From: Parvularculales bacterium
GTDB lineage: Bacteria > Pseudomonadota > Alphaproteobacteria > JAPOUT01 > JBAJNM01
Assembly: GCA_036881865.1 (NCBI GenBank)
Contig: JBAJNM010000006.1
Location: 1-64,000 of the forward strand
DNA: 64,000 nt
Direction: 5' to 3'
Made by a program: the position numbers and the translations under genes. The notes under the pieces are model-generated. The model saw only the letters and a list, made by a program, of their open reading frames with translations, was not told where the DNA came from and ran no database searches. This document shows positions 1 through 64,000 of this stretch, one piece after another. The number at the start of each line of letters is the position of its first letter. The stretch's first letter is position 1.

Positions 1-600
1 CTGATGGGAAATGCCGTAGGAGGCCAGACGGGCGGGGTCGATCACGACCTCCAGAAGTTCGTCGCGGTGTCCCGACAGTTTAGATTCCAGCACCGAGGGT
101 ATGCTTTCAATATGATCCTTCAGCACATTGGCATACCGGAAGAGTGTGCGATCCGGAACATCCCCGGACAGGGCCACGAGCATCACCGGTTGCAGAGCGG
201 CGTTAATCTCCATCACGATGGGCTCTTCGCTCTCTGAGGGGAGTTTGGGTTTCGCCAGATCAATTTTTTCGCGCACACCGGCGAGAGCCTCCTGTACATC
301 AAAAGAGACATCGAACTCCAGAAGCATAATGGCGCTTCCCTGATTGGCTATGGAGGTCATGCTTTTCAGTCCCTCCAGTGAGCGCATCTCGAATTCCATC
401 GGCTTGATGAGCAGACGCTCCGAGTCCTCCGGCGATATGCCCGGATGCAGAATAAAGACCGAGACCCAGGGGATAGGAATATCCGGGTCCGCTTCCTTAG
501 GGATGGTAATGTAGGAGAAAACGCCCGCTATGAACAAAACCGCCATGGTCGTCAGGACGGTTCGCCTGTGAGATTGCATAAAATCAATGAGGCCGTTCAT
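1..600 (-). CDS. RND efflux transporter permease (AcrB/MexB-like), N-terminal part, cut by window edge
   Basis: This is the first 200 codons of an inner-membrane RND pump, a proton-driven exporter that works with a periplasmic adaptor. It opens with a short cytoplasmic helix and TM1 (about residues 13-30), followed by the porter-domain start with the motif TIPKEADPDIPIPWVSVF, typical of RND permeases. The ATG at 600 lies 24 bases after the stop of the adaptor gene upstream, so the two form an operon. The gene continues past position 1. The family is certain; the substrate cannot be told, and a hydrophobic drug, solvent or lipid is only a guess. Confidence 0.9.
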   Translation of the reverse strand, partial: MNGLIDFMQSHRRTVLTTMAVLFIAGVFSYITIPKEADPDIPIPWVSVFILHPGISPEDSERLLIKPMEFEMRSLEGLKSMTSIANQGSAIMLLEFDVSFDVQEALAGVREKIDLAKPKLPSESEEPIVMEINAALQPVMLVALSGDVPDRTLFRYANVLKDHIESIPSVLESKLSGHRDELLEVVIDPARLASYGISHQ

Positions 601-624
601 GATTGTGGTGCCTTATTTTGGTCC

Positions 625-1716
625 TTATCCCTCTTCAAGGGTAATCTGTACGTTTTGTCCTTCAACGACAAACTCCTGACCGACTGTAATGAGGGTGGCT
701 TCTTGAGGGAGGCCGGTAATCCATACCCCCTCGTTACCGCCTGAGAGCACAGTAACAGGCGCAAAAGTTACGCGGTTATTGCCGTCAATGAGACGAACAC
801 CGACTTGTCCATTATCGTTTAATACCAGAGCAGAAGGCGATATATGATGGGCCATAACATCATGGGCGGGGATCTTGACCTCAACCGTGATGCCATCTCG
901 CAAACCGCCATTGTCGTTGGGTATTTCCAGTTCTGTACGAAATGACCGGGTGGCCGGATCGGCAGATACAGCAATAAAACGGATATGCCCTGTGGCTTCT
1001 GTGCCATCAGGAAAATGCGCTATACCCGGCGAGTTTTGCGCAATATGACTCACTTCGTTTTCTGAAGCCATGGCTACGGCTAGTATAGGTTGGGAATCAA
1101 CAATCGTTGCACAAGGCTGGCCGACCTGGACATAATCCCTGACCTCAAGGGGAAGTTCATCAACAATACCTTCAAAGGGGGCTACAATTTTGGTTTTCTC
1201 TACTTCTACCTCGTGCTGAGCTACGGCGGCTTGCGCACCATCAAAGGCTGCCTTGACTGCGGCTACTCTGTTTGGGGACATATGCCCCCGCTCCACCAAA
1301 CTTACGGCTGCATTATATTCCAACTCACGTTGACGCTTTAGGGCACGGGCCTCATCAAGGCGCGCCATTCGCGCTTCAAGGTTTAGTTCACACAATAAAT
1401 CACCGGCAGAGACAAAATCTCCTTTGGCAACGGGAATGGTTTTGATGGTTCCTGTGGTCTCTGAGCGCACCGATACCTTACGAATAGCCTCCGTCTGGCC
1501 CTGTAGTGTGATGGTACTGACAAAGGGTTGGGCGGTGATAATGCGCCCTTTGACGAGAAATACGTCTTTATCCCCTTTGGGGGTTGTCTGAACGTCAAAC
1601 CCTTGAGGGTTAGGACTGCTGTTGGCTTTATCGTCGTCGGAGGTCATTAAGCCAGACAACAGCCAGCCCGCAGCAACGAGCGCTATGAGGGCGGCGGCAA
1701 TGTAGGAACGTTTCAT
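625..1716 (-). CDS. RND efflux periplasmic adaptor subunit (HlyD/MFP family)
   Basis: This 363-residue periplasmic adaptor would link the downstream RND permease to an outer-membrane channel. An N-terminal membrane anchor or signal (residues 5-24) is followed by a lipoyl-like half motif (VRSETTGTIKTIPVAKGDFV, from about 83). Next come a helical hairpin rich in A, E and R (about 115-170), the second lipoyl half (IVAPFEGIVDELPL) and beta-barrel domains. Length is usual for the family. It is the first gene of a two-gene operon with the permease, and no regulator gene lies next to it in this window. Confidence 0.9.
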   Translation of the reverse strand: MKRSYIAAALIALVAAGWLLSGLMTSDDDKANSSPNPQGFDVQTTPKGDKDVFLVKGRIITAQPFVSTITLQGQTEAIRKVSVRSETTGTIKTIPVAKGDFVSAGDLLCELNLEARMARLDEARALKRQRELEYNAAVSLVERGHMSPNRVAAVKAAFDGAQAAVAQHEVEVEKTKIVAPFEGIVDELPLEVRDYVQVGQPCATIVDSQPILAVAMASENEVSHIAQNSPGIAHFPDGTEATGHIRFIAVSADPATRSFRTELEIPNDNGGLRDGITVEVKIPAHDVMAHHISPSALVLNDNGQVGVRLIDGNNRVTFAPVTVLSGGNEGVWITGLPQEATLITVGQEFVVEGQNVQITLEEG

Positions 1717-2071
1717 GAGAGAACCCTGAGTTGTAACCCTATGTACGGATTATACACATTATTAGGGATGCCCTAAGAGTAGGCGATATTCATAGTGCAT
1801 ACAAGATTAAACGGATAGTAGGCTAAACTCCGTCGCAGAATTGTATTTTTTATGCTTCTGGCAGATGAGGTAATATTTTAGATATTCTAGGCTCTAGTGC
1901 ATTATCCTCTAAATGTTCCGCACCACGACCAATACACAAAAGAATTTACCAATGCAGTTCAAAGCCTTCAAAATCATGTGATGGTATATGGATTTAGTGT
2001 TTTATGCAAATCTGGTACTCTCCATGAGTACGGCTACCAAATTGTGAATTCAGAGATGGAGAAAGGGTCTC
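1717..2071. other. Intergenic region between divergent efflux and symporter genes
   Basis: These 355 bases separate the leftward efflux operon from the rightward symporter gene and must hold the promoters of both. I could not pick out a convincing -35/-10 pair, operator palindrome or RNA gene. An open frame starting at 1897 on the plus strand runs into the symporter gene in another phase and looks like chance. Confidence 0.5.
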
Positions 2072-3415
2072 ATGGCTATACCTATAGAGCGAGAACAATG
2101 GCAATCAAGGTTGGGCTTTATGCTGGCTGCATCGGGGTCCGCGGTAGGGCTGGGAAATATCTGGCGGTTTCCATGGCTTACGGGCGAAAATGGCGGGGGT
2201 ACATTTCTTTTCACCTATTTGATTTTGATTTTTACCATAGGGTTATCAGTGCTGATGGCGGAGTTTGCTTTAGGGCGGGCTTCTCAGCGTGATGTCGTGG
2301 GGGCTTATGAGACCATAGGGAGCAAAAAATGGTCTTGGGTGGGCTATGTTTCCGTCCTGACCGGCCTCTTGATTATGTCTTTTTACTGTGTCGTCGGTGG
2401 GTGGACATTATCCTACGCCTTTCGGGCAGGAATGGGTCAACTGGCGGGTGATGATGCTGAGGTTCTTCAGACTATATTTAGCACTTTTACTGCCTCATCC
2501 TTAGAGCCGGTTTTTTGGCAGCTATTGTTTATTGTCCTGACAGTCTATGTGGTCATGCGCGGCATAAGTAGTGGTATTGAACGGTGGTCGCGGATTTTGA
2601 TGCCTATATTGTTGGTGTTACTGGTAGGGCTGGCTATTTGGGTTTTGTTCTTGCCGGGCGCTTGGGAGGGTGTTAAGTACATGTTTTTGCCTGATTTTTC
2701 AAAATTCACACCAAGTATGCTCGTGACAGCCCTTTCACAAGCGCTGTTCTCGTTATCTGTTGGCATGGGAGCTATGATTACTTATGGCTCATACTTAAAG
2801 CAGCAAGAAAATTTACCTCGGGCAGCCCTTGCTGTAACAGCGTTGGATACATTTGTTGCCCTTGTGGCTGGTCTGCTTATCCTGCCGGCGGTCTTTGCTT
2901 TCGGGTACAGTCTCGATGGTGGTCCCGGCCTTGCCTTTGTAACCTTGCCCGCGATCTTTTCCGGGTTGCCTGGTGCATTGGTACTATCCACGGCATTCTT
3001 CTTGTTGCTTGCCATTGCGGCGTTGACATCAGCGGTCTCTATATTGGAGGTGGCCGTCGCGTGGGTTCATAGTCAGGTTAGTGTGTCACGCCAAAAATCG
3101 GCTTTGTTGGTTGGGGTGATTGTGACGATTATGGGTGTTCCTGTCTCACTGTCGTTCGGCATATGGCAGGATGTCACCTTGGTCGGGCTGAACTTGTTTG
3201 AACTGGCTGATGGACTGAGTGGCAAAATCATGTTGCCTGTAGGTGCTCTTGCGCTAGCTATCTTTGTGGGTTGGATCGTCTGGCCTAGGATACGCGACGA
3301 GGTTCTTCAGGGAAGTGAGGGTTCTGCCGCTACGGTCAGGGTGTGGGGTTTTATCTGTCGATATATTGCTCCACCGGCCATTGTTGTTATTTTGGTGGCA
3401 GGGCTTATTTCCTGA
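2072..3415 (+). CDS. Sodium-dependent transporter, NSS/SNF family
   Basis: This 447-residue integral membrane protein belongs to the neurotransmitter:sodium symporter family (LeuT/MhsT-like), which brings amino acids or related amines in with Na+. The family signature is clear near the N-terminus: AVGLGNIWRFPWLTGENGGG (residues 24-43), forming the TM1 Na+/substrate site. Hydrophobic segments suggest 11-12 helices, the usual bacterial arrangement. The chosen ATG has a purine-rich GAGAAAGGG about 5 bases upstream. It stands alone and converges with the TRAP operon. Substrate cannot be read from the sequence. Confidence 0.93.
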   Translation: MAIPIEREQWQSRLGFMLAASGSAVGLGNIWRFPWLTGENGGGTFLFTYLILIFTIGLSVLMAEFALGRASQRDVVGAYETIGSKKWSWVGYVSVLTGLLIMSFYCVVGGWTLSYAFRAGMGQLAGDDAEVLQTIFSTFTASSLEPVFWQLLFIVLTVYVVMRGISSGIERWSRILMPILLVLLVGLAIWVLFLPGAWEGVKYMFLPDFSKFTPSMLVTALSQALFSLSVGMGAMITYGSYLKQQENLPRAALAVTALDTFVALVAGLLILPAVFAFGYSLDGGPGLAFVTLPAIFSGLPGALVLSTAFFLLLAIAALTSAVSILEVAVAWVHSQVSVSRQKSALLVGVIVTIMGVPVSLSFGIWQDVTLVGLNLFELADGLSGKIMLPVGALALAIFVGWIVWPRIRDEVLQGSEGSAATVRVWGFICRYIAPPAIVVILVAGLIS

Positions 3416-3425
3416 CGGGAGTCTT

Positions 3426-3437
3426 GTCTCTAGAGAC
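3426..3437. repeat. 12-base perfect palindrome between convergent genes
   Basis: GTCTCTAGAGAC is self-complementary and lies between the stop codons of the symporter gene and dctM. It could be part of a bidirectional terminator, but there is no T-run and no loop, so that role is only a possibility. Confidence 0.3.
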
Positions 3438-3477
3438 CTAATCTCTGTCGGGGTGTGCCTCTTGACGGGGGGAGGTG

Positions 3478-4794
3478 CTATCGGGTCAGGGTTTCGGGTA
3501 GCCAGGTAATCGTCTCGGGCCAGATTAAGAAGACGGTTACCGTCAGGATGTCAGCGACTACAAAGGGGAGTACACCACGGAAAACGGTTGATATGGGAAT
3601 GTCTTTGCGTATACCTGCAACAACAAAGCAGTTTAATCCAATGGGTGGTGTTACCAAACAGACTTCTGCCATTTTGACGACCACAATACCAAACCAGATG
3701 GGGTCGTATCCAAGGGCTATAACAGCGGGATAAACCACGGGAAGGGTGAGCAAAAGCATGCCGATGGCATCCATAAACATGCCTAATATGACATAGCTCG
3801 CTAGGATACAGATCATAATAACCACAGGTGGGTAGGGCAGAGAAACGACCCATTCGGTAAATTGTGCAGGAATCTCTGTAAATCCTAAAAAACGCACAAA
3901 AATAAGGATGCCCCAGATGAGGGCGAATATCATAGCGGTTAGTTTGGCGCTTTCCAGCATGGCATTTTGGAAACTGTGCGCTGATGTTTTGTTGATAAGA
4001 GCTATGAGAAAGACGATGGCAGCGCCTAGGGCACCGGCCTCGGTGGGTGTTGCCCAGCCCAGATAAATGGAGGAAAAAATGATGACAACTACCGTAAGAG
4101 TAGGCAGAGCACCCGGTAGAGCACGGAAGCGTTCACGCCATGTAACGTTTGGGATTTTGGGGGCAATGGTAGGATACCATCGCACCCAAAGGAGAATGAT
4201 AATTACATAAATGAGTGCCGAAATAAGACCGGGAATAAATCCGGCTAACAAAAGTTTGCCAACGGATTGTTCTACAACGATAGCGTAAATGACGAGGATA
4301 GCACTTGGAGGAATAAGGCTCGCTAGAGTTCCCCCGGCGGCGACAACACCGGCAGCTAGTTGTTTTGAATAACCTGCATTCAGCATTTCAGGGATGGCAG
4401 CACGACTGAAGACGGCGGCCGTTGCGGTAGAGGCACCCGATACGGCGGCAAATCCCGCCGTTGCAAAAACGGAAGCGATAGCCAACCCGCCTGGTAGCCA
4501 ACCAAACCATTTACGGGTGGCATCAAAAAGTTTGGCTGTAATACCTGCATGAAAGGCTAAGTAGCCGATGAGAATGAACATGGGCAGGACTGACAGACTG
4601 TAGGTTACCGACTTTGAATGGGGGATGGTACCGGCAAGTCCTGCCCCTGCATCCCATCCGAGGATAATGATAAGTCCACACAAACCAACAAAACTGGCAG
4701 CGATATAAATCCGAACTCCCAGTAGAACGCAAACGATGAGACAGCCAACACCAATTAAGCCGATAAGGTTATTATCAATCTCCACGGGGGTCAT
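3478..4794 (-). CDS. dctM: TRAP transporter large permease (DctM)
   Basis: This is the large, roughly 12-helix membrane subunit of a tripartite ATP-independent periplasmic transporter, which drives solute uptake with the sodium or proton gradient. The family pattern is seen in the hydrophobic blocks and in motifs such as PMFILIGYLAFHAGI, ASLIPPSAILVIYAIVVEQS and GLNCFVVAGI near the end. I place the start at 4794 (MTPVEIDNN), which aligns with the usual N-terminus and has GAGAT upstream. ATGs at 4806 and 4833 are alternatives. The gene overlaps the dctQ stop by 20 bases, so translation is probably coupled. Confidence 0.92.
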   Translation of the reverse strand: MTPVEIDNNLIGLIGVGCLIVCVLLGVRIYIAASFVGLCGLIIILGWDAGAGLAGTIPHSKSVTYSLSVLPMFILIGYLAFHAGITAKLFDATRKWFGWLPGGLAIASVFATAGFAAVSGASTATAAVFSRAAIPEMLNAGYSKQLAAGVVAAGGTLASLIPPSAILVIYAIVVEQSVGKLLLAGFIPGLISALIYVIIILLWVRWYPTIAPKIPNVTWRERFRALPGALPTLTVVVIIFSSIYLGWATPTEAGALGAAIVFLIALINKTSAHSFQNAMLESAKLTAMIFALIWGILIFVRFLGFTEIPAQFTEWVVSLPYPPVVIMICILASYVILGMFMDAIGMLLLTLPVVYPAVIALGYDPIWFGIVVVKMAEVCLVTPPIGLNCFVVAGIRKDIPISTVFRGVLPFVVADILTVTVFLIWPETITWLPETLTR

Positions 4795-5401
4795 AGATCT
4801 CGTCATTGGGGTTTTGGGTTTTATGCATGCCACTAAGGTTCTGCAAAGAGAGGTAGAATGGTTCAGGAGCGGGTCGTATCAGCAGGCCTATAAACCCGAT
4901 CGTCATTACAAGAAGCCGCGCCCATAAAAGGGATAGTGAGATGGGGACTACAAGTTTAGAGGGCCACCAGAGATATCTGGCGTCGATGGTGACATCACCG
5001 CTTGTATAGGCACGGAGGGCATGGTCGAATCCGTAGCGGATTAAAGTAGCAATAACAAACAAGCCAATGAGTGCTCCAATGAGTTGCATCGCATAAAGCC
5101 AGCGCCCACGAAGGCGGTTGACAAGCAACGTCATACGCACGTGATCTCCGGCTCGTTCCGCATAAGAAATCGCAAAAAAAGCGAAGGGTGCCATTAGCAG
5201 TTCCACAATATCAATGTAACCAAAAATGGGAGTGTTAAAGACCTGCCGCCCCACGATTTGAGTAATGCCGATGGACATTAACAAAAAGATGCCGATGGCA
5301 GCAGCCATGGCAAATAAACGTTCAATTTTACGAACGATAGTATCTGTGCCAATATGAGCCTTAAGGAGCCTACTGCTGGCATCATTATATGAGAGGGGCA
5401 T
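4775..5401 (-). CDS. dctQ: TRAP transporter small permease (DctQ)
   Basis: This 208-residue protein is the four-helix small membrane subunit of the TRAP transporter. Hydrophobic segments fall near residues 30-52, 65-82, 98-120 and 155-180. A pattern common in DctQ proteins, FAFFAISYAERAGDHVRM (about residues 73-90), sits after the second helix. It is the middle gene of dctP-dctQ-dctM, with a 56-base gap from dctP and a short overlap with dctM. It acts in the inner membrane with DctM and takes no part in substrate choice. Confidence 0.9.
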   Translation of the reverse strand: MPLSYNDASSRLLKAHIGTDTIVRKIERLFAMAAAIGIFLLMSIGITQIVGRQVFNTPIFGYIDIVELLMAPFAFFAISYAERAGDHVRMTLLVNRLRGRWLYAMQLIGALIGLFVIATLIRYGFDHALRAYTSGDVTIDARYLWWPSKLVVPISLSLLWARLLVMTIGFIGLLIRPAPEPFYLSLQNLSGMHKTQNPNDEIYDPRGD

Positions 5402-5457
5402 GGCGTGTCAGATAATTATAAAAGTATTGATACAGAGAAACTGCTAGGGGGATCTGG

Positions 5458-6516
5458 CTAGTTTCCTTCTTCGGCGGTGGCGAGGAGATCGTTTAGCAAA
5501 CTACGGGCATCAAAAAAGCTATTGTTTTCAATAACCCATTCTTCCCAGATGGGTTGTCCGGCAATATCTCTAAACTGTGCAATTTGCGCGTCGGTATAGA
5601 CGATGCCGGTTAGGTCCTTTTCAAAAAGAGGTAAATTTTTTGCGTCTACATTCTTGTAAGTAGCGCGTTGAATGGTATAAGCCTCTCGTTTGAGGTCGTT
5701 TAGTAAGGCCTGATATTGCGGAGGAAGGGCTTCATAAGAGTCTTTGTTAAAGACAACAGCGCACTCTGCGGTGCCGGGGCTGAGATTGACCGTATACCAA
5801 TCACTTACTTCGTTTACGTTGAAAGACTTGAAACCATAAGTGAAGGGCAGAGACGCTGCATCAATAGTTCCTCTCTCAATAGATGTATATATTTCCGGTG
5901 ATGGAATAGTGGTTGGGGTAGCGCCCAGTTTTTTCATAGCTTCTCCAATGCCGCCACCTGCCCGTACGCGAAGGCCTTTCCACTCTTCAAGAGAGAGAGG
6001 TGGTGCGCCACGACCCATAAACTGATAGGTTGGCAGTAGCGAGGAGATATAGGGAATGGCGTTCCAGCGTTCCATATCAGCGAGAAATGCCGGATGATCA
6101 AGTAACATCTCTCGGACTCTTTGCGAGATATCGGGGTTATCAATAGGAAGAAAGGGAAGGGTGAGGATCATCCATGCGGGGTTTTTTCCCGGGTGATAGA
6201 AGTTGCAGAAAAATGCTCCCTGAAGAGCGCCAAGGCTGATACCATCAAGATTTTCGCGGGACTTAGAGAGAGCCTCACCATAATGAATTTTAATGCGGAA
6301 CTTATTATCGGTGCGTTTGGCTATTTGTTCGGCAACATGTTCCATACCGGCGCTCATGGCGCGTTTCTTGCCCCAGAAGGAGATATTCCAGTCAACGACT
6401 GGGCCTTGCACTGTCTGTGACCATACGGATGAAGAGTAACAGGTTACTGTGGCAAAAAAAATAACAGTCAAAACTGAAATACAACAACGATAAAGATCGC
6501 GGGGGATGGCATACAT
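5458..6516 (-). CDS. dctP: TRAP transporter substrate-binding protein (DctP)
   Basis: This 352-residue periplasmic binding protein delivers solute to DctQM. A signal peptide spans about residues 1-34, ending near SSVWSQ. The DctP signature around GLRVRAGGGIGEAMKKLGA (181-199) contains the arginine that normally binds a substrate carboxylate, so an organic acid is the likely ligand; that is inference. It is the first gene of the operon. No Shine-Dalgarno is obvious before the ATG at 6516. The 678-base region upstream should carry the operon promoter. Confidence 0.92.
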   Translation of the reverse strand: MYAIPRDLYRCCISVLTVIFFATVTCYSSSVWSQTVQGPVVDWNISFWGKKRAMSAGMEHVAEQIAKRTDNKFRIKIHYGEALSKSRENLDGISLGALQGAFFCNFYHPGKNPAWMILTLPFLPIDNPDISQRVREMLLDHPAFLADMERWNAIPYISSLLPTYQFMGRGAPPLSLEEWKGLRVRAGGGIGEAMKKLGATPTTIPSPEIYTSIERGTIDAASLPFTYGFKSFNVNEVSDWYTVNLSPGTAECAVVFNKDSYEALPPQYQALLNDLKREAYTIQRATYKNVDAKNLPLFEKDLTGIVYTDAQIAQFRDIAGQPIWEEWVIENNSFFDARSLLNDLLATAEEGN

Positions 6517-6821
6517 TTTAAAATCTTCTTTTTTGGTGATTAAGTGGCCGAGGGAAGAGGATTCAGGCTACACTAGAGTGGCGTATCCAATCGGGACAAT
6601 GATACTTAGGATATTCTGGAGACGATTGCAGGCAACGAGGCTAGCAGGCTCCGGTTGGAGATTGGTCATAATCGTCTGAATCGATCCAACAGGGTGGTAG
6701 CTCTCATAGGGTTTTCACGGCGCATGCTCTGCTGCTCTCAAAACTTGGCAAGAGAGTAACTGGGGATGGAGGAAAAAGTGTAGATTTATTATGTTGCCAA
6801 TAAAATTTCCGAAACTCCTAC

Positions 6822-6983
6822 TTACCCAAATGACTGTCTGGGTTCGTTATCCTCAATGTAACATTTATCCAAACTGCAAGGATAAAAATCCTCAGCATCA
6901 GCAAGGGTAACTGTAAAAACTACTGGTCTGGAAAAAGCGAATACCATCACAGTAGCAATTGAAACTGTTCTTAGAATCCCCAT
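6822..6983 (-). CDS. Hypothetical small secreted peptide with two cysteines
   Basis: The frame encodes about 53 residues starting MGILRTVSIATVMVFAF, with a basic n-region, a hydrophobic core and a plausible cleavage after LADA. That leaves a mature acidic peptide of roughly 23 residues with two cysteines (CSLDKC). AAGGGG stands about 8 bases before the ATG at 6983; an upstream ATG at 7010 would add nine residues. I recognise no family. It stands alone between dctP and lnt. Chance is a real alternative for an ORF this short. Confidence 0.35.
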   Translation of the reverse strand: MGILRTVSIATVMVFAFSRPVVFTVTLADAEDFYPCSLDKCYIEDNEPRQSFG

Positions 6984-7063
6984 TTTAGACCCCTTATTAG
7001 GTAGTGCCAAGCCAGCCCATTGCCATAATATTTTACTTTTTTACTTCTACAATGGCAAGCACA

Positions 7064-7109
7064 AACGATAGCGGCAATCCAAGCGTTTTGGCTTGCCGTT
7101 TCTATTGTT
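7064..7109. repeat. Imperfect hairpin downstream of lnt
   Basis: The core is CGGCAA-T-CCAA, a 5-base loop, then TTGG-C-TTGCCG, extended outward by AACGATAG pairing with CTATTGTT across a small bulge. It starts about 85 bases past the lnt stop on the minus strand. A transcription terminator is the simplest reading, though no T-tract follows on either strand. Confidence 0.45.
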
Positions 7110-7194
7110 AGTACTTTAAATGGAATTAGTTTATTATTCCGCTGTCTCTAATTCTCCAGACAATCTGGGGTATCTCTCAACGGGTGTGCCATCC

Positions 7195-8868
7195 TCATTC
7201 AACCGGAACGGTTTTGCGAAACATGGTTGATTTTTTGGGTGTTTCTGGATGGATGAATTTCGAGTATCCTGCCAAAAGAAGTAACACCAACAGGCTTATG
7301 GTGAGTGCGGGGATATCTCTCCAGCGTGAGAAGAACGTCGGTGACAGGGGTGCGGGCAGGCGAATATCAAGGTTGCCGTGCCGATTGATTCCCAGCATGG
7401 CGCGGATGCGCCCAAAGGGGTCAATAAGAGCGGAGATGCCGGTGTTGGCTGTGCGGACCATAGGGAGTCCTTCCTCAATGGCGCGCATGACGGCGTGGTC
7501 AAGATGCTGCCAGGGACCCATGTACTCACCGAGCCATCCGTCATTGGAGATATTCAGGAGCCATTCGGGACGCTCACCTGCCGGAAGGATCTCACCTGAA
7601 TAGATGGCCTCATAGCAGATCAGAACGCCCACATCGGGGAGGTCGCCTAGTGGAAGGACAGGCGAGGCGGTTCCCCCAGTATAGCCCCCTTGCCGTGTCA
7701 GTGCGTCAACACCAAGCCAGCGCAGCAGTTCTCCGAAAGGGATATATTCGCCCATGGGTGCGAGGTACCGCTTGTCGTAGAAGGCTTCAGAAGTACCACT
7801 ATCATTGATGACCAGCAGAGAGTTGTAAGCGTACCCTTCGGTGTCGTCGGGTTTCTGCCGTCTGGAACCTGTCAGCAACCGGCCCCCTTCGGGTAGATAC
7901 TTTGCGAGGCGGTCAAGTAACACCGGTTCGCGTTCCATGAAGACGGGCAGGGCTACTTCGGGCCAGATGACAATCAGCGGCGTCGGTTGTTTTGTATCGC
8001 CACCGAGTGAGAGGCTAGGAATACTGTCGGGAAAGAAACTCTGGCGCAAGAGGGAGTTTGCCATATCAACGAGTTTGTCACGGTTTGATCTGTCCTCTTG
8101 GGCAAAGTTGGGTTGTACCATACGAATGGCAAGAGAGTCTTCTGTTGGGGGAGTGATGGGCTTTATATGATACGTACCCCACACCCACGCACCGGCAGCC
8201 AGCGCTATCAAAAGGGGTGTGGCAATCCATCGTGTGAGATGTCCTGCGCGATAGGATGCGCCCCGGCCATCGGCAAGCAGAGCAGGCGTGAGCGAGAACA
8301 GGACACAAAGAAAGGTGAGTCCGTAGACCCCGACGAGGGAAGCCAGTTGCGCCCATGGCAGCACGGCGGTCAGGGTGTTGCCCAGAAGGTTCCAGGGAAG
8401 TCCGTTAAGGAGATAATGTCCGCGCGTCCAGTCGGCAAGAGTGAATAGAGACGCCAAGGCGAGAATACGTCCGGGCCCGTCTTGCCAGAAGAACAGGCGG
8501 GCGATGAGACAGGCGGCAACGAAGAAAGCGGGCCCTACAAACACTAGGAATAACAGAGGAAAAATGAAGTACCATAGTCGTTCCGGATCAATGAGGAAGG
8601 CGTTTGCGGTCCAGCCGGCACCGGCAAGGAAGAAACCTGCGCCGAAAGCCCAGGAAACGACAAGGGTGCGTAGGGCCGTTTGGCGTGGTGTGGGGGATAC
8701 GCATCCGTCCAGCAGCCAGACCAGCACACACAGGCAGACAGGGAGTGCGGGCAGAAAATGAAAGGGAGCAAGCGCAAGGACACACCCAACTCCCATGAGA
8801 AAGGCCAACAGCCAGACTTGATAGCCTCGTAGGTTGCCGATGCGGCTTGCAAGCGCAGATAATGTCAT
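7195..8868 (-). CDS. lnt: Apolipoprotein N-acyltransferase
   Basis: Lnt adds the third acyl chain to the N-terminal cysteine of lipoproteins in the inner membrane. The N-terminal half has several hydrophobic helices; the C-terminal half is a nitrilase-type domain. The catalytic triad is visible: Glu in VIWPEVALP, Lys in YDKRYLAPMGEYIPFGE and Cys in GVLICYEAIYSGE. I choose the ATG at 8868 (557 residues, MTLSALASRIG), because the open frame further upstream runs through a tRNA gene. No strong ribosome-binding site is seen. Its lipoprotein clients would include BamB encoded in this window. Confidence 0.92.
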   Translation of the reverse strand: MTLSALASRIGNLRGYQVWLLAFLMGVGCVLALAPFHFLPALPVCLCVLVWLLDGCVSPTPRQTALRTLVVSWAFGAGFFLAGAGWTANAFLIDPERLWYFIFPLLFLVFVGPAFFVAACLIARLFFWQDGPGRILALASLFTLADWTRGHYLLNGLPWNLLGNTLTAVLPWAQLASLVGVYGLTFLCVLFSLTPALLADGRGASYRAGHLTRWIATPLLIALAAGAWVWGTYHIKPITPPTEDSLAIRMVQPNFAQEDRSNRDKLVDMANSLLRQSFFPDSIPSLSLGGDTKQPTPLIVIWPEVALPVFMEREPVLLDRLAKYLPEGGRLLTGSRRQKPDDTEGYAYNSLLVINDSGTSEAFYDKRYLAPMGEYIPFGELLRWLGVDALTRQGGYTGGTASPVLPLGDLPDVGVLICYEAIYSGEILPAGERPEWLLNISNDGWLGEYMGPWQHLDHAVMRAIEEGLPMVRTANTGISALIDPFGRIRAMLGINRHGNLDIRLPAPLSPTFFSRWRDIPALTISLLVLLLLAGYSKFIHPETPKKSTMFRKTVPVE

Positions 8869-9111
8869 ATTGTGTGAGAGCAATTCATTATATTGGTGTG
8901 AAAGTAATTCCTTTCCCCTTTCCGCGTCAATATTCAAATTCGGGGAGATTAAATTTCTCTCTAAAGTCTCATTAGGGTGTTTCCGGTAAGATCCATTAGC
9001 AGGCTTGAAGTATAAAGTATAATGGCCGAATCCGGCATCAATCTTGAATTTCTTACCGGCCAAAAGAGCAGGAGTGTTGACTACAAGTGTGATTGGGGTA
9101 AAAGCCAAAAC

Positions 9112-9185
9112 TGGCTGGGGGAGGAGGATTCGAACCTCCACTGACGAATTCAGAGTCCGCTGTCCTACCGTTAGACGATCCCCCA
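9112..9185 (-). tRNA. tRNA-Gln (anticodon CUG)
   Basis: The minus strand folds into a standard cloverleaf. The acceptor stem TGGGGGA pairs with TCCCCCA, and there is a D arm and an anticodon arm with loop CTCTGAA giving anticodon CTG. The T arm GAGG/TTCGAATC/CTCC is intact, and the 3' CCA is encoded. The weak U1-A72 pair and discriminator G73 fit glutamine tRNA. It reads CAG codons. The gene lies between lnt and the glc remnant. Confidence 0.95.
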
Positions 9186-9232
9186 ATATCCACCGCCGTT
9201 AGCCTATCTTATTTTTCTAACGTAGGGGAGTA

Positions 9233-10101
9233 TCATGTGCTCTTTTCTCCTATGAGGGTTGCCGGTGCAGGGCTACCGGTTGCCCAATCCAAAAGTTCTA
9301 CACTATGAACAATCGGTCTTGGAGTATGTCCGGCAATTTGAACTATACACCCAATATTACCGGTGGCAATTACATGGCTACTAGGTGCTTTTAAGGTCGC
9401 AGCCTTGCGCTTGCTCAGTTGATGAGCCAGCGTAGGTTGCAGCAGATTGTAAACACCCGCTGATCCACAACATAAGGCGCTCTCTTTAGGGTAGTGGACG
9501 TTAAATCCAGGTTTCTCTAGCCGGGTGCCGGGAATATCGCCTGCTTTTTGGCTGTGCTGTAGGGTGCATGGAACATGATATGACACTGAACAGTGTGCCG
9601 CCTTGTGATGGATGTCCATAGGGGTCAATTTTTCCGCATACTCCAGGTCAGCATTCATAAACCGCTCATAATCTTGAATGGTTGCACCACAGCCTGTTGT
9701 GTTGGTGAGGATGGCGTCCAGATCTTCGCTTTCTACCTCACGATATCATCGGTCAATGGCGTTGCGCATTAGGCGTTCTATTGGGTGCTTGCGCCCTATG
9801 TGGTGAGTTAAGAGCACCGCAACAGTTAACGCCTTGCGCTACCGGAAAGAGATGTCCCTGCCCCCGCGGGGTACAATCTTCACCCGCTACTCATGGCATA
9901 AACGTAAAATCCGTGAAATCTGCTCCATAGCTTCCGGCAACACCATCACAAGAGGCAGTTGGCGGTTAAGCCATCAGATTCAAAAACGCGCAAACCTTCG
10001 TCATCCTGTACGATGCAGTCATCCGGCACAATGTTGTGCAGAGCAGTAATGAGTGCATGGCGTTGCTTCAGGATGGCTGGGTCGGGTAGGGGTAGTTTCA
10101 T
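9233..10101 (-). pseudogene. Glycolate oxidase remnant: start of glcD joined to end of glcF
   Basis: Reading leftward from 10101, the first 46 codons match the GlcD flavoprotein N-terminus (ending FESDGLTA). After a frameshift it continues RQLPLVMVLPEAMEQISRIL, then a stop, then a second shift into PRG and GAGTSLSGSA, the FAD-binding loop. At about 9836-9830 the sequence switches to GlcF: NCCGAL, then in another frame THHIGRKHPIERLMRNAID, a stop at 9748-9746, and an intact tail. The tail holds TGCGATIQDY and CCGSAGVYNLLQP, the cysteine-rich motifs of the iron-sulfur subunit. Most of glcD, all of glcE and the front of glcF are missing. Not functional. Confidence 0.85.
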
Positions 10102-10139
10102 AGGCGCAAGATAGCGCTTGTAGGGTATTCGTCAAAGTG

Positions 10140-10170
10140 TTGGTTTTATCTGGAGACTATTGGCTATAAT
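10140..10170 (+). promoter_or_regulatory. Possible promoter of rlmE
   Basis: TATAAT stands at 10165-10170 with a possible -35 TTGGTT at 10140-10145 (19-base spacer, long). The -10 box ends 6 bases before the rlmE ATG, so transcription would begin at or next to the start codon, giving a leaderless message. Confidence 0.4.
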
Positions 10171-10176
10171 AAAGTC

Positions 10177-10875
10177 ATGGCGCATCGTACTCATGGTCGG
10201 GGTGGACGCCCTTTGTCAACGCGGGTGCGTACGGCACGAGGGCGGAGCCTCTCTTCTACTCGTTGGCTGCAAAGACAGTTAAACGATCCTTATGTTGAGG
10301 CTGCACGGCGGGAGGGATACCGCAGTCGTGCGGCTTGGAAATTACTGGAGATGGATAATCGCCACCATTTTCTTAAGCCTGGCGGACGGGTGGTGGATTT
10401 AGGGGCAGCTCCCGGGGGGTGGTGTCAGGTGGCTGCTCGGCGTGTGCGGGCCGTGGAGGGTATGGGAAAAGTTATTGGGGTTGATTTGTTGCCCATAGAC
10501 TCCATTGCAGGCTGCTTATTAGCTCAGATTGATTTTCTGGAGCCTGAATCGGAAGAAATCATTCGGGAGATGGCGGATGGTCCCGTAGATGTGGTGCTCT
10601 CTGATATGGCTGCCTCGGCTACTGGTCACCGCCCGACAGACCGTATACGCGTTATGGCGTTGGCAGAGGCCGCCGCTGATTTTGCTGGAATGATTCTGGC
10701 ACTAAACGGGGCGTTTTGCGCAAAAGTGTTACAGGGGGGTGCCGAAAGTCATCTTTTAAGAACCCTCAAACGGGAGTTTACAAAGGTTTCTCACGTAAAA
10801 CCCCGGGCTAGCCGCCCTGAATCCACCGAGCTCTATGTGCTGGCGCAGGGGTTCAGGGGAAAGCGGGTGTCATAG
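10177..10875 (+). CDS. rlmE: 23S rRNA (uridine-2'-O)-methyltransferase RlmE (FtsJ/RrmJ)
   Basis: RlmE methylates the 2'-O of U2552 in the A-loop of 23S rRNA using S-adenosylmethionine. The 232-residue protein has the SAM-binding loop [11 protein letters not shown] (residues 72-82) and the K-D-K-E catalytic set: K55 in [11 protein letters not shown]143 in LSDMAA, K183 in AKVLQGG and E218 in [11 protein letters not shown]. The basic N-terminus binds RNA. No Shine-Dalgarno precedes the ATG, which fits a leaderless start. guaB follows in the same direction. Confidence 0.94.
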
Positions 10876-10954
10876 TACCTTCCCATTAGGAGCAAGCCGT
10901 GGTATAAACTACCGTCAACCGATGCATTTCATCCTCAGGAGGTTGACCCTTTCT

Positions 10955-12499
10955 ATGACACGCGATCCTATCGCCTCTTATGTGCCTAATAATGGCACGG
11001 TGGCCGCTGTTGATACGCCCAACAACGGAGGCGCAATACGTGAAGCCCTGACGTTTGACGATGTTATCTTAGAGCCTGCAGCTTCCAGCGTGTTGCCCGG
11101 TGAGGTGAATGTTCAGGGACGCCTCACGCGAGAACTCAGTGTCAATATTCCTCTTATCTCGGCGGCCATGGATACGGTAACCGAAGCGCCTCTTGCTATC
11201 GCTATGGCCCAGGCTGGAGGGTTAGGGGTATTGCACCGGAATATGTCACCGGGGCAACAGGCGGAGCAAGTGCGGCGTGTGAAAAAGTTTGAAGGCGGTA
11301 TGGTCGTAGACCCTGTCACCATTGGTCCCAATGCTACCCTCTCGGATGCCTTAACCCTGATGGAGAATTATAATATATCCGGTATTCCTGTGGTAGAGGA
11401 CGGCACGGGGAAATTACTCGGCATTTTGACCAATCGGGACGTGCGTTTTGCTAACAATGCTGATGAGCCGGTAGCACAACTTATGACGCGTGAAAACCTG
11501 GTAACGGTGCGTGAAGGTGTAGCCGAGGAAGAAGCCAGACGGTTATTACATAAAAATCGTATTGAAAAACTATTAGTGGTAGATGAAACCTATCGTTGCA
11601 TTGGCCTGATTACGGTTACAGATATGGAAAAGGCAAAACTTTATCCAAACGCTTGCAAAGATGGTCAGGGTCACCTTCGGGTAGCAGCGGCCACAACGGT
11701 TGGGGATGAAGGATTTGAGCGCACTGAAATGCTAATAGCGGCGGGCGTTGATGTGATTGTAGTAGATACCGCTCATGGTCATTCTGCGCGGGTGTGTGAG
11801 GCTGTAACGCGTGTCAAGAAATTATCCAACAAAACTCAGGTGATGGCGGGCAATGTTGCTACAGCAGGAGGCGCACAAGCTTTGATTGATGCCGGCGCAG
11901 ATGCCATTAAAGTTGGCATTGGCCCGGGGTCTATCTGCACCACTCGGGTGGTGGCTGGAGTCGGCGTACCGCAACTCACCGCCATTATGGATAGTGTTGA
12001 GGTGGCCCACAAAACCAACACGCCTGTTATCGCTGATGGAGGTATAAAATATTCCGGCGATCTTGCTAAAGCGCTGGCTGCAGGTGCTGACTGTGCCATG
12101 ATAGGCTCTTTGCTTGCGGGCACGGATGAAAGTCCGGGGGATGTTTTGCTTTATCAGGGACGCAGCTATAAAGCCTATCGGGGCATGGGGTCGCTGGGTG
12201 CTATGGCGCGTGGTTCGGCTGATCGCTACTTTCAAGAAGATGTTGATGATAATCTTAAACTGGTGCCGGAAGGTATTGAGGGACGTGTTCCCTATAAAGG
12301 TCCGGTGAGTGCGGTTTTGCATCAGTTGGTCGGTGGGCTTCGGGCCGCTATGGGCTATACAGGAAGTTCAACGCTGGCAGATTTTTGCAAACGTTCCGTT
12401 TTTATCAGGGTATCACCGGCTGCCTTGCGGGAGGGTCATGTCCACGATGTTAGTATTACGCGGGAATCCCCCAATTACCATGGGCCGGAGCACTTTTAG
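10955..12499 (+). CDS. guaB: Inosine-5'-monophosphate dehydrogenase
   Basis: GuaB oxidises IMP to XMP with NAD+, the committed step of GMP synthesis. The 514-residue protein has the (beta/alpha)8 core interrupted by two CBS domains (about residues 115-235). The catalytic cysteine lies in [10 protein letters not shown] (C328), and the mobile flap region follows. I choose the ATG at 10955 ([10 protein letters not shown]) preceded by AGGAGG at 10937-10942; the frame is open upstream into rlmE without protein-like sequence. It heads a guaB-TPR-guaA group, so the two enzymes that turn IMP into GMP are made together. Confidence 0.96.
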
Positions 12500-12503
12500 A
12501 ATT

Positions 12504-13013
12504 ATGACTGAAAGATTTGTTAAAAGTGTGAAAAGCATACCATCCCTTGTTTATCTGGGTGTTGCGCTGATTGTGGCAGACGTGGGTGGCGGAAACGTTT
12601 GGGCTAATGCTTTGTCTGACTCTCTTTTATCTCAAGGCCGTGCGGCATTAGAGAGCAAAAACTTTGACACTGCTAACTTTCTTATGGAACAAGCTATCGT
12701 AGCAGATCCCTCTAACGCTTCGGCCTATCTATGGTTGGGGCGGCTTAGTCAGGAACAGGAAGATATACCACGTGCTCGTAAATATTACGACACAAGTTTG
12801 GGCATTGACCCGATCTCTCAGGATGCTTTGCTGTGGGGAGGGGAGATGGATTTAGCCGACGATGCTTCTGAAGAGGCAGAGGAAAAACTAAAGCGCTTGC
12901 AGGTTCTGTGTGGTGAGTGTTCTGCTTATCAGGCTTTGAATGATATGATTGTGGCTTATAGCATTGAGGAGGCTGCTAAGGCGGGCGAAGATATCAGTCC
13001 GGATAAGGAATAA
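12504..13013 (+). CDS. TPR-repeat exported protein of unknown function
   Basis: This 169-residue protein begins with a signal or anchor (residues 12-34) and carries tetratricopeptide-like repeats. One is AALESKNFDTANFLMEQAIVADPSNASAYLWLG, followed by a second that starts around ARKYYDTSLGIDP. TPR repeats bind partner proteins. The gene begins 4 bases after the guaB stop and its stop codon directly abuts the guaA ATG, so it sits inside the guanine operon. Other alphaproteobacteria often have an rRNA methyltransferase gene (rsmB) here. No role in purine synthesis is implied by the sequence. Confidence 0.75.
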   Translation: MTERFVKSVKSIPSLVYLGVALIVADVGGGNVWANALSDSLLSQGRAALESKNFDTANFLMEQAIVADPSNASAYLWLGRLSQEQEDIPRARKYYDTSLGIDPISQDALLWGGEMDLADDASEEAEEKLKRLQVLCGECSAYQALNDMIVAYSIEEAAKAGEDISPDKE

Positions 13014-14564
13014 ATGTCAGGCGAGAGTATTCTGGTTGTTGATTTTGGGGGACAAACGACTCAACTTATCGCTCGGCGGGTGCGTGAAAGCGGCGTATAT
13101 TGTGAAGTAGCACCGTTTAATCAGGCGGCGGATAAAATGGCAACTCTCCGGCCTCGTGCGATTATTCTGTCAGGGGGACCAGCCAGTGTGATAGGGCAGG
13201 ATGCCCCACAAATCCCGGATGAGATCCTCAATGCTAATGTTCCTGTGCTTGGCATTTGTTATGGCCAACAAGCCTTGTGTGCTCAATTGGGGGGTCAGGT
13301 TGAAATCGCCAGCAATCATGAGTTTGGACAGGCTAGTTTGCAGATTGTCGAGGGTAGTGCGTTGTTTGATGGATTATTCTCTCAGGGAGATAGTGCCTCC
13401 GTCTGGATGAGCCATGGAGACAGAATTGTAAAAACCCCACCCGGCTTTCGCAGTATTGGCGTGAGTGATAATGCGCCGTTTGCTGTTATTGCGGATGAGG
13501 CACGGCATATCTATGGTGTGCAGTTTCATCCTGAGGTGGTTCATACTCCTTGCGGAGCACAGTTGCTACATAACTTTGCCTATGGCATAGCGGGTTGTAC
13601 CGGAATGTGGAACATGGCTGCCTTCCGGGAGGAGGCGATTACCAAAATACGCAATCAGGTGGGGACCGCACGTGTTTTGTGTGGTCTTTCGGGGGGGGTG
13701 GATTCATCGGTGACGGCGGTACTGCTTCATGAGGCTTTGGGGGATCAACTGATATGCGTGTTTGTAGATACCGGCTTGATGCGCGCCGGAGAAGCGGAGG
13801 AGGTCGTAAGATTATTTCAGGATCATTACAACATTCCTCTTGTTCATGTTCAGGCGGAGGATATATTTCTTGAGAGGCTCAGTGATATCGCGGATCCTGA
13901 GCAAAAACGCAAAATTATTGGCGCAGCCTTTATTGATGTTTTTGAAGAAGAGGCTTGCCGTGCCGGTGGTGCCGATTTTCTCGCCCAAGGTACGCTTTAT
14001 CCTGACGTCATTGAAAGCGTCTCCTTCACAGGGGCCCCAAGCGTTACCATCAAAAGCCATCATAATGTTGGCGGCTTGCCTGAACGTATGAACATGAAAT
14101 TGGTTGAGCCTTTGCGTGATCTGTTCAAAGACGAAGTGCGGGCGTTGGGTCGTGAATTAGGGTTGCCGGATAGTTTTGTAGGGCGACATCCCTTTCCTGG
14201 ACCCGGTCTTTGTATTCGCATTCCGGGAGAGATTACACATGAAAAACTGGATATTTTGCGTAAGGCGGATGCCATGTATCTTGATGAAATCCGCATGGCA
14301 GGTCTTTATGATGAAATCTGGCAGGCGTTTGCGGTGTTACTTCCGGTGCGCACCGTGGGCGTTATGGGAGACAGCCGCACCTATCACTATGTATGCGCTT
14401 TAAGGGCGGTGACAGCCGTTGATGGAATGACAGCGGAGAGTTATCCTTTCTCGCATGATTTTTTAACAAAAGTAGCCACGCGTATTGTCAATGAAGTGAG
14501 GGGCATCAATCGTGTTGTATATGACGTCACCTCAAAACCCCCAAGCACTATTGAGTGGGAATAA
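13014..14564 (+). CDS. guaA: GMP synthase (glutamine-hydrolysing)
   Basis: GuaA aminates XMP to GMP with ATP and glutamine. The N-terminal class I glutaminase domain has the nucleophile in GICYGQQ (C82) and the His-Glu pair in [11 protein letters not shown]. The ATP-pyrophosphatase domain has the P-loop [10 protein letters not shown], followed by the C-terminal dimerisation domain ending in [11 protein letters not shown]. At 516 residues it is full length. The ATG immediately follows the TPR gene stop codon. It is the last gene of the guanine operon, next to the mobile-element segment. Confidence 0.96.
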
Positions 14565-14694
14565 TGCTAAATCTTTGTACGTATGAGAAACCAAGTAGCT
14601 ATGAAGAAAAAGGATACAGGAAAAAGCTTGTTCCAAAAGCTACTGCTTTGTTAGACCTTGTAAAAGGTATGCAAAAAATTACCATATTTTTAAT

Positions 14695-15123
14695 ATGGGT
14701 TCAAAAGAAGATATTAGAATTAATAAGAGTTTTATTGAAACCGAAGTTGGAGCAGGGGTATGGTACCTCAATAAATCCACAAAATTTGTGTGGACTGGAA
14801 AAATATCAAAAGAAGCTTTTTTTGGATTACAAAAAGATTTAAAAGCTAAATTATCTGAAGAACATTTTTACCCAAGAAAGATATCAGCGATAGAAGCTCT
14901 TCAAACTGATTGGAATCGTTTTGATAATCCTATAGATGAATTTATCGATCGTTATTTGAATAAATATGGAAGATTTCATTATGTAACAAAAGAAGAAAAT
15001 AAAAGAGTTTCTATCCATCAGAGAGTAGAAAATTTTATAAGGCCTGAAGTAGCTTATCAAAAAGCTGGTATAAAATTAATTGATTGGACAATAGCTAAAG
15101 AAGAAATATTTGATACCACTTAA
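14695..15123 (+). CDS. AT-rich ORF of unknown function, probably 5'-disrupted
   Basis: The frame encodes 142 residues, MGSKEDIRINKSF to AKEEIFDTT, rich in Lys, Glu, Ile and Phe. I recognise no family. A second protein-like frame at 14555-14842 (RKKLVPKATALLDLVKGMQ) overlaps it in another phase, so a longer gene may have been broken by a frameshift. Both frames are strikingly AT-rich compared with guaA and the other flanking genes. The ORF ends 16 bases before the end of an insertion sequence, which suggests recent arrival. No ribosome-binding site is clear. Confidence 0.45.
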   Translation: MGSKEDIRINKSFIETEVGAGVWYLNKSTKFVWTGKISKEAFFGLQKDLKAKLSEEHFYPRKISAIEALQTDWNRFDNPIDEFIDRYLNKYGRFHYVTKEENKRVSIHQRVENFIRPEVAYQKAGIKLIDWTIAKEEIFDTT

Positions 15124-15240
15124 CCACAGAAGAATTATTGATCTGCCCCCATCAATCGGTCCAGTTTGAAAGGTAATTTATTGGCGGTCTGCAGTGCTAC
15201 CCTTCTTTGGACCACCGGAGATTAGGATTTCCGGTTTCTA

Positions 15241-16093
15241 TCAGGGTGACGCGCCGGATGCGTCACCTGATACCACGAGTGTGATCGGGGGTTTGTTACC
15301 AATCGCACTATGGGGTGGTTCTTCATTATAGTACTTACGCCATTCCTCTACCTTTTGGCAAGCGTCTTCAAGCGATAAGAACCAATGTGTGTTCAAACAC
15401 TCGCTCCTGAACCTGGAGTTGAAGGCTTCAATATAGGCATTATCCGTCGGCTTTCCGGGACGCGAGAAGTCAAGGACCACATCATTCTGATAGGCCCGGA
15501 GATCAAGATCCCTTGAGATGAATTCGCTGCCGTTATCAACACGGATCGTCTTAGGGTAACCCACCTTCCGGCAGGTCTCATCAAGCGTTCTGACCACGTC
15601 CTCACCCTTGTATCTATAGCGCGGGTCAATCACAGGCGAGAACCGGGAGAAAGTATCCACAACGGTCAGTATGCGTAGCTTACGGCCTGTGGCCAGTTGA
15701 TCATGGACAAAGTCCATCGCTCAGGACCTGGTTGGTATGGGTCGGGTCGGCGCGGTCTTCACGAAGCTTCGCCTTAACACGACGTTTGGGTGTTTTATTC
15801 CTTAATTGAAGCCCCATCTCATTATAAAGCCTGTGTACCTTCTTCACATTCACCTTCCAGCCTTCCTGACGGAGAACACAGTGTACCCGCCGGTAACCGT
15901 AGCGAACCCGGATCTCACAGATCTCCTTGATGCGTTTTTTGAGCGAGGCCGGGTCAGCTCTACGGGATACATAGTGATGGGTTGAGCGGCAGAACCGGAA
16001 GACACGGCACGCACGACGTGCCGACACCTGCCAGTCGCTACATACATCCCTGACGATAGCCCGTCGCTGAGCCGGCCCTAGAACTTTCGTTTG
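15241..16093 (-). pseudogene. IS3-family transposase OrfB of ISa, disrupted
   Basis: OrfB carries the DDE integrase core. The N-terminal part (QTKVLGPAQRRAIVRDVCSD onward) is read by a -1 shift from orfA and ends at NQVLSDGLCP. The remainder starts in a different frame at MDFVHDQLATGRKLRILTVVD and keeps the second Asp (RVDNGSEFIS) and Glu (NAYIEAFNSRFR). Near 15715-15725 an extra base shifts the frame, and in the restored frame the usual Trp codon is a stop (V-stop-AMDFV). The enzyme is therefore unlikely to be made. The usual OrfAB fusion would depend on this frame. Confidence 0.8.
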
Positions 16094-16344
16094 ACGACAT
16101 CCTGAAGCATTTCACGGTCAAGCGTCAGATCGGCAACAATCTTCTTCAGTTTGCTGTTTTCCTCCTCCAGCGCACGAAGCCGCTTCATTTCCGAGGGCAT
16201 CAGACCGGCGTATTTCTTCTTCCAGTTGTAGTAGGTGGCCTCCGAAATCCCTGCCTTGCGGCAAAGCTCCGCAACCGGCACGCCCAGTTCGCCCTGTTTG
16301 ATGAGGAACGCCTTCTGGGCGTCCGTAAATCGAGATCCTTTCAT
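16078..16344 (-). CDS. IS3-family transposase OrfA of ISa
   Basis: This 88-residue protein has a helix-turn-helix (about residues 20-42, VAELCRKAGISEATYYNWKK) that binds the element ends, followed by a leucine-zipper-like helix (MKRLRALEEENSKLKKIVADL). The motifs match OrfA of the IS407-type branch. Near the end the AAAG in AAACGAAAG allows a -1 shift into orfB (QTKVLGPAQRR), as in other IS3-family elements. orfA itself looks intact, while orfB is broken. Confidence 0.85.
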   Translation of the reverse strand: MKGSRFTDAQKAFLIKQGELGVPVAELCRKAGISEATYYNWKKKYAGLMPSEMKRLRALEEENSKLKKIVADLTLDREMLQDVVKRKF

Positions 16345-16402
16345 CGGTCTTCCTTCTCCTTCCGGCTAGGAAAATAACCCGAAAACTCTATTCTCTTATG
16401 GT

Positions 16403-17245
16403 CTAAATTATAGGGAGCAGAGCAGGTCTTGGGTCAATCGGGATGATAGTTTCCGGCACCGGCGGCCTGTATCCAAGTGCCGAATGCGGTCGTCTGGTAT
16501 TGTAGTGGACACGCCATTGCTCAATCAGAATCTGCGCTTCCTTGAGTGTGTAGAATATCTCCCCGTTTAACAACTCGTCTCGGAAGCGTCCGTTGAAGCT
16601 TTCTATATAGCCGTTCTCCCATGGTGACCCCGGCTCGATATAGGCGGTTTGTGCACCCACGGCCGCTATCCACTTTCTGACACTAGCTGAGATGAACTCA
16701 GGACCGTTATCGGAGCGGATGTACCGGGGAACACCGCGTAGAATGAACAGATCCGTTAAGGCATCAATCACATCAAACGGGTTGATCTTACGCCGGACGC
16801 GAATCATCAAGACCTCACGGGAGTATTCATCCATGATGTTCAGTGTCCGGAAAGCCCTTCCGTCATCAGTGCGGTGATGTACAAAATCGTAAGACCAGAC
16901 ATGATTGGGATATTCAGGCCTGAGCCTGACGCAGGAACCGTCATTGAACCATAGCCTTCCCTTCTTTGGCTGTTTTTGCGGTACTTTCAACCCTTCCCGT
17001 CTCCAGAGCCGCTCAACGCGCTTGTCATTCACAGACCAGCCCGCTTCGCGCAGCTTTACGGCAATGCGCCGGTAACCATAGCGACCATATTCGCGGGTAA
17101 GCGCTATTATATCTGCCACAAGGCGCTCTTCATCAGCACGGCCTTGTGGAACACGGCGTTGTGTTGATCGATACTGCCTGAGCACCTTGCAGGCGCGGCG
17201 CTCTGATATGCCAAACTTCTCCCAGGCAGCTCGCTGTTTGTAGAT
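16403..17245 (-). pseudogene. IS3-family transposase OrfB of ISb, 5'-truncated
   Basis: The frame encodes an integrase-core transposase: helix region AWEKFGISERRACKVLRQYR, then HVWSYDFVHHRTDDG with the first Asp, RSDNGPEFIS with the second, and NGYIESFNGRFRDEL with the Glu. Upstream of about 17245 similarity to the family ends and there is no orfA, so expression signals are gone. At the 3' end the reading frame runs into the terminal repeat of ISa and stops there (TAG at 16405-16403), so the last residues are not native. An internal ATG at 17185 would give 260 residues. Confidence 0.8.
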
Positions 17246-17259
17246 GTTATAGGTATACC

Positions 17260-17433
17260 ATGCTGGAGATGGAGGATAGATGTTTGGGGTGCAACGGCGA
17301 ACTGGCCTTGACCTATGAGGCTTATATTTGTTCTTACGAATGCACGTGGTGAAGGTCCTGTGTTGAAATTATGGTATTTGTGTGCAAACACTGAGGTAGG
17401 AATCTGCGAAAAAGGCCCTCCCGGAAGCAATAG
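17260..17433 (+). pseudogene. DUF1272 small zinc-ribbon-like protein with two in-frame UGA codons
   Basis: Starting MLEMEDRCLGCNGELAL, the frame gives 57 codons ending KRPSRKQ before TAG, the full length of a DUF1272 protein. It keeps AYICSYECT in the middle and a basic tail. Two codons are TGA: codon 31, where the family has the last Cys of ECTFC, and codon 45, where it has the second Cys of CPNC. All other positions are open and family-like. Decay after IS insertion is the plain reading, since the truncated IS ends 10-15 bases before the ATG and leaves no room for a native promoter. Recoding of UGA is the alternative. Confidence 0.7.
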
Positions 17434-17509
17434 ATAGTAGTATATGTTGGGCAAGATATAATTTGTTATAGTAGTGCTCAGGGGCTAATTTGGTAGAGGC
17501 AGGTGTAAG

Positions 17510-18220
17510 ATGAAATTACCCGTTGGGGAAGTTTTGAGGGAAACCTACGAAGGGGTATTCCTCCATGCAAGAGTTATGGTGGGCCTGATTTGGTATGCTC
17601 TTTTAGCTTATTTTGTGTTGATAGCACTGGAGGAGGTTTATCCGGATTATGGAATTAGCATTCTGACATGGCTGATTTTACCCATGATTTCTGTTCCTTT
17701 GCATCGGTATATTATTGAAGGGGAGCGCAATGCTGGCTGGCATGGCCGCTATCTGTGGTATCTTTTAGCAACGATAGTTTCGTCTTTGCCGGGAATTTTT
17801 CTCATTATAGGTGCAGCGTTTAGTCTACCTTTCCTTGGTGATGCTATAACCTTTGTCGGTGCGGGTGTGTTTCTGCTCTTTTGTTGGGCTACATTTTATG
17901 TTCTCGTGCGGTTAAGCTTGTTGTTACCTCTTACGGCAGTTCGGGGAGGTATCTTTATTAAAGATGCCTGGCAAATTGCTGAGGGAAATTGCTGGAGGTT
18001 ATTCCTTGCTATTGTGGGAGCGACTCTTCCCATACCGCTGATCTCTTTACTTATAGCTGCGCCTGTATATGCTTTCTTAAGCACTGCGGGAGGTGAAGGT
18101 ATTCTTCTTCTTCTGTTTCTTGTCGTTCTTTATATGGTAAATTTCCTGTTTGTTACGTTATTGAGTATTGCTGTCTTAGCCGTTAGTTATCGCCGTCTCG
18201 CGAAGCGCTCTGGGGCATAA
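17510..18220 (+). CDS. Multi-pass membrane protein of unknown function
   Basis: This 236-residue protein has about six hydrophobic segments (roughly residues 22-42, 48-66, 82-104, 110-140, 160-190 and 200-225), separated by short basic loops such as [17 protein letters not shown]. The start METs well with a family-like amphipathic N-terminus ([19 protein letters not shown]). I cannot name the family with confidence; it resembles the loosely defined inner-membrane proteins often listed as hypothetical in alphaproteobacteria. It precedes panB in the same direction with a 31-base gap and may be cotranscribed. Confidence 0.7.
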
Positions 18221-18251
18221 AAGACGGTATATAAAAATAATAGGGTCTTCC

Positions 18252-19121
18252 ATGTCTGTAGAAACACGCATTAAACGTACCACGGTTCCAGATATTGTAG
18301 CGCGCAAGGGTGGAGAACCTCTTGTGTGTCTTACGACTTATCATGCTCATACGGCACGTCTTATAGACCCTTATGTGGATTTGTTGTTGGTGGGCGATTC
18401 TCTTGGCATGGTCATGTATGGTATGGAGACTACTCTGGGGGTAACACTGGATATGATGATTGCTCATGGGGCGGCGGTTGTGCGGGGTGCCGAACGGGCG
18501 TTAGTGGTGGTGGATATGCCGTTTGGTAGTTATGAGGAAAGTCCGGAGGTTGCTTTTCGTCATGCTTGTCGGGTGATTAAGGAGACGGGATGTACGGCGG
18601 TTAAGCTGGAGGGTGGTGAGCGGATGGCAGAGACGGTCCGTTATCTTGTGTTGCGTGGTGTGCCGGTGATGGGGCATATCGGTTTGACTCCGCAAAATGT
18701 GAATGTTGCGGGTGGCTTTCGGGTAACGGGTCGGACGGAGGATACATGGCCTGCGCTAGAGGCAGACGCTAGGGCGCTGGTGGACGCTGGCGTGTTCGCC
18801 ATGGTACTGGAGGGTATGGCAGAACCTCTGGCGGTCCGCATTACTCATCAGGTTTCGGTACCCACCATAGGCATAGGGGCTTCACCGGCTTGCGATGGGC
18901 AGATTTTGGTGACGGAAGATATGCTGGGATTATCTCCCAAAGCACCGCTTTTTGTTAAGGAATTTGCCTCGTTGGGGGCTGCTATTGCAGGGGCGGCGGA
19001 GGCCTATGGGGCAGAGGTTCGGGCTAGAAAGTTTCCGTCTTCTACTCATGTTTATGGTATGGAGGAGTCTTCTTCTGATTCTTCTAGCCGTCAGGTGAAA
19101 AAAAATAGTTCAATTCAGTAG
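18252..19121 (+). CDS. panB: 3-methyl-2-oxobutanoate hydroxymethyltransferase
   Basis: PanB transfers a hydroxymethyl group from 5,10-methylene-tetrahydrofolate to alpha-ketoisovalerate, the first step of pantothenate synthesis. The 289-residue protein has the TIM-barrel signatures [15 protein letters not shown] (Mg-binding Asp in VGDS), [17 protein letters not shown] with the substrate Lys/Glu, GHIGLTPQ and [16 protein letters not shown]. The tail after KFPSSTHVY is a Ser/Lys-rich extension of about 20 residues. panC is not in the window. A hairpin follows the stop codon. Confidence 0.95.
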
Positions 19122-19160
19122 ATAAGTAACCTCTTCAAGGTTTACGTGGGGAGGCGGCTG

Positions 19161-19193
19161 GGTTATTTTGTCCTTAATTATTAAGGGGTAACC
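19161..19193. repeat. Hairpin between panB and the YfgM-like gene
   Basis: CCTTAA-TTA-TTAAGG forms a perfect 6-base stem with a 3-base loop, enclosed by GGTTA pairing with TAACC. It lies 40-70 bases after the panB stop. No T-tract follows, so it may be a weak terminator or an mRNA-stabilising structure. Confidence 0.4.
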
Positions 19194-19251
19194 TTATCTG
19201 GTTCGTCCTTATAGACTTTATTGTAGCGTATGAAAGATATATGAAAGTGGC

Positions 19252-19983
19252 ATGAGCGATATTTTTCGGGAAGTGGAGCGGGATTTGCGCCGTGAGCGCT
19301 ATATGACCTTATGGCGTAAGTATGGTTTTTATGTCGTTGGTGTTGTTGTTGTGGTTGCTCTTGTGGTGGTGGCCTTTGCGGGGGTACGAAGTTGGACGAT
19401 TTCAACGGTGCAAGAGGCCTCTCGTCAGTATGACCTAGCTGTTAAGAGTCTGGAGGAAGTCAGGAGAGAAGAAGTAGAAGCAACGGAAGATACTATAGTA
19501 GCGGCTAGAGAGACCTTAGCTCTGATTGCAAAGGGGGGGCCAGAGGGGTATAGGACGTTGGCGCAGCTACAAGAAGCGGCTTTGCTTTCGGAAACAGGAA
19601 ATTGGGAAGAGGCGGTTCATCTATATGATATGATAGCCAATAACCGTTCTTTGCCGTTAAGTTTGCGTAATGTAGCGCGGGTACGAGCAGGCTTTGTGAT
19701 GATAGGTAAGGTTGATACGCAAGAGTTACAGGACCGTCTTGGGGATGTTGCTCAATCAGGGCAGCCCATGCGTAATATGGCTCGTGAAGTATTGGGGTTG
19801 GCTAAATTTCTGGCTGGACAAACAGAGCAAGCCCGCTCTTATTATAGTAGTATAATTAATGATCCCAGTTCCCCGTCCGGCTTGTTAGAGCGCGCCTACA
19901 TTATGATGACAGTTTTGGGGCCTAGAGCACCTGCGGGGCAGTTTTCCTCTGATGGATCTTCCTCAGCGAATCCTCCATTTTAA
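19252..19983 (+). CDS. YfgM-like membrane-anchored TPR protein (TPR_21 family)
   Basis: A cytoplasmic N-terminus (MSDIFREVERDLRRERYMTLWRKYG) is followed by one membrane helix (about residues 27-46) and a periplasmic helical repeat domain of about 190 residues. The domain includes LAQLQEAALLSETGNWEEAVHLY, a TPR-like helix pair. In E. coli YfgM associates with the SecYEG translocon and the chaperone PpiD. As in many proteobacteria it sits directly upstream of bamB and der. Length (243) is close to the family norm. Confidence 0.85.
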   Translation: MSDIFREVERDLRRERYMTLWRKYGFYVVGVVVVVALVVVAFAGVRSWTISTVQEASRQYDLAVKSLEEVRREEVEATEDTIVAARETLALIAKGGPEGYRTLAQLQEAALLSETGNWEEAVHLYDMIANNRSLPLSLRNVARVRAGFVMIGKVDTQELQDRLGDVAQSGQPMRNMAREVLGLAKFLAGQTEQARSYYSSIINDPSSPSGLLERAYIMMTVLGPRAPAGQFSSDGSSSANPPF

Positions 19984-20023
19984 GTTCCTGATTAAAAAGA
20001 CCACCTTTGAAAGGATAAGTCGT

Positions 20024-21328
20024 TTGTTACGAATACACGCTTTTTTGATTCCCATTGTCGCGCTAGGGGCATGTTCAGCTCCTTCAGGTCCTATACTTGA
20101 GGGCGAGCGCTTACCCGTTCTGGTTTTTGAACGGCAGTTGGAGGCTGATCCGGGGTTAGCGGCGGAGTCTATCACGTTGCCCTCCGCCAGTGTCAATAAG
20201 GCGTGGCCGCAGGCGGGAGGGAATGCAAGTCACACTATGTATCATCTGGCGGCGGCCAGCACATTGACGGAATTGTGGAGCGTCGATATTGGCACTGGGT
20301 CATCCAGCCGTGGATTTTTAACCGCCCCGCCGATTGTAGCGAACGGTCATGTTTATACACTGGATGCGGGAACAGAGGTTCGCGCCTATGATGCTGAAAG
20401 TGGCTATCTGTTATGGTCAAGAACTCTTGCTCCTGAGGGGGAGGATGAAAGAGAAGGTTTTGGTGGAGCGGTCGCTTATGAGGATGGCCGTTTGTTTGTG
20501 ACAACCGGCTTTGGCCAACTGATAGCCCTTGATTCAGGGACCGGTGAGGTTCTTTGGATGTATGAAGGGGGTATTCCGTACCGTTCGGCACCTACGGTTG
20601 AGGATGGTCGGGTGTTTGCCATCTCTTATGATAATGATTTGAATGCTTTTTCTGCTGTAGATGGCCGGGTCTTGTGGTCATATCAGGGGATTCCCGAAAA
20701 CGCCGGCATTTTGCGGGCAACAAGTCCTGCGGTTTCTGAGTCAGTTGTTGTAGCTCCCTTTAGTTCCGGTGAGATTGTCGCTATGCGGGTGGAAACCGGC
20801 GCTGTGGTTTGGGAGGAGTCTCTTACTTTGACGCAAGCGGGAAGCGATTTGGAGAGTCTTAATGATGTATCCGGCGATGTTGTCATTGATAAAGATAGGG
20901 TGATTGCTATCAGTCATGCGGGCCGCATGGTGGCTGTTAATCTGCGCACAGGTCAGCCTATATGGACGCGCGATATAGGGGGTATCCAGACTCCATGGGT
21001 GGTGGGAGATTATATTTATGTTGTTACGACGGATGCCCAGCTGATTTGTCTGTCGCGGGACAATGGTCGTATTTTCTGGGTAACACAGTTACAGACCCAT
21101 GAGGATTCAGAGGATCTGGAAGATCCGATAGAATGGGCCGGTCCGGTTTTAGCAGGAGACACGCTCTTGGCTGTATCTTCTGCCGGAAAATCTGTTTTGG
21201 TTTCTCCCTATACAGGCGAGGTATTTCGTGAGTTCTCCATTGAAGATGCAGCCTACATCGCACCCATTGTAGCTAATGAGATGATTTATATATTGACCGA
21301 TGATGCAACGTTGGCGGCATGGCGGTAG
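20024..21328 (+). CDS. bamB: Outer membrane assembly lipoprotein BamB
   Basis: BamB is the beta-propeller lipoprotein of the BAM complex, which inserts beta-barrel proteins such as LptD. Repeated PQQ-like blades are seen: GEVLWMYEGGIPYRSAPTV, GRVLWSYQG, GAVVWEESL, GQPIWTRDIGG and GRIFWVTQL. The N-terminus carries a lipobox (LGAC). I prefer the TTG at 20024, with AAGGATAAG just upstream, because it gives a 16-residue lipoprotein signal. An ATG at 19952 would overlap the previous gene and add 24 residues before the signal. It lies between the YfgM-like gene and der, the standard arrangement. Confidence 0.9.
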   Translation: MLRIHAFLIPIVALGACSAPSGPILEGERLPVLVFERQLEADPGLAAESITLPSASVNKAWPQAGGNASHTMYHLAAASTLTELWSVDIGTGSSSRGFLTAPPIVANGHVYTLDAGTEVRAYDAESGYLLWSRTLAPEGEDEREGFGGAVAYEDGRLFVTTGFGQLIALDSGTGEVLWMYEGGIPYRSAPTVEDGRVFAISYDNDLNAFSAVDGRVLWSYQGIPENAGILRATSPAVSESVVVAPFSSGEIVAMRVETGAVVWEESLTLTQAGSDLESLNDVSGDVVIDKDRVIAISHAGRMVAVNLRTGQPIWTRDIGGIQTPWVVGDYIYVVTTDAQLICLSRDNGRIFWVTQLQTHEDSEDLEDPIEWAGPVLAGDTLLAVSSAGKSVLVSPYTGEVFREFSIEDAAYIAPIVANEMIYILTDDATLAAWR

Positions 21329-21406
21329 TAAGCATGTACGCCTAAAAACAGATAATTCACCGCTCTATAATTATAATAGGGGGCTTGTGAGTAAGGTATT
21401 AAGTTT

Positions 21407-22774
21407 ATGTCATTTACGTTGGCTATTGTAGGACGGCCAAATGTGGGAAAATCCACGTTGTTCAATCGGTTGGTGCGGCGGCGTGTTGCGTTGGTGGATA
21501 ATACACCAGGGCTTACCCGCGACTGGCGGGAGGGTCGAGCCCATCTTGGAGATATGTACTTTACGGTTTTGGATACTGCGGGTTTTGGCGATGTGCGGGA
21601 TGACAGCATAGAGGCTGATGCTCAGCGGCAAATGGAGATCGCTCTTTCCCGCGCTGATGTGTGCTTGTTTTTAGTAGATGCCCGGCAGGGATTAACGCCA
21701 CTGGATTATACGCTAGCGGATCGTCTGCGTCGTTTATCTGTACCTATTATTCTAGTGGCTAATAAATGCGACAATGAGAAGGTTGAGGCTTCTGCTGGTG
21801 AGTGTTGGACTTTGGGGTTGGGGGAGGTTGTGCCCATATCGGCGGAGCATGACAGAGGCATGGAGAGCTTGCGGGATTATTTATCTTCTTTTACAGGGGA
21901 GTCTGAAACCTATGATCTGGAAACAGACGAAACAGATGGGGATGACAATGCAGAAACAATTGATAAACCTTTGCGTATGGCGATTATTGGGCAACCTAAT
22001 ACAGGCAAGTCTACGTTGCTGAACCGGTTGTTGGGTATGGAGCGGGCGTTGACAGGGCCGGTGGCGGGGGTCACACGGGACACCATTGAGATTGACTGGG
22101 AGTGGGGGGGGCGTCCGGTACGGATGTTTGATACGGCCGGAATGCGCCATCGGCCTAAAGTCGCTGATAAGATTGAAAACTTGACGGTGGGTGGTAGTCT
22201 GCAAGCTATGCGGTTTGCCGAGGTGGTAGTGCTGGTTATGGAGGCCCTTGCGCCTTTTGAAAAACAGGATTTGCGGTTGGCAGAAAAAGTTGCGGAAGAA
22301 GGTCGCCCGTTGGTTATGGTAGCGGCTAAGGCAGATCTTGTAGAGGATAAAAAATCTCTAGCAGAAGAGTTACGGGAAAAAGCAGATCACTTACTACCTC
22401 AGTTACGCGGCGTGCCTGTGTTGTTGTTATCTTCTCATACGGGTTATGGCATCTCTCGGCTAGCACCAGCGGTTTTTGGGTGCCAAGAACTATGGAACCG
22501 CAAACTGTCAACCTCTCAACTAAACCGCTGGTTAGCGCAAATGACTCGCTGGCATCCACCTCCCACTCTACGTGGGCGGCCCACCCATTTACGCTATATG
22601 ACACAAGCTGGTATCCGTCCACCCTCGTTTGTTGTGTTTGCTAATCGGATAGGCGCCATTACACCCTCATATAAACGTTATTTAGTGAATGGCTTGCGAG
22701 AGAGCTTTGATTTGCTGGGTGTTCCATTGCGCCTGCGCTTGCGCAAGGGGGATAACCCCTACAACCCCTCGTGA
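21407..22774 (+). CDS. der: Ribosome-associated GTPase Der (EngA)
   Basis: Der is a tandem GTPase needed for assembly of the 50S subunit. Two complete G domains are visible. The first has GRPNVGKSTLFN, DTAGFGD and NKCD; the second has GQPNTGKSTLLN, DTAGMRHRPK and the base-recognition motif AKAD. A C-terminal KH-like domain ends in RLRKGDNPY. The 455-residue length is usual. Its stop codon lies inside the end of the convergent SDR gene, a 16-base overlap. Confidence 0.96.
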   Translation: MSFTLAIVGRPNVGKSTLFNRLVRRRVALVDNTPGLTRDWREGRAHLGDMYFTVLDTAGFGDVRDDSIEADAQRQMEIALSRADVCLFLVDARQGLTPLDYTLADRLRRLSVPIILVANKCDNEKVEASAGECWTLGLGEVVPISAEHDRGMESLRDYLSSFTGESETYDLETDETDGDDNAETIDKPLRMAIIGQPNTGKSTLLNRLLGMERALTGPVAGVTRDTIEIDWEWGGRPVRMFDTAGMRHRPKVADKIENLTVGGSLQAMRFAEVVVLVMEALAPFEKQDLRLAEKVAEEGRPLVMVAAKADLVEDKKSLAEELREKADHLLPQLRGVPVLLLSSHTGYGISRLAPAVFGCQELWNRKLSTSQLNRWLAQMTRWHPPPTLRGRPTHLRYMTQAGIRPPSFVVFANRIGAITPSYKRYLVNGLRESFDLLGVPLRLRLRKGDNPYNPS

Positions 22775-23511
22775 ATACGGCGTAGACCTTGCGGTGTTTT
22801 ATAATCTTCCGGTGTTATGCAGAGACCATGACAGGCGCAGGTGGGGGCTGCTAGTTCAACAAAAAGAGGGGTAATACTTTCCGCTGTGGGTAGACTGCTA
22901 GGGTCTTCTCCCGGCATAGCTTTGGCTCGCATGCCGGTGCGTACTGTCCCAGGAGAGATTATATTGATGCGCAAAGACGTATCGCGGGTTTCATGAACCC
23001 ATGTTTTTACCAAAGCATTCAGAGCTGCCTTAGTAACGGAATAAGGCCCCCAATAAGGACGGCATTTGTGAGCTGCATCGGAGGTGGTAAAAATAGCGCG
23101 CCCCCCTTGAGATTGTAGCAAAAGAGTTTCCATAGAGCGTATTAGCTGCCAGTTGGCCGTTAAGTTGGCTTCTATGGTTTGCGAAAAAGCGTCCGGTGAT
23201 ACGTGGGATAACGGAGACAAAGGGCCTAGAACTCCGGCATTGCCTACAAGAATATCCAGCTTGCCCCAGCGTTCGTAGATGATACCACCTAGGCGGTCTA
23301 TGCTATCTCCCTCGGTGATATCTAAGGGGGTTAGAGTTGCCGTACCTCCTACAGAGCGCACTAAATCGTCTGTTTCTTCAAGATCTGCTACGGTGCGAGC
23401 TACGAGTATTACATGGGCGCCCTCAGCGGCCAGAGCAACGGCTACAGCACGTCCAATCCCGCGTGATGCGCCTGTAATAAGGGCTATCTGTTTGTCTAGA
23501 CGTTCGCCCAT
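22759..23511 (-). CDS. Short-chain dehydrogenase/reductase
   Basis: This 250-residue NAD(P)-dependent oxidoreductase has the Rossmann motif TGASRGIGRAV (residues 14-24), NAG at the usual place (VGNAGVLGP) and the catalytic Tyr/Lys in YSVTKAAL. The catalytic Ser lies in FTTSDAAH. Substrate cannot be inferred; it resembles the YciK-like group often found downstream of purF in alphaproteobacteria. It starts 8 bases after the purF stop, so it is the last gene of that cluster, and its end overlaps der tail to tail. Confidence 0.85.
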   Translation of the reverse strand: MGERLDKQIALITGASRGIGRAVAVALAAEGAHVILVARTVADLEETDDLVRSVGGTATLTPLDITEGDSIDRLGGIIYERWGKLDILVGNAGVLGPLSPLSHVSPDAFSQTIEANLTANWQLIRSMETLLLQSQGGRAIFTTSDAAHKCRPYWGPYSVTKAALNALVKTWVHETRDTSLRINIISPGTVRTGMRAKAMPGEDPSSLPTAESITPLFVELAAPTCACHGLCITPEDYKTPQGLRRIHEGL

Positions 23512-23519
23512 TAGGGTGT

Positions 23520-24980
23520 TCAGCCGATTTCAGTTAACAAGGAGAGTTGCTCGGTATGACGGTTGACAGACTGATCCGTCAGGGGGGTTGGATAGTCCCC
23601 TGTGAAGCAATGATCTGTAAATTGTGGACTTACCGGATCGCGCCCCGAATATCCCATGGCTCTATAGAGACCATCTACGGATAAAAAAGATAGGCTATCA
23701 ACGCCAATATGCCGCTTCATGCTTTCCAAGTTGTGTTGAGCGGCTAGGAGTTGTTCTTCTTCTGGTGTGTCAATGCCGTAGTAATCAGGGTGAGCTATAG
23801 GGGGACAGGCAACTCTGAAATGTATCTCTCGTGCTCCTGCCTCATAAAGCATTTGAACAATTTTAATAGATGTAGTACCGCGTACAATACTATCATCTAT
23901 CAAAATAACGCGTCGCCCCCTAATGGCCGTCCGGTTGGTGTTATGCTTAAGTTTGACGCTTTGCTGGCGTATCTGCTGAGTGGGTTGGATAAACGTGCGC
24001 CCCACATAATGATTGCGAATAATGCCTAGCTCAAAGGGCATATTGGCTTCAGACGCATAGCCAATAGCCGCCGGAACGCCAGAATCAGGCACTGGAATAA
24101 CAACGTCAGTATTAGTGTTATGGCTTTCTCTGGCCAATTCTCGTCCCATGGCTTGGCGATGCTCATAGACACTTCTACCGCCCACAATACTATCAGGGCG
24201 GGCGAAGTAGATATATTCAAAGACGCAGGGGCGCGGCTTCATGGGCGGGAAAGGGCGCAGACTTTGTATGCCTTGTTCAGAAATGATAACAATTTCTCCA
24301 GGTTCTATGTCTCGTACGAAATGGGCGCCGATGATATCTAGTGCGCAGGTTTCGGACGCTAAAATATAGGCATCTTCTAATTGCCCTAGAACCAAAGGAC
24401 GGATACCCAGAGGATCACGTGCGCCCACTAATTTCTTTGTGGTCAGCATGACCATAGCGAATGCACCTTCAATTTGGCGTAAACTATCTACTATCCGGTG
24501 AGCTATCCCCGCTATGGGGCTACGGGCTAGAAGATGGAGAAACGTTTCCGTATCACAGGTAGACTGAAAAATAGCGCCGGAGTGCACAAGTTCATTACGC
24601 AGGGTAACTGCATTGGTGAAGTGTCCATTATGGGCGCAAGCACACCCACCACCGACAAGATCTGCAAAGAGTGGCTGTATATTGCGGGCAACACTGCCGC
24701 CAATTGTAGAATACCGCACATGGCCCACAGCACTTCGCCCGGGAAGACGACTTATGGTGCGGGCGTCCGAGAAATGATCACCAACCAAACCGGGTCGTTT
24801 TTCAGAATTAAAATGAGTACCGTCAAAACTGACAATACCAGCAGCCTCTTGTCCTCTATGCTGTAAAGCGTGAAGTCCTAGAACTGATAAAGCAGCTGCA
24901 TCAGGATGATTAAAAACGCCAAACACGCCGCAATCTTCATGCAAGCGGTCCTCTCTCAAGACTGACATATAGTTCACCAT
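23520..24980 (-). CDS. purF: Amidophosphoribosyltransferase
   Basis: PurF makes 5-phosphoribosylamine from PRPP and glutamine, the first step of purine synthesis. The nucleophile is Cys17 in HEDCGVFGVF, so a short N-terminal propeptide must be removed. The glutaminase domain (GLHALQHRGQEAAGI, GHVRYSTIG) is followed by the phosphoribosyltransferase domain with the PRPP loop VILIDDSIVRGTTSIKIV. Of the usual C-terminal cysteine pair of iron-sulfur PurF enzymes only one is seen (TDHCFTGDYP). With purM, purN, guaA, guaB and gmk, the window holds several purine genes. Confidence 0.95.
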   Translation of the reverse strand: MVNYMSVLREDRLHEDCGVFGVFNHPDAAALSVLGLHALQHRGQEAAGIVSFDGTHFNSEKRPGLVGDHFSDARTISRLPGRSAVGHVRYSTIGGSVARNIQPLFADLVGGGCACAHNGHFTNAVTLRNELVHSGAIFQSTCDTETFLHLLARSPIAGIAHRIVDSLRQIEGAFAMVMLTTKKLVGARDPLGIRPLVLGQLEDAYILASETCALDIIGAHFVRDIEPGEIVIISEQGIQSLRPFPPMKPRPCVFEYIYFARPDSIVGGRSVYEHRQAMGRELARESHNTNTDVVIPVPDSGVPAAIGYASEANMPFELGIIRNHYVGRTFIQPTQQIRQQSVKLKHNTNRTAIRGRRVILIDDSIVRGTTSIKIVQMLYEAGAREIHFRVACPPIAHPDYYGIDTPEEEQLLAAQHNLESMKRHIGVDSLSFLSVDGLYRAMGYSGRDPVSPQFTDHCFTGDYPTPLTDQSVNRHTEQLSLLTEIG

Positions 24981-25027
24981 GCCTTTTGTAGATTGATTGG
25001 CTGCTTATTCATGGCTTATAGCACTTA

Positions 25028-25564
25028 TTATATCTGCGGGGGTAATTCTTCTTGGGGGAATTCCTCTGAGGAGGTTTCTCCTGAGAGGGTGTTTGGTAGA
25101 AGAGGGTGGAGAATATTAGCTACAGCCTCTATGGTGGGCAGTAGGCGGAGGCTTTGCATCCAAGCTGGGGGAGGTGTGGGGGTTGTCAGAAAAATAAATA
25201 ACATCCATGCCGCCGCTAACACAAAAACGCCACGGGCTACGCCAAAAAGAAGACCCAACAGTCGATCAGCACCGTTAGCGGTGGTATTTTTCAGGGCAAC
25301 ACTCCAGCGTCCTGTTAGGGAACGTAATAACAGAAAAATAACCACAAAAATGAGTGCTCCTGCCAAACTCTGGGCTACCCACGGAGAAGAAATGACAGGC
25401 AGGAATAATTCTCCTAAAGGGGCAGTTCCAAAAACAGCCGCTACGATAGCCAGAACCCACGAGGCAATGCTCAAAATTTCTTTCAGAACGCCCCGTAAAA
25501 ATCCCACAAAGGCCGATAGGATAATGAAACTGGTTAAGGCAATATCAGGCAAAATTTCGGGCAA
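25028..25564 (-). CDS. cvpA: CvpA family membrane protein
   Basis: CvpA is a small inner-membrane protein first linked to colicin V production and commonly found upstream of purF, as here. The 178-residue sequence has four hydrophobic segments (about residues 5-25, 30-50, 64-86 and 100-125) and the family motif FLRGVLKEILSIASWVLAIV near the start. The C-terminal tail is acidic and proline-rich. Its molecular role is not established. The purF start lies 47 bases downstream. Confidence 0.88.
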   Translation of the reverse strand: MPEILPDIALTSFIILSAFVGFLRGVLKEILSIASWVLAIVAAVFGTAPLGELFLPVISSPWVAQSLAGALIFVVIFLLLRSLTGRWSVALKNTTANGADRLLGLLFGVARGVFVLAAAWMLFIFLTTPTPPPAWMQSLRLLPTIEAVANILHPLLPNTLSGETSSEEFPQEELPPQI

Positions 25565-25618
25565 AGCTCCATATCCCTGTTTGTTTTGCTCTCAGTCCCC
25601 CCGTCTCTAAATTGGAAA

Positions 25619-27040
25619 CTAAGTTGTTGCAACTGAGTCGTCCAGAGCAATTCCTTGACTAAAGTGGCTAAAAAAATCCGGCAAGCTGGCAAAAGTCTCA
25701 ATTGTTATTCCCTCGGGTGTGCTTATTTTGCCCCTTTGCTGGGGCATGAAAATGTGATGAAAGCCTAGTTTTTGGGCCTCTTTTAGACGGATATCGCAAT
25801 GGGCGGGTGGTCGTAAGGCCCCAGATAAGCTGATTTCACCAAACAATGCGCAATGGGGAGGTAAGGAAACGGCTATCGCCGATGAAATAAGGGCGGCGGC
25901 CATAGCAAAATCAGCTGCCGGCTCGGTAACCCTCAAGCCTCCTGCTACGTTGAGATAGATGTCATGGCCATTCAGTTTTAACCCGCACCGAGTATCCAAC
26001 ACCGCTAGAACCATAGCCAGCCGTCCAGCATCGCATCCTACAACGGCCCGCCGAGGTGCGCCGCCGCCCGCTCCGTGAGCTGCTAGAGCTTGAATATCAA
26101 CCAAGACCGGACGAGTGCCTTCAATACTGGCTAATACGGCTGAGCCGGTGACTCGATTCTCGTGATCATCTAAGAAAAGTGCTGATGGCTCCTGAACTTC
26201 TTGTAAGCCGGTATGACTCATTTCAAAGACACCAATTTCATCGGTAGGGCCGTAGCGATTTTTAACAGCTCGTAGGATACGAAATTGATGTGACCGCTCC
26301 CCCTCAAAATAAAGAACGCTGTCAACCATGTGTTCTATAACGCGGGGGCCTGCAATCTGACCATCTTTTGTCACATGGCCTATCAAGACAACCGCCGTGT
26401 TGTGCCGTCGGGCAAAGCGTATCAGGCTTTGAGCACTAGCCCGCAGTTGGGTGATGGCACCAGGGGTAGCGTCAATGTCGTCTCTCCACATGGTTTGAAT
26501 GGAATCAATCACTACAACGCCTCCAGAGTCCATACTCTCAAGGGTTGCTAAAATTGCGGCTAGAGATGTTTCGGCCGCAATGGGCAAGGGGTTATGGATA
26601 AGATCTAGTCGGTGAGCACGCAGACGTATTTGCTCAACTGATTCTTCCCCTGATATGTAAACAGATGGGATGTTATTGGATGCCAGATGCGCCAACACCT
26701 GTAGCAGAAGGGTAGATTTGCCAATACCTGGGTCGCCCCCTACCAATAACACCGACCCTGGTACGATGCCACCGCCGCACACACGATCAAATTCGCCAAG
26801 GCCACTAGCTAAGCGGGGTGGGGGGTCGCCAACACCAGATAAGGAGCCTAGCTCAATGGCTGGCGCTCTTGTGCTAATGGATTTGGTTGCTTTCTTGACA
26901 GCTCCCGGTTCTTGGGGTACTTCTTCGGTTAGGCTGTTCCATGTATTACAGGCATCGCACTGACCTTTCCAGCGAGGGGAGACTGTACCGCAGGATTGGC
27001 ATATGTAAAAAGCGGAACGTGCCATTTTAAGAATACCCAT
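25619..27040 (-). CDS. radA: DNA repair protein RadA
   Basis: RadA is a RecA-like, hexameric branch-migration ATPase used in recombinational repair. The 473-residue protein opens with a four-cysteine zinc finger (CQSCGTVSPRWKGQCDAC). The Walker A loop is GGDPGIGKSTLLLQ and Walker B VVVIDSIQTMW. The RadA-specific KNRYGPTDEIGVFEM motif follows, then the C-terminal Lon-protease-like domain. The start may be at 27040 or at the ATG at 27025 (MARSAFYICQ). It sits between mlaF and cvpA in the leftward cluster. Confidence 0.95.
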   Translation of the reverse strand: MGILKMARSAFYICQSCGTVSPRWKGQCDACNTWNSLTEEVPQEPGAVKKATKSISTRAPAIELGSLSGVGDPPPRLASGLGEFDRVCGGGIVPGSVLLVGGDPGIGKSTLLLQVLAHLASNNIPSVYISGEESVEQIRLRAHRLDLIHNPLPIAAETSLAAILATLESMDSGGVVVIDSIQTMWRDDIDATPGAITQLRASAQSLIRFARRHNTAVVLIGHVTKDGQIAGPRVIEHMVDSVLYFEGERSHQFRILRAVKNRYGPTDEIGVFEMSHTGLQEVQEPSALFLDDHENRVTGSAVLASIEGTRPVLVDIQALAAHGAGGGAPRRAVVGCDAGRLAMVLAVLDTRCGLKLNGHDIYLNVAGGLRVTEPAADFAMAAALISSAIAVSLPPHCALFGEISLSGALRPPAHCDIRLKEAQKLGFHHIFMPQQRGKISTPEGITIETFASLPDFFSHFSQGIALDDSVATT

Positions 27041-27067
27041 CTAGGGGGCTAACCCCAAAAAAGAGAT

Positions 27068-27844
27068 TTACTGTTTTAGAATATTCATCTGGATGGGGCC
27101 GTCGGAACGCCCATTAATAAACTGATCAACATAACCATTGCCGCTTTGATCAATGTCTTCAATCTTACCTGTCCAGATAATCTCACCTTTGTAAATCATA
27201 GCAACACGGTCGGCAATTTTACGGGCGCTGACCATATCGTGAGTGATTGAGACAGCTGTCACACCTAAATCTTTAACTGTTTCACGTATCAGGTTATTGA
27301 TGGTATCCGCCATTATAGGGTCAAGACCAGTGGTTGGTTCATCAAAGAAAATAATATCCGGGTCTAGAGCAATCGCGCGTGCTAATCCCACTCGTTTTTG
27401 CATACCGCCGGATAGTTCTGATGGGTTAAGGTCACCAATTTCCGGCCCTAACCCTACCTTGGCTAGTTTTTCTATGGCCATATCGTGAGCGTCAATGTGA
27501 TTCATCTGATTGCCTTGAATCTGGCCAAAGGCAACATTCTCCCACACCGTGAGGCTGTCAAATAAAGCGCCACCCTGAAACAACATTCCGAAATGGCGTA
27601 GCAATTTGTCTCTCTCCCGACCCCTGATATAGGTTGTCTCTTTTCCGTCAATATAGATGGCACCTCCACTGGGTCGTAGAAGGCCAAGGATGCACTTTAG
27701 CGTAACAGATTTGCCGCTTCCGGAGCCACCAATGATGACCATGGATTCGCCTGATGTCACAGATAGGTTGATGCCATTCAATATGCTTTTGTCGCCAAAG
27801 CGTTTTGTTAGGCCATTGAGTTTTATTAAGGGTGTGTCTGACAC
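27068..27844 (-). CDS. mlaF: ABC transporter ATP-binding protein MlaF
   Basis: MlaF is the ATPase of the Mla phospholipid trafficking system that keeps outer-membrane lipid asymmetry. The 258-residue protein has Walker A (GGSGSGKSVTLK), the signature LSGGMQKRVGLARAI and Walker B (IIFFDEPTTGLDP), plus the switch His (SITHDM). It follows mlaE after 9 bases. The periplasmic partner mlaD is encoded about 34 kb away at 62147, and no mlaB or mlaC gene is seen beside either locus. Confidence 0.93.
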   Translation of the reverse strand: MSDTPLIKLNGLTKRFGDKSILNGINLSVTSGESMVIIGGSGSGKSVTLKCILGLLRPSGGAIYIDGKETTYIRGRERDKLLRHFGMLFQGGALFDSLTVWENVAFGQIQGNQMNHIDAHDMAIEKLAKVGLGPEIGDLNPSELSGGMQKRVGLARAIALDPDIIFFDEPTTGLDPIMADTINNLIRETVKDLGVTAVSITHDMVSARKIADRVAMIYKGEIIWTGKIEDIDQSGNGYVDQFINGRSDGPIQMNILKQ

Positions 27845-27853
27845 GGGGTATCC

Positions 27854-28627
27854 TTACGAGGCAAAGAAAACAGATGTCATGGTGTAGTTGGCAGCTAAAA
27901 TAAGAATAGATGAACTTACGACAGCATTGGTAGCTGCTCGTCCAACACCTTGTGCGCCTCCGCTACTATGGAAGCCATGAAAGCAACCCATCATAGCGAT
28001 GATAAAGCCAAACACGGCTGATTTAACCAAACCAGAGGTTACGTCATCGGCTTTTAGAAAATCTATGGTGTTGGCGATATAAACTCCGCCATTAAAGCCT
28101 AAACTCTCAGTGCCTACTGCAAACCCGCCCAGAACACCGATAATATCGGCAATCAAAACTAACAAAGGCAGTGTTATAACTGAGGCTACCAGAGGAGGCG
28201 TACACAAATATTGATAAGGATTCACAGACAAAGTTTTTAGAGCATCAATTTGTTCTGTCACACGCATGGTGCCAATTTCAGCCGCTAGTGCAGCACTGAC
28301 CCGTCCCGCTACCATTAATCCAGCGAGCACCGGCCCTAGCTCACGGGTTATACCAAGAGCAACAATAGAGGCAATAATAGTCTCAGAATTAAATTGATTG
28401 CCCCCATAAAAAATTTGCAGAGCTAGAACAGCACCGGTAAAGAATGCTGTTAAGGCTACAACGGGGAGAGAATTATACCCGATTTTCATCATGTGATAGA
28501 AGACCAGTCCCACAAAATACGGCGGGCGTATGCTATAGCCGATGGAGTTTCCAATGAATATGGTTAAACGCCCAGCCTGTGCCAGAGTTCCTAAAACAAC
28601 ACGTCCAATAATAGCTAAGGATTCCAC
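27854..28627 (-). CDS. mlaE: ABC transporter permease MlaE
   Basis: MlaE is the integral membrane subunit of the Mla phospholipid transporter. The 257-residue sequence has about five to six hydrophobic segments. It also has the conserved family stretches LALQIFYGGNQFNSETI, ELGPVLAGLMVAGRVSAALAAEIGTM and ALKTLSVNPYQYLCTPP. It pairs with mlaF immediately downstream. In the cluster it follows alr with a 39-base gap. Confidence 0.93.
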   Translation of the reverse strand: MESLAIIGRVVLGTLAQAGRLTIFIGNSIGYSIRPPYFVGLVFYHMMKIGYNSLPVVALTAFFTGAVLALQIFYGGNQFNSETIIASIVALGITRELGPVLAGLMVAGRVSAALAAEIGTMRVTEQIDALKTLSVNPYQYLCTPPLVASVITLPLLVLIADIIGVLGGFAVGTESLGFNGGVYIANTIDFLKADDVTSGLVKSAVFGFIIAMMGCFHGFHSSGGAQGVGRAATNAVVSSSILILAANYTMTSVFFAS

Positions 28628-28666
28628 AATGTGTTTCTCTTTATCTTTGTTGGCTTATAGCAACAA

Positions 28667-29800
28667 CTAAATATAACAATGATCATAGCGTTTGCCTATA
28701 CGGGTCAAAATCTCATAAGACGTTGTTTTTGCCGCTGTTGCCAGACGCTCTAGGGATATCTGGTTGCCGAAAAGTTCCACACAATCGCCCCGTTTAAGGC
28801 TATCCGGAGGAGTGTCGGTGATGTCCAGTGCTAGCATATCCATCGAGATGCGCCCGATGATAGGCACATCTATGTCAGCTGCACGAGCGGTAGCCGGTGA
28901 ATGCCCCGCTCCAAGGGCATAAGGATAACCATCAGCATAGCCTGTCGAAATAATGGCAATGCGGCGGTCACTTTGAGCAGTGTAGTTTGCGTCATATCCA
29001 ACACTCTCACCGGCAGAGATGGTGCGGATTTTTATGATAGGTGCTTCAAGGGTTACCACTGTCTTGAAAGGAGAGGGGCGCTCAGGGTTGGGGTTACCTC
29101 CGTACAGACCTATACCCGGACGAATTACATCAAAGTGATAAGGTGGGCCTAGCCATATTCCGGCTGTATTAGCAAGGCTAGCAGGAGCTGTAGGCAATAG
29201 GGCGCGTAATTCATTAAAGCACCGGAGCTGTTTTTCATTCATGGGATGTGATGGCATGGAGGCGCACGCTAAATGACTCATAATGAGGGTAATGTTTAAA
29301 GCGTTGAGGAGGTCATGATCACCAGCTAGCGTTCGGACGTCGTAGCTGCTAAGCCCAAGGCGGTTCATACCGCTATCAATATGGAGAGCTACGGGGGGGC
29401 GTATATCCCGCATACGGCAGAAATTTACCCACTCGTGTATTTCTTCCAACGAGCCAAGGCACGGACGCAAATTGTAGTGTGTGAGAGTATCAGAAAGACC
29501 CGGAAACAAGCCATTCATCACATAAATAGCGCTATCGGGTGCTAGGTATCTTACCTGTTTACCTTCTTCTACAAGGGCTACAAAAAAACATTCACAGCCC
29601 ACCTTTACAAGGGATGGCGTTACTGAGGTTAGGCCCAGACCATAAGCGTCGGCTTTGATAACGGCGGCTGTTTGCACATTGGGGGCTTGGGCAGCGCAGA
29701 TTCTCCAATTATCAATAAGAGCGCTCAAATTGATGGTCAAGCATGCGTCATTGTAGGTCATTCTCGGCATAAGAGAGCATGATTGTTGTGGCCCGTTCAC
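28667..29800 (-). CDS. alr: Alanine racemase
   Basis: Alr interconverts L- and D-alanine with pyridoxal phosphate to supply peptidoglycan. The PLP lysine is K49 in AAVIKADAYGLG, and the catalytic Tyr is in ESVGYDANYTA. GRISMDMLALDIT is the C-terminal family motif. The frame as given starts with GTG at 29800, overlapping the dnaB stop by four bases (GTGA). ATGs at 29770 and 29761 are possible and fit the usual N-terminus better. Coupling to dnaB is typical of alphaproteobacteria. Confidence 0.93.
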   Translation of the reverse strand: MNGPQQSCSLMPRMTYNDACLTINLSALIDNWRICAAQAPNVQTAAVIKADAYGLGLTSVTPSLVKVGCECFFVALVEEGKQVRYLAPDSAIYVMNGLFPGLSDTLTHYNLRPCLGSLEEIHEWVNFCRMRDIRPPVALHIDSGMNRLGLSSYDVRTLAGDHDLLNALNITLIMSHLACASMPSHPMNEKQLRCFNELRALLPTAPASLANTAGIWLGPPYHFDVIRPGIGLYGGNPNPERPSPFKTVVTLEAPIIKIRTISAGESVGYDANYTAQSDRRIAIISTGYADGYPYALGAGHSPATARAADIDVPIIGRISMDMLALDITDTPPDSLKRGDCVELFGNQISLERLATAAKTTSYEILTRIGKRYDHCYI

Positions 29801-31311
29801 AACCTCTCTTCCGGTATGTGGTCGGATTGAGCTAAATCCGTAAAGCGCGTCAAGTTGGCTTGATAAGCAAGGCGGGTGACACCTGTAGGTCCATGACGCT
29901 GCTTACCGATAATCACCTCGGCTAGTCCATGCACTCTATCCATACGCATTCTCCATTTGTCGTGCTCTTCAGTGCCTTCAAGAGGTTCGGCGCGTTCAAG
30001 GTAATATTCCTCACGATAAACAAACAACACAACATCCGCGTCTTGCTCAATAGAGCCGGACTCGCGCAAATCAGCTAATTGGGGGCGTTTGTCATCGCGC
30101 TGCTCTACAGCACGAGAGAGTTGAGAAAGAGCCACGATGGGCACGCTGAGCTCTTTGGCCAAGGCTTTAAGGCCTTGGGTAACCTCACTGACTTCTTGTA
30201 CACGATTTTCATTGCGAAACCGTCCGTTGCCCGCCGCCAGTTGTAGATAATCCACAACGATTAAATCCAAGCCATGTTGCCGCTTAAGACGTCGGGCACG
30301 GGCCGCTAGGCGAGATATGTTCAAGGCACCAGTTGCATCAATAAACAAAGGTAGGGTGCCAAGGAATTCGCTCGCATCTCTGAGTTGATGAAACTCATCT
30401 GCTGTAATACGGCCTCGGCGAATACGCTCTGATGGTATTTCTGAGGTTTCTGAAATAATACGTGTTGCTAACTGCTCTGATGACATTTCAAGAGAAAAGA
30501 ATCCAACAACCCTATTATCATTTTTTTTATTCGGCTGCGTATCCTTATTAAGGAGTTTGGCAACATTACAGGCAATGTTGGTGGCCAGCGCTGTCTTTCC
30601 CATAGCAGGCCGTCCTGCTATAATGACAAGGTCAGAGGGTTGAAGCCCGCCCATCAAGTGGTCAAGGTCTGTTAATCCCGTGGGCAGTCCTGATAAATGC
30701 CCGTCGCGCTCGAACGCATTAGCAGCCATGTCCAAAGCGCTGGCAAGGGCACTATCAAAGGGCTGAAAGCCCCCTTCGTAGCGCTCTCTTTCAGCGACCG
30801 AATAAAGTATTTGCTCAGCATTCTCTAGTTGTTCCAGAGGCGATTGGCCTGGCTGGGTCGTATAAGCAGCGGATAGAATATCTTCAGCCGCCCGTATCAT
30901 CTCTCGGCGTAATGCCTCCTCGTAGACAAGGTGGCCATAGTGGCCAGCGTTCACCGTTGTGGTAGCATTAGATACCAATCGGCCCAGATAACTAACCCCA
31001 CCGACTTCCTTAAGAGCTTCGTCATCTTCAAAAAAACTCTTCAGTGTTTTTTCTGAGGCAAGGCGACCTGTGTTGACTAAGCGGGCGATAAAATCATAAA
31101 TGCGCCCATGGAGTGGCTCGTAAAAATGCTTGTCTTCCAGAAAATCAGATACTTGGTCTAGGGCATCGTTGTTAATTAAGATGGCTCCGAGAAGAGATTC
31201 TTCGGCCTCTAGGTTGCTGGGCTGTTGGTGGGGGATGGTGGTTCCATCATCTGGTGCGCCGGAGGGCAGTTGCCTGAAGTTATGGGCGTGTACCGAATTG
31301 TCCATCATCAA
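29797..31311 (-). CDS. dnaB: Replicative DNA helicase DnaB
   Basis: DnaB is the hexameric 5'-3' helicase at the replication fork. The 504-residue protein has the N-terminal helical domain (QPSNLEAEESLLGAILIN), a linker, and the RecA-like domain with Walker A (GRPAMGKTALATNIA), Walker B (LIVVDYLQL) and the arginine-finger region (LSQLSRAVEQRDDKRPQLADLRESG). There is no sign of an intein. It lies downstream of rplI and upstream of alr. Confidence 0.96.
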   Translation of the reverse strand: MMMDNSVHAHNFRQLPSGAPDDGTTIPHQQPSNLEAEESLLGAILINNDALDQVSDFLEDKHFYEPLHGRIYDFIARLVNTGRLASEKTLKSFFEDDEALKEVGGVSYLGRLVSNATTTVNAGHYGHLVYEEALRREMIRAAEDILSAAYTTQPGQSPLEQLENAEQILYSVAERERYEGGFQPFDSALASALDMAANAFERDGHLSGLPTGLTDLDHLMGGLQPSDLVIIAGRPAMGKTALATNIACNVAKLLNKDTQPNKKNDNRVVGFFSLEMSSEQLATRIISETSEIPSERIRRGRITADEFHQLRDASEFLGTLPLFIDATGALNISRLAARARRLKRQHGLDLIVVDYLQLAAGNGRFRNENRVQEVSEVTQGLKALAKELSVPIVALSQLSRAVEQRDDKRPQLADLRESGSIEQDADVVLFVYREEYYLERAEPLEGTEEHDKWRMRMDRVHGLAEVIIGKQRHGPTGVTRLAYQANLTRFTDLAQSDHIPEERL

Positions 31312-31393
31312 CCTCTCTTAGAGAGAGTAAGTCTAGCACAAGTGGTGCAACAAGTCAGAAATTATATGGGATGATTTTCAGGGGTTAAAAATT

Positions 31394-32062
31394 CTATGGC
31401 TCGTCAGAGTCATCGTTGCCCTCTGGGGTATTGTGAGTTGAGAGCATATCGGTTTCTGTGTCACTATCTATACCCTCTTGAGCGTCTTCCTCAGCAAGAC
31501 GTGCCTGTACTTCGTCCTCAAAGACATCCGTCGGACTGATGCTCTCCTCGTTTGTGGCAGCTTTGTTTTCATCATCGGGGGTGATGGAGAGGCCACGGGC
31601 CTGGCGTTCTGCCTCTTCCTCGTTGCGGGCTACATTAATTCTAATTCTAATGCGCACCTCTGGATGAAGTCGCACGAGAACCTCATGTAACCCAAGGGAT
31701 TTAATGGGTTGGATGAGGTTAACTTGATCACGTATCACAGTGAAGCCGTTTTGTGTGAGAGTTTCAACTAAGTCGCGGGTTGTGACTGAACCATAGAGTT
31801 GGCCTGTTTCGCCTGCTTGACGCATAACGATAAATTGTTGGCCTTCGAGTTTTTGGGCAATGGATTCTGCCTCTGTTCGGCGTTCTAGGTTCTGAGCCTC
31901 CATCTGTATGCGCTCTTGCTCAAAGCGGGTTAGGTTTTCCTTTGTCGCACGGAGGGCTTTGCCACGGGGCAATAAGAAGTTACGAGCATAGCCATTCTTG
32001 ACGGTTACCATATTCCCCATTTGGCCGAGTTTTTCTATTCTCTCCAAAAGTATGATCTGCAT
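31394..32062 (-). CDS. rplI: 50S ribosomal protein bL9 with acidic C-terminal extension
   Basis: bL9 binds 23S rRNA domain V near the L1 stalk. The N-terminal domain ([36 protein letters not shown]) and the long helix with [21 protein letters not shown] are standard. After about residue 150 a tail of roughly 70 residues follows, rich in Glu, Asp, Ser and Thr, that makes the protein 222 residues, longer than the usual 148-190. The tail looks disordered. It is the third gene of the rpsF-rpsR-rplI operon. Confidence 0.95.
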
Positions 32063-32089
32063 CTTGATATTCCTGTAACCCCCGTTTTA

Positions 32090-32362
32090 TTATTTAACGA
32101 CGTAAGGGATGAGACTCAAAAATCGTGCCCGTTTAATGGCACGCGCTAATTCGCGTTGTTTTTTTGCTGACACTGAGGTCAGTCGGCTTGGAACGATTTT
32201 GCCACGCTCTGATAGATAGCGTTGCAAGAGACGTATGTCTTTATAGTCAATGATCGGAGCACTTGGGCCGGATAAAGGGCAATTTTTGCGCCGCCGAAAG
32301 AAAGGTCGTCGCGCTACAGGTGCAGAGTTGGAAGAAGATTCAGAAGAAGAGGAAATGGACAT
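32090..32362 (-). CDS. rpsR: 30S ribosomal protein bS18
   Basis: bS18 binds the 16S rRNA platform as a partner of bS6. The 90-residue protein has the usual core [29 protein letters not shown], split here into a Ser-rich N-terminal extension and a basic C-terminal RNA-binding segment ([17 protein letters not shown]). It lies 26 bases after rpsF and 27 bases before rplI. Confidence 0.95.
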
Positions 32363-32388
32363 TATTCTGTATTTTGTGTTTCGTTGTG

Positions 32389-32823
32389 TTATTGGCCAGG
32401 CTCAAGAGCGGGGTTTGCATCGGCGCTGACAGTTTCACCATTATTGTCGTTGCCATTACTGTCATCGCTAAAGCTCTCCCGGTGTGGACTGCGACGTTCT
32501 TCCCGCCGCGTCATCTGTACCGATGGCTTGCCCTCATGCTCTTGAACCCGAACGGTCAAAAACCGGATGACGTCGTCATTGAACCGCATCTGCCGTTCCA
32601 TCTCGGCGACAGCATCGTGGGAACTATCAATATCCATAAGGATATAATGACCCTTGCGGTTCTTTTTAATTCTGTACGCTAGAGGGCGTAACCCCCAATA
32701 CTCAGTACGACCAATAATACCGCCATGCTCGCGTATAAGCGCAGCATAGTCATCCATCAAGGTTTCGGCTTGCTGTGCCGATATATCCTGTCGCGCAATG
32801 AATATATGCTCGTAGAGCGCCAT
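32389..32823 (-). CDS. rpsF: 30S ribosomal protein bS6
   Basis: bS6 forms a heterodimer with bS18 on the 30S platform. The 144-residue protein opens [18 protein letters not shown] and includes the conserved [20 protein letters not shown]. The C-terminal extension of about 40 residues is acidic and Asn-rich. It is the first gene of the operon, with a good promoter and a stem-loop in its short leader, a common site for autoregulation by S6-S18. Confidence 0.95.
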
Positions 32824-32832
32824 AGAATATTG

Positions 32833-32863
32833 TCCTCGTTCTTAAAAGTTAAGGAAACGAGGA
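32833..32863 (-). promoter_or_regulatory. Stem-loop in the rpsF leader
   Basis: On the transcript strand TCCTCGTT, CC, TTAA pairs with TTAAG, AACGAGGA around a short loop, 10 bases before the rpsF ATG. The arms are 13 bases with a two-base bulge. bS6-bS18 repress their own operon through a leader structure in many bacteria; this stem is a candidate but lacks the CCG bulge of the described motif. Confidence 0.45.
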
Positions 32864-32890
32864 CTATAATTAAAATACAGGTTTATGCAA
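32863..32890 (-). promoter_or_regulatory. Sigma-70-type promoter of the rpsF operon
   Basis: Minus strand: TTGCAT (32890-32885), a 16-base spacer and TATAGT (32868-32863). Transcription would start a few bases later, at the base of the rpsF leader stem-loop. It is one of the best promoter matches I see in this window. Confidence 0.6.
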
Positions 32891-33012
32891 CCATTATTAC
32901 CCTGTTTTCTCCCTCTCTTTTACTATGCCAGATGGGGCTTGAGCTTTGACCGTGTGGGGAGTAGGAAAGGAGGATAATTCAGAGGATGATATAGCGGGGA
33001 TTAGGGGATTAT

Positions 33013-33954
33013 ATGAAAAAACGTGCATTTGTTTTTCCGGGGCAGGGTAGTCAGGCAGTTGGGATGGGGCGTGATATTGCCGAGGCTTTTGTAGTGGCTC
33101 GTGAGGTTTTTGAGGAGGTAGATGACGCTCTGGGGCATCATTTATCGCGGATTATTTGGGAGGGGCCAGAAGATACCTTAACTCTTACGGAAAATGCGCA
33201 ACCCGCCCTGATGACTGTTAGCATGGCTGTTATGCGTGTGCTAGAGGTAGAAGGGGGTTTGGATTTGAGTCAAGCAGCAGTTTTTGTAGCGGGGCATTCT
33301 CTGGGAGAATATAGCGCCCTTGCGGCGGCTGGAAGTTTCAACCTTGCAGATACCGCGAGGCTGTTAAGGACACGAGGTCGATCTATGCAACAGGCCGTGC
33401 CGGTGGGGGCGGGTTTAATGGCGGCTCTTTTGGGGTCTGATTTTGAAGAGGTAGCAGATATAGCTTCTAAGGCTGCACAGGGTGAGGTCTGCACGCCAGC
33501 CAACGACAATGCCCCTGGTCAGGTGGTGATTAGTGGTGATAAGGCTGCCGTAGAGCGGGCTGTAGAATTAGCCAAAGAGCGCGGTGTTCGGCGGGCGGTT
33601 TTATTGCCTGTGAGCGCCCCGTTTCACTGCTCCTTGATGGCCTCGGCGGCGACAGTAATGAAAGAAGCACTAGGGGGGGTGACGATGCAAGCACCAGTAG
33701 TACCGTTGGTGGCTAATGTGAGTGCTGTAGCCGAGGGTAATATTGATATGATTAAGGAGATGCTTGTAGAGCAAGTAACAGGTATGGTGCGGTGGCGGGA
33801 GAGTATCGAGTATATGGTAGACCAAGAGATCGAGGAAATGGTTGAGATTGGCATAGGTAAGGTGTTAAGCGGTTTGGGGAAGCGGATTGCACGGGACCTT
33901 GCAGCACAGTCTATTGAAACGTCGCAGGATATTGAAGAATTTTTGGACGGATAA
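33013..33954 (+). CDS. fabD: Malonyl-CoA:ACP transacylase
   Basis: FabD loads malonate onto acyl carrier protein for fatty acid synthesis. The 313-residue protein begins with FVFPGQGSQAVGMG and has the nucleophile Ser in VAGHSLGEYSALAAAG. The catalytic His lies in SAPFHCSLM. It is the first gene of the fab cluster and is divergent from rpsF; the 189-base region between them holds the start signals of both. Confidence 0.95.
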   Translation: MKKRAFVFPGQGSQAVGMGRDIAEAFVVAREVFEEVDDALGHHLSRIIWEGPEDTLTLTENAQPALMTVSMAVMRVLEVEGGLDLSQAAVFVAGHSLGEYSALAAAGSFNLADTARLLRTRGRSMQQAVPVGAGLMAALLGSDFEEVADIASKAAQGEVCTPANDNAPGQVVISGDKAAVERAVELAKERGVRRAVLLPVSAPFHCSLMASAATVMKEALGGVTMQAPVVPLVANVSAVAEGNIDMIKEMLVEQVTGMVRWRESIEYMVDQEIEEMVEIGIGKVLSGLGKRIARDLAAQSIETSQDIEEFLDG

Positions 33955-34005
33955 TGAGCGAAAGTAAATGAGGCCAAAAAATAAGAAAGGGGATAAGGAG
34001 GGTAC

Positions 34006-34746
34006 GTGTTTAATCTGGAGAATAAAAAGGCATTTGTGACGGGGGCTTCAGGAGGCATTGGGCGGGCGATTGCTCGCCGATTGCACGCCCAAGGTGCTGA
34101 GGTAGCTCTTTCTGGAACCCGTCAAGAGGTTCTGGAAGAAGTGGCCCACGACCTTGGCTCGCGCGCCCATGTTGTCCCGTGCAATCTATCTGATGAAGCT
34201 GCCGTTGCAACCCTACCAGCAAAAGCTGAAGAAGTCATGGGGCCAGTGGATATTTTGGTCAATAATGCAGGCATGACGCGAGATAATCTTTTTTTGCGCC
34301 TAAAGGATGAGGATTGGCACCAAGTGATGAGTGTCAATCTAACTGCGACTTTTTTGTTATCCCGTGGTTTTGTGCGAGGTATGATGAAGCGGCGATGGGG
34401 GCGCATTGTTGGTATCACCTCGGTGGTGGGTGTGGTGGGAAATCGGGGTCAAGGCAATTATGCAGCCTCTAAGGCGGGTATGGTCGGTATGTCAAAGGCT
34501 TTGGCGCAGGAGGTGGCTAGTCGTGGCATAACGGTGAATTGCGTAGCCCCAGGCTTTATTGGAACCGATATGACTGATGATGCAGGGGATGGTAGTTGGC
34601 GGGAGCGGATTTTAACCCAGATACCTGTGGGTTCTATAGGTCAGCCGGATGATGTGTCGGCGGCCGTGTTGTATTTGGCCTCCGAGGAGGCAGCTTACGT
34701 CACCGGTCAGACACTCCATGTGAATGGTGGTATGGCTATGGTATGA
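34006..34746 (+). CDS. fabG: 3-oxoacyl-ACP reductase
   Basis: FabG reduces beta-ketoacyl-ACP with NADPH in chain elongation. The 246-residue SDR protein has the Rossmann motif TGASGGIGRAI, NNAGMTRDNL, the catalytic Ser (ITSVVGVVGN) and YAASKAGM with Tyr and Lys. The C-terminus (GQTLHVNGGMAMV) is typical. Translation starts at GTG 34006, preceded by AAGGAGGG with good spacing. It follows fabD by 51 bases. Confidence 0.95.
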   Translation: MFNLENKKAFVTGASGGIGRAIARRLHAQGAEVALSGTRQEVLEEVAHDLGSRAHVVPCNLSDEAAVATLPAKAEEVMGPVDILVNNAGMTRDNLFLRLKDEDWHQVMSVNLTATFLLSRGFVRGMMKRRWGRIVGITSVVGVVGNRGQGNYAASKAGMVGMSKALAQEVASRGITVNCVAPGFIGTDMTDDAGDGSWRERILTQIPVGSIGQPDDVSAAVLYLASEEAAYVTGQTLHVNGGMAMV

Positions 34747-34840
34747 TAAGGCAACTGGGGTTCTCTCTGGTCATGTTTGAAAAAGTGTGATAGTAACCCG
34801 CAATCTGCTGAATATCATTGAAGGATGAAGGGATAAAGTA

Positions 34841-35077
34841 ATGAGTGATACCGTTGAACGTATTAAAAAAATTGTAGTAGAGCATCTCGGTGTTGATGAG
34901 AGCAAAGTTGTAGAAAGCGCTAGTTTCATTGACGATTTGGGCGCTGACAGTCTGGATACTGTTGAACTTGTCATGGCTTTTGAAGAAGAGTTTAGCGTTG
35001 AGATTCCCGATGATGCGGCTGAAACGATTCTTACCATTGGGGATGCAGTTAAGTACGTCGACAGCAAGGCCTCTTAA
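34841..35077 (+). CDS. acpP: Acyl carrier protein
   Basis: This 78-residue acidic protein carries the growing fatty acid on a phosphopantetheine arm attached to Ser in [20 protein letters not shown]. The sequence is close to the family consensus throughout, ending [11 protein letters not shown]. It lies between fabG and fabF, as in most proteobacteria. AAGGATGAAGGGATAAAG stands before the ATG. Confidence 0.97.
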
Positions 35078-35159
35078 AACGCAACCTAAAGCGACCTGTC
35101 CGGTATTGTGCCTGATTCAGCATTGTGATTATGCAACACGGGGTGGCGTGGAGTAAAAC

Positions 35160-36437
35160 ATGAGCCGACGTGTTGTTATTACAGGAATGGGTGCTGTTAC
35201 CCCGTTGGGCGGGGCTCTGGAGCCTGCGTGGCGATCCTTGTTAGCGGGTCGGTCGGGGGCCAGCCTCATGTCCAGCGAGCGGGAAGGGTTTGAGGTTGCT
35301 GACCTTGTCAGCAGGGTTGCGTGTCGTGTTCCTCAAGGCAATGAAGAAAATGCCCTCAACCTTGACGACTGGCTAGATACCAAAGAGCAAAGACGCATCG
35401 GCTTATTTGTTGCCTATGCTGCTGTTGCAGCGTCCCAAGCCATAGCGGACGCAGGACTGTCACTCTCCTCAACCGAAGAGCAAGAACGTGCTGGCGTTAT
35501 TATAGGCTCTGGCGTTGGCGGCCTTGTAGAAATTGAACGCTCTTCTATTTTACTTCATGAAAAAGGCCCTCGGCGGGTTAGCCCATTTTTTGTGCCTGGT
35601 AACATTGCCAATATGGCATCGGGGTTTGTCTCTATACGCCATGGTTTGAAAGGACCAAATAATTGTCCTGTAACAGCATGTGCCACTGGAGCGCATGCCA
35701 TTGGAGATGCTGCACGGCTTATCTCTACTGGCGAGGCTGATGTTATGCTGGCCGGAGGTGCAGAAGCGCCCATGTGTAGGCTGACTATGGGTGGATTTGC
35801 CGCCTGTCGAGCCTTATCCACTGGTTATAATGACGAACCAGAACACGCCTCACGACCCTACGATAGAGACAGAGATGGGTTTGTTATGGGAGAAGGGTCA
35901 GGCGTTGTGGTCCTAGAGTCTCTGGATCAAGCGCAGGCCCGTGGAAGCACTATATATGCTGAGGTTTTAGGCTATGGCATGTCCGGTGACGCATTCCATA
36001 TGACGGCCCCTGAAGATAATGGAGATGGGGCGTATCGGGCTATGCAAATGGCTCTGATAAGTGCCAAACTTACTCCCTCCGATGTTGACTATGTCAATGC
36101 TCATGCTACCTCTACACCCCTTGGTGATGAAATTGAACTTAAAGCCGTTGAGCGTTTGTGGGGGGAGGAAGCTTCTAATCAGTTGTTGATGTCATCCACA
36201 AAATCATCCATTGGACATCTTCTGGGTGCGGCAGGGGCTGTAGAATCTATATTTGCAATTCTGGCTATGCGTGACAATATAGCTCCCCCAACTCTTAACC
36301 TTGATAACCTATCAATTGATACAGCTATTAACCTAGCACCACATAGATCTGTGCCTCGCGATATCTCTATCGTCATGAACAATTCATTTGGTTTTGGCGG
36401 TACCAATGCGTCACTGGTATTTGGGGCGGTAGCGTGA
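35160..36437 (+). CDS. fabF: 3-oxoacyl-ACP synthase II
   Basis: FabF condenses malonyl-ACP with acyl-ACP. The 425-residue thiolase-fold protein shows the catalytic Cys in VTACATGAHAIG, the two His in NAHATSTPLGD and SSTKSSIGHLLGAAGA, and the family end NNSFGFGGTNASLVF. FabF is also the temperature-sensitive elongation enzyme in other bacteria. Its stop overlaps the mltG start by four bases (GTGA), implying coupled translation. Confidence 0.95.
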   Translation: MSRRVVITGMGAVTPLGGALEPAWRSLLAGRSGASLMSSEREGFEVADLVSRVACRVPQGNEENALNLDDWLDTKEQRRIGLFVAYAAVAASQAIADAGLSLSSTEEQERAGVIIGSGVGGLVEIERSSILLHEKGPRRVSPFFVPGNIANMASGFVSIRHGLKGPNNCPVTACATGAHAIGDAARLISTGEADVMLAGGAEAPMCRLTMGGFAACRALSTGYNDEPEHASRPYDRDRDGFVMGEGSGVVVLESLDQAQARGSTIYAEVLGYGMSGDAFHMTAPEDNGDGAYRAMQMALISAKLTPSDVDYVNAHATSTPLGDEIELKAVERLWGEEASNQLLMSSTKSSIGHLLGAAGAVESIFAILAMRDNIAPPTLNLDNLSIDTAINLAPHRSVPRDISIVMNNSFGFGGTNASLVFGAVA

Positions 36438-37438
36438 AGAAACAGTTGGGCGATTTAACGTCTTCCCGTTTATTTCGTCAGATTGGATTTATTCTTGGCG
36501 TTTTTTTTCTCATTTACGTTGGCACTCAATCTCTGTGTGCCATTTGGCATTGGCCTGGGCCTCATGAAAAGTCTGTGGTGGTGGTAGTGCCAAAGGGGGC
36601 AGGCCTTGACCAAATTATAGAGATTCTAAACAAAGCCGGTGTCTTGATGTCTCCTCTGGCTTTTCGTTTAGGGGTGGGACTTACTGATTTTAGTAATTTC
36701 TTAAAGGCAGGGGAATACCGTATTCAGTCGTGGATGAGTATGGCCGATATTGCCGCTCAGCTGCGGGCGGGGCGTAGTCTGCAGCGTCGCCTAACCATTC
36801 CTGAAGGGTTAACGGTACAGCAAATTGTCAAACTGATTGATGCGCAGGATGGCCTAGAAGGCGAGATTGATTCATTACCAGCAGAGGGATCTTTGTTGCC
36901 GGAGACGTATTATTTTGAATATGGCACAACGCGCCAGCAGATAGTGATGCGGATAGCGGCGGCTCATGATAAAATTATGGAAGAATTATGGCCACATCGT
37001 GCTAAAGACCTACCCTTTAAGACCCCTGATGAAGCCGTTATTTTAGCCTCTATTGTGGATAAAGAAACTGCCTTGGCGAGAGAAAAGCCAGTTGTTGCGG
37101 GTGTGTTTATTAATAGGCTACGCCGTCGCATGCGTTTGCAGTCAGATCCCACTGTCATTTATGGCCTTACGGATGGTTTTGGTATTTTGGGACGACGCAT
37201 TCGTCAAGGGGAGTTAAAAAAAGATACACCTTATAACACGTATATTATATATGGTCTGCCTCCGACTCCGATTGCTAATCCAAGTGTAGACAGTATTATG
37301 GCTGCATTACATCCAGAGAAAACCGACTATCTATATTTTGTAGCAGATGGTAAGGGGGGCCATTCTTTTTCTCGTACCCTTGCTGAGCACAACAAACAGG
37401 TGAGAAAATGGCGGCGTCTGCGGGAGTGGAAGAGATGA
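36434..37438 (+). CDS. mltG: Endolytic transglycosylase MltG
   Basis: MltG cuts nascent peptidoglycan strands and is thought to set glycan length. A GTG start at 36434 overlaps the fabF stop. One membrane helix (about residues 16-35) is followed by a LysM-like part and the YceG domain. The catalytic Glu lies in ASIVDKETALAREKP, and NRLRRRMRLQSDPTVIYGL and YLYFVADGKGGHSFS are family blocks. At 334 residues it is normal length. gmk follows after 22 bases. Confidence 0.93.
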   Translation: MKKQLGDLTSSRLFRQIGFILGVFFLIYVGTQSLCAIWHWPGPHEKSVVVVVPKGAGLDQIIEILNKAGVLMSPLAFRLGVGLTDFSNFLKAGEYRIQSWMSMADIAAQLRAGRSLQRRLTIPEGLTVQQIVKLIDAQDGLEGEIDSLPAEGSLLPETYYFEYGTTRQQIVMRIAAAHDKIMEELWPHRAKDLPFKTPDEAVILASIVDKETALAREKPVVAGVFINRLRRRMRLQSDPTVIYGLTDGFGILGRRIRQGELKKDTPYNTYIIYGLPPTPIANPSVDSIMAALHPEKTDYLYFVADGKGGHSFSRTLAEHNKQVRKWRRLREWKR

Positions 37439-37460
37439 GAAAACAAGAGATAAAAGCGTA

Positions 37461-38108
37461 ATGGAGGCAAGTCACACAAACTATATAAAGCGCCGTGGGT
37501 TGATGTTTGTGCTCACATCTCCCTCAGGGACTGGTAAGACGACTCTATCACGTATGCTTCTTAAAGATGATCCCTTGTTGTCTTTGTCAGTTTCTGTCAC
37601 TACGCGCCCCGAGCGTAAAGGTGAGCGTAATGGGCAAGATTATCATTTTGTTTCTAGAAAAAAATTTGAAGACATGCGCCGCAATGAGCAGTTTCTGGAG
37701 CATGCTTATGTTTTTGACCATTATTATGGTACGCTCCGTAGTCCGGTAGAGGAGGTACTGAGTGGGGGGCGGGATGTGTTGTTTGATATTGACTGGCAGG
37801 GTACTCAACAACTTGAGGAAAGAACACGGGATGATTTGGTGCGGGTGTTTCTTTTACCGCCCTCGGCAACGATCCTTCAGAATCGGTTAAGGATGCGAGC
37901 TCAAGACAGCGAATCCGTTGTTGAACAACGCATGATGGGGGCCGCTGGGGAGATTAAGCATTATGCGGAGTATGATTATATTATAGTCAATCACGATTTG
38001 GATGAGAGTTTATATAATCTGAAGGCTATTTTATGTGCCGAAAGACTCCGTCGCACTAGACAAATCGGACTCGCGGATTTTGTAAGCCAGCTCAGTAGCG
38101 AACTCTAA
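37461..38108 (+). CDS. gmk: Guanylate kinase
   Basis: Gmk phosphorylates GMP to GDP, downstream of GuaB and GuaA. The P-loop is SPSGTGKTTLSRML (residues 21-34). The GMP-binding region includes SVTTRPERKGERNGQDYHFVS, and FDIDWQGTQQL is the usual Walker-B-like part. The 215-residue protein ends the cluster and converges with the alcohol dehydrogenase gene 12 bases later. In many alphaproteobacteria a yicC gene stands between mltG and gmk; it is absent here. Confidence 0.95.
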   Translation: MEASHTNYIKRRGLMFVLTSPSGTGKTTLSRMLLKDDPLLSLSVSVTTRPERKGERNGQDYHFVSRKKFEDMRRNEQFLEHAYVFDHYYGTLRSPVEEVLSGGRDVLFDIDWQGTQQLEERTRDDLVRVFLLPPSATILQNRLRMRAQDSESVVEQRMMGAAGEIKHYAEYDYIIVNHDLDESLYNLKAILCAERLRRTRQIGLADFVSQLSSEL

Positions 38109-38120
38109 CCGGATATCTTT

Positions 38121-39170
38121 TTATGGGATTAAAACTACGCGCCCCATAATTTTTCCCTCTCGTAAATCTTCAAGGGCTTGAGAGGCTTGGTCCAAAGGCC
38201 GCTCAGTGACTGGAATGGGATCAACTTTTCCAGAGCGTACAAGATCCATCATTTGATGGGTTTCCGCAAGGGAGCCTACAAAACTGCCACAGATAGAAAG
38301 GGCACGTAGGGGAAACATAGGGATAGGCATAGCAAGGCCACCACCAAATAAGCCTACCACCACTACTTGTCCACCTTGCCTTACAGCACCTTGGGCAAAA
38401 GCTAAAGAGGCCTCTGAGCCTACAAAATCTATAGCCGCTACAACGCCGCCACCAGTATCTGTGTGAAGTTTCTTGAGATCTTCGGCATTTAATGGGTCAT
38501 AGGCAGCATGAGCGCCCGCCCCCATGGCCTCTTGCAATTTGTGAGGGTCAACATCGGCCACCAGTGGAGCAGCCTCAAATAATGAGCGGGCAAATTGCAA
38601 CCCCATCATGCCAACACCACCAAGGCCTACAATCATGACACGTTCGTTAGGGTTATGGCTTTGTACTTTTTTTAGGGCCCCAAATGCCGTAATACCGGAG
38701 CACATGTAGGTAGCTGCGAGACCGTCGGCGATACCATCGTAATCAAAAAGATAACGCGGGTGGGGGGCTAGCACGTGGTCTGAATAGCCACCAGAGACAT
38801 TAACGCCTAAGAACTGTGGCGCTCGGCATAATTGCTCTTCATCACGCTCGCAAGCCGGACAGTTCTGGCAGCCAATCCAAGGCCAGATCACATATTTTTT
38901 TCCAACCTCTACGCCCGTAGCCTCAGGACCGAGAGTTATCACTTCTCCTTCAATTTCATGGCCCATGGTAAAAGGTAACTCACGGCCTCCACGAATATCT
39001 AGCTGATTATCACCACCCATTTCAAAATGTCCATCCTGAATATGCACATCACTATGGCAAACACCACAATGGGTCGTGCGTAACAGAACCTCTGTGCCTG
39101 ATGGCGTTGGTGTTTCGCTTTCAACTGGCTGAAGGGGAGCGCCGTATTCGGTAAGGGCTTGGCTTTTCAT
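38121..39170 (-). CDS. Zinc-dependent alcohol dehydrogenase, MDR family
   Basis: This 349-residue NAD(P)-dependent dehydrogenase has the catalytic zinc ligands C38 (CGVCHSD), H71 (GHEIEGEV) and a Cys near 166 (TYMCSGITAF). The structural zinc cysteines are 101, 104, 107 and 115 (CQNCPACERDEEQLC). The nucleotide-binding loop is VGLGGVGMMGLQFA. The pattern resembles yeast-type and AdhP-like alcohol dehydrogenases, but the substrate is not decidable. It stands alone, converging with gmk. Confidence 0.88.
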   Translation of the reverse strand: MKSQALTEYGAPLQPVESETPTPSGTEVLLRTTHCGVCHSDVHIQDGHFEMGGDNQLDIRGGRELPFTMGHEIEGEVITLGPEATGVEVGKKYVIWPWIGCQNCPACERDEEQLCRAPQFLGVNVSGGYSDHVLAPHPRYLFDYDGIADGLAATYMCSGITAFGALKKVQSHNPNERVMIVGLGGVGMMGLQFARSLFEAAPLVADVDPHKLQEAMGAGAHAAYDPLNAEDLKKLHTDTGGGVVAAIDFVGSEASLAFAQGAVRQGGQVVVVGLFGGGLAMPIPMFPLRALSICGSFVGSLAETHQMMDLVRSGKVDPIPVTERPLDQASQALEDLREGKIMGRVVLIP

Positions 39171-39255
39171 GAGGGACTATCCTTTCTCCAGACTTATTAC
39201 GTAGTAGCACCACTATCCCACTACACCATTACTTTGCCACGTAAGTCCATAAGAC

Positions 39256-40149
39256 TCAACCGCCTTGTTGTGTTATAAGGGCACGGGTTAGGTGGCAGAA
39301 ATCTTCTGGTGTTAGGTTTTCTGCCCGATAAGAACTATCAAGCCCAGAATCATCCAGCAAAGTTTCAAGATCTTTTGTCAGAGTTTTAAGGCTATTCCGC
39401 AACATTTTGCGTCGTTGCCCAAAGGCTACCGCTGTAACTCGCTCTAACGCGTCAGAGGGTACGTCAAACGGGTAGGCGATAGGTTCAAAATGCACCACTG
39501 TAGAGGTAACAGCGGGGGGAGGTGTGAAGGCTTGAGGATTTACGTTAAAGATTACACGAGGGTGGGTGCGCCACTGGCTGATGACAGATAATCGTCCATA
39601 GGTGCGAGTGCCGGGTTGAGCGGTTATTCTTTTGGCCACCTCTCGTTGTAGCATAAGCGTTAAACTACTCCACCAAGGTGGCCAGTGTTGAGATAAAAGC
39701 CAGCGCGTTAAAAGTGGAGTTGCTATATTATAGGGTAAATTGGATACAATTTTACTAGGTTTTGGCTTAGCTAGTTTTGCTGACTTTGATTTGGCAGATT
39801 CTAGTAGGGGGGCGGCTTCGGCTAAACCCATAGTCAGTGCGTCACCCTCAATAAAAGTTAACCTGCCTGGAAAAGCCATTGCTATTTCTTCCAATGCTGG
39901 AAGACAGCGACTATCACGCTCAATGGCAACAATATGCTGTGCGCCACGTTCCAGAAGCGCCCTTGTGAGTCCACCTGGACCTGGACCTACTTCCAGTACA
40001 GTATCGTTGGAGCATATATCAGCAGCACGGGCGATACGTTCGGTTATGTTAAGGTCTAAAATAAAGTTCTGCCCGAGAGATTTGCGGGTGGTAAGTTTGT
40101 GTTGCCGTATTACTTCACGTAAGGGGGGCAAATCTGGAGGCTGGTTCAT
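39256..40149 (-). CDS. rsmA: 16S rRNA dimethyladenosine transferase RsmA (KsgA)
   Basis: RsmA dimethylates A1518 and A1519 in helix 45 of 16S rRNA. The 297-residue protein has KSLGQNFILD at the start, the SAM loop VLEVGPGPGGLT and the catalytic NLPYNIATPLL, followed by VEPxxx-type C-terminal helices with FGQRRKMLRNSLK. I choose the ATG at 40149 (MNQPPDLPP), which overlaps the pdxA stop by four bases; a frame-open ATG at 40206 lies inside pdxA and adds no recognisable sequence. It is the last gene of the lpt-surA-pdxA-rsmA run. Confidence 0.94.
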   Translation of the reverse strand: MNQPPDLPPLREVIRQHKLTTRKSLGQNFILDLNITERIARAADICSNDTVLEVGPGPGGLTRALLERGAQHIVAIERDSRCLPALEEIAMAFPGRLTFIEGDALTMGLAEAAPLLESAKSKSAKLAKPKPSKIVSNLPYNIATPLLTRWLLSQHWPPWWSSLTLMLQREVAKRITAQPGTRTYGRLSVISQWRTHPRVIFNVNPQAFTPPPAVTSTVVHFEPIAYPFDVPSDALERVTAVAFGQRRKMLRNSLKTLTKDLETLLDDSGLDSSYRAENLTPEDFCHLTRALITQQGG

Positions 40150-41150
40150 GGGTGCTGTTTGGCGTGACGGGTACGTTTTGTGTGTACACAGATTCCGGCG
40201 AGGCATAAGGCTGCTATGAGACTAGAGGGGTTTGCGCGTCCTTGACCGGCAATATCTTGCGCGGGCCCGTGATCTGGTGAGGTGCGCACGATGGGTAACC
40301 CAAGGGTTACGTTGACGCTTCTTCCAAAGCTTATGGTCTTGATGGGGATAAGTGCTTGGTCGTGATACATGCACAAAATCACGTCATAACCACCTTGGCG
40401 GTTAGTATGAAACAAACTATCTGCTGAAAATGGACCTGAGATGTCAAATTCTTCCGATTGTAATCGCTTGATGGCGGGAATAATGATGCTTTGCTCTTCA
40501 TTGCCAATGTCTCCATCTTCTCCGGCATGAGGATTAAGCCCCGCAACAGCAAATCGTGGCTGATGTATGCCGAAATCACTGCGTAACCCATGAGCGGCAG
40601 CGCGCACAGTCTTTGTTAGTAGGGTAGCGGTTAAGGTGGTCGATACAGTGGCTAAAGGAATATGGCGGGTGACAGGAATAACTTTTAAGTCAGGGCAAGT
40701 CAGCATCATTACAGGAAATGGTGCCTGTGCGCACGTAAGTTTTCCCAGATAATGAGCGAGATATTCCGTATGGCCCGCATGGTGAAGACGTGCTTGTGCA
40801 AACACAGACTTGCGTACCGGATTAGTAACAAGGCCACCAGCACTTCCCTGCCATGCGAGGCGCGCACCCTGCTGGATGGAGGCTAAAGTGATGTTGGAAG
40901 TGGTGGTTGTATCAGGGGGCAGGACGGGTAAAGCCTTCTGGAAGACAGAAAGAGCCTCCTGTGGGCTTTCAATTGAGGCAATGGATACCGGTAAGCTTAG
41001 GTGAGTGGCACAGGATTCTATGTGCTCGGGGTCATCTATGGCAAAAAACGGTGGCATGTTATATTGCACCCGCCCTTGCCATGCTTTTAGGGTAATCTCG
41101 CGACCAATGCCGGATGCATCTCCTGTGGTGAGTGCCAGTGGTCCTGTCAT
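40146..41150 (-). CDS. pdxA: 4-hydroxythreonine-4-phosphate dehydrogenase
   Basis: PdxA acts in the DXP-dependent pyridoxal phosphate pathway, oxidising 4-phosphohydroxy-threonine. The 334-residue protein has TTGDASGIGREI near the start. The metal-binding His residues lie in AGHTEYLAHYLG, CMYHDQALIPIKT and SPDHGPAQDIAGQG. PLP is the cofactor of Alr, encoded in the same window. surA lies 41 bases upstream and rsmA overlaps by ATGA, the usual surA-pdxA-rsmA order. Confidence 0.95.
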   Translation of the reverse strand: MTGPLALTTGDASGIGREITLKAWQGRVQYNMPPFFAIDDPEHIESCATHLSLPVSIASIESPQEALSVFQKALPVLPPDTTTTSNITLASIQQGARLAWQGSAGGLVTNPVRKSVFAQARLHHAGHTEYLAHYLGKLTCAQAPFPVMMLTCPDLKVIPVTRHIPLATVSTTLTATLLTKTVRAAAHGLRSDFGIHQPRFAVAGLNPHAGEDGDIGNEEQSIIIPAIKRLQSEEFDISGPFSADSLFHTNRQGGYDVILCMYHDQALIPIKTISFGRSVNVTLGLPIVRTSPDHGPAQDIAGQGRANPSSLIAALCLAGICVHTKRTRHAKQHP

Positions 41151-41191
41151 GAGTGCATCCTCAACGTCTAATGCTGTCAGTATCAGTGCGC

Positions 41192-42598
41192 TTAACGAAT
41201 ATCAACGACAGCACTGCGGCGTAAATCGCGCAAATAACGCCGTGCTACCATTTCTAACTCTCGATTGTACAAATCATCCTCAATCATATCTCTCGTCACA
41301 GCAATACCTGTATCGTTCTGACGATCACATACGAGAACGACTTCTATGCCTCGCGGAGAGCGTTGCGGAGGGATGATATCGCCAGCATTCTTTGACTGGA
41401 GAATAGCCTGTTGCCGATCATCAACCTGACCTGCCATAATAGTATTCACGCTGTCAATTTGAAAGTTGAGGTCTTCAATGAGAGGGGCGATATTCTCGCA
41501 ACTTGTAAATCTCTCAAGAAGAGAGTTGATCCGGTTCTGGGCTAAAATTACGTCGGCCCGGCTAGCATCCGCTTCAAGGGGAGCTAAAACGTGCATCAAC
41601 CGGAATTGATTACGCTGAGCATCGGCTTCATTGCCTATAGTCTTATCAATAAGGGCTAGGATGTAATAACCATCAGAGGCGCGAATAGGGGCAGATATAC
41701 TGTTGGGCCTCATGGTGCGAATGACTCGCGTTAGTTCCGGTGCTAGCTGGTCTTCTTGTATCCAGCCAAGATTGCCGCCCTGTGCCGCTGTGGGAGATTC
41801 GCTAAAGCGCGCTGCTATAGCTGGAAAGGACGCCCCACGCTGAAGTTCTTGAGATAACCGCCGCGCTGTTTGGGCTACAATGGTAGATTCACGAGCATTG
41901 TCAAACGCTAGAAATATCTCACCTAATTGATAACGGGGCTTGTCAAAAGCTTTCTGCATGCGTTGGTATTGTTCGTTAATTTCATTGTCGCTAAGAGCGA
42001 TGTCAGAGCCAAATCTTCCAATCAGCAATTTATCCCATGTGGCGTTGGCGTATGCCTGATGCTGGAGGGTCTGAGGGTCAATTTCTTTGCGCTCTAGAAA
42101 ATCAAGTAAGCCTTCTGTATCCATATCATTCTGGTTTGCAATCCGATCAATATACTCATTTAGATCGTCAACATTAATACTGACTTCTAAGCGGCTTCCT
42201 TCTTGAATCTTTATTTGTTCATTAATCAGAGAGCGAACTACTTGATCACGGATACGTTCTTCGTTTTCTGGTGTATGCTCAAGGGCAGCTGTTGCAAAAA
42301 TGAGTTTTAATCTCTGTTCAACGTCATAATCAGAAATCAGCTTGTCATTGACAATAACTGCGATGCCCTGCTCTTCCCGTGGTAGAGAGGTGAGCGAGTC
42401 TGGAGAAACAGTTGGAGACGTACTTTGGATTACCGTTGATCTTGATTCTGTTGTTGGTTGAGTTCCTGTTTCTAGTTGAACTTGAGCATTGGCGTACTCG
42501 GGCGCTATAGAAACCAAAGCGCAAATGAGAAATCTCACTAAAAGGGCGCGTTGGCACTGAAGGGAAATCAGAGAATATATATTTACTTTTTTTATCAT
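41192..42598 (-). CDS. surA: Periplasmic chaperone SurA (parvulin-type peptidyl-prolyl isomerase)
   Basis: SurA escorts outer-membrane proteins such as LptD to the BAM complex. A signal peptide of about 39 residues (ending EYANA) is followed by the SurA N-terminal domain (GIAVIVNDKLISDYDVEQRL). One parvulin domain follows (ASFPAIAARFSESPTAAQGGNLGWIQEDQL), where E. coli SurA has two. The tail (RRYLRDLRRSAVVDIR) is the usual end. It lies 244 bases after lptD, in a region with a G-rich tract. Confidence 0.9.
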   Translation of the reverse strand: MIKKVNIYSLISLQCQRALLVRFLICALVSIAPEYANAQVQLETGTQPTTESRSTVIQSTSPTVSPDSLTSLPREEQGIAVIVNDKLISDYDVEQRLKLIFATAALEHTPENEERIRDQVVRSLINEQIKIQEGSRLEVSINVDDLNEYIDRIANQNDMDTEGLLDFLERKEIDPQTLQHQAYANATWDKLLIGRFGSDIALSDNEINEQYQRMQKAFDKPRYQLGEIFLAFDNARESTIVAQTARRLSQELQRGASFPAIAARFSESPTAAQGGNLGWIQEDQLAPELTRVIRTMRPNSISAPIRASDGYYILALIDKTIGNEADAQRNQFRLMHVLAPLEADASRADVILAQNRINSLLERFTSCENIAPLIEDLNFQIDSVNTIMAGQVDDRQQAILQSKNAGDIIPPQRSPRGIEVVLVCDRQNDTGIAVTRDMIEDDLYNRELEMVARRYLRDLRRSAVVDIR

Positions 42599-42760
42599 AA
42601 TTATAGTGGCTTTTTATACGACAGATAGAATCATAAAGGAGAGTTACCTAGCAATGATGCGGGGACGCTAGTCTACCCTTCGAATAAACCTTAATCCACA
42701 AAAACCATAATCTAAGAGGGGATAATGGAAGTTAACCCTCTCCGGCGGGTAGGTTCTTGA

Positions 42761-42782
42761 GGGTAAGGGTAGGGGGGTGGGG
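42761..42782 (+). other. G-rich tract with G-quadruplex pattern between lptD and surA
   Basis: Four G-runs of 3, 3, 6 and 4 bases are separated by 3-, 2- and 1-base loops, which satisfies the usual quadruplex rule. The G-rich strand is the template for the leftward lptD-surA message, so the RNA is C-rich. The surrounding 244 bases otherwise hold no gene. Confidence 0.5.
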
Positions 42783-42842
42783 CTTCAGGATACGGGGCAT
42801 GGAGAGGAGAAGAGGAAGAAGCCAGAGATAACAGAGTATCAA

Positions 42843-45131
42843 TCAGAAAGACGTCTCGTTTTTGCCATCATCCAATGCTGTAGTGAATTGAGTGCCTCCT
42901 AGCGTTTTTAGACTAATTTGAACGTAAAGCCGTCTATTACTAGAGATATCACGATCCTCGGTAAAATCATTCTGCAAAGCCATGTCTACAATAAGACATT
43001 CGTCCTCATAGCGTAGACCGGTATCACCTTTGATGGTTCTTTCTGTCGTCAGATTACGCCGCCATGATCCATAAGCCGTCCAGTTCTGATGAATGTTGGC
43101 AGAGAATTTAAAGCGTGCTTCTTTGTTGACTTCAGTATCTGAAGCTAAATCCCCGGATAGTTTTACATAACCGGCGTCCAGTTGAAAAATACCGAATTGA
43201 GTTTTCAGATTAATATCATTGCGTCTGACAGCAAAATCTTCATGATCAAGGCGAACTCGATGTTCTAGAGATAGCCATGGAGCGAGCGTGAGGCTTATAA
43301 GACCCACATAGTCAGAGCGACGACCCGCAAGGCTAGGATTTCCTGCAAAAGCCTTCTCGGAGTGCGTACGATAGACCTGTCCAAAGAGAAATTGCGCGCT
43401 ATTATGGCTATTAGTTCCTACAATGGTCATTTTGACGCCGACATTAGCGCGTATACCACCTTCCCAACGGTCAAAGCCGGAAGAGCGATTGAGGGCAAAG
43501 AGATTAGTCTCGTCTAATTCTACACTGAGGCTATCTTCATTGGGGATTTTATCGCGATTTCGACTTTCTGGCGCAACAAAAAGCTGAGCAATAGGCTCAA
43601 GAATTTGATTGAATCCCGTACCGTTGTGAACGAGAGGAAGTCGCCATTCAAGGCCTGCGGTTGGCAAGAAACGACCAGTCCACTGTTCGCCAGATTCTCT
43701 AACAGGCTGTCTTGTATTGTCTGGAATATCCGTGACGGAATAGATATCGCCACGTACTTGAGCTAAGGTTTTCCACGCGCCGCCAGCAGTATCATAAAAT
43801 TGCCGCTGCCATGTAAGAGCATTAGATAATCGTCGTGAAGTGGCCCCTTTTTTACGAGTAAGTATCATCAAATTACTATCAATGGTTACAACGCCGCCCT
43901 GAACAAGTTCAGGCCATAAATGGCTATAACTCGCTAGGGGAGTAACGACGGGTAAGATCGCTCGTTGATTTTTGTCTAGTAGGTTTTGAAAATGATATCC
44001 GGTAACGGATCCATAATTCAAACCAGATTGGTTCTCTACATATAGGCGCGACACAAGATCTGTGCTGTCAGTAATGTTATAGCGACGTAAAAACGTATCA
44101 TCCGTTGTTGTTTCTAAATCAACGCCCCATCGTGTTTCTTCGTCAATATCAAATTGTCCGCGTACAAATAGACTTCCTCGGAACATTTTGCCATTGGGGC
44201 CTCGGGCTGATGCATCCTGAGTGAGAATCCCAGAAGCTCGAACGGTATAAGTGCCTGAGTGCAATCTATGCCGCCATTCATTATGGAGTAGAAGGCCACT
44301 TTTGGTGTAATATTGCGGAGTAACAGTTAAATCGTAATTTGGTGCTAAACTCCAGAACCAAGGGGTTTCTACATAAGCGCCCAAATCTGAGGAGATTCCA
44401 ACATTGGGAGCCAAAAAGCCTGTTTGCCGTTTAACGAGTGGGTCAGGTTGAATTAGAAACGGCAACCAAGCGACCGGTATTCCGAAAAACTCCAAACGGG
44501 CATTCTCATAGCGAATGGTCTGCACTTTTGTGTCGTGAACAACCTTACCAGCCTTGATTTGCCACAACGGAACCTTGCTCTCTCTAGTTTCAGAAAGGCA
44601 TAAACGGCAGGGACTGTAGACTACATTATGAAGCGTGCGCACATTGCCATCATCCGAAAGTTCACCTTGCTTTGCGGCCAGTCGTGCATTATCTGCCATT
44701 AGAAGAGAGGGCATTAAAACCAAGCTGCTGTTCAGGCTATCGTCAAGTTCTATACTATCGGCAGAAATGACATTACCCTCAGAATCTATAATTCGTACAG
44801 AGCCACTCGCGTGGGCAGTACCACTTTTTTGGTCATATCGTATGTAATTGGCCAAGAGAGTGTGATTGTTATGGGTAAGTTCTACATTGCCCTCAGCGGT
44901 TATCACCATGGTGACTTCATTGTATGACAAAACATCAGCCTGAATGAGAACGCGCCCTGTGGTTAAGTCGTCTAACGGGTTTAAGGGAGGCGTCGTTTGC
45001 TCATAGGCAAACGAATGAACGCTCACTAGAGTGATAATCAGCATGAAAAACAGGTTAATGATTTTAAAAAATTGCACGATAGCTATGTAGTGTCCATCCA
45101 TTTGCTGGGTGATATCGGAGTTGCTATCCAT
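42843..45131 (-). CDS. lptD: LPS-assembly protein LptD
   Basis: LptD is the outer-membrane barrel that places lipopolysaccharide on the cell surface. A signal peptide ends near VHSFA. The N-terminal OstA/LptA-like domain is seen in LIQADVLSYNEVTMVITAEGNVELTHN, followed by a long beta-barrel region with alternating aromatic and polar residues. The C-terminal aromatic end is present (ETSF). At 762 residues it is usual for alphaproteobacteria. The start at 45131 overlaps lptG; an ATG at 45101 would give a shorter signal peptide. lptF-lptG-lptD form one operon. Confidence 0.92.
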   Translation of the reverse strand: MDSNSDITQQMDGHYIAIVQFFKIINLFFMLIITLVSVHSFAYEQTTPPLNPLDDLTTGRVLIQADVLSYNEVTMVITAEGNVELTHNNHTLLANYIRYDQKSGTAHASGSVRIIDSEGNVISADSIELDDSLNSSLVLMPSLLMADNARLAAKQGELSDDGNVRTLHNVVYSPCRLCLSETRESKVPLWQIKAGKVVHDTKVQTIRYENARLEFFGIPVAWLPFLIQPDPLVKRQTGFLAPNVGISSDLGAYVETPWFWSLAPNYDLTVTPQYYTKSGLLLHNEWRHRLHSGTYTVRASGILTQDASARGPNGKMFRGSLFVRGQFDIDEETRWGVDLETTTDDTFLRRYNITDSTDLVSRLYVENQSGLNYGSVTGYHFQNLLDKNQRAILPVVTPLASYSHLWPELVQGGVVTIDSNLMILTRKKGATSRRLSNALTWQRQFYDTAGGAWKTLAQVRGDIYSVTDIPDNTRQPVRESGEQWTGRFLPTAGLEWRLPLVHNGTGFNQILEPIAQLFVAPESRNRDKIPNEDSLSVELDETNLFALNRSSGFDRWEGGIRANVGVKMTIVGTNSHNSAQFLFGQVYRTHSEKAFAGNPSLAGRRSDYVGLISLTLAPWLSLEHRVRLDHEDFAVRRNDINLKTQFGIFQLDAGYVKLSGDLASDTEVNKEARFKFSANIHQNWTAYGSWRRNLTTERTIKGDTGLRYEDECLIVDMALQNDFTEDRDISSNRRLYVQISLKTLGGTQFTTALDDGKNETSF

Positions 45132-46218
45132 CTTCTTGATAAATTAGGATAGTAAGAGTAAAGCAAGCTGTGATCAGGGTTGGACCCCAAGCGGCTAGAT
45201 AGACAGGGACGACTTCGGAATCTCCCAATATGGAAAAGAATTGGCTTAAAAAGAAAAATATGAATCCCGCCGGAATTCCCCCTAGCCAAAGACGTCTTGT
45301 TTTTGCAGAGCGATCTAAATTAAGCGGAAAGATAGCTGCTAGAAGAGCCATAACGCACATCAAAGCAGGGAGAATCATGAGTTCAAGATAGTGAAGGCGG
45401 TATTGGGTAGTAGAAAACCCTGCAGATTCAGCAAGCTTGGCAGTTTGATTGAGGCTCCAAAACGAGACAGTACGTGGTTCAACGAAACCTTTTAATATCT
45501 GCTCTGCGGTGAGGGTGGAAGGTTGCCGATAGGAAGGGAGAAATTCGCTTGTCTGGTCACGATGGGTGAACCATACATCGTCTAACCTCCAATATCCTGA
45601 TACCAGCCGAGCACGGGGAGCGTCTATGCGACCAGAAAAGAGGTAATCATTGTCATAGTAGAAAATAGTGACATCCTCTAACGTGAGGGTTTGATTATCT
45701 TTGCTGGCTTGGTCAGCGTGAATAATAGCCCATCCGCCATTATTGTTTTGTCTCAGCCATAATCCGGTGTTGGAAACAGAAAGAAATTCGGAGCGTTCTT
45801 GAATGAGAACGTTCTCCATATACTTGTACTTTTGAAATAACAATGCAGCTATCGGATTATAGATAGTCACAGCTAAAACACCGACAGCTAGCGTAAGACT
45901 CAACACAGGCGCTAGCATCTGCCAGATGGAAAGGCCGGTTGCTCGTATGGCAACTAGTTCGTGATTACGCAACAATCGGAAAAAATATAATAATGTTGCT
46001 AGCAATACGATAAAGGGAAGCGCTTCCTCCATCAAATTGGGTAGTTTGAGAAGCGCCATGCCTAACACCTGATCAAGGGATATATGAGCCTTACCTGCAG
46101 TGCGTCTTAGCAATTCTGTAAAATCACCAAGAAAAATAATTATTCCGAAGACAGAAACGACAATCATCAAGGCGGTAAGAGATTGTTTCGCAAGATAAAG
46201 GAAAAGAGTCCAAGGCAT
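45124..46218 (-). CDS. lptG: LPS export ABC transporter permease LptG
   Basis: LptG pairs with LptF to extract LPS from the inner membrane, powered by LptB (not in this window). The 364-residue protein has three N-terminal helices (about residues 10-115), a periplasmic domain with QADQASKDNQTLTLEDVTIFYYD-like beta strands, and three C-terminal helices (from about 275). RNHELVAIRATGLS is the conserved cytoplasmic coupling helix. It follows lptF after 7 bases and overlaps lptD by 8. Confidence 0.92.
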   Translation of the reverse strand: MPWTLFLYLAKQSLTALMIVVSVFGIIIFLGDFTELLRRTAGKAHISLDQVLGMALLKLPNLMEEALPFIVLLATLLYFFRLLRNHELVAIRATGLSIWQMLAPVLSLTLAVGVLAVTIYNPIAALLFQKYKYMENVLIQERSEFLSVSNTGLWLRQNNNGGWAIIHADQASKDNQTLTLEDVTIFYYDNDYLFSGRIDAPRARLVSGYWRLDDVWFTHRDQTSEFLPSYRQPSTLTAEQILKGFVEPRTVSFWSLNQTAKLAESAGFSTTQYRLHYLELMILPALMCVMALLAAIFPLNLDRSAKTRRLWLGGIPAGFIFFFLSQFFSILGDSEVVPVYLAAWGPTLITACFTLTILIYQEDG

Positions 46219-46225
46219 GAGACGA

Positions 46226-47377
46226 TTACGTGCCTTGTTCTTGAGGAGGTGTAATCTTTTGTATGAGGTGTGATAGTAACCTTGAAGGACCCCCTGCGAA
46301 GATAATAAGTACAGTAATGAAGCAAGCGCTGAGGGGGAGCATATACAGGGTGAACAACAGGGCTGGGTAACGGGTAGAGAGGGAAACTAAGCCAAGTTGA
46401 GCGATGCGTAACACGACGGCGATGGAAACGCCTATGGCAATACGCAAAGTGTAATTTTCTTGCCGGCTATGGAAACCCGGCAAGAAGGTTGCCAGAGCAA
46501 TGAGAGCGTAGAGAAAACAAAACAAGGGAGAGGTTAGGTGGTCATGTCCTCGTGCTAGAAATTTATTTTTTTGTTGGTTTTCGTAGAGATTATTTGCGTT
46601 AAGAAACAGCAGCTCCTGAATGAAACGTTCACGGGAGTTGTAATTGACGTCGTTGTTTTCTTCTATCAGGTTGGAGATATCAATACTATATTGGTCAAAG
46701 TTGATGGTGTTGGCGGGTGGTACACCACTCTTTGTGGGGCTGTATTGTACAGAGCCGTTGTGCATAATCAGGAAGGATCTTTCGCCATCAATAGATAAAG
46801 TGCCGGATTGTGCAATATAGGTGAGGCGTTCGTCAGGATTTCTCTCATCCTGAAATAGGATATTGTTAATGACACCGTTTGGGTTTTTGTGTTGGGCATA
46901 AATGGTAATGCCTATGGTAGGGTTCATAAATTGACCTGCGCGAACGAGAGAAAAAACAAGTTCGCTACGTGCTTCCATCATTACATCCCGATTGTGGCGC
47001 ATGGAGGCCGGACTAACGTAGATATTAATCAACAAGGTTAGGATGGCGATAAGACCGGCAAAAGTAATAACGGGGCGGATGAACCCCCAGTAATTAACGC
47101 CAGTTGCTAGCATGATAATGAGTTCTCTGTCGGTTCTTAGGCGGTACAGCACATAAAGTGAGGCACACAGTAGGGCCGCTGGCAGGATAAGAGTCATAAT
47201 GTAGGGCAGGTAAAACAGGGCGAGTTCAAAAAAGACACTAATACCCTGATTGTATTTGATAGAGATTTCTAAAAACTTTAGGGTTTGGGTAAGCCAAGTA
47301 ACGCTGGCTAAAATGAGTGTCAGAAAGCCAAAAGAGATCATTAGTTGTCGGATAATGTAGCGGTCGAGGATTGTCAT
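46226..47377 (-). CDS. lptF: LPS export ABC transporter permease LptF
   Basis: LptF is the second membrane half of the LptB2FG exporter. The 383-residue protein starts MTILDRYIIRQL, the usual N-terminus. It has three helices, the coupling motif RTDRELIIMLATGVNYWG, a periplasmic jellyroll domain and three C-terminal helices. It is the first gene of the lptFGD operon and is divergent from pepA across a 136-base region. Confidence 0.92.
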   Translation of the reverse strand: MTILDRYIIRQLMISFGFLTLILASVTWLTQTLKFLEISIKYNQGISVFFELALFYLPYIMTLILPAALLCASLYVLYRLRTDRELIIMLATGVNYWGFIRPVITFAGLIAILTLLINIYVSPASMRHNRDVMMEARSELVFSLVRAGQFMNPTIGITIYAQHKNPNGVINNILFQDERNPDERLTYIAQSGTLSIDGERSFLIMHNGSVQYSPTKSGVPPANTINFDQYSIDISNLIEENNDVNYNSRERFIQELLFLNANNLYENQQKNKFLARGHDHLTSPLFCFLYALIALATFLPGFHSRQENYTLRIAIGVSIAVVLRIAQLGLVSLSTRYPALLFTLYMLPLSACFITVLIIFAGGPSRLLSHLIQKITPPQEQGT

Positions 47378-47397
47378 TGGTCTTAATATCCCCCTTA

Positions 47398-47425
47398 TTG
47401 TGGATGGGTTATTTTCTATTATAAT
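47398..47425 (+). promoter_or_regulatory. Possible promoter of pepA
   Basis: TTGTGG (47398-47403), a 16-base spacer and TATAAT (47420-47425). The start would fall near 47432, about 80 bases before the pepA ATG. ATTATAAT is self-complementary and may also serve the divergent lptF. Confidence 0.45.
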
Positions 47426-47513
47426 TGTTGTAGTTTTGGTTTCTTATCCCCACGCCTTTTTAAGGATTCGCCGAAAGAGCCTTGATTTTTGATAGTAGCA
47501 TAGGAGTAAAATT

Positions 47514-49004
47514 ATGGAAATTTCCTTTACCTCACTGAAAATACCCACTAAAGGTATAGTGGCGTTGATTGTTGCTGAGGGAACTCGGCTGGGCTCTTTT
47601 GGCCGAAAGGTTGATGCGGCAACCGGAGGAGCAGTGAGTCGTGCTCTGAATGCCTCTCATTTTAAGGGAAAATCTAGCGAAACTGTGGACGTATTAGGCG
47701 CGTCAGGGGGTATAGGGCGTGTTGTGGTGATGGGGTTGAGTAGGCCATCGGTAGGGGAGAGAGAGTTAGAGAATTTGGGGGGAAAACTGGTTGGGCGGGT
47801 GGAAAATAGTGGTGAGACAAAATTGAATATTGCTGTTGAGCCCGTTCATGGATGTCAGGTATCAGCTTCGCGAATGGCTGCCTGCATTGCTTTGGGCGCG
47901 CGCTTGCGGGCGTATCGCTTTAATAAATATAAAAGCAAGAAAAAAGGAAAAGACAGATCGCTATGCCTTGAGCATGTCTGTTTGATGACGCAATCTGTTG
48001 TGGGGGCCAGCAGGGCTTATGAAGCCTCTGAAGCTCTAACGGAAGGTATCTATTTGGCGCGAGATTTGGTGAATGAACCACCCAATGTACTTTGTCCAGA
48101 AGAGTTTGCTGCACGTGCCCTTGAACTGCGCTCTGTAGGGGTGAAGGTTGAAGTTTTAAATGAAGAAAAAATGAAAAAACTTGGCATGAATGCCCTGTTA
48201 GGTGTGGGACAAGGGAGTATCAGAGAGAGCAAACTGGTGGTCATGCAGTGGAAGGGAGCGCGTCAGAAAACATCACAGCCAATAGCCTTTGTCGGTAAGG
48301 GAGTTTGTTTTGATACGGGCGGCATTTCTTTGAAACCTCCTGTAGGCATGGAAGATATGAAGGGTGATATGGGAGGGGCTGCGTGTGTAACAGGCCTTAT
48401 TCATGCACTGGCTAGGCGTCGGGCGAAAGTTAATGCGGTTGTGATTGTTGGTCTTGTGGAAAATATGCCCGGTGGCAACGCTCAGCGACCCGGAGATATT
48501 GTGACGTCTATGTCTGGCAAGACCATTGAGATTTTGAATACGGATGCCGAAGGGCGCTTGGTTTTGGCGGATGCTCTGTGGTACGCTCAGCAACGGTTCA
48601 AACCTAAAATAGTTATTGATTTGGCGACCTTAACTGGTGCGATCATGGTGGCACTGGGGCAAGAATATGCGGGATTGTTTTCAAATAATGATCGGTTGTC
48701 GGAGCGCCTTATAACAGCAGGAGAGACAGTGAACGAAAAAGTATGGCGTATGCCCTTGCATGACTCTTATGATAAGATGCTTAAGTCTTCGTTTGCGGAT
48801 GTAAAGAATATTGGAGGCCGCTATGCAGGATCCATCACAGCTGCACAATTTCTCCAGCGATTTATTGATAAAACACCATGGGCGCATCTTGATATTGCGG
48901 GAACGGCTATGGCGTGTCCATCTTCTGACATTAACCACTCGTGGGGCAGTGGCTATGGCGTGAGGTTGCTTAATCAGTTAGTAGTCAGGCACTACGAAAA
49001 ATAA
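47514..49004 (+). CDS. pepA: Leucyl aminopeptidase PepA
   Basis: PepA is a hexameric M17 metallopeptidase that removes N-terminal residues. The 496-residue protein has the two-metal site in FVGKGVCFDTGGISLKP (Lys and Asp), DMKGDMGGAACV and the signature NTDAEGRLVLADAL. In some bacteria PepA also binds DNA. It follows the divergent lptF promoter region and directly precedes holC; in other proteobacteria lptF, pepA and holC are commonly neighbours in this way. Confidence 0.95.
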   Translation: MEISFTSLKIPTKGIVALIVAEGTRLGSFGRKVDAATGGAVSRALNASHFKGKSSETVDVLGASGGIGRVVVMGLSRPSVGERELENLGGKLVGRVENSGETKLNIAVEPVHGCQVSASRMAACIALGARLRAYRFNKYKSKKKGKDRSLCLEHVCLMTQSVVGASRAYEASEALTEGIYLARDLVNEPPNVLCPEEFAARALELRSVGVKVEVLNEEKMKKLGMNALLGVGQGSIRESKLVVMQWKGARQKTSQPIAFVGKGVCFDTGGISLKPPVGMEDMKGDMGGAACVTGLIHALARRRAKVNAVVIVGLVENMPGGNAQRPGDIVTSMSGKTIEILNTDAEGRLVLADALWYAQQRFKPKIVIDLATLTGAIMVALGQEYAGLFSNNDRLSERLITAGETVNEKVWRMPLHDSYDKMLKSSFADVKNIGGRYAGSITAAQFLQRFIDKTPWAHLDIAGTAMACPSSDINHSWGSGYGVRLLNQLVVRHYEK

Positions 49005-49028
49005 TCTTTGAAAAGGCTAGGATATACA

Positions 49029-49484
49029 GTGGCAGAACTCTTGTTTTATCAGCTAACGATCAAACCTCTGGAACGGGCTTTGCCGGAATTGCTAGAGCGC
49101 TCTTTGGAGCGGGGATGGCGGTGTGTGGTGCGCACCGGATCAGCAGAACGCGTGAAAGATTTGGATACTCTGTTGTGGACGTGGCGGGATGATAGTTTCT
49201 TGCCTCATGGGTCACGGGGCTCAAGCGAAGGAGATCAACAACCAATATGGATTACAGATAACGAAGTTGATAACCCTAATGAAGCGCAGGCATTGTTTCT
49301 TGTTGACGGGATGCGGGTGAGTCAGGTCAATGGTTATGAGCGGTGTGCGGTTTTGTTTGATGGTTGCAATGAAACAATGGTAGTGGGCGCACGGGAGGAT
49401 TGGCGCACTGCCCGGGAGGGAAAACAGAAGACAGTTTATTGGCTTCAAAATGAGGCCGGTCGCTGGGAGAAGGGAAGCCAATAA
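49029..49484 (+). CDS. holC: DNA polymerase III subunit chi
   Basis: HolC links the clamp loader to single-strand binding protein. The N-terminus LLFYQLTIKPLERALPELLERSLERGWRCVVR and FLPHG are typical. I choose GTG at 49029, with TAGGA six bases before it, giving 151 residues beginning M-AELLFYQ; a TTG at 49008 adds seven residues. The gene lies just after pepA, the usual position. Confidence 0.9.
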   Translation: MAELLFYQLTIKPLERALPELLERSLERGWRCVVRTGSAERVKDLDTLLWTWRDDSFLPHGSRGSSEGDQQPIWITDNEVDNPNEAQALFLVDGMRVSQVNGYERCAVLFDGCNETMVVGAREDWRTAREGKQKTVYWLQNEAGRWEKGSQ

Positions 49485-49714
49485 TTAAGGATGCTAGATG
49501 CTACTGTGCTGGACAAGGGAGTTTTTCAGCCGTAAGCTAGAAATGGTTATGTAGGAGAGGTGTATGGTGCTGGTGTGATCCATGCCAGAGAGAATATAAA
49601 ACCCATAAGGGCTTTATGGCATGACAGCCTTGGATAAAGGCTTCAACTTGCGACCGTAATGGTGACGTTCTATAACCAATAACCTTGATTTTACTTAAAG
49701 AAGGTGTTTATACC
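49485..49714 (+). promoter_or_regulatory. Structured leader or intergenic region before ndk
   Basis: CATGCCA at 49581-49587 can pair with TGGCATG at 49617-49623, while CCATAA (49603-49608) can pair with TTATGG (49614-49619), which shares bases with that arm. A second hairpin, AGCCTT-GGATA-AAGGCT, lies at 49626-49642. The mutually exclusive pairings could form a switch, but no known riboswitch is recognised. Confidence 0.3.
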
Positions 49715-50137
49715 ATGTCCTTTGAAAGGACCTTTTCCATCATCAAGCCTGATGCGACTCGTCGCAATCTCACCGGTGCTATTGTTGATCGTCTGGAAAA
49801 AGCGGGGTTGCGGGTAGTCGCTCAAAAGCGCATCCGGATGACTACGGCACAAGCAGAGAATTTTTACGGTGTTCACAAGGATAGGCCGTTTTTTGACGGG
49901 TTGGTGTCTTTTATAACGTCTGGTCCAGTGGTGGTTCAGGTATTGGAGGGGGAGGATGCTATTGCCCTCAACAGAAAAGTGATGGGGGCGACAAATCCGG
50001 TAGATGCAAAGATCGGTACCATTCGCGCTGACTTTGCGGAGTCCATTGAAGCCAATTCAGTGCATGGATCTGATGGTGTAGATACAGCCCGCGAGGAAAT
50101 TGCATTCTTCTTCAGAGAAGATGAAATTGTTGGATGA
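49715..50137 (+). CDS. ndk: Nucleoside diphosphate kinase
   Basis: Ndk equalises nucleoside triphosphate pools using a phospho-histidine. The 140-residue protein starts [18 protein letters not shown] at the ATG at 49715, preceded by AAGAAGG; the ATG-like codon at 49685 would add ten non-family residues. The catalytic His is in [16 protein letters not shown]. It completes the GTP path from GuaA and Gmk. The gene abuts the convergent purN. Confidence 0.96.
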
Positions 50138-50797
50138 TTATTGTGGTACTGTCAGGAATGTAGGTGGCAGTGTTACATCGTGTAACTGAACGCGCCCATC
50201 AATAACAGGAGCACGACCTTCTATGACCAGCTTTAGAGCTAGGGGATAGATTTTATGCTCGGCCTTAAGAACACGGGCGGCAAGGCTATCTGAGGTATCA
50301 TCTGGGCTTACGGGTACGGCGGCTTGGGCGATGATGGGGCCTGCATCCATTTCGGTGCGTACATAATGCACTGTGCATCCGGTTAGGCAAACACCTGTCT
50401 TTAATACTCGCTCATGGACATGAAGTCCCCGAAAAGAAGGTAACAAGGAGGGATGAATATTGAGATGGCGGTCATGCCAGCGATTAACAAAAGAGGTGGT
50501 CAATAAGCGCATAAAACCCGCGTTGCACAAAATTTCCACACCAGCGTCTTCTAGAGTTGTGGTGAGAGCCTCTTCAAAAGATTCGCGGCTTACGTAGCCC
50601 TTGTGGTCAATGACCTGAGTGGTTAAGCCATGGGTTTTTGCCCATTCAAGCCCAGAGGCATCGGGTCGGTCTGAAACCACAAGGGCAATCTTGGCAGGGT
50701 AGGTGGAGTCAAAAGTGGCTTTGGCAAGGGCTGCCATGTTAGAGCCACGTCCGGAAATCAAGATACCTGTGGGGATGTGCTTCTGCTGGCCTGTCAT
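50138..50797 (-). CDS. purN: Phosphoribosylglycinamide formyltransferase
   Basis: PurN formylates GAR with 10-formyl-tetrahydrofolate, the third step of purine synthesis. The 219-residue protein has ILISGRGSNMAAL, the conserved HPSLLPSFRG and the catalytic His/Asp in VHYVRTEMDAGPII. It overlaps the purM stop by four bases (ATGA). Confidence 0.95.
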   Translation of the reverse strand: MTGQQKHIPTGILISGRGSNMAALAKATFDSTYPAKIALVVSDRPDASGLEWAKTHGLTTQVIDHKGYVSRESFEEALTTTLEDAGVEILCNAGFMRLLTTSFVNRWHDRHLNIHPSLLPSFRGLHVHERVLKTGVCLTGCTVHYVRTEMDAGPIIAQAAVPVSPDDTSDSLAARVLKAEHKIYPLALKLVIEGRAPVIDGRVQLHDVTLPPTFLTVPQ

Positions 50798-51906
50798 GGG
50801 GCGCTTCCGGGGGAGCCAGTAATAATGACAGGAGCCTCTTCTGGCATTCGGGAAACAAAAGTTCCAATGGTCCAGACGGTTTCACCAAAACTTTCAAAGT
50901 GGTTTTTTAGGGTGTCTTCTTGGCTGGCGGGTACAACCACCACCATGCCGAGGCCGCAGTTAAATGTATGGGCCATTTCCATGTCTGGCAGGCCGCCTAA
51001 ATCAGACAACCAGCGAAAAATCGGAGGCAGAGGCCATGTTGTGCCATCAACATGAGCCTGAATGGTGTCTGGCAGAAAACGAGCAATATTATCTATCAAC
51101 CCGCCACCGGTGATATGAGCCATGGCCTTGATACCCTTGAACATAGAAGCGTCTTTATGCTGCAGGGCCGCCAGTAGAGAGCGGACGTAAATACGGGTAG
51201 GGGTTAGTAGACATTCTCCAATATTTTGAGAAGGGTCTAAAGGAAAAGGATCATCATACCTATAAGCGTTATCTTCAATTAACTGGTGCACTAGCGAAAA
51301 ACCGTTGGCGTGAACACCGGAAGAGGCCAACCCTAGCAGGATATCTCCCTCGGCAATATCATCACGGGGCAACACGGCTTCTCGCTCTACAACACCAAGA
51401 GCAAAGCCCGCCAAATCATAGTCACCAGATTGATAATGCCCGGGCATTTCGGCGGTCTCTCCACCAATCAAAGCACATCCGGCCTCGCGGCATCCCACGG
51501 CAATACCTTCAATTATTTGTGTGGCTTGCTTGATATCAAGGTGGGCGGTTGCAAAATAATCCAAAAAACAAAGAGGCTCGGCACCTTGTACAATCAAATC
51601 ATTGACACACATGGCAACCAAATCAACGCCGATGGTATTATTTTGCCCGGTAGCGGTTGCGAGTTTGAGTTTTGTCCCCACGCCATCGGTTGCAAGTACC
51701 AGAATTGGATCGCAATACTCAAGAGAGGCCATATCAAACAGGCCCCCAAATCCTCCAAGAGAGGCACTGGTTCCGGCACGAGCCGTTGAGGCTGCCAATG
51801 GAGCTATGGCACGTATCAGGGCATGGCCTGCGTCAATATCCACCCCAGCCTTCTGGTAACTATAGCTATTGGTGAGGCGGCTTTGACCTTTTTTAGTAGA
51901 ACTCAT
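50794..51906 (-). CDS. purM: Phosphoribosylformylglycinamidine cyclo-ligase
   Basis: PurM closes the imidazole ring to give AIR, using ATP. The 370-residue protein has YQKAGVDIDAGHALIRAI at the start. The nucleotide region ATDGVGTKLKLA and LIGGETAEMPGHY are family signatures. purM and purN are translationally coupled. The divergent DUF2066 gene begins 200 bases away; this purM/DUF2066/pgsA-like/hda/ppk order is common in Rhodospirillales. Confidence 0.95.
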   Translation of the reverse strand: MSSTKKGQSRLTNSYSYQKAGVDIDAGHALIRAIAPLAASTARAGTSASLGGFGGLFDMASLEYCDPILVLATDGVGTKLKLATATGQNNTIGVDLVAMCVNDLIVQGAEPLCFLDYFATAHLDIKQATQIIEGIAVGCREAGCALIGGETAEMPGHYQSGDYDLAGFALGVVEREAVLPRDDIAEGDILLGLASSGVHANGFSLVHQLIEDNAYRYDDPFPLDPSQNIGECLLTPTRIYVRSLLAALQHKDASMFKGIKAMAHITGGGLIDNIARFLPDTIQAHVDGTTWPLPPIFRWLSDLGGLPDMEMAHTFNCGLGMVVVVPASQEDTLKNHFESFGETVWTIGTFVSRMPEEAPVIITGSPGSAP

Positions 51907-52103
51907 AATGATTTCTGCATATTCTTGATTTGTCTTCCAACAAGACTTTCAGGGGGAGCAAATACGCATACCTCTCTTAGAGGTATTATCATGCTAGGCG
52001 GACAATGTGTGGTTTTCGGTAGCGCCTTATGTTAGCGTCAAGCGTGATGTACTCCTTCTATACCGAAGTACGTTGGGAATCCATAGAGTTGGCAAAAATA
52101 AAC

Positions 52104-53285
52104 ATGAAGGATACTCAAAAAAAACCAAAGTTACTGCATTCTCTGTATTTTGGCATTCATTTTGTGGCCATTCTCATCTTAGCTCCGGTTTGGGCACCAG
52201 ATGTGCAGGCGCAGGATATCTTTACGGTTCAGGGAATTCGTATGGATAAAACAGCGGCTTCTGCTAGAGAAGCACGGGCGATAGCTCTCAAGGAGAGTCA
52301 AGAGGAGGCCATCGGACATCTCTTGCGTCGTCTAACGCCATCATCTGTCTGGGATGAGTTGCCGGTGGTGGAGTCAGAGGCGCTCCCTTTTCTTGTTAAA
52401 GGATTGCAGGTTACAGGAGAAAAAACTAGCTCCACGCGTTATCTGGGATGGTTGGCGGTGAGTTTTAAGCCACCTGCTATTACGGCACTGCTACAGGGGG
52501 CGGGGATTGATTTTGTGCAACTTCAATCAGAACCGATACTTCTCTTGCCGGTATATAGTGACCAATATGGGAGTATCTTGTGGCAAGAAGATAACAACTG
52601 GCGTGAGGCTTGGGCGCGAGCTGATATTGTTGGTAGTTTGACGCCCTTTGTTTTACCGGTAGGTGACCTTGAGGATATCACCGATGTGTCGGTCCAACAG
52701 GCTCTGACAGGTGATGTATCGGCTTTGTACAATCTAGCCGCTCGCTATCAGCTGAACCGTATTATGGTAGCGCAAGCCTTGCTGTTTCTGGAGGGTGGTT
52801 TGGTGCAAGTAGTGGCCACTCTCTACGATTATGATGGTGTGCAACGTACGTTCACCTTCACTGTAAGCAACAAGGAAGTGGAGGTGCAGCCCGTTTTTCA
52901 AACAGAAGAATCTTCTGACCAACTGCCTAGAGCGATGACTGACGCTGGTATAGCTAGGAATAACCTGTTAGAAGAGGGCATTCAACAACTTATTGCCCGC
53001 TCTGAGGAGGGTTGGAAAAAGGGCTTGTTGGCTCAAGATGATGGAGGGGGTTCATTGCTGGTGTGGGTAGCCTATGATAATCTTAGAGAATGGTTGGGGA
53101 TAAGAAAAAAAATTCAAGGTGTGGCATCAGTTGACAGTTTTACTATTCAGGAGCAGACGATATCGGGTGCTTGGGTGGTATTATCGCATCTTGGCGATGT
53201 GAGTGCTCTGTCAATGGCGCTGTCTCGACAGAATCTACATCTTGTCAGAGAAGAGGGTGGGTGGATTGTTTTCAGTTCGTCTTAG
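52104..53285 (+). CDS. DUF2066 exported protein
   Basis: This is a 393-residue protein with a signal peptide (ending PDVQA) and the DUF2066 pattern EARAIALKESQEEAIGHLLRRLTPSS. The start is taken at 52104 (MKDTQKKPKLLH), which gives a normal signal; the frame is open to an ATG at 52029. Its function is unknown, and it is periplasmic or membrane-attached. It heads the group CDP-alcohol transferase, hda, ppk, ppx and is divergent from purM. Confidence 0.85.
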   Translation: MKDTQKKPKLLHSLYFGIHFVAILILAPVWAPDVQAQDIFTVQGIRMDKTAASAREARAIALKESQEEAIGHLLRRLTPSSVWDELPVVESEALPFLVKGLQVTGEKTSSTRYLGWLAVSFKPPAITALLQGAGIDFVQLQSEPILLLPVYSDQYGSILWQEDNNWREAWARADIVGSLTPFVLPVGDLEDITDVSVQQALTGDVSALYNLAARYQLNRIMVAQALLFLEGGLVQVVATLYDYDGVQRTFTFTVSNKEVEVQPVFQTEESSDQLPRAMTDAGIARNNLLEEGIQQLIARSEEGWKKGLLAQDDGGGSLLVWVAYDNLREWLGIRKKIQGVASVDSFTIQEQTISGAWVVLSHLGDVSALSMALSRQNLHLVREEGGWIVFSSS

Positions 53286-53324
53286 ATTAATCGTGGGTGC
53301 AAATAATAATATTCAGATAACATT

Positions 53325-53930
53325 ATGACGTACCTGACAATACCAAACATGATTACCTTAACGCGTTTATTGGTACTAACGCCTTTAGTTATTGTCATGA
53401 TCGTCTGGAATGAACCGACCTTTGCTCTTGGTGCTATGGTGTTGGCGGGGTTGAGTGATGCGGCTGATGGTTTTATAGCTCGCATGTCTAAGAATTATAC
53501 CGACCTTGGCGTATGGTTGGATGCCGCTGCAGATAAAATTATGCTGGGAAGTTCATACGTGTTACTGGGATATATGCAAGTTATTCCGTTATGGGTTACG
53601 GGCGTGGTTATCGGTCGCGATGCCCTCATTATTGCGGGCGTACTGCTGGCGCGATTTTGGGGGGTTCCTTTGAAGATCAGTCCTGTTTTCGTCAGTAAAG
53701 TAAACTCGGTAGTGCAAATCTTGCTGATTGCGCTCATTTTGGCAGTAGCTTCTTGGAATAAAACTATCATGTATGCAGATAATCTGTCTATTGTAGACGC
53801 TGTGACAGTGATAGGCAATACGCTCATTGAAGGTGTTGTTTGGGTTATGGTTATAACATCGGTGCTTTCTATTGTGTCTTATTGTCGGCAGTGGATAAAA
53901 GCCATCCTTACGCCTAAAAAAAGTGCATAG
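53325..53930 (+). CDS. CDP-alcohol phosphatidyltransferase family protein
   Basis: This 201-residue membrane enzyme moves a phosphatidyl group from CDP-diacylglycerol to an alcohol. The defining motif D-(x)2-DG-(x)2-AR...G-(x)3-D-(x)3-D is seen in DAADGFIARMSKNYTDLGVW and the following LDAAADK. About five hydrophobic helices surround it. PgsA-like is the best guess, and cardiolipin synthase-like is possible. It lies between DUF2066 and hda. Confidence 0.88.
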   Translation: MTYLTIPNMITLTRLLVLTPLVIVMIVWNEPTFALGAMVLAGLSDAADGFIARMSKNYTDLGVWLDAAADKIMLGSSYVLLGYMQVIPLWVTGVVIGRDALIIAGVLLARFWGVPLKISPVFVSKVNSVVQILLIALILAVASWNKTIMYADNLSIVDAVTVIGNTLIEGVVWVMVITSVLSIVSYCRQWIKAILTPKKSA

Positions 53931-53969
53931 CAACAGTAAACAGTACATTAACATCTGGATGTAGACACT

Positions 53970-54719
53970 ATGACGATTCATCAGCTATTTCTTGATTTGC
54001 CTCATCACTCGGCTGTGGGCCGTGATGATTTTTTCATGAATGAGGCCAATGCGCATGCGCTCTCCATGATTGATTGCTGGCCTAGCTGGCCGGACCGTGT
54101 GTTAGTGTTATGTGGGCCTGAGGGTAGTGGTAAGAGCCATCTGGCTTGCGTCTGGCAACAGATCTCTGGAGCACAAATGGTTGACTTGGGTGGGTTAAAT
54201 CAAGCCTTAGCAGAGGGTATAGGACAGTGCGCTGTTATTGTGGAAGATATACATCAATGCCCAAAAGATGGAGAGAGAAAGTTGCTGCATCTGGTGAACA
54301 TGGTGCGTCAGGAGAAGGGATGGCTTTTGCTAACTAGCCGCTTAACGCCGACCAAATGGCCAATTTGTTTACCGGATCTAGCCTCGCGGCTGCGAGCAGC
54401 CCCGCATGTTTTTCTAGAGTCGCCTGATGATACCCTATTGGCAGCAGTTTTGGATAAATTATTGCGTGACCGGCAGTTGCGGGTTTCGGAAGATTTAGTT
54501 CATTATATGGTGTCGCGCATGGAGCGCTCGTTGGCGGCAGCGGGGCGGCTTGTAGAGGCCTTGGATGCAGTCTCGTTGGGAGAAGGCAAATCTATAACCA
54601 AAGGGCTCGTGCTTTTGGTGTTGGCTAAGATAATGAAGGAGGGCCGGATAAGGCAAGAAGTCACAGGCTTTGTTTCAGGTGGGGGAGCAACATATAGTGA
54701 CAGAGGGAGTTTATTATGA
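53970..54719 (+). CDS. hda: DnaA-like regulatory protein (Hda/DnaA-family ATPase)
   Basis: Hda-type proteins inactivate DnaA after replication starts. The 249-residue AAA+ protein has Walker A (GPEGSGKSHLA), Walker B in AVIVEDIHQ, and sensor regions (LLLTSRLTP, LASRLRAAPHV), but lacks the DnaA DNA-binding domain. In alphaproteobacteria the same gene sits before ppk, as here. The stop codon overlaps the start of ppk within two bases, so they are probably coupled. Confidence 0.85.
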   Translation: MTIHQLFLDLPHHSAVGRDDFFMNEANAHALSMIDCWPSWPDRVLVLCGPEGSGKSHLACVWQQISGAQMVDLGGLNQALAEGIGQCAVIVEDIHQCPKDGERKLLHLVNMVRQEKGWLLLTSRLTPTKWPICLPDLASRLRAAPHVFLESPDDTLLAAVLDKLLRDRQLRVSEDLVHYMVSRMERSLAAAGRLVEALDAVSLGEGKSITKGLVLLVLAKIMKEGRIRQEVTGFVSGGGATYSDRGSLL

Positions 54720-56954
54720 GTGAGGCATTTGAGATTTATGTCTGTTGTTGAGATAGCCCAAGAGGTTGCTGTAGGTTTGACACTTGATTCGGCAGAGCGA
54801 TTTATCAATCGTGAACTCTCATGGCTGGAATTTAATCGCCGTGTTGTGCAGGAATCTGAGAATGAAAATCATCCTTTGTTGGAACGGTTACGGTTTTTGT
54901 CTATTTCCGCAAACAATCTGGATGAGTTTTATATGGTTCGCGTCGGTGGTTTGTGGGGGCAGATTAACGCAGACATTGATCTAATTAGTCAGGATGGCTT
55001 GACGCCAAAACAACAACTCAGGCGTATTAACACTGTAGCTAATGATCTAATGAAGCAGCAGCAGAAATGCTGGGCACTTCTGCGACAGTCCTTGAAGGAG
55101 AACGACATTGTTCTTCTCAACCCCGAGGATATTAATAATGAAGATCATGAATGGTTGGAGGATTATTTTCTTGAGCAGATATTTCCGGTCTTAACGCCGT
55201 TGGCAATTGATCCAGCACACCCTTTTCCCTTTATTCCTAATCTTGGGTTTACACTAGCAGTGAAAATGTGCCGCAGGAATGATGGTACAATTTTGAATGC
55301 TCTTCTTTCTGTGCCAGGCAAGGTTGACCGTTTTATTCGCTTGCCCAATGGGTTGGGGCGTAGTGTGCAAGAGCACGATAGGGAGGAGGAAGCAGGACAA
55401 AAAAATCAAATACGTTTTATCAGCATAGAAGATACAATTAGTCTTTTTTTAAATCAGCTATTTTACGGCTATGACGTTAAGGGCTTTGGTGTTTTTAGAG
55501 CTATTCGAGATAGTGATGTTGAGGTTGAGGAGGAGGCAGAAGATCTCGTCCGTGTTTATGAAACGGCCTTAAAGCGCCGTCGTCGGGGCCATGTTATTCG
55601 CCTTGAAATTACTAACAATATGCCCGCCGATCTGCGCAATATGATTATATCGGCGCTGGAAGTGTCCGACGATAATATGATGTTTGTAGATGGCTTGATA
55701 GGTCTGGTGCAGACCAGTCAGATGGTGGTCGCCGATCGCACTGATTTACGGTTTAAATCTTATAATGCGCGATTTCCAGAACGTATTCGGGACCATGGTG
55801 GCGATTGCTTTGCAGCCATCCGAGCGAAGGATATTTTAGTTCACCACCCATATGAGTCTTTTGATGTAGTGGTGCAATTTATACGCCAAGCCTCAACAGA
55901 TCCTGAAGTGGTAGCCATCAAACAGACCCTTTATCGCACGTCTAGTAATTCTCCTATCGTCAAGGCACTGATTGAGGCGGCGGAAGCAGGTAAATCCGTA
56001 ACGGCGGTGGTGGAGCTTAAAGCCCGATTTGATGAAGCCGCCAATATTAAATGGGCACGAGATATGGAGCGGGCGGGCATTCAGGTGGTCTACGGTTTCA
56101 TTGATCTTAAGACTCATGCCAAGTTGAGTCTTGTAGTACGCCGTGAGGGAAGTAAACTGCGATCCTATGCTCACTTTGGAACCGGCAATTACCATCCTGT
56201 GACTGCAAGAATTTATACGGATTTATCTTTATTCACAGCTGACCGTGCTTTAACAAGCGATATGGGCCGCTTGTTTAATTATATTACTGGCTATGCACCA
56301 CCAACGCGTATTCGTCATGTTGCCGCCTCGCCTGCCAATATGAGAGAGACGTTGGTCGCTCTTATTTATGATGAAATTGCTCACGCCGAGGCTGGGCGAC
56401 CGGCTCAGATATGGGCAAAAATGAACTCTCTGGTTGATGCGGACATTATTGATACCCTCTATAGGGCCTCACAGGCGGGTGTCGCTATTAGATTGGTAGT
56501 GCGTGGCATATGTTGTTTGCGGGCAAGGGTGCCTGGATTGTCAGAAAACATTCAAGTGAGAAGTATCATTGGTCGGTTTCTTGAGCACTCTCGTATTGTT
56601 TGTTTTGGGGCGGGCTCTGGTTTGCCTTCTGATAAGGCTAAGGTTTTTATTTCCTCTGCTGATTGGATGCCGCGTAATCTTGACCGTCGAGTGGAAACGT
56701 TGGTTCCGATTTTGAATCCAACAGTCCATGAGCAGATTTTAGATCAAATCATGGTAGCTAATTTGAAGGACAATCTGCAAAGCTGGGAATTGTCACCTGA
56801 TGGCTTTTATGTACGCACTGAGGTGAGCAAAGATGAGGAGATGTTAAATGCTCAGGATTATTTTATGACCAATCCGAGTCTATCGGGGCGGGGGGATTCT
56901 GATACGAAAGACATACCTCGTTTCTCAGACTGCAACGCAGAATCCAGCCTTTGA
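54720..56954 (+). CDS. ppk: Polyphosphate kinase 1
   Basis: Ppk1 makes polyphosphate from ATP. The 744-residue protein has the N-terminal [16 protein letters not shown], and the head domain. The phospho-acceptor His lies in [21 protein letters not shown], and Mg-binding PLD-like motifs follow. A GTG at 54720 with GAGGGAG upstream is chosen; an ATG at 54738 (MSVVEIAQE) is also possible. The adjacent ppx breaks polyphosphate down, so the pair controls its level. Confidence 0.94.
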
Positions 56955-56975
56955 CTATTTATTCCGTATAACAAT

Positions 56976-58499
56976 ATGGCAACAGGTATATTGGCGGCGT
57001 TGAAAAGTTTTTTCTCTAGAGAGACCTCTCCTGTTGGTGTTGTAGATATAGGCTCAAACTCTGTACGGCTTGTCATATACAGGGGGGACATATCTGTGCC
57101 AGTACCTTTGTTTAATGAGCGGGTCTTATGTGGTCTTGGGCGTACAGTGGTGCGTACTGGAAGTCTAGATAAAGAGGGGGTAGCGCTGGCTTTGGAGGCC
57201 TTGCGGGGTTTTAGTGCTGTGGCGGAAATTGTTGGGGTGGGGCAAATTTTTGCAGTAGCCACAGCGGCTATTCGGGATGCCCATAATGGTGATAATTTTG
57301 TGGCCGCCGCCGAGGAGACTCTTGGCACGCCCATCAGGCAGATATCTGGCGTCGAGGAGGCTCATTTAGCAGCCCGCGGTGTCTTGATGGGTATGGGGGA
57401 GGTTCATGGGATTGTAGGTGATTTAGGCGGGGGCAGTCTTGAACTGGCTGGCGTTATTGAGGGTCGGGTTACGGAGGCTGTTTCTTTTCCCCTTGGGGTG
57501 TTGCGGTTAATGAATGAAGAAAGAAGCTTTAAGAAAATTACTGCGCTGATAGATAAAACTTTATCTGGGGAAGAGTGGTTATCTGATTTTGAGGATCGGG
57601 ATTTTTATGCTGTAGGGGGAACATGGAGAAATTTGGCACGCCTTTATATGTATCGTCAGTCGTATCCCCTACATGCTTTACATCAATATGCTGTGTCTGT
57701 AGCGGATGTTGAAGGTATGGAAGACGCTGTGGCATGGCTACAAAATCAGGAGATAGCTGTTACCGTACCCAACGTATCCCGGCAGCGAGTGCCTACATTT
57801 CCTTTTGGGCTTTTGGTGTTGAGCCAGGTATTGGCACGGCAGGGGGCGTCTCGTGTCGTATTCTCTGATTATGGTTTGCGCGAAGGGGTATTAGCAGAAT
57901 CTGTTATGCCTGTTCATGACAAAGATTTTGATCCCTTGATGGACTCAGCTTCTCTGTTGGCTGCTCGGCTTGGGCGACATGAGGGTTATGGTGAAGAGGT
58001 GACCTTATGGTGCGCTCCTTTGTTTGCTGAAGACACTTCCCATAAAGAGTGTGTAGTACATACTCGCCTACGGCGAGCGGCCTGTTTGATGAGCGATATT
58101 GGCTGGGCGGTCCATGCCGATGACAGAGCTATGTGTTGCGTCAATCAGATTGTTCAGGCATTGCTTCCAGGGATTGACCATATGGGCCGGGCTTTTTTGG
58201 CGGCAGTGTTATTTTATCGACATGAGACAAATATCGCCCTGCCTAGTTTTATTGAGCAGTTTCATTTAATTGATAAAGAGCGAGCGCAGGTTTTGGGTTA
58301 TGCATTACGGTTAGCAGATGCTCTGAGCGCGTCAATACCGGGTGTATTGCCACGCATGAGCTTAAAGCGAACAGATAAGACAATCACGTTATCTCTGCCG
58401 CCTGATTTAGCAAAGTTGGGGGGAGGTGTACCGGCAAAGCGCTTACGGCAGTTAGCGAAACTTCTCAAATGCGAAGGTGGTATAGAAACAGCAAGTTAA
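56976..58499 (+). CDS. ppx: Exopolyphosphatase
   Basis: Ppx releases phosphate from polyphosphate ends. The 507-residue ASKHA-fold protein has the phosphate-binding loops GVVDIGSNSVRLVIYRG and GDLGGGSLELAGV. The Glu/Arg region includes RVVFSDYGLREGVLAE, and the C-terminal HD-like domain follows. It starts 21 bases after ppk. Related proteins also hydrolyse pppGpp. It converges with rnd, with a 4-base overlap. Confidence 0.93.
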   Translation: MATGILAALKSFFSRETSPVGVVDIGSNSVRLVIYRGDISVPVPLFNERVLCGLGRTVVRTGSLDKEGVALALEALRGFSAVAEIVGVGQIFAVATAAIRDAHNGDNFVAAAEETLGTPIRQISGVEEAHLAARGVLMGMGEVHGIVGDLGGGSLELAGVIEGRVTEAVSFPLGVLRLMNEERSFKKITALIDKTLSGEEWLSDFEDRDFYAVGGTWRNLARLYMYRQSYPLHALHQYAVSVADVEGMEDAVAWLQNQEIAVTVPNVSRQRVPTFPFGLLVLSQVLARQGASRVVFSDYGLREGVLAESVMPVHDKDFDPLMDSASLLAARLGRHEGYGEEVTLWCAPLFAEDTSHKECVVHTRLRRAACLMSDIGWAVHADDRAMCCVNQIVQALLPGIDHMGRAFLAAVLFYRHETNIALPSFIEQFHLIDKERAQVLGYALRLADALSASIPGVLPRMSLKRTDKTITLSLPPDLAKLGGGVPAKRLRQLAKLLKCEGGIETAS

Positions 58500-59656
58500 T
58501 CGGTATGGGGGATTAACTCCAGAGTTCTGCCTCTTGCTCCCAGTGATAAATTCCCTTCTTTTAGCGCTATAGCGGAAGAGCCGAATACCTTGTAGCGCCA
58601 CCCTTTAAGGGCCGGAACATTGGCGGCATCTTCATTGGCAATTTTCTCTAAATCCTCTGTGGAGGCTACCAGTTTTTGCGCTACCTCATGATGAGCGCAT
58701 TGATGTTTGAGCAGAACTTTTAATAATGCCAGAAGAGGAGCGTTGTCTGATGATGCATGGGTATTAGAGTTTTTAGGAGAGGGAAGGATTGCAGGGTCTC
58801 GCGCTAGGCCTCGCTGGACGGCCTCTAGCAGGTCTGTGCTATATGGACCGTTAATGAATCCACTATGGATAGAGCGCAACGACTTAAGGTCTTGAGGTGT
58901 TTTGGGTATCTGCACGGCGATATCCTGTATGGCATTATCTTTTAAGATACGATTACGTGGGACATTATCTCTTTGGGCTTGCTGTTCGCGCCAAGCGGAA
59001 ACTTCTATAATTATGGCTAGAGAATGATGCGAATGAGTGTTAATCTTAAGTCGTCGCCATGCATCTTCTGGTTTTATCTCATAGGTAGCCGGATTATTCA
59101 ATAAAGATAGTTCTTCATTAATCCAATTAGCGCGATTACTCTTGCATACTTGTTGGGAGAGTTTTTCATAGAGAGTGCGCAAGTGGGTGACGTCTGAGAG
59201 AGCATACTGTAATTGCTTATCTGATAAAGGCCTATGGCTCCAATCGGTGTAGCGTGAGGATTTATCTATCTGCTCACCGATTAGTTTGCGCACTAAATTT
59301 CTATAACTTACCGAATCACCAAAACCACACACCATGGCCATTATCTGGGTGTCCGACAAAGGAGTTGGAATGATGGATGCATCATGATAGAGAGTTTCTA
59401 CATCTTGACGGGCGGCATGGAAAACCTTAGTCACAGAGCGGTCCGTCATTAGGTTATAAAAAGGCGTTAAATCCAAATCAAACGCTAGAGGGTCTACCAG
59501 CACGTTATCATCGGGCCCAGCCATTTGTATTAGGCACATCAAAGGCCAATAAGTACTCTCCCGTAGAAACTCTGTATCTACGGTGATAAAGTCAGCTTTT
59601 GCTAATTTAGCACATGTGGTAGTGAGTTCTTCTGTCTGGGTGATGGGCTTAATCAT
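58496..59656 (-). CDS. rnd: Ribonuclease D
   Basis: RNase D is a 3'-5' exonuclease that trims tRNA precursors. The DEDDy motifs are visible: FITVDTEFLRESTYWP, VFHAARQDVETLYHD and YALSDVTHLRTLYEKL, followed by HRDC domains. I place the start at 59656 (MIKPITQTEEL), 386 residues; the frame is open upstream to 59821 without family-like sequence and across the aspS start. It is divergent from aspS and converges with ppx. Confidence 0.94.
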   Translation of the reverse strand: MIKPITQTEELTTTCAKLAKADFITVDTEFLRESTYWPLMCLIQMAGPDDNVLVDPLAFDLDLTPFYNLMTDRSVTKVFHAARQDVETLYHDASIIPTPLSDTQIMAMVCGFGDSVSYRNLVRKLIGEQIDKSSRYTDWSHRPLSDKQLQYALSDVTHLRTLYEKLSQQVCKSNRANWINEELSLLNNPATYEIKPEDAWRRLKINTHSHHSLAIIIEVSAWREQQAQRDNVPRNRILKDNAIQDIAVQIPKTPQDLKSLRSIHSGFINGPYSTDLLEAVQRGLARDPAILPSPKNSNTHASSDNAPLLALLKVLLKHQCAHHEVAQKLVASTEDLEKIANEDAANVPALKGWRYKVFGSSAIALKEGNLSLGARGRTLELIPHTD

Positions 59657-59797
59657 TCTGTCGCTATAGCCTATTTGTGCCCGTTTGTCCTGTATTTTAG
59701 CCCACCTTGATAGAAACCTTGGGGGAGGGCTAAAAAATCCTGTATTTCGTGACTTTTCGCCTTGTTTTCTGAACAGTTTTGAAGGATAGAAAAGGGT

Positions 59798-61621
59798 ATG
59801 CAACGTTATCGCACTCATCATTGCTCGGCACTGGACAAATCAGCAGTCGGAGAAACGGTACGGCTATCCGGCTGGGTGCACCGTAAGCGCGATCACGGTG
59901 GCCTGTTGTTTATTGATTTGCGGGATCACTATGGCATGACTCAGTGCGTCTTTGATCCTGACAGTGAGGCATTTAGATTCGCTGAAGGCGTACGCTCAGA
60001 ATACGTTATATCTGTGGAGGGTTGTGTTGTAGAACGTACAGAAGAAACCATCAACCCTGCTTTGCCCACGGGTGAAGTGGAGGTGTATGTGCAAACACTG
60101 GAGGTTCTCTCGGAGGCTGCGGATTTACCACTACCTATCTTTGGCGAGCCAGATTATGCTGAGGATATTCGGTTGCGTTATCGCTATCTGGATTTGCGTC
60201 GTGAAACCTTGCATAGCAACATTGTCTTGCGTTCAAAAATTATCACAGCCATCCGGCGCTTGATGACAGAAGCCGGATTTATGGAATATCAAACACCTAT
60301 TTTGACGGCGTCTAGCCCTGAAGGGGCACGTGATTTTCTAGTACCAAGTCGTCTCCATGCGGGTCGTTTTTATGCTCTTCCTCAAGCCCCGCAGCAGTTT
60401 AAGCAACTAATTATGATGGCGGGGTTTGACCGTTATTTTCAGGTTGCTCCTTGTTTTAGGGATGAAGATGCGCGGGCGGACCGTTCCCCTGGCGAGTTTT
60501 ATCAGCTAGACATTGAAATGAGTTTTGTTGAGCAGGAAGATGTATTTCGGGCAGTAGAGCCGGTTTTGATGGAATTGTTCAGGGAATTTGGTGGCGGGCG
60601 TAGAATTGTCTCGCCTTTTCCCTGTATTGGCTGGCATGAGGCGATGCTTAAGTATGGTACAGACAAGCCAGATTTGCGTAACCCCATTGAGATTGTTGAT
60701 GTAACGGATATTTTTGCTGCTGATGAAGTGTCATTTCGAGCTTTTAGAAGTGTTATTGATAAGGGAGGTGTAGTGCGGGCTATTCCTGCGCCAGGGGTTG
60801 CCGGTCGACCACGTAGTTTTTTTGATGGATTAAATGGTTGGGCACAGCAAGAGATGAATGCGGTGGGTTTGGGTTATGTTATCTTTGAGACAGATGTAGA
60901 AACTGCTACCCTTACAGGTAAAGGCCCGATTGCTAAGTTCATACCTCCACAATATCAGGAGATTCTGGTAAAAAGATCGGGTATTCAATCGGGAGATGCA
61001 CTGTTTTTTGCCTGTGATATGAAGCCGGTAGCAACCTCTCTTGCCGGGGCGGCCCGTCAAAGAATTGCTGAAAAACTATCGTTGATTGATGAGATGCAAT
61101 TTGCCTTTTGCTGGATTGTTGATTTTCCTCTTTATGAGTGGAACGAAACAGCTAGTAAAATTGATTTTTCTCATAATCCTTTTTCTATGCCTCAAGGAGG
61201 GCTTGAGGCGTTGACAACTAAAAATCCATTAGAGATTCTGGGTTACCAATATGACATTGTGTGTAATGGGGTAGAATTGTCATCTGGAGCTATTCGCAAC
61301 CACAGCCCGGAGATTATGTATCGGGCTTTTGAGATTGCAGGCTATGACAAAGACGCAGTGGATAGACAATTTGGGGGCATGATTAACGCTCTTCGGTATG
61401 GTACACCACCCCATGGAGGTATAGCTCCAGGTATTGATCGTATTGTCATGTTATTAGCAGGAGCACAGAATCTACGAGAGGTGATTATGTTCCCTATGAA
61501 TCAGCAAGCGGAGGATTTGATGATGCAATCTCCCTCAGAGGTGAGCGAGCAGCAGTTGTGTGATTTGCATATTCGCTTAGCACCCTTACCTGCAAAGAAA
61601 GACAAAGATGAGGGCAAATAG
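59798..61621 (+). CDS. aspS: Aspartyl-tRNA synthetase
   Basis: AspS charges tRNA-Asp, and in many alphaproteobacteria also tRNA-Asn. The 607-residue bacterial-type enzyme has the OB-fold anticodon domain ([23 protein letters not shown]), the class II motif 2 ([24 protein letters not shown]) and a GAD insertion domain. Motif 3 is [14 protein letters not shown]. The extended motif 2 (SPGEF) is usual for the group. It is divergent from rnd. Confidence 0.96.
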
Positions 61622-61716
61622 GCTGGCAATTTTGTCGGATTATCTTGTTGCACAGGTTACACTTAGGGTATGGTGGTAGGTGATTAAACAGAGTGATTGA
61701 GGCTTTATAAGTAAGT

Positions 61717-62103
61717 ATGGCTTTGTTGGTACAGTTTTTTACATGGTGGAATGGACAAACCTACGGTACGCGCTTTTTTACGTGGCGTCGGGGGGTTCTT
61801 GTGGGTATTGATAAATCCGGGAATAGATATTACAGCGAGAAAGGCAAGGGCGGACGTCGCTGGGTGATTTATAATGGGGTATCGGATGCCTCTAAGGTTG
61901 CGCCAGAATGGCACAGTTGGCTCCACCATGGAGAGGATGTACCTCCCTCGGGGGATTGTGTTGCCCGCCCTTGGCAAAAGCTCCACCAGCCTAACATGAC
62001 AGGTACGGGTCAAGCCTATAAACCAGTGGGCAGTTTGGCGAGATCTCAGGAGCAGCAAGTAATGCGGTGTGGGTATGTGCCGTGGCGTCCCAAGAGCCAA
62101 TGA
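61717..62103 (+). CDS. NADH:ubiquinone oxidoreductase accessory subunit NDUFA12-type
   Basis: This 128-residue protein matches the mitochondrial 17.2-kDa complex I accessory subunit found in alphaproteobacteria and mitochondria. The motifs GTRFFTWRRGVLVGIDKSGNRYY and GRRWVIYNGVSDASKVAPEWHSWLHH are the family core. It is not part of a nuo operon here; it lies 43 bases before mlaD. It supports placement in the alphaproteobacteria. Confidence 0.93.
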   Translation: MALLVQFFTWWNGQTYGTRFFTWRRGVLVGIDKSGNRYYSEKGKGGRRWVIYNGVSDASKVAPEWHSWLHHGEDVPPSGDCVARPWQKLHQPNMTGTGQAYKPVGSLARSQEQQVMRCGYVPWRPKSQ

Positions 62104-62146
62104 CGCCAATGATAATAACACCAATGATAAAGAAAAGAGAATTAGC

Positions 62147-62629
62147 ATGAAAGATAATCTGGTTGAGACACTTGTTGGTGCAGTTGTATTGTTGGTTGCG
62201 GGAAGCTTTTTGGCATACGCCTACACAACAGTGGGTAGCCTTCAAGACAGTGATGGCTATCAGGTAGTTGCTTATTTTGACAGGGTAGATGGTCTTTCTA
62301 ATGGGAGCGATGTTCGTCTAGCAGGCATTAAAATTGGTCAGGTAGAGAGTCAATCAATTGACCCGAAAGACTATAAAGCCATCATTGTGATGTCCATACA
62401 GTCAGATGTTAAACTGCCGGAAGATAGTAGTGCTAAAATTACCAGCGAAGGTCTGCTCGGTAGCAATTATATCTCTGTGCAGCCAGGTGGCAGTGAGGAT
62501 TTTTTGGCTTCCGGTGATGAAATATTCTATACCCAAGGCTCTGTTGATTTAGTGAGCTTATTGGGACAAGCCGTTTTTAATGTATCAGATGACAACCCCT
62601 CCTCCATTGGCTCATCTGGCAGTCAATGA
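62147..62629 (+). CDS. mlaD: Outer membrane lipid asymmetry protein MlaD
   Basis: MlaD is the periplasmic, membrane-anchored lipid-binding ring that works with MlaFE. The 160-residue protein has an N-terminal helix (about residues 8-26) and an MCE domain (VVAYFDRVDGLSNGSDVRLAGIKIGQVES). I choose the ATG at 62147 (MKDNLVETLVG), with AAGAGA upstream; the frame is open to 62069, inside the preceding gene. It is distant from mlaEF at 27-28 kb. Its stop overlaps the next gene by ATGA. Confidence 0.93.
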   Translation: MKDNLVETLVGAVVLLVAGSFLAYAYTTVGSLQDSDGYQVVAYFDRVDGLSNGSDVRLAGIKIGQVESQSIDPKDYKAIIVMSIQSDVKLPEDSSAKITSEGLLGSNYISVQPGGSEDFLASGDEIFYTQGSVDLVSLLGQAVFNVSDDNPSSIGSSGSQ

Positions 62630-63033
62630 AGGAGGTTTATACTTTTGTCATCCTCCTCTGTGTTCTGATAACCAGTGGGGTTTTAAGCCCATTGCAAGCA
62701 GAGGTAGCTGTCTTTACAGCGTTAGATAAAGTCACAGCTCGTATTAGTCGTTTAGAAGCTCCAGTCGATAAACTGGTGCGTTTTGGCACTCTTGATGTTC
62801 TGATGCGTACTTGCCATAAAAGCCCCCCCGAAGATCCGCCCGAGATAACCGCTTTCGTGCAAGTAATAGAAATAGCACGAGAAGAAAGAGCAGAGAGGTT
62901 ATTATTCTCAGGTTGGATGTTGGCCTCAGACCCGGGACTCAATGCCTTTGAGCATCCTGTTTATGATATCTGGCTGATTGATTGCAAGATGGATGAGGGG
63001 GTATCATCGGATAGTGAGAAAAAATCTCCCTGA
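62626..63033 (+). CDS. DUF2155 exported protein
   Basis: This 135-residue protein has a signal peptide (ending PLQA) and the DUF2155 core VTARISRLEAPVDKLVRFGTLDVLMRTCHKSPP followed by LFSGWMLASDPGLNAFEHPVYDIWLIDC. The two cysteines (in MRTCHK and LIDCK) are typical of the family. Its function is unknown; it occurs in alphaproteobacteria beside aat and accC. It is coupled to mlaD by ATGA, and its 3' end overlaps the convergent aat gene by 73 bases. Confidence 0.88.
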   Translation: MKEVYTFVILLCVLITSGVLSPLQAEVAVFTALDKVTARISRLEAPVDKLVRFGTLDVLMRTCHKSPPEDPPEITAFVQVIEIAREERAERLLFSGWMLASDPGLNAFEHPVYDIWLIDCKMDEGVSSDSEKKSP

Positions 63034-63632
63034 TGGCGCAAGGCCTCACTGAGGCACTGATGAAAGGCAGTGTGGGAGAGTTCGACAGCACCAAACTGCC
63101 GAAGGTGCATTGTGATAAATTGAATATCTAGCAATAAAAAGCCTCCGGCTCGCAGGCGGGCAGCGAGGTGAACTAGCGCAATTTTGCTGGCATCCTTGAC
63201 TCGCGAAAACATGCTCTCTCCAAAAAAAGCCGCACCCACATGAACGCCGTAAAGTCCTCCCACTAGGTTTCCATCTTGCCAGCATTCTACCGAGTGGGCA
63301 TAACCTAAGCTGTGCAGGCGGGTATAGAGTCTATAAAGAGGTGGATTTATCCAACTCTCAGGGCGGTCAGGAGTTGGCTCTGCACAAGCTTGCATTACGG
63401 TTGCAAAATCTTTATTAATCTTTATAACAAAAGGAGCGTCTTTTAAGGTGCGCCTAAGGCGACGGGGTAAATGAAAATGTTTTAACGGAATAACGCCGCG
63501 CTTGTCAGGGTTAACCCAATAAAAACCATTGCTCTCCCGGTTATCTGCCATAGGAAAAATACCCGCTTGATATGCCTCAAGCAGGACAGTAATATCTTTG
63601 TCGTGCCCAAGAGGAGATGGATTGCCGCTCAT
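62961..63632 (-). CDS. aat: Leucyl/phenylalanyl-tRNA--protein transferase
   Basis: Aat adds Leu or Phe to proteins with N-terminal Lys or Arg, marking them for ClpAP. The 223-residue protein has the family blocks EAYQAGIFPMADN, YWVNPDKRGVIPL, SVECWQDGNLVGGLYGVHVG, FFGESMFSRVKDASKIAL and LLLDIQFITMHLRQFG. Its start overlaps the accC stop by ATGA, so it is coupled to accC. Confidence 0.94.
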   Translation of the reverse strand: MSGNPSPLGHDKDITVLLEAYQAGIFPMADNRESNGFYWVNPDKRGVIPLKHFHLPRRLRRTLKDAPFVIKINKDFATVMQACAEPTPDRPESWINPPLYRLYTRLHSLGYAHSVECWQDGNLVGGLYGVHVGAAFFGESMFSRVKDASKIALVHLAARLRAGGFLLLDIQFITMHLRQFGAVELSHTAFHQCLSEALRHQGDFFSLSDDTPSSILQSISQIS

Positions 63633-64000
63633 TTTTCTTTATCTAGAAATTGCTCCAGCCAGTGAATATTATAATTACCATTAAGAAAATCATCATTATC
63701 CAGCAACCGCTGAAACAACGGAATGGTTGTTTCAATACCATCAATGACAAATTCTTCCAGAGACCGGCGTAATCGCATGAGACACTCTATCCGGTCATTG
63801 CCGGTTATGATCAGTTTGCCAATCAAACTGTCATAATAGGGAGGAATGCGGTAACCAGAATAAACAGCAGAATCAATCCGCACACCCGGCCCTCCGGCCG
63901 GATGAAACTCCTTAACCTGACCTGGGGAGGGTACAAAAGTAATTGGATTTTCTGCGTTAATGCGACATTCTATGGCATGGCCTGTGAAACTGACATCTTT
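63629..64000 (-). CDS. accC: Acetyl-CoA carboxylase biotin carboxylase subunit, C-terminal part
   Basis: AccC carboxylates biotin on AccB with ATP and bicarbonate, the first step of fatty acid synthesis. The 124 codons present hold the C-terminal domain. They include GHAIECRINAENPITFVPSPGQV (the catalytic-site arginine region), IDSAVYSGYRIPPYYDSLIGKLI and the helical end. The rest lies beyond the window edge, with accB presumably further on. Coupled to aat. Confidence 0.95.
   Translation of the reverse strand, partial: KDVSFTGHAIECRINAENPITFVPSPGQVKEFHPAGGPGVRIDSAVYSGYRIPPYYDSLIGKLIITGNDRIECLMRLRRSLEEFVIDGIETTIPLFQRLLDNDDFLNGNYNIHWLEQFLDKEK

Follow-up and report, generated by a model that had tools for sequence, protein, structure and literature searches.

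Bacterial pseudogenes of duplicated genes that lie beside IS elements are an ordinary and already known kind. The locus described here, a 57-codon DUF1272 (PF06906) frame interrupted by two TGA codons, resembles them in being a redundant copy with an intact paralog, in its premature stops and faster evolution, and in having a truncated IS directly upstream. It departs from them in nothing of note; both of its stops are TGA and sit on Cys codons. Another comparison is with the bacterial selenoproteins that form Sec/Cys pairs: a TGA aligned with a conserved Cys is the usual pattern of such pairs in selenoprotein searches (PMC1088965), and the two TGA codons of our locus do align with conserved Cys. 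Unlike those selenoproteins, the locus comes with no Sec machinery that we could find, no SECIS-like fold and no conserved TGA in relatives. We are nearly certain that the frame is a recently decayed pseudogene, derived from the redundant second copy of a small gene of zinc-ribbon-like type.

The DUF1272 frame and its homologs

The window, by which we mean the whole 64-kb stretch of DNA analysed, comes from a metagenome-assembled genome (MAG; 2.33 Mb, 89 contigs, 98.7% complete, 3.0% contamination). Translation of the frame at 17260-17433 (+) gives three segments, MLEMEDRCLGCNGELALTYEAYICSYECTW, RSCVEIMVFVCKH and GRNLRKRPSRKQ, each followed by a stop codon (Table 1). When TGA was read as Cys, the Pfam DUF1272 profile (PF06906) matched residues 1-55 of the frame over profile positions 1-57 of 57 (8.9e-16, 58.2 bits), and in a six-frame search of the genome with the same profile the frame, with its 2 TGA, scored 47.6 bits; the score lies above the gathering cut-off of 25.3 bits with both ways of reading TGA. 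Like other members of the family, the frame spans the whole profile with its start and end aligned, and 6 of the 8 conserved Cys are present. Unlike them, it lacks a complete eight-Cys set (six Cys codons, all retained, plus two TGA) and has other residues in place of the near-invariant N44 and G47. There are no frameshifts. A sequence-only reading of this DNA had described the DUF1272 frame as full-length and its two TGA codons (31 and 45) as lying at conserved Cys positions, and both parts of that description are borne out by the profile match and by the homologs.

Table 1. Coordinates of the features in the window.
Feature	Position	Strand	Description
DUF1272 frame, almost certainly a pseudogene	17260..17433	+	57-codon frame, two premature TGA, terminal TAG at 17431-17433
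Premature TGA, codon 31	17350..17352	+	paralog TGC; Cys in 101/101 homologs
Premature TGA, codon 45	17392..17394	+	paralog TGC; Cys in 101/101 homologs
Codons 44-47, H-TGA-G-R	17389..17400	+	N44H and G47R at 92% and 98% conserved positions
IS3-family element, truncated	16403..17223	-	orfB-like transposase (Pfam rve_3, rve, HTH_21); orfA end missing
Second IS3-family element, transposase in pieces	15241..16344	-	orfA 16078-16344; orfB fragments 15701-16027, 15241-15717; Pfam HTH_Tnp_1, rve

The homolog set comprised sequences from the same class, from the same order and from GTDB genomes (n = 101). In the alignment, the positions of codons 31 and 45 are invariably Cys (Table 1), so the relatives, whose comparison the earlier reading had asked for, have ordinary Cys codons at both places; H44 and R47 of the window copy are seen in 0 of the 101. 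Among ~98 class-level DUF1272 matches no other copy has an in-frame TGA; TAA and TAG occur in one copy each. A Brevibacillus sequence (L101) considered as another case of TGA at Cys was rejected: the translated frame holds a frameshift, and the case is an artefact of it. Searching a plasmid collection with the region returned no match. In the literature searched, DUF1272 came up in one paper, whose title and abstract say nothing of its function.

The intact paralog and the IS3-family elements upstream

A second DUF1272 frame is present in the same assembly at C33:10438-10602 (-). It reads MLEMKDGCLKCGGELSLTSEAYICSYECTWCRPCAETMSFVCKNCGGDLQKRPSRKQ, scored 74 bits, is free of stops and has ordinary Cys codons. 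The window copy is 81% identical to this paralog at the DNA level over 178 bp with no gaps, and the homology covers 17259-17436 only, i.e., the gene plus a few bases around it. An intact DUF1272 copy elsewhere in the genome was, together with an absence of sel genes, what the sequence-only reading had named beforehand as evidence against its idea that UGA is decoded in the window copy. Contig C33 carries IS remnants and dispersed repeats that are common to the window contig, C32 and C37. Since these repeats are common to other contigs of the bin and none occurs on contig C89, we take C33 as native and rejected the notion that it is foreign. By comparison, C89 (L179; 1-10232) is GC-rich, carries a second prfB together with mrcA-like and rne-like genes, and has no repeats in common with the other contigs sampled; it is probably a contaminant from another alphaproteobacterium. 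Which of the two DUF1272 loci is older is not settled by synteny, as glyA adjoins the paralog on C33 but not the same-order homolog L019. Also on C33 (L021), at 3722-7021, is a 1099-aa frame with many degenerate Cys-containing repeats (CPEDW-like).

Upstream of the window copy, 15241-17223 is occupied by two adjacent IS3-family elements on the minus strand, both of them defective. The identity of the truncated element to a copy on contig C7 breaks off at 17223, a point 36 bp short of the DUF1272 ATG, and the C7 copy runs on into an orfA-like region. Because the identity stops here while the C7 copy continues, it was a rearrangement that brought the truncated IS to this position. A search of 17150-17520 gave no sigma-70-like promoter. 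A short dispersed repeat at 15121-15210, with copies on C33, C32, C54 and several other contigs, may be REP-like or an IS-associated end.

Decoding of UGA and the competing explanations

If selenocysteine were inserted at both UGA codons, the product would be a selenoprotein form of DUF1272, and the alignment of both TGAs with invariant cysteines is what the usual Sec/Cys pattern (PMC1088965) would lead one to expect. The genome, however, gave no selA, selB, selD or tRNA-Sec over cut-off: the best selA match (13 bits) was a SufS frame, the selB matches were sub-threshold GTPases led by CysN/CysC, with no EF-Tu-sized frame among them, selD yielded sub-threshold matches only, with ThiL as the best, and the selC search returned nothing over the gathering score, its sub-threshold matches being canonical tRNAs (ARAGORN). 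A SECIS-like fold was likewise absent from the 51-61 nt following either TGA, where the predicted folds were less stable than those of shuffled sequences (z +0.8 to +1.6). A sel-gene search and a SECIS search were among the checks suggested along with the UGA-decoding idea, and the outcome of each speaks against it. That sel genes are missing from a gapped, 98.7% complete MAG is strong evidence and not proof, because bacterial tRNA-Gly and tRNA-Tyr were also not found in the assembly, nor was an EF-Tu-sized frame among the selB matches. Selenocysteine insertion is further opposed by the lack of any other TGA-bearing DUF1272 among the ~98 class-level matches, by the loss of conserved non-Cys positions in the same copy, and by the DUF1272 cysteines themselves, which look like structural metal ligands and not like a redox site. 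Taken together, we regard it as extremely unlikely. A broader version, in which recoded UGA, whether it gives selenocysteine or is read through, stands for two of the zinc-ligand Cys of a DUF1272 paralog and the recoding genes fell into the assembly gaps, seems to us scarcely credible. Were UGA in fact decoded as Sec here, the protein would be an unusual selenoprotein, one in which Sec serves as a structural metal ligand.

As for read-through of UGA, whether through a suppressor tRNA or through code reassignment, the bin does contain a tRNA with a UCA anticodon that might have served. This tRNA, the only one of its kind in the bin, lies on contig C34 (L020:6728-6799) and was labelled tRNA-SeC (tca) by ARAGORN. 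However, C34 (1-19573, 19.6 kb) carries cox1, cob, atp9, nad genes and 24 tRNAs, and its long frames are open only with UGA read as Trp; it is a mitochondrial genome present as contamination, and its UCA tRNA is the mitochondrial tRNA-Trp. We therefore rejected it as a suppressor or Sec tRNA, and caution that the mitochondrion of a host can be the source of a UCA tRNA found in a MAG. The contig is probably from an animal host, which we take to be possibly a sponge from its atp9 gene content and from all genes lying on one strand. On the bacterial contigs none of the tRNAs has a UCA anticodon (all 61 tRNA matches in the genome surveyed with ARAGORN), and the bacterial tRNA-Trp has the anticodon CCA. 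The RF2 gene prfB gave two matches over cut-off, of which at least one (C37) is on a native contig and the other on C89. Outside the window, TGA terminates 60 of the 159 long frames sampled, and within it 12 of 35; this is about as many as end in TAA, in agreement with the earlier remark that UGA acts as an ordinary stop elsewhere in the window. Moreover, Trp at both positions would be expected to break the zinc sites. Read-through thus has next to no probability in our estimation. UGA is a stop here, and if the frame is translated at all, the product would be 30 residues long. In a window that stems from a MAG with some contamination, one could suspect that the gene is intact and that the TGAs were introduced by sequencing or assembly. 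Such errors would have to account for two separate substitutions, in a copy that is also derived at further conserved sites (G47R, N44H), and we consider this explanation very unlikely.

Probably recent decay of the window copy

Polarising the changes with the same-order homolog L019 placed 9 derived amino-acid changes (two stops included) on the window branch vs 1 on the paralog branch, a small sample in which the window-branch changes include N44H and G47R. Thus, the window copy combines relaxed constraint, with conserved positions hit, and premature stops within a frame whose counterpart, the C33 paralog, is intact. The pairwise dN/dS between the window copy and the paralog is 0.25, at dS ~0.6. 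Given this ratio, the lack of frameshifts and the six Cys codons that were kept, the window copy probably kept its function through most of the period that followed the duplication, and its decay is probably recent.

A sequence of events consistent with these observations would begin with a gene duplication that left the intact DUF1272 copy on C33 and a redundant one in the window. A rearrangement brought the truncated IS3-family element to its observed place 36 bp upstream of the start codon, and the IS junction probably removed the promoter. With selection relaxed, the copy then acquired amino-acid substitutions where the family is conserved, and two of its Cys codons mutated to TGA. Of the two possibilities raised by the sequence-only reading, coincidence in a gene silenced beside an IS is supported by the intact paralog and the decay, whereas decoding of UGA at this place is not supported.

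The intact paralog has 32 single-base routes to a stop codon; 12 of these lead to TGA, and 8 of the 12 start from its eight Cys codons. With transition/transversion weights from 1 to 4 for the route probabilities, the probability that both fall on Cys codons is 0.22-0.53 given two TGAs, and 0.03-0.07 given two premature stops of any kind, for a feature that was picked from a 64-kb window. The earlier view that both stops falling on Cys is notable is therefore weakly borne out. The coincidence is mild, even before allowing for the selection of the feature from the window, and both TGAs lie on Cys codons because, in an eight-Cys protein, these codons are where most single-base changes that yield TGA can start. 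In short Cys-rich proteins, where most TGA routes start at Cys codons, such coincidences of TGA with Cys are to be expected.
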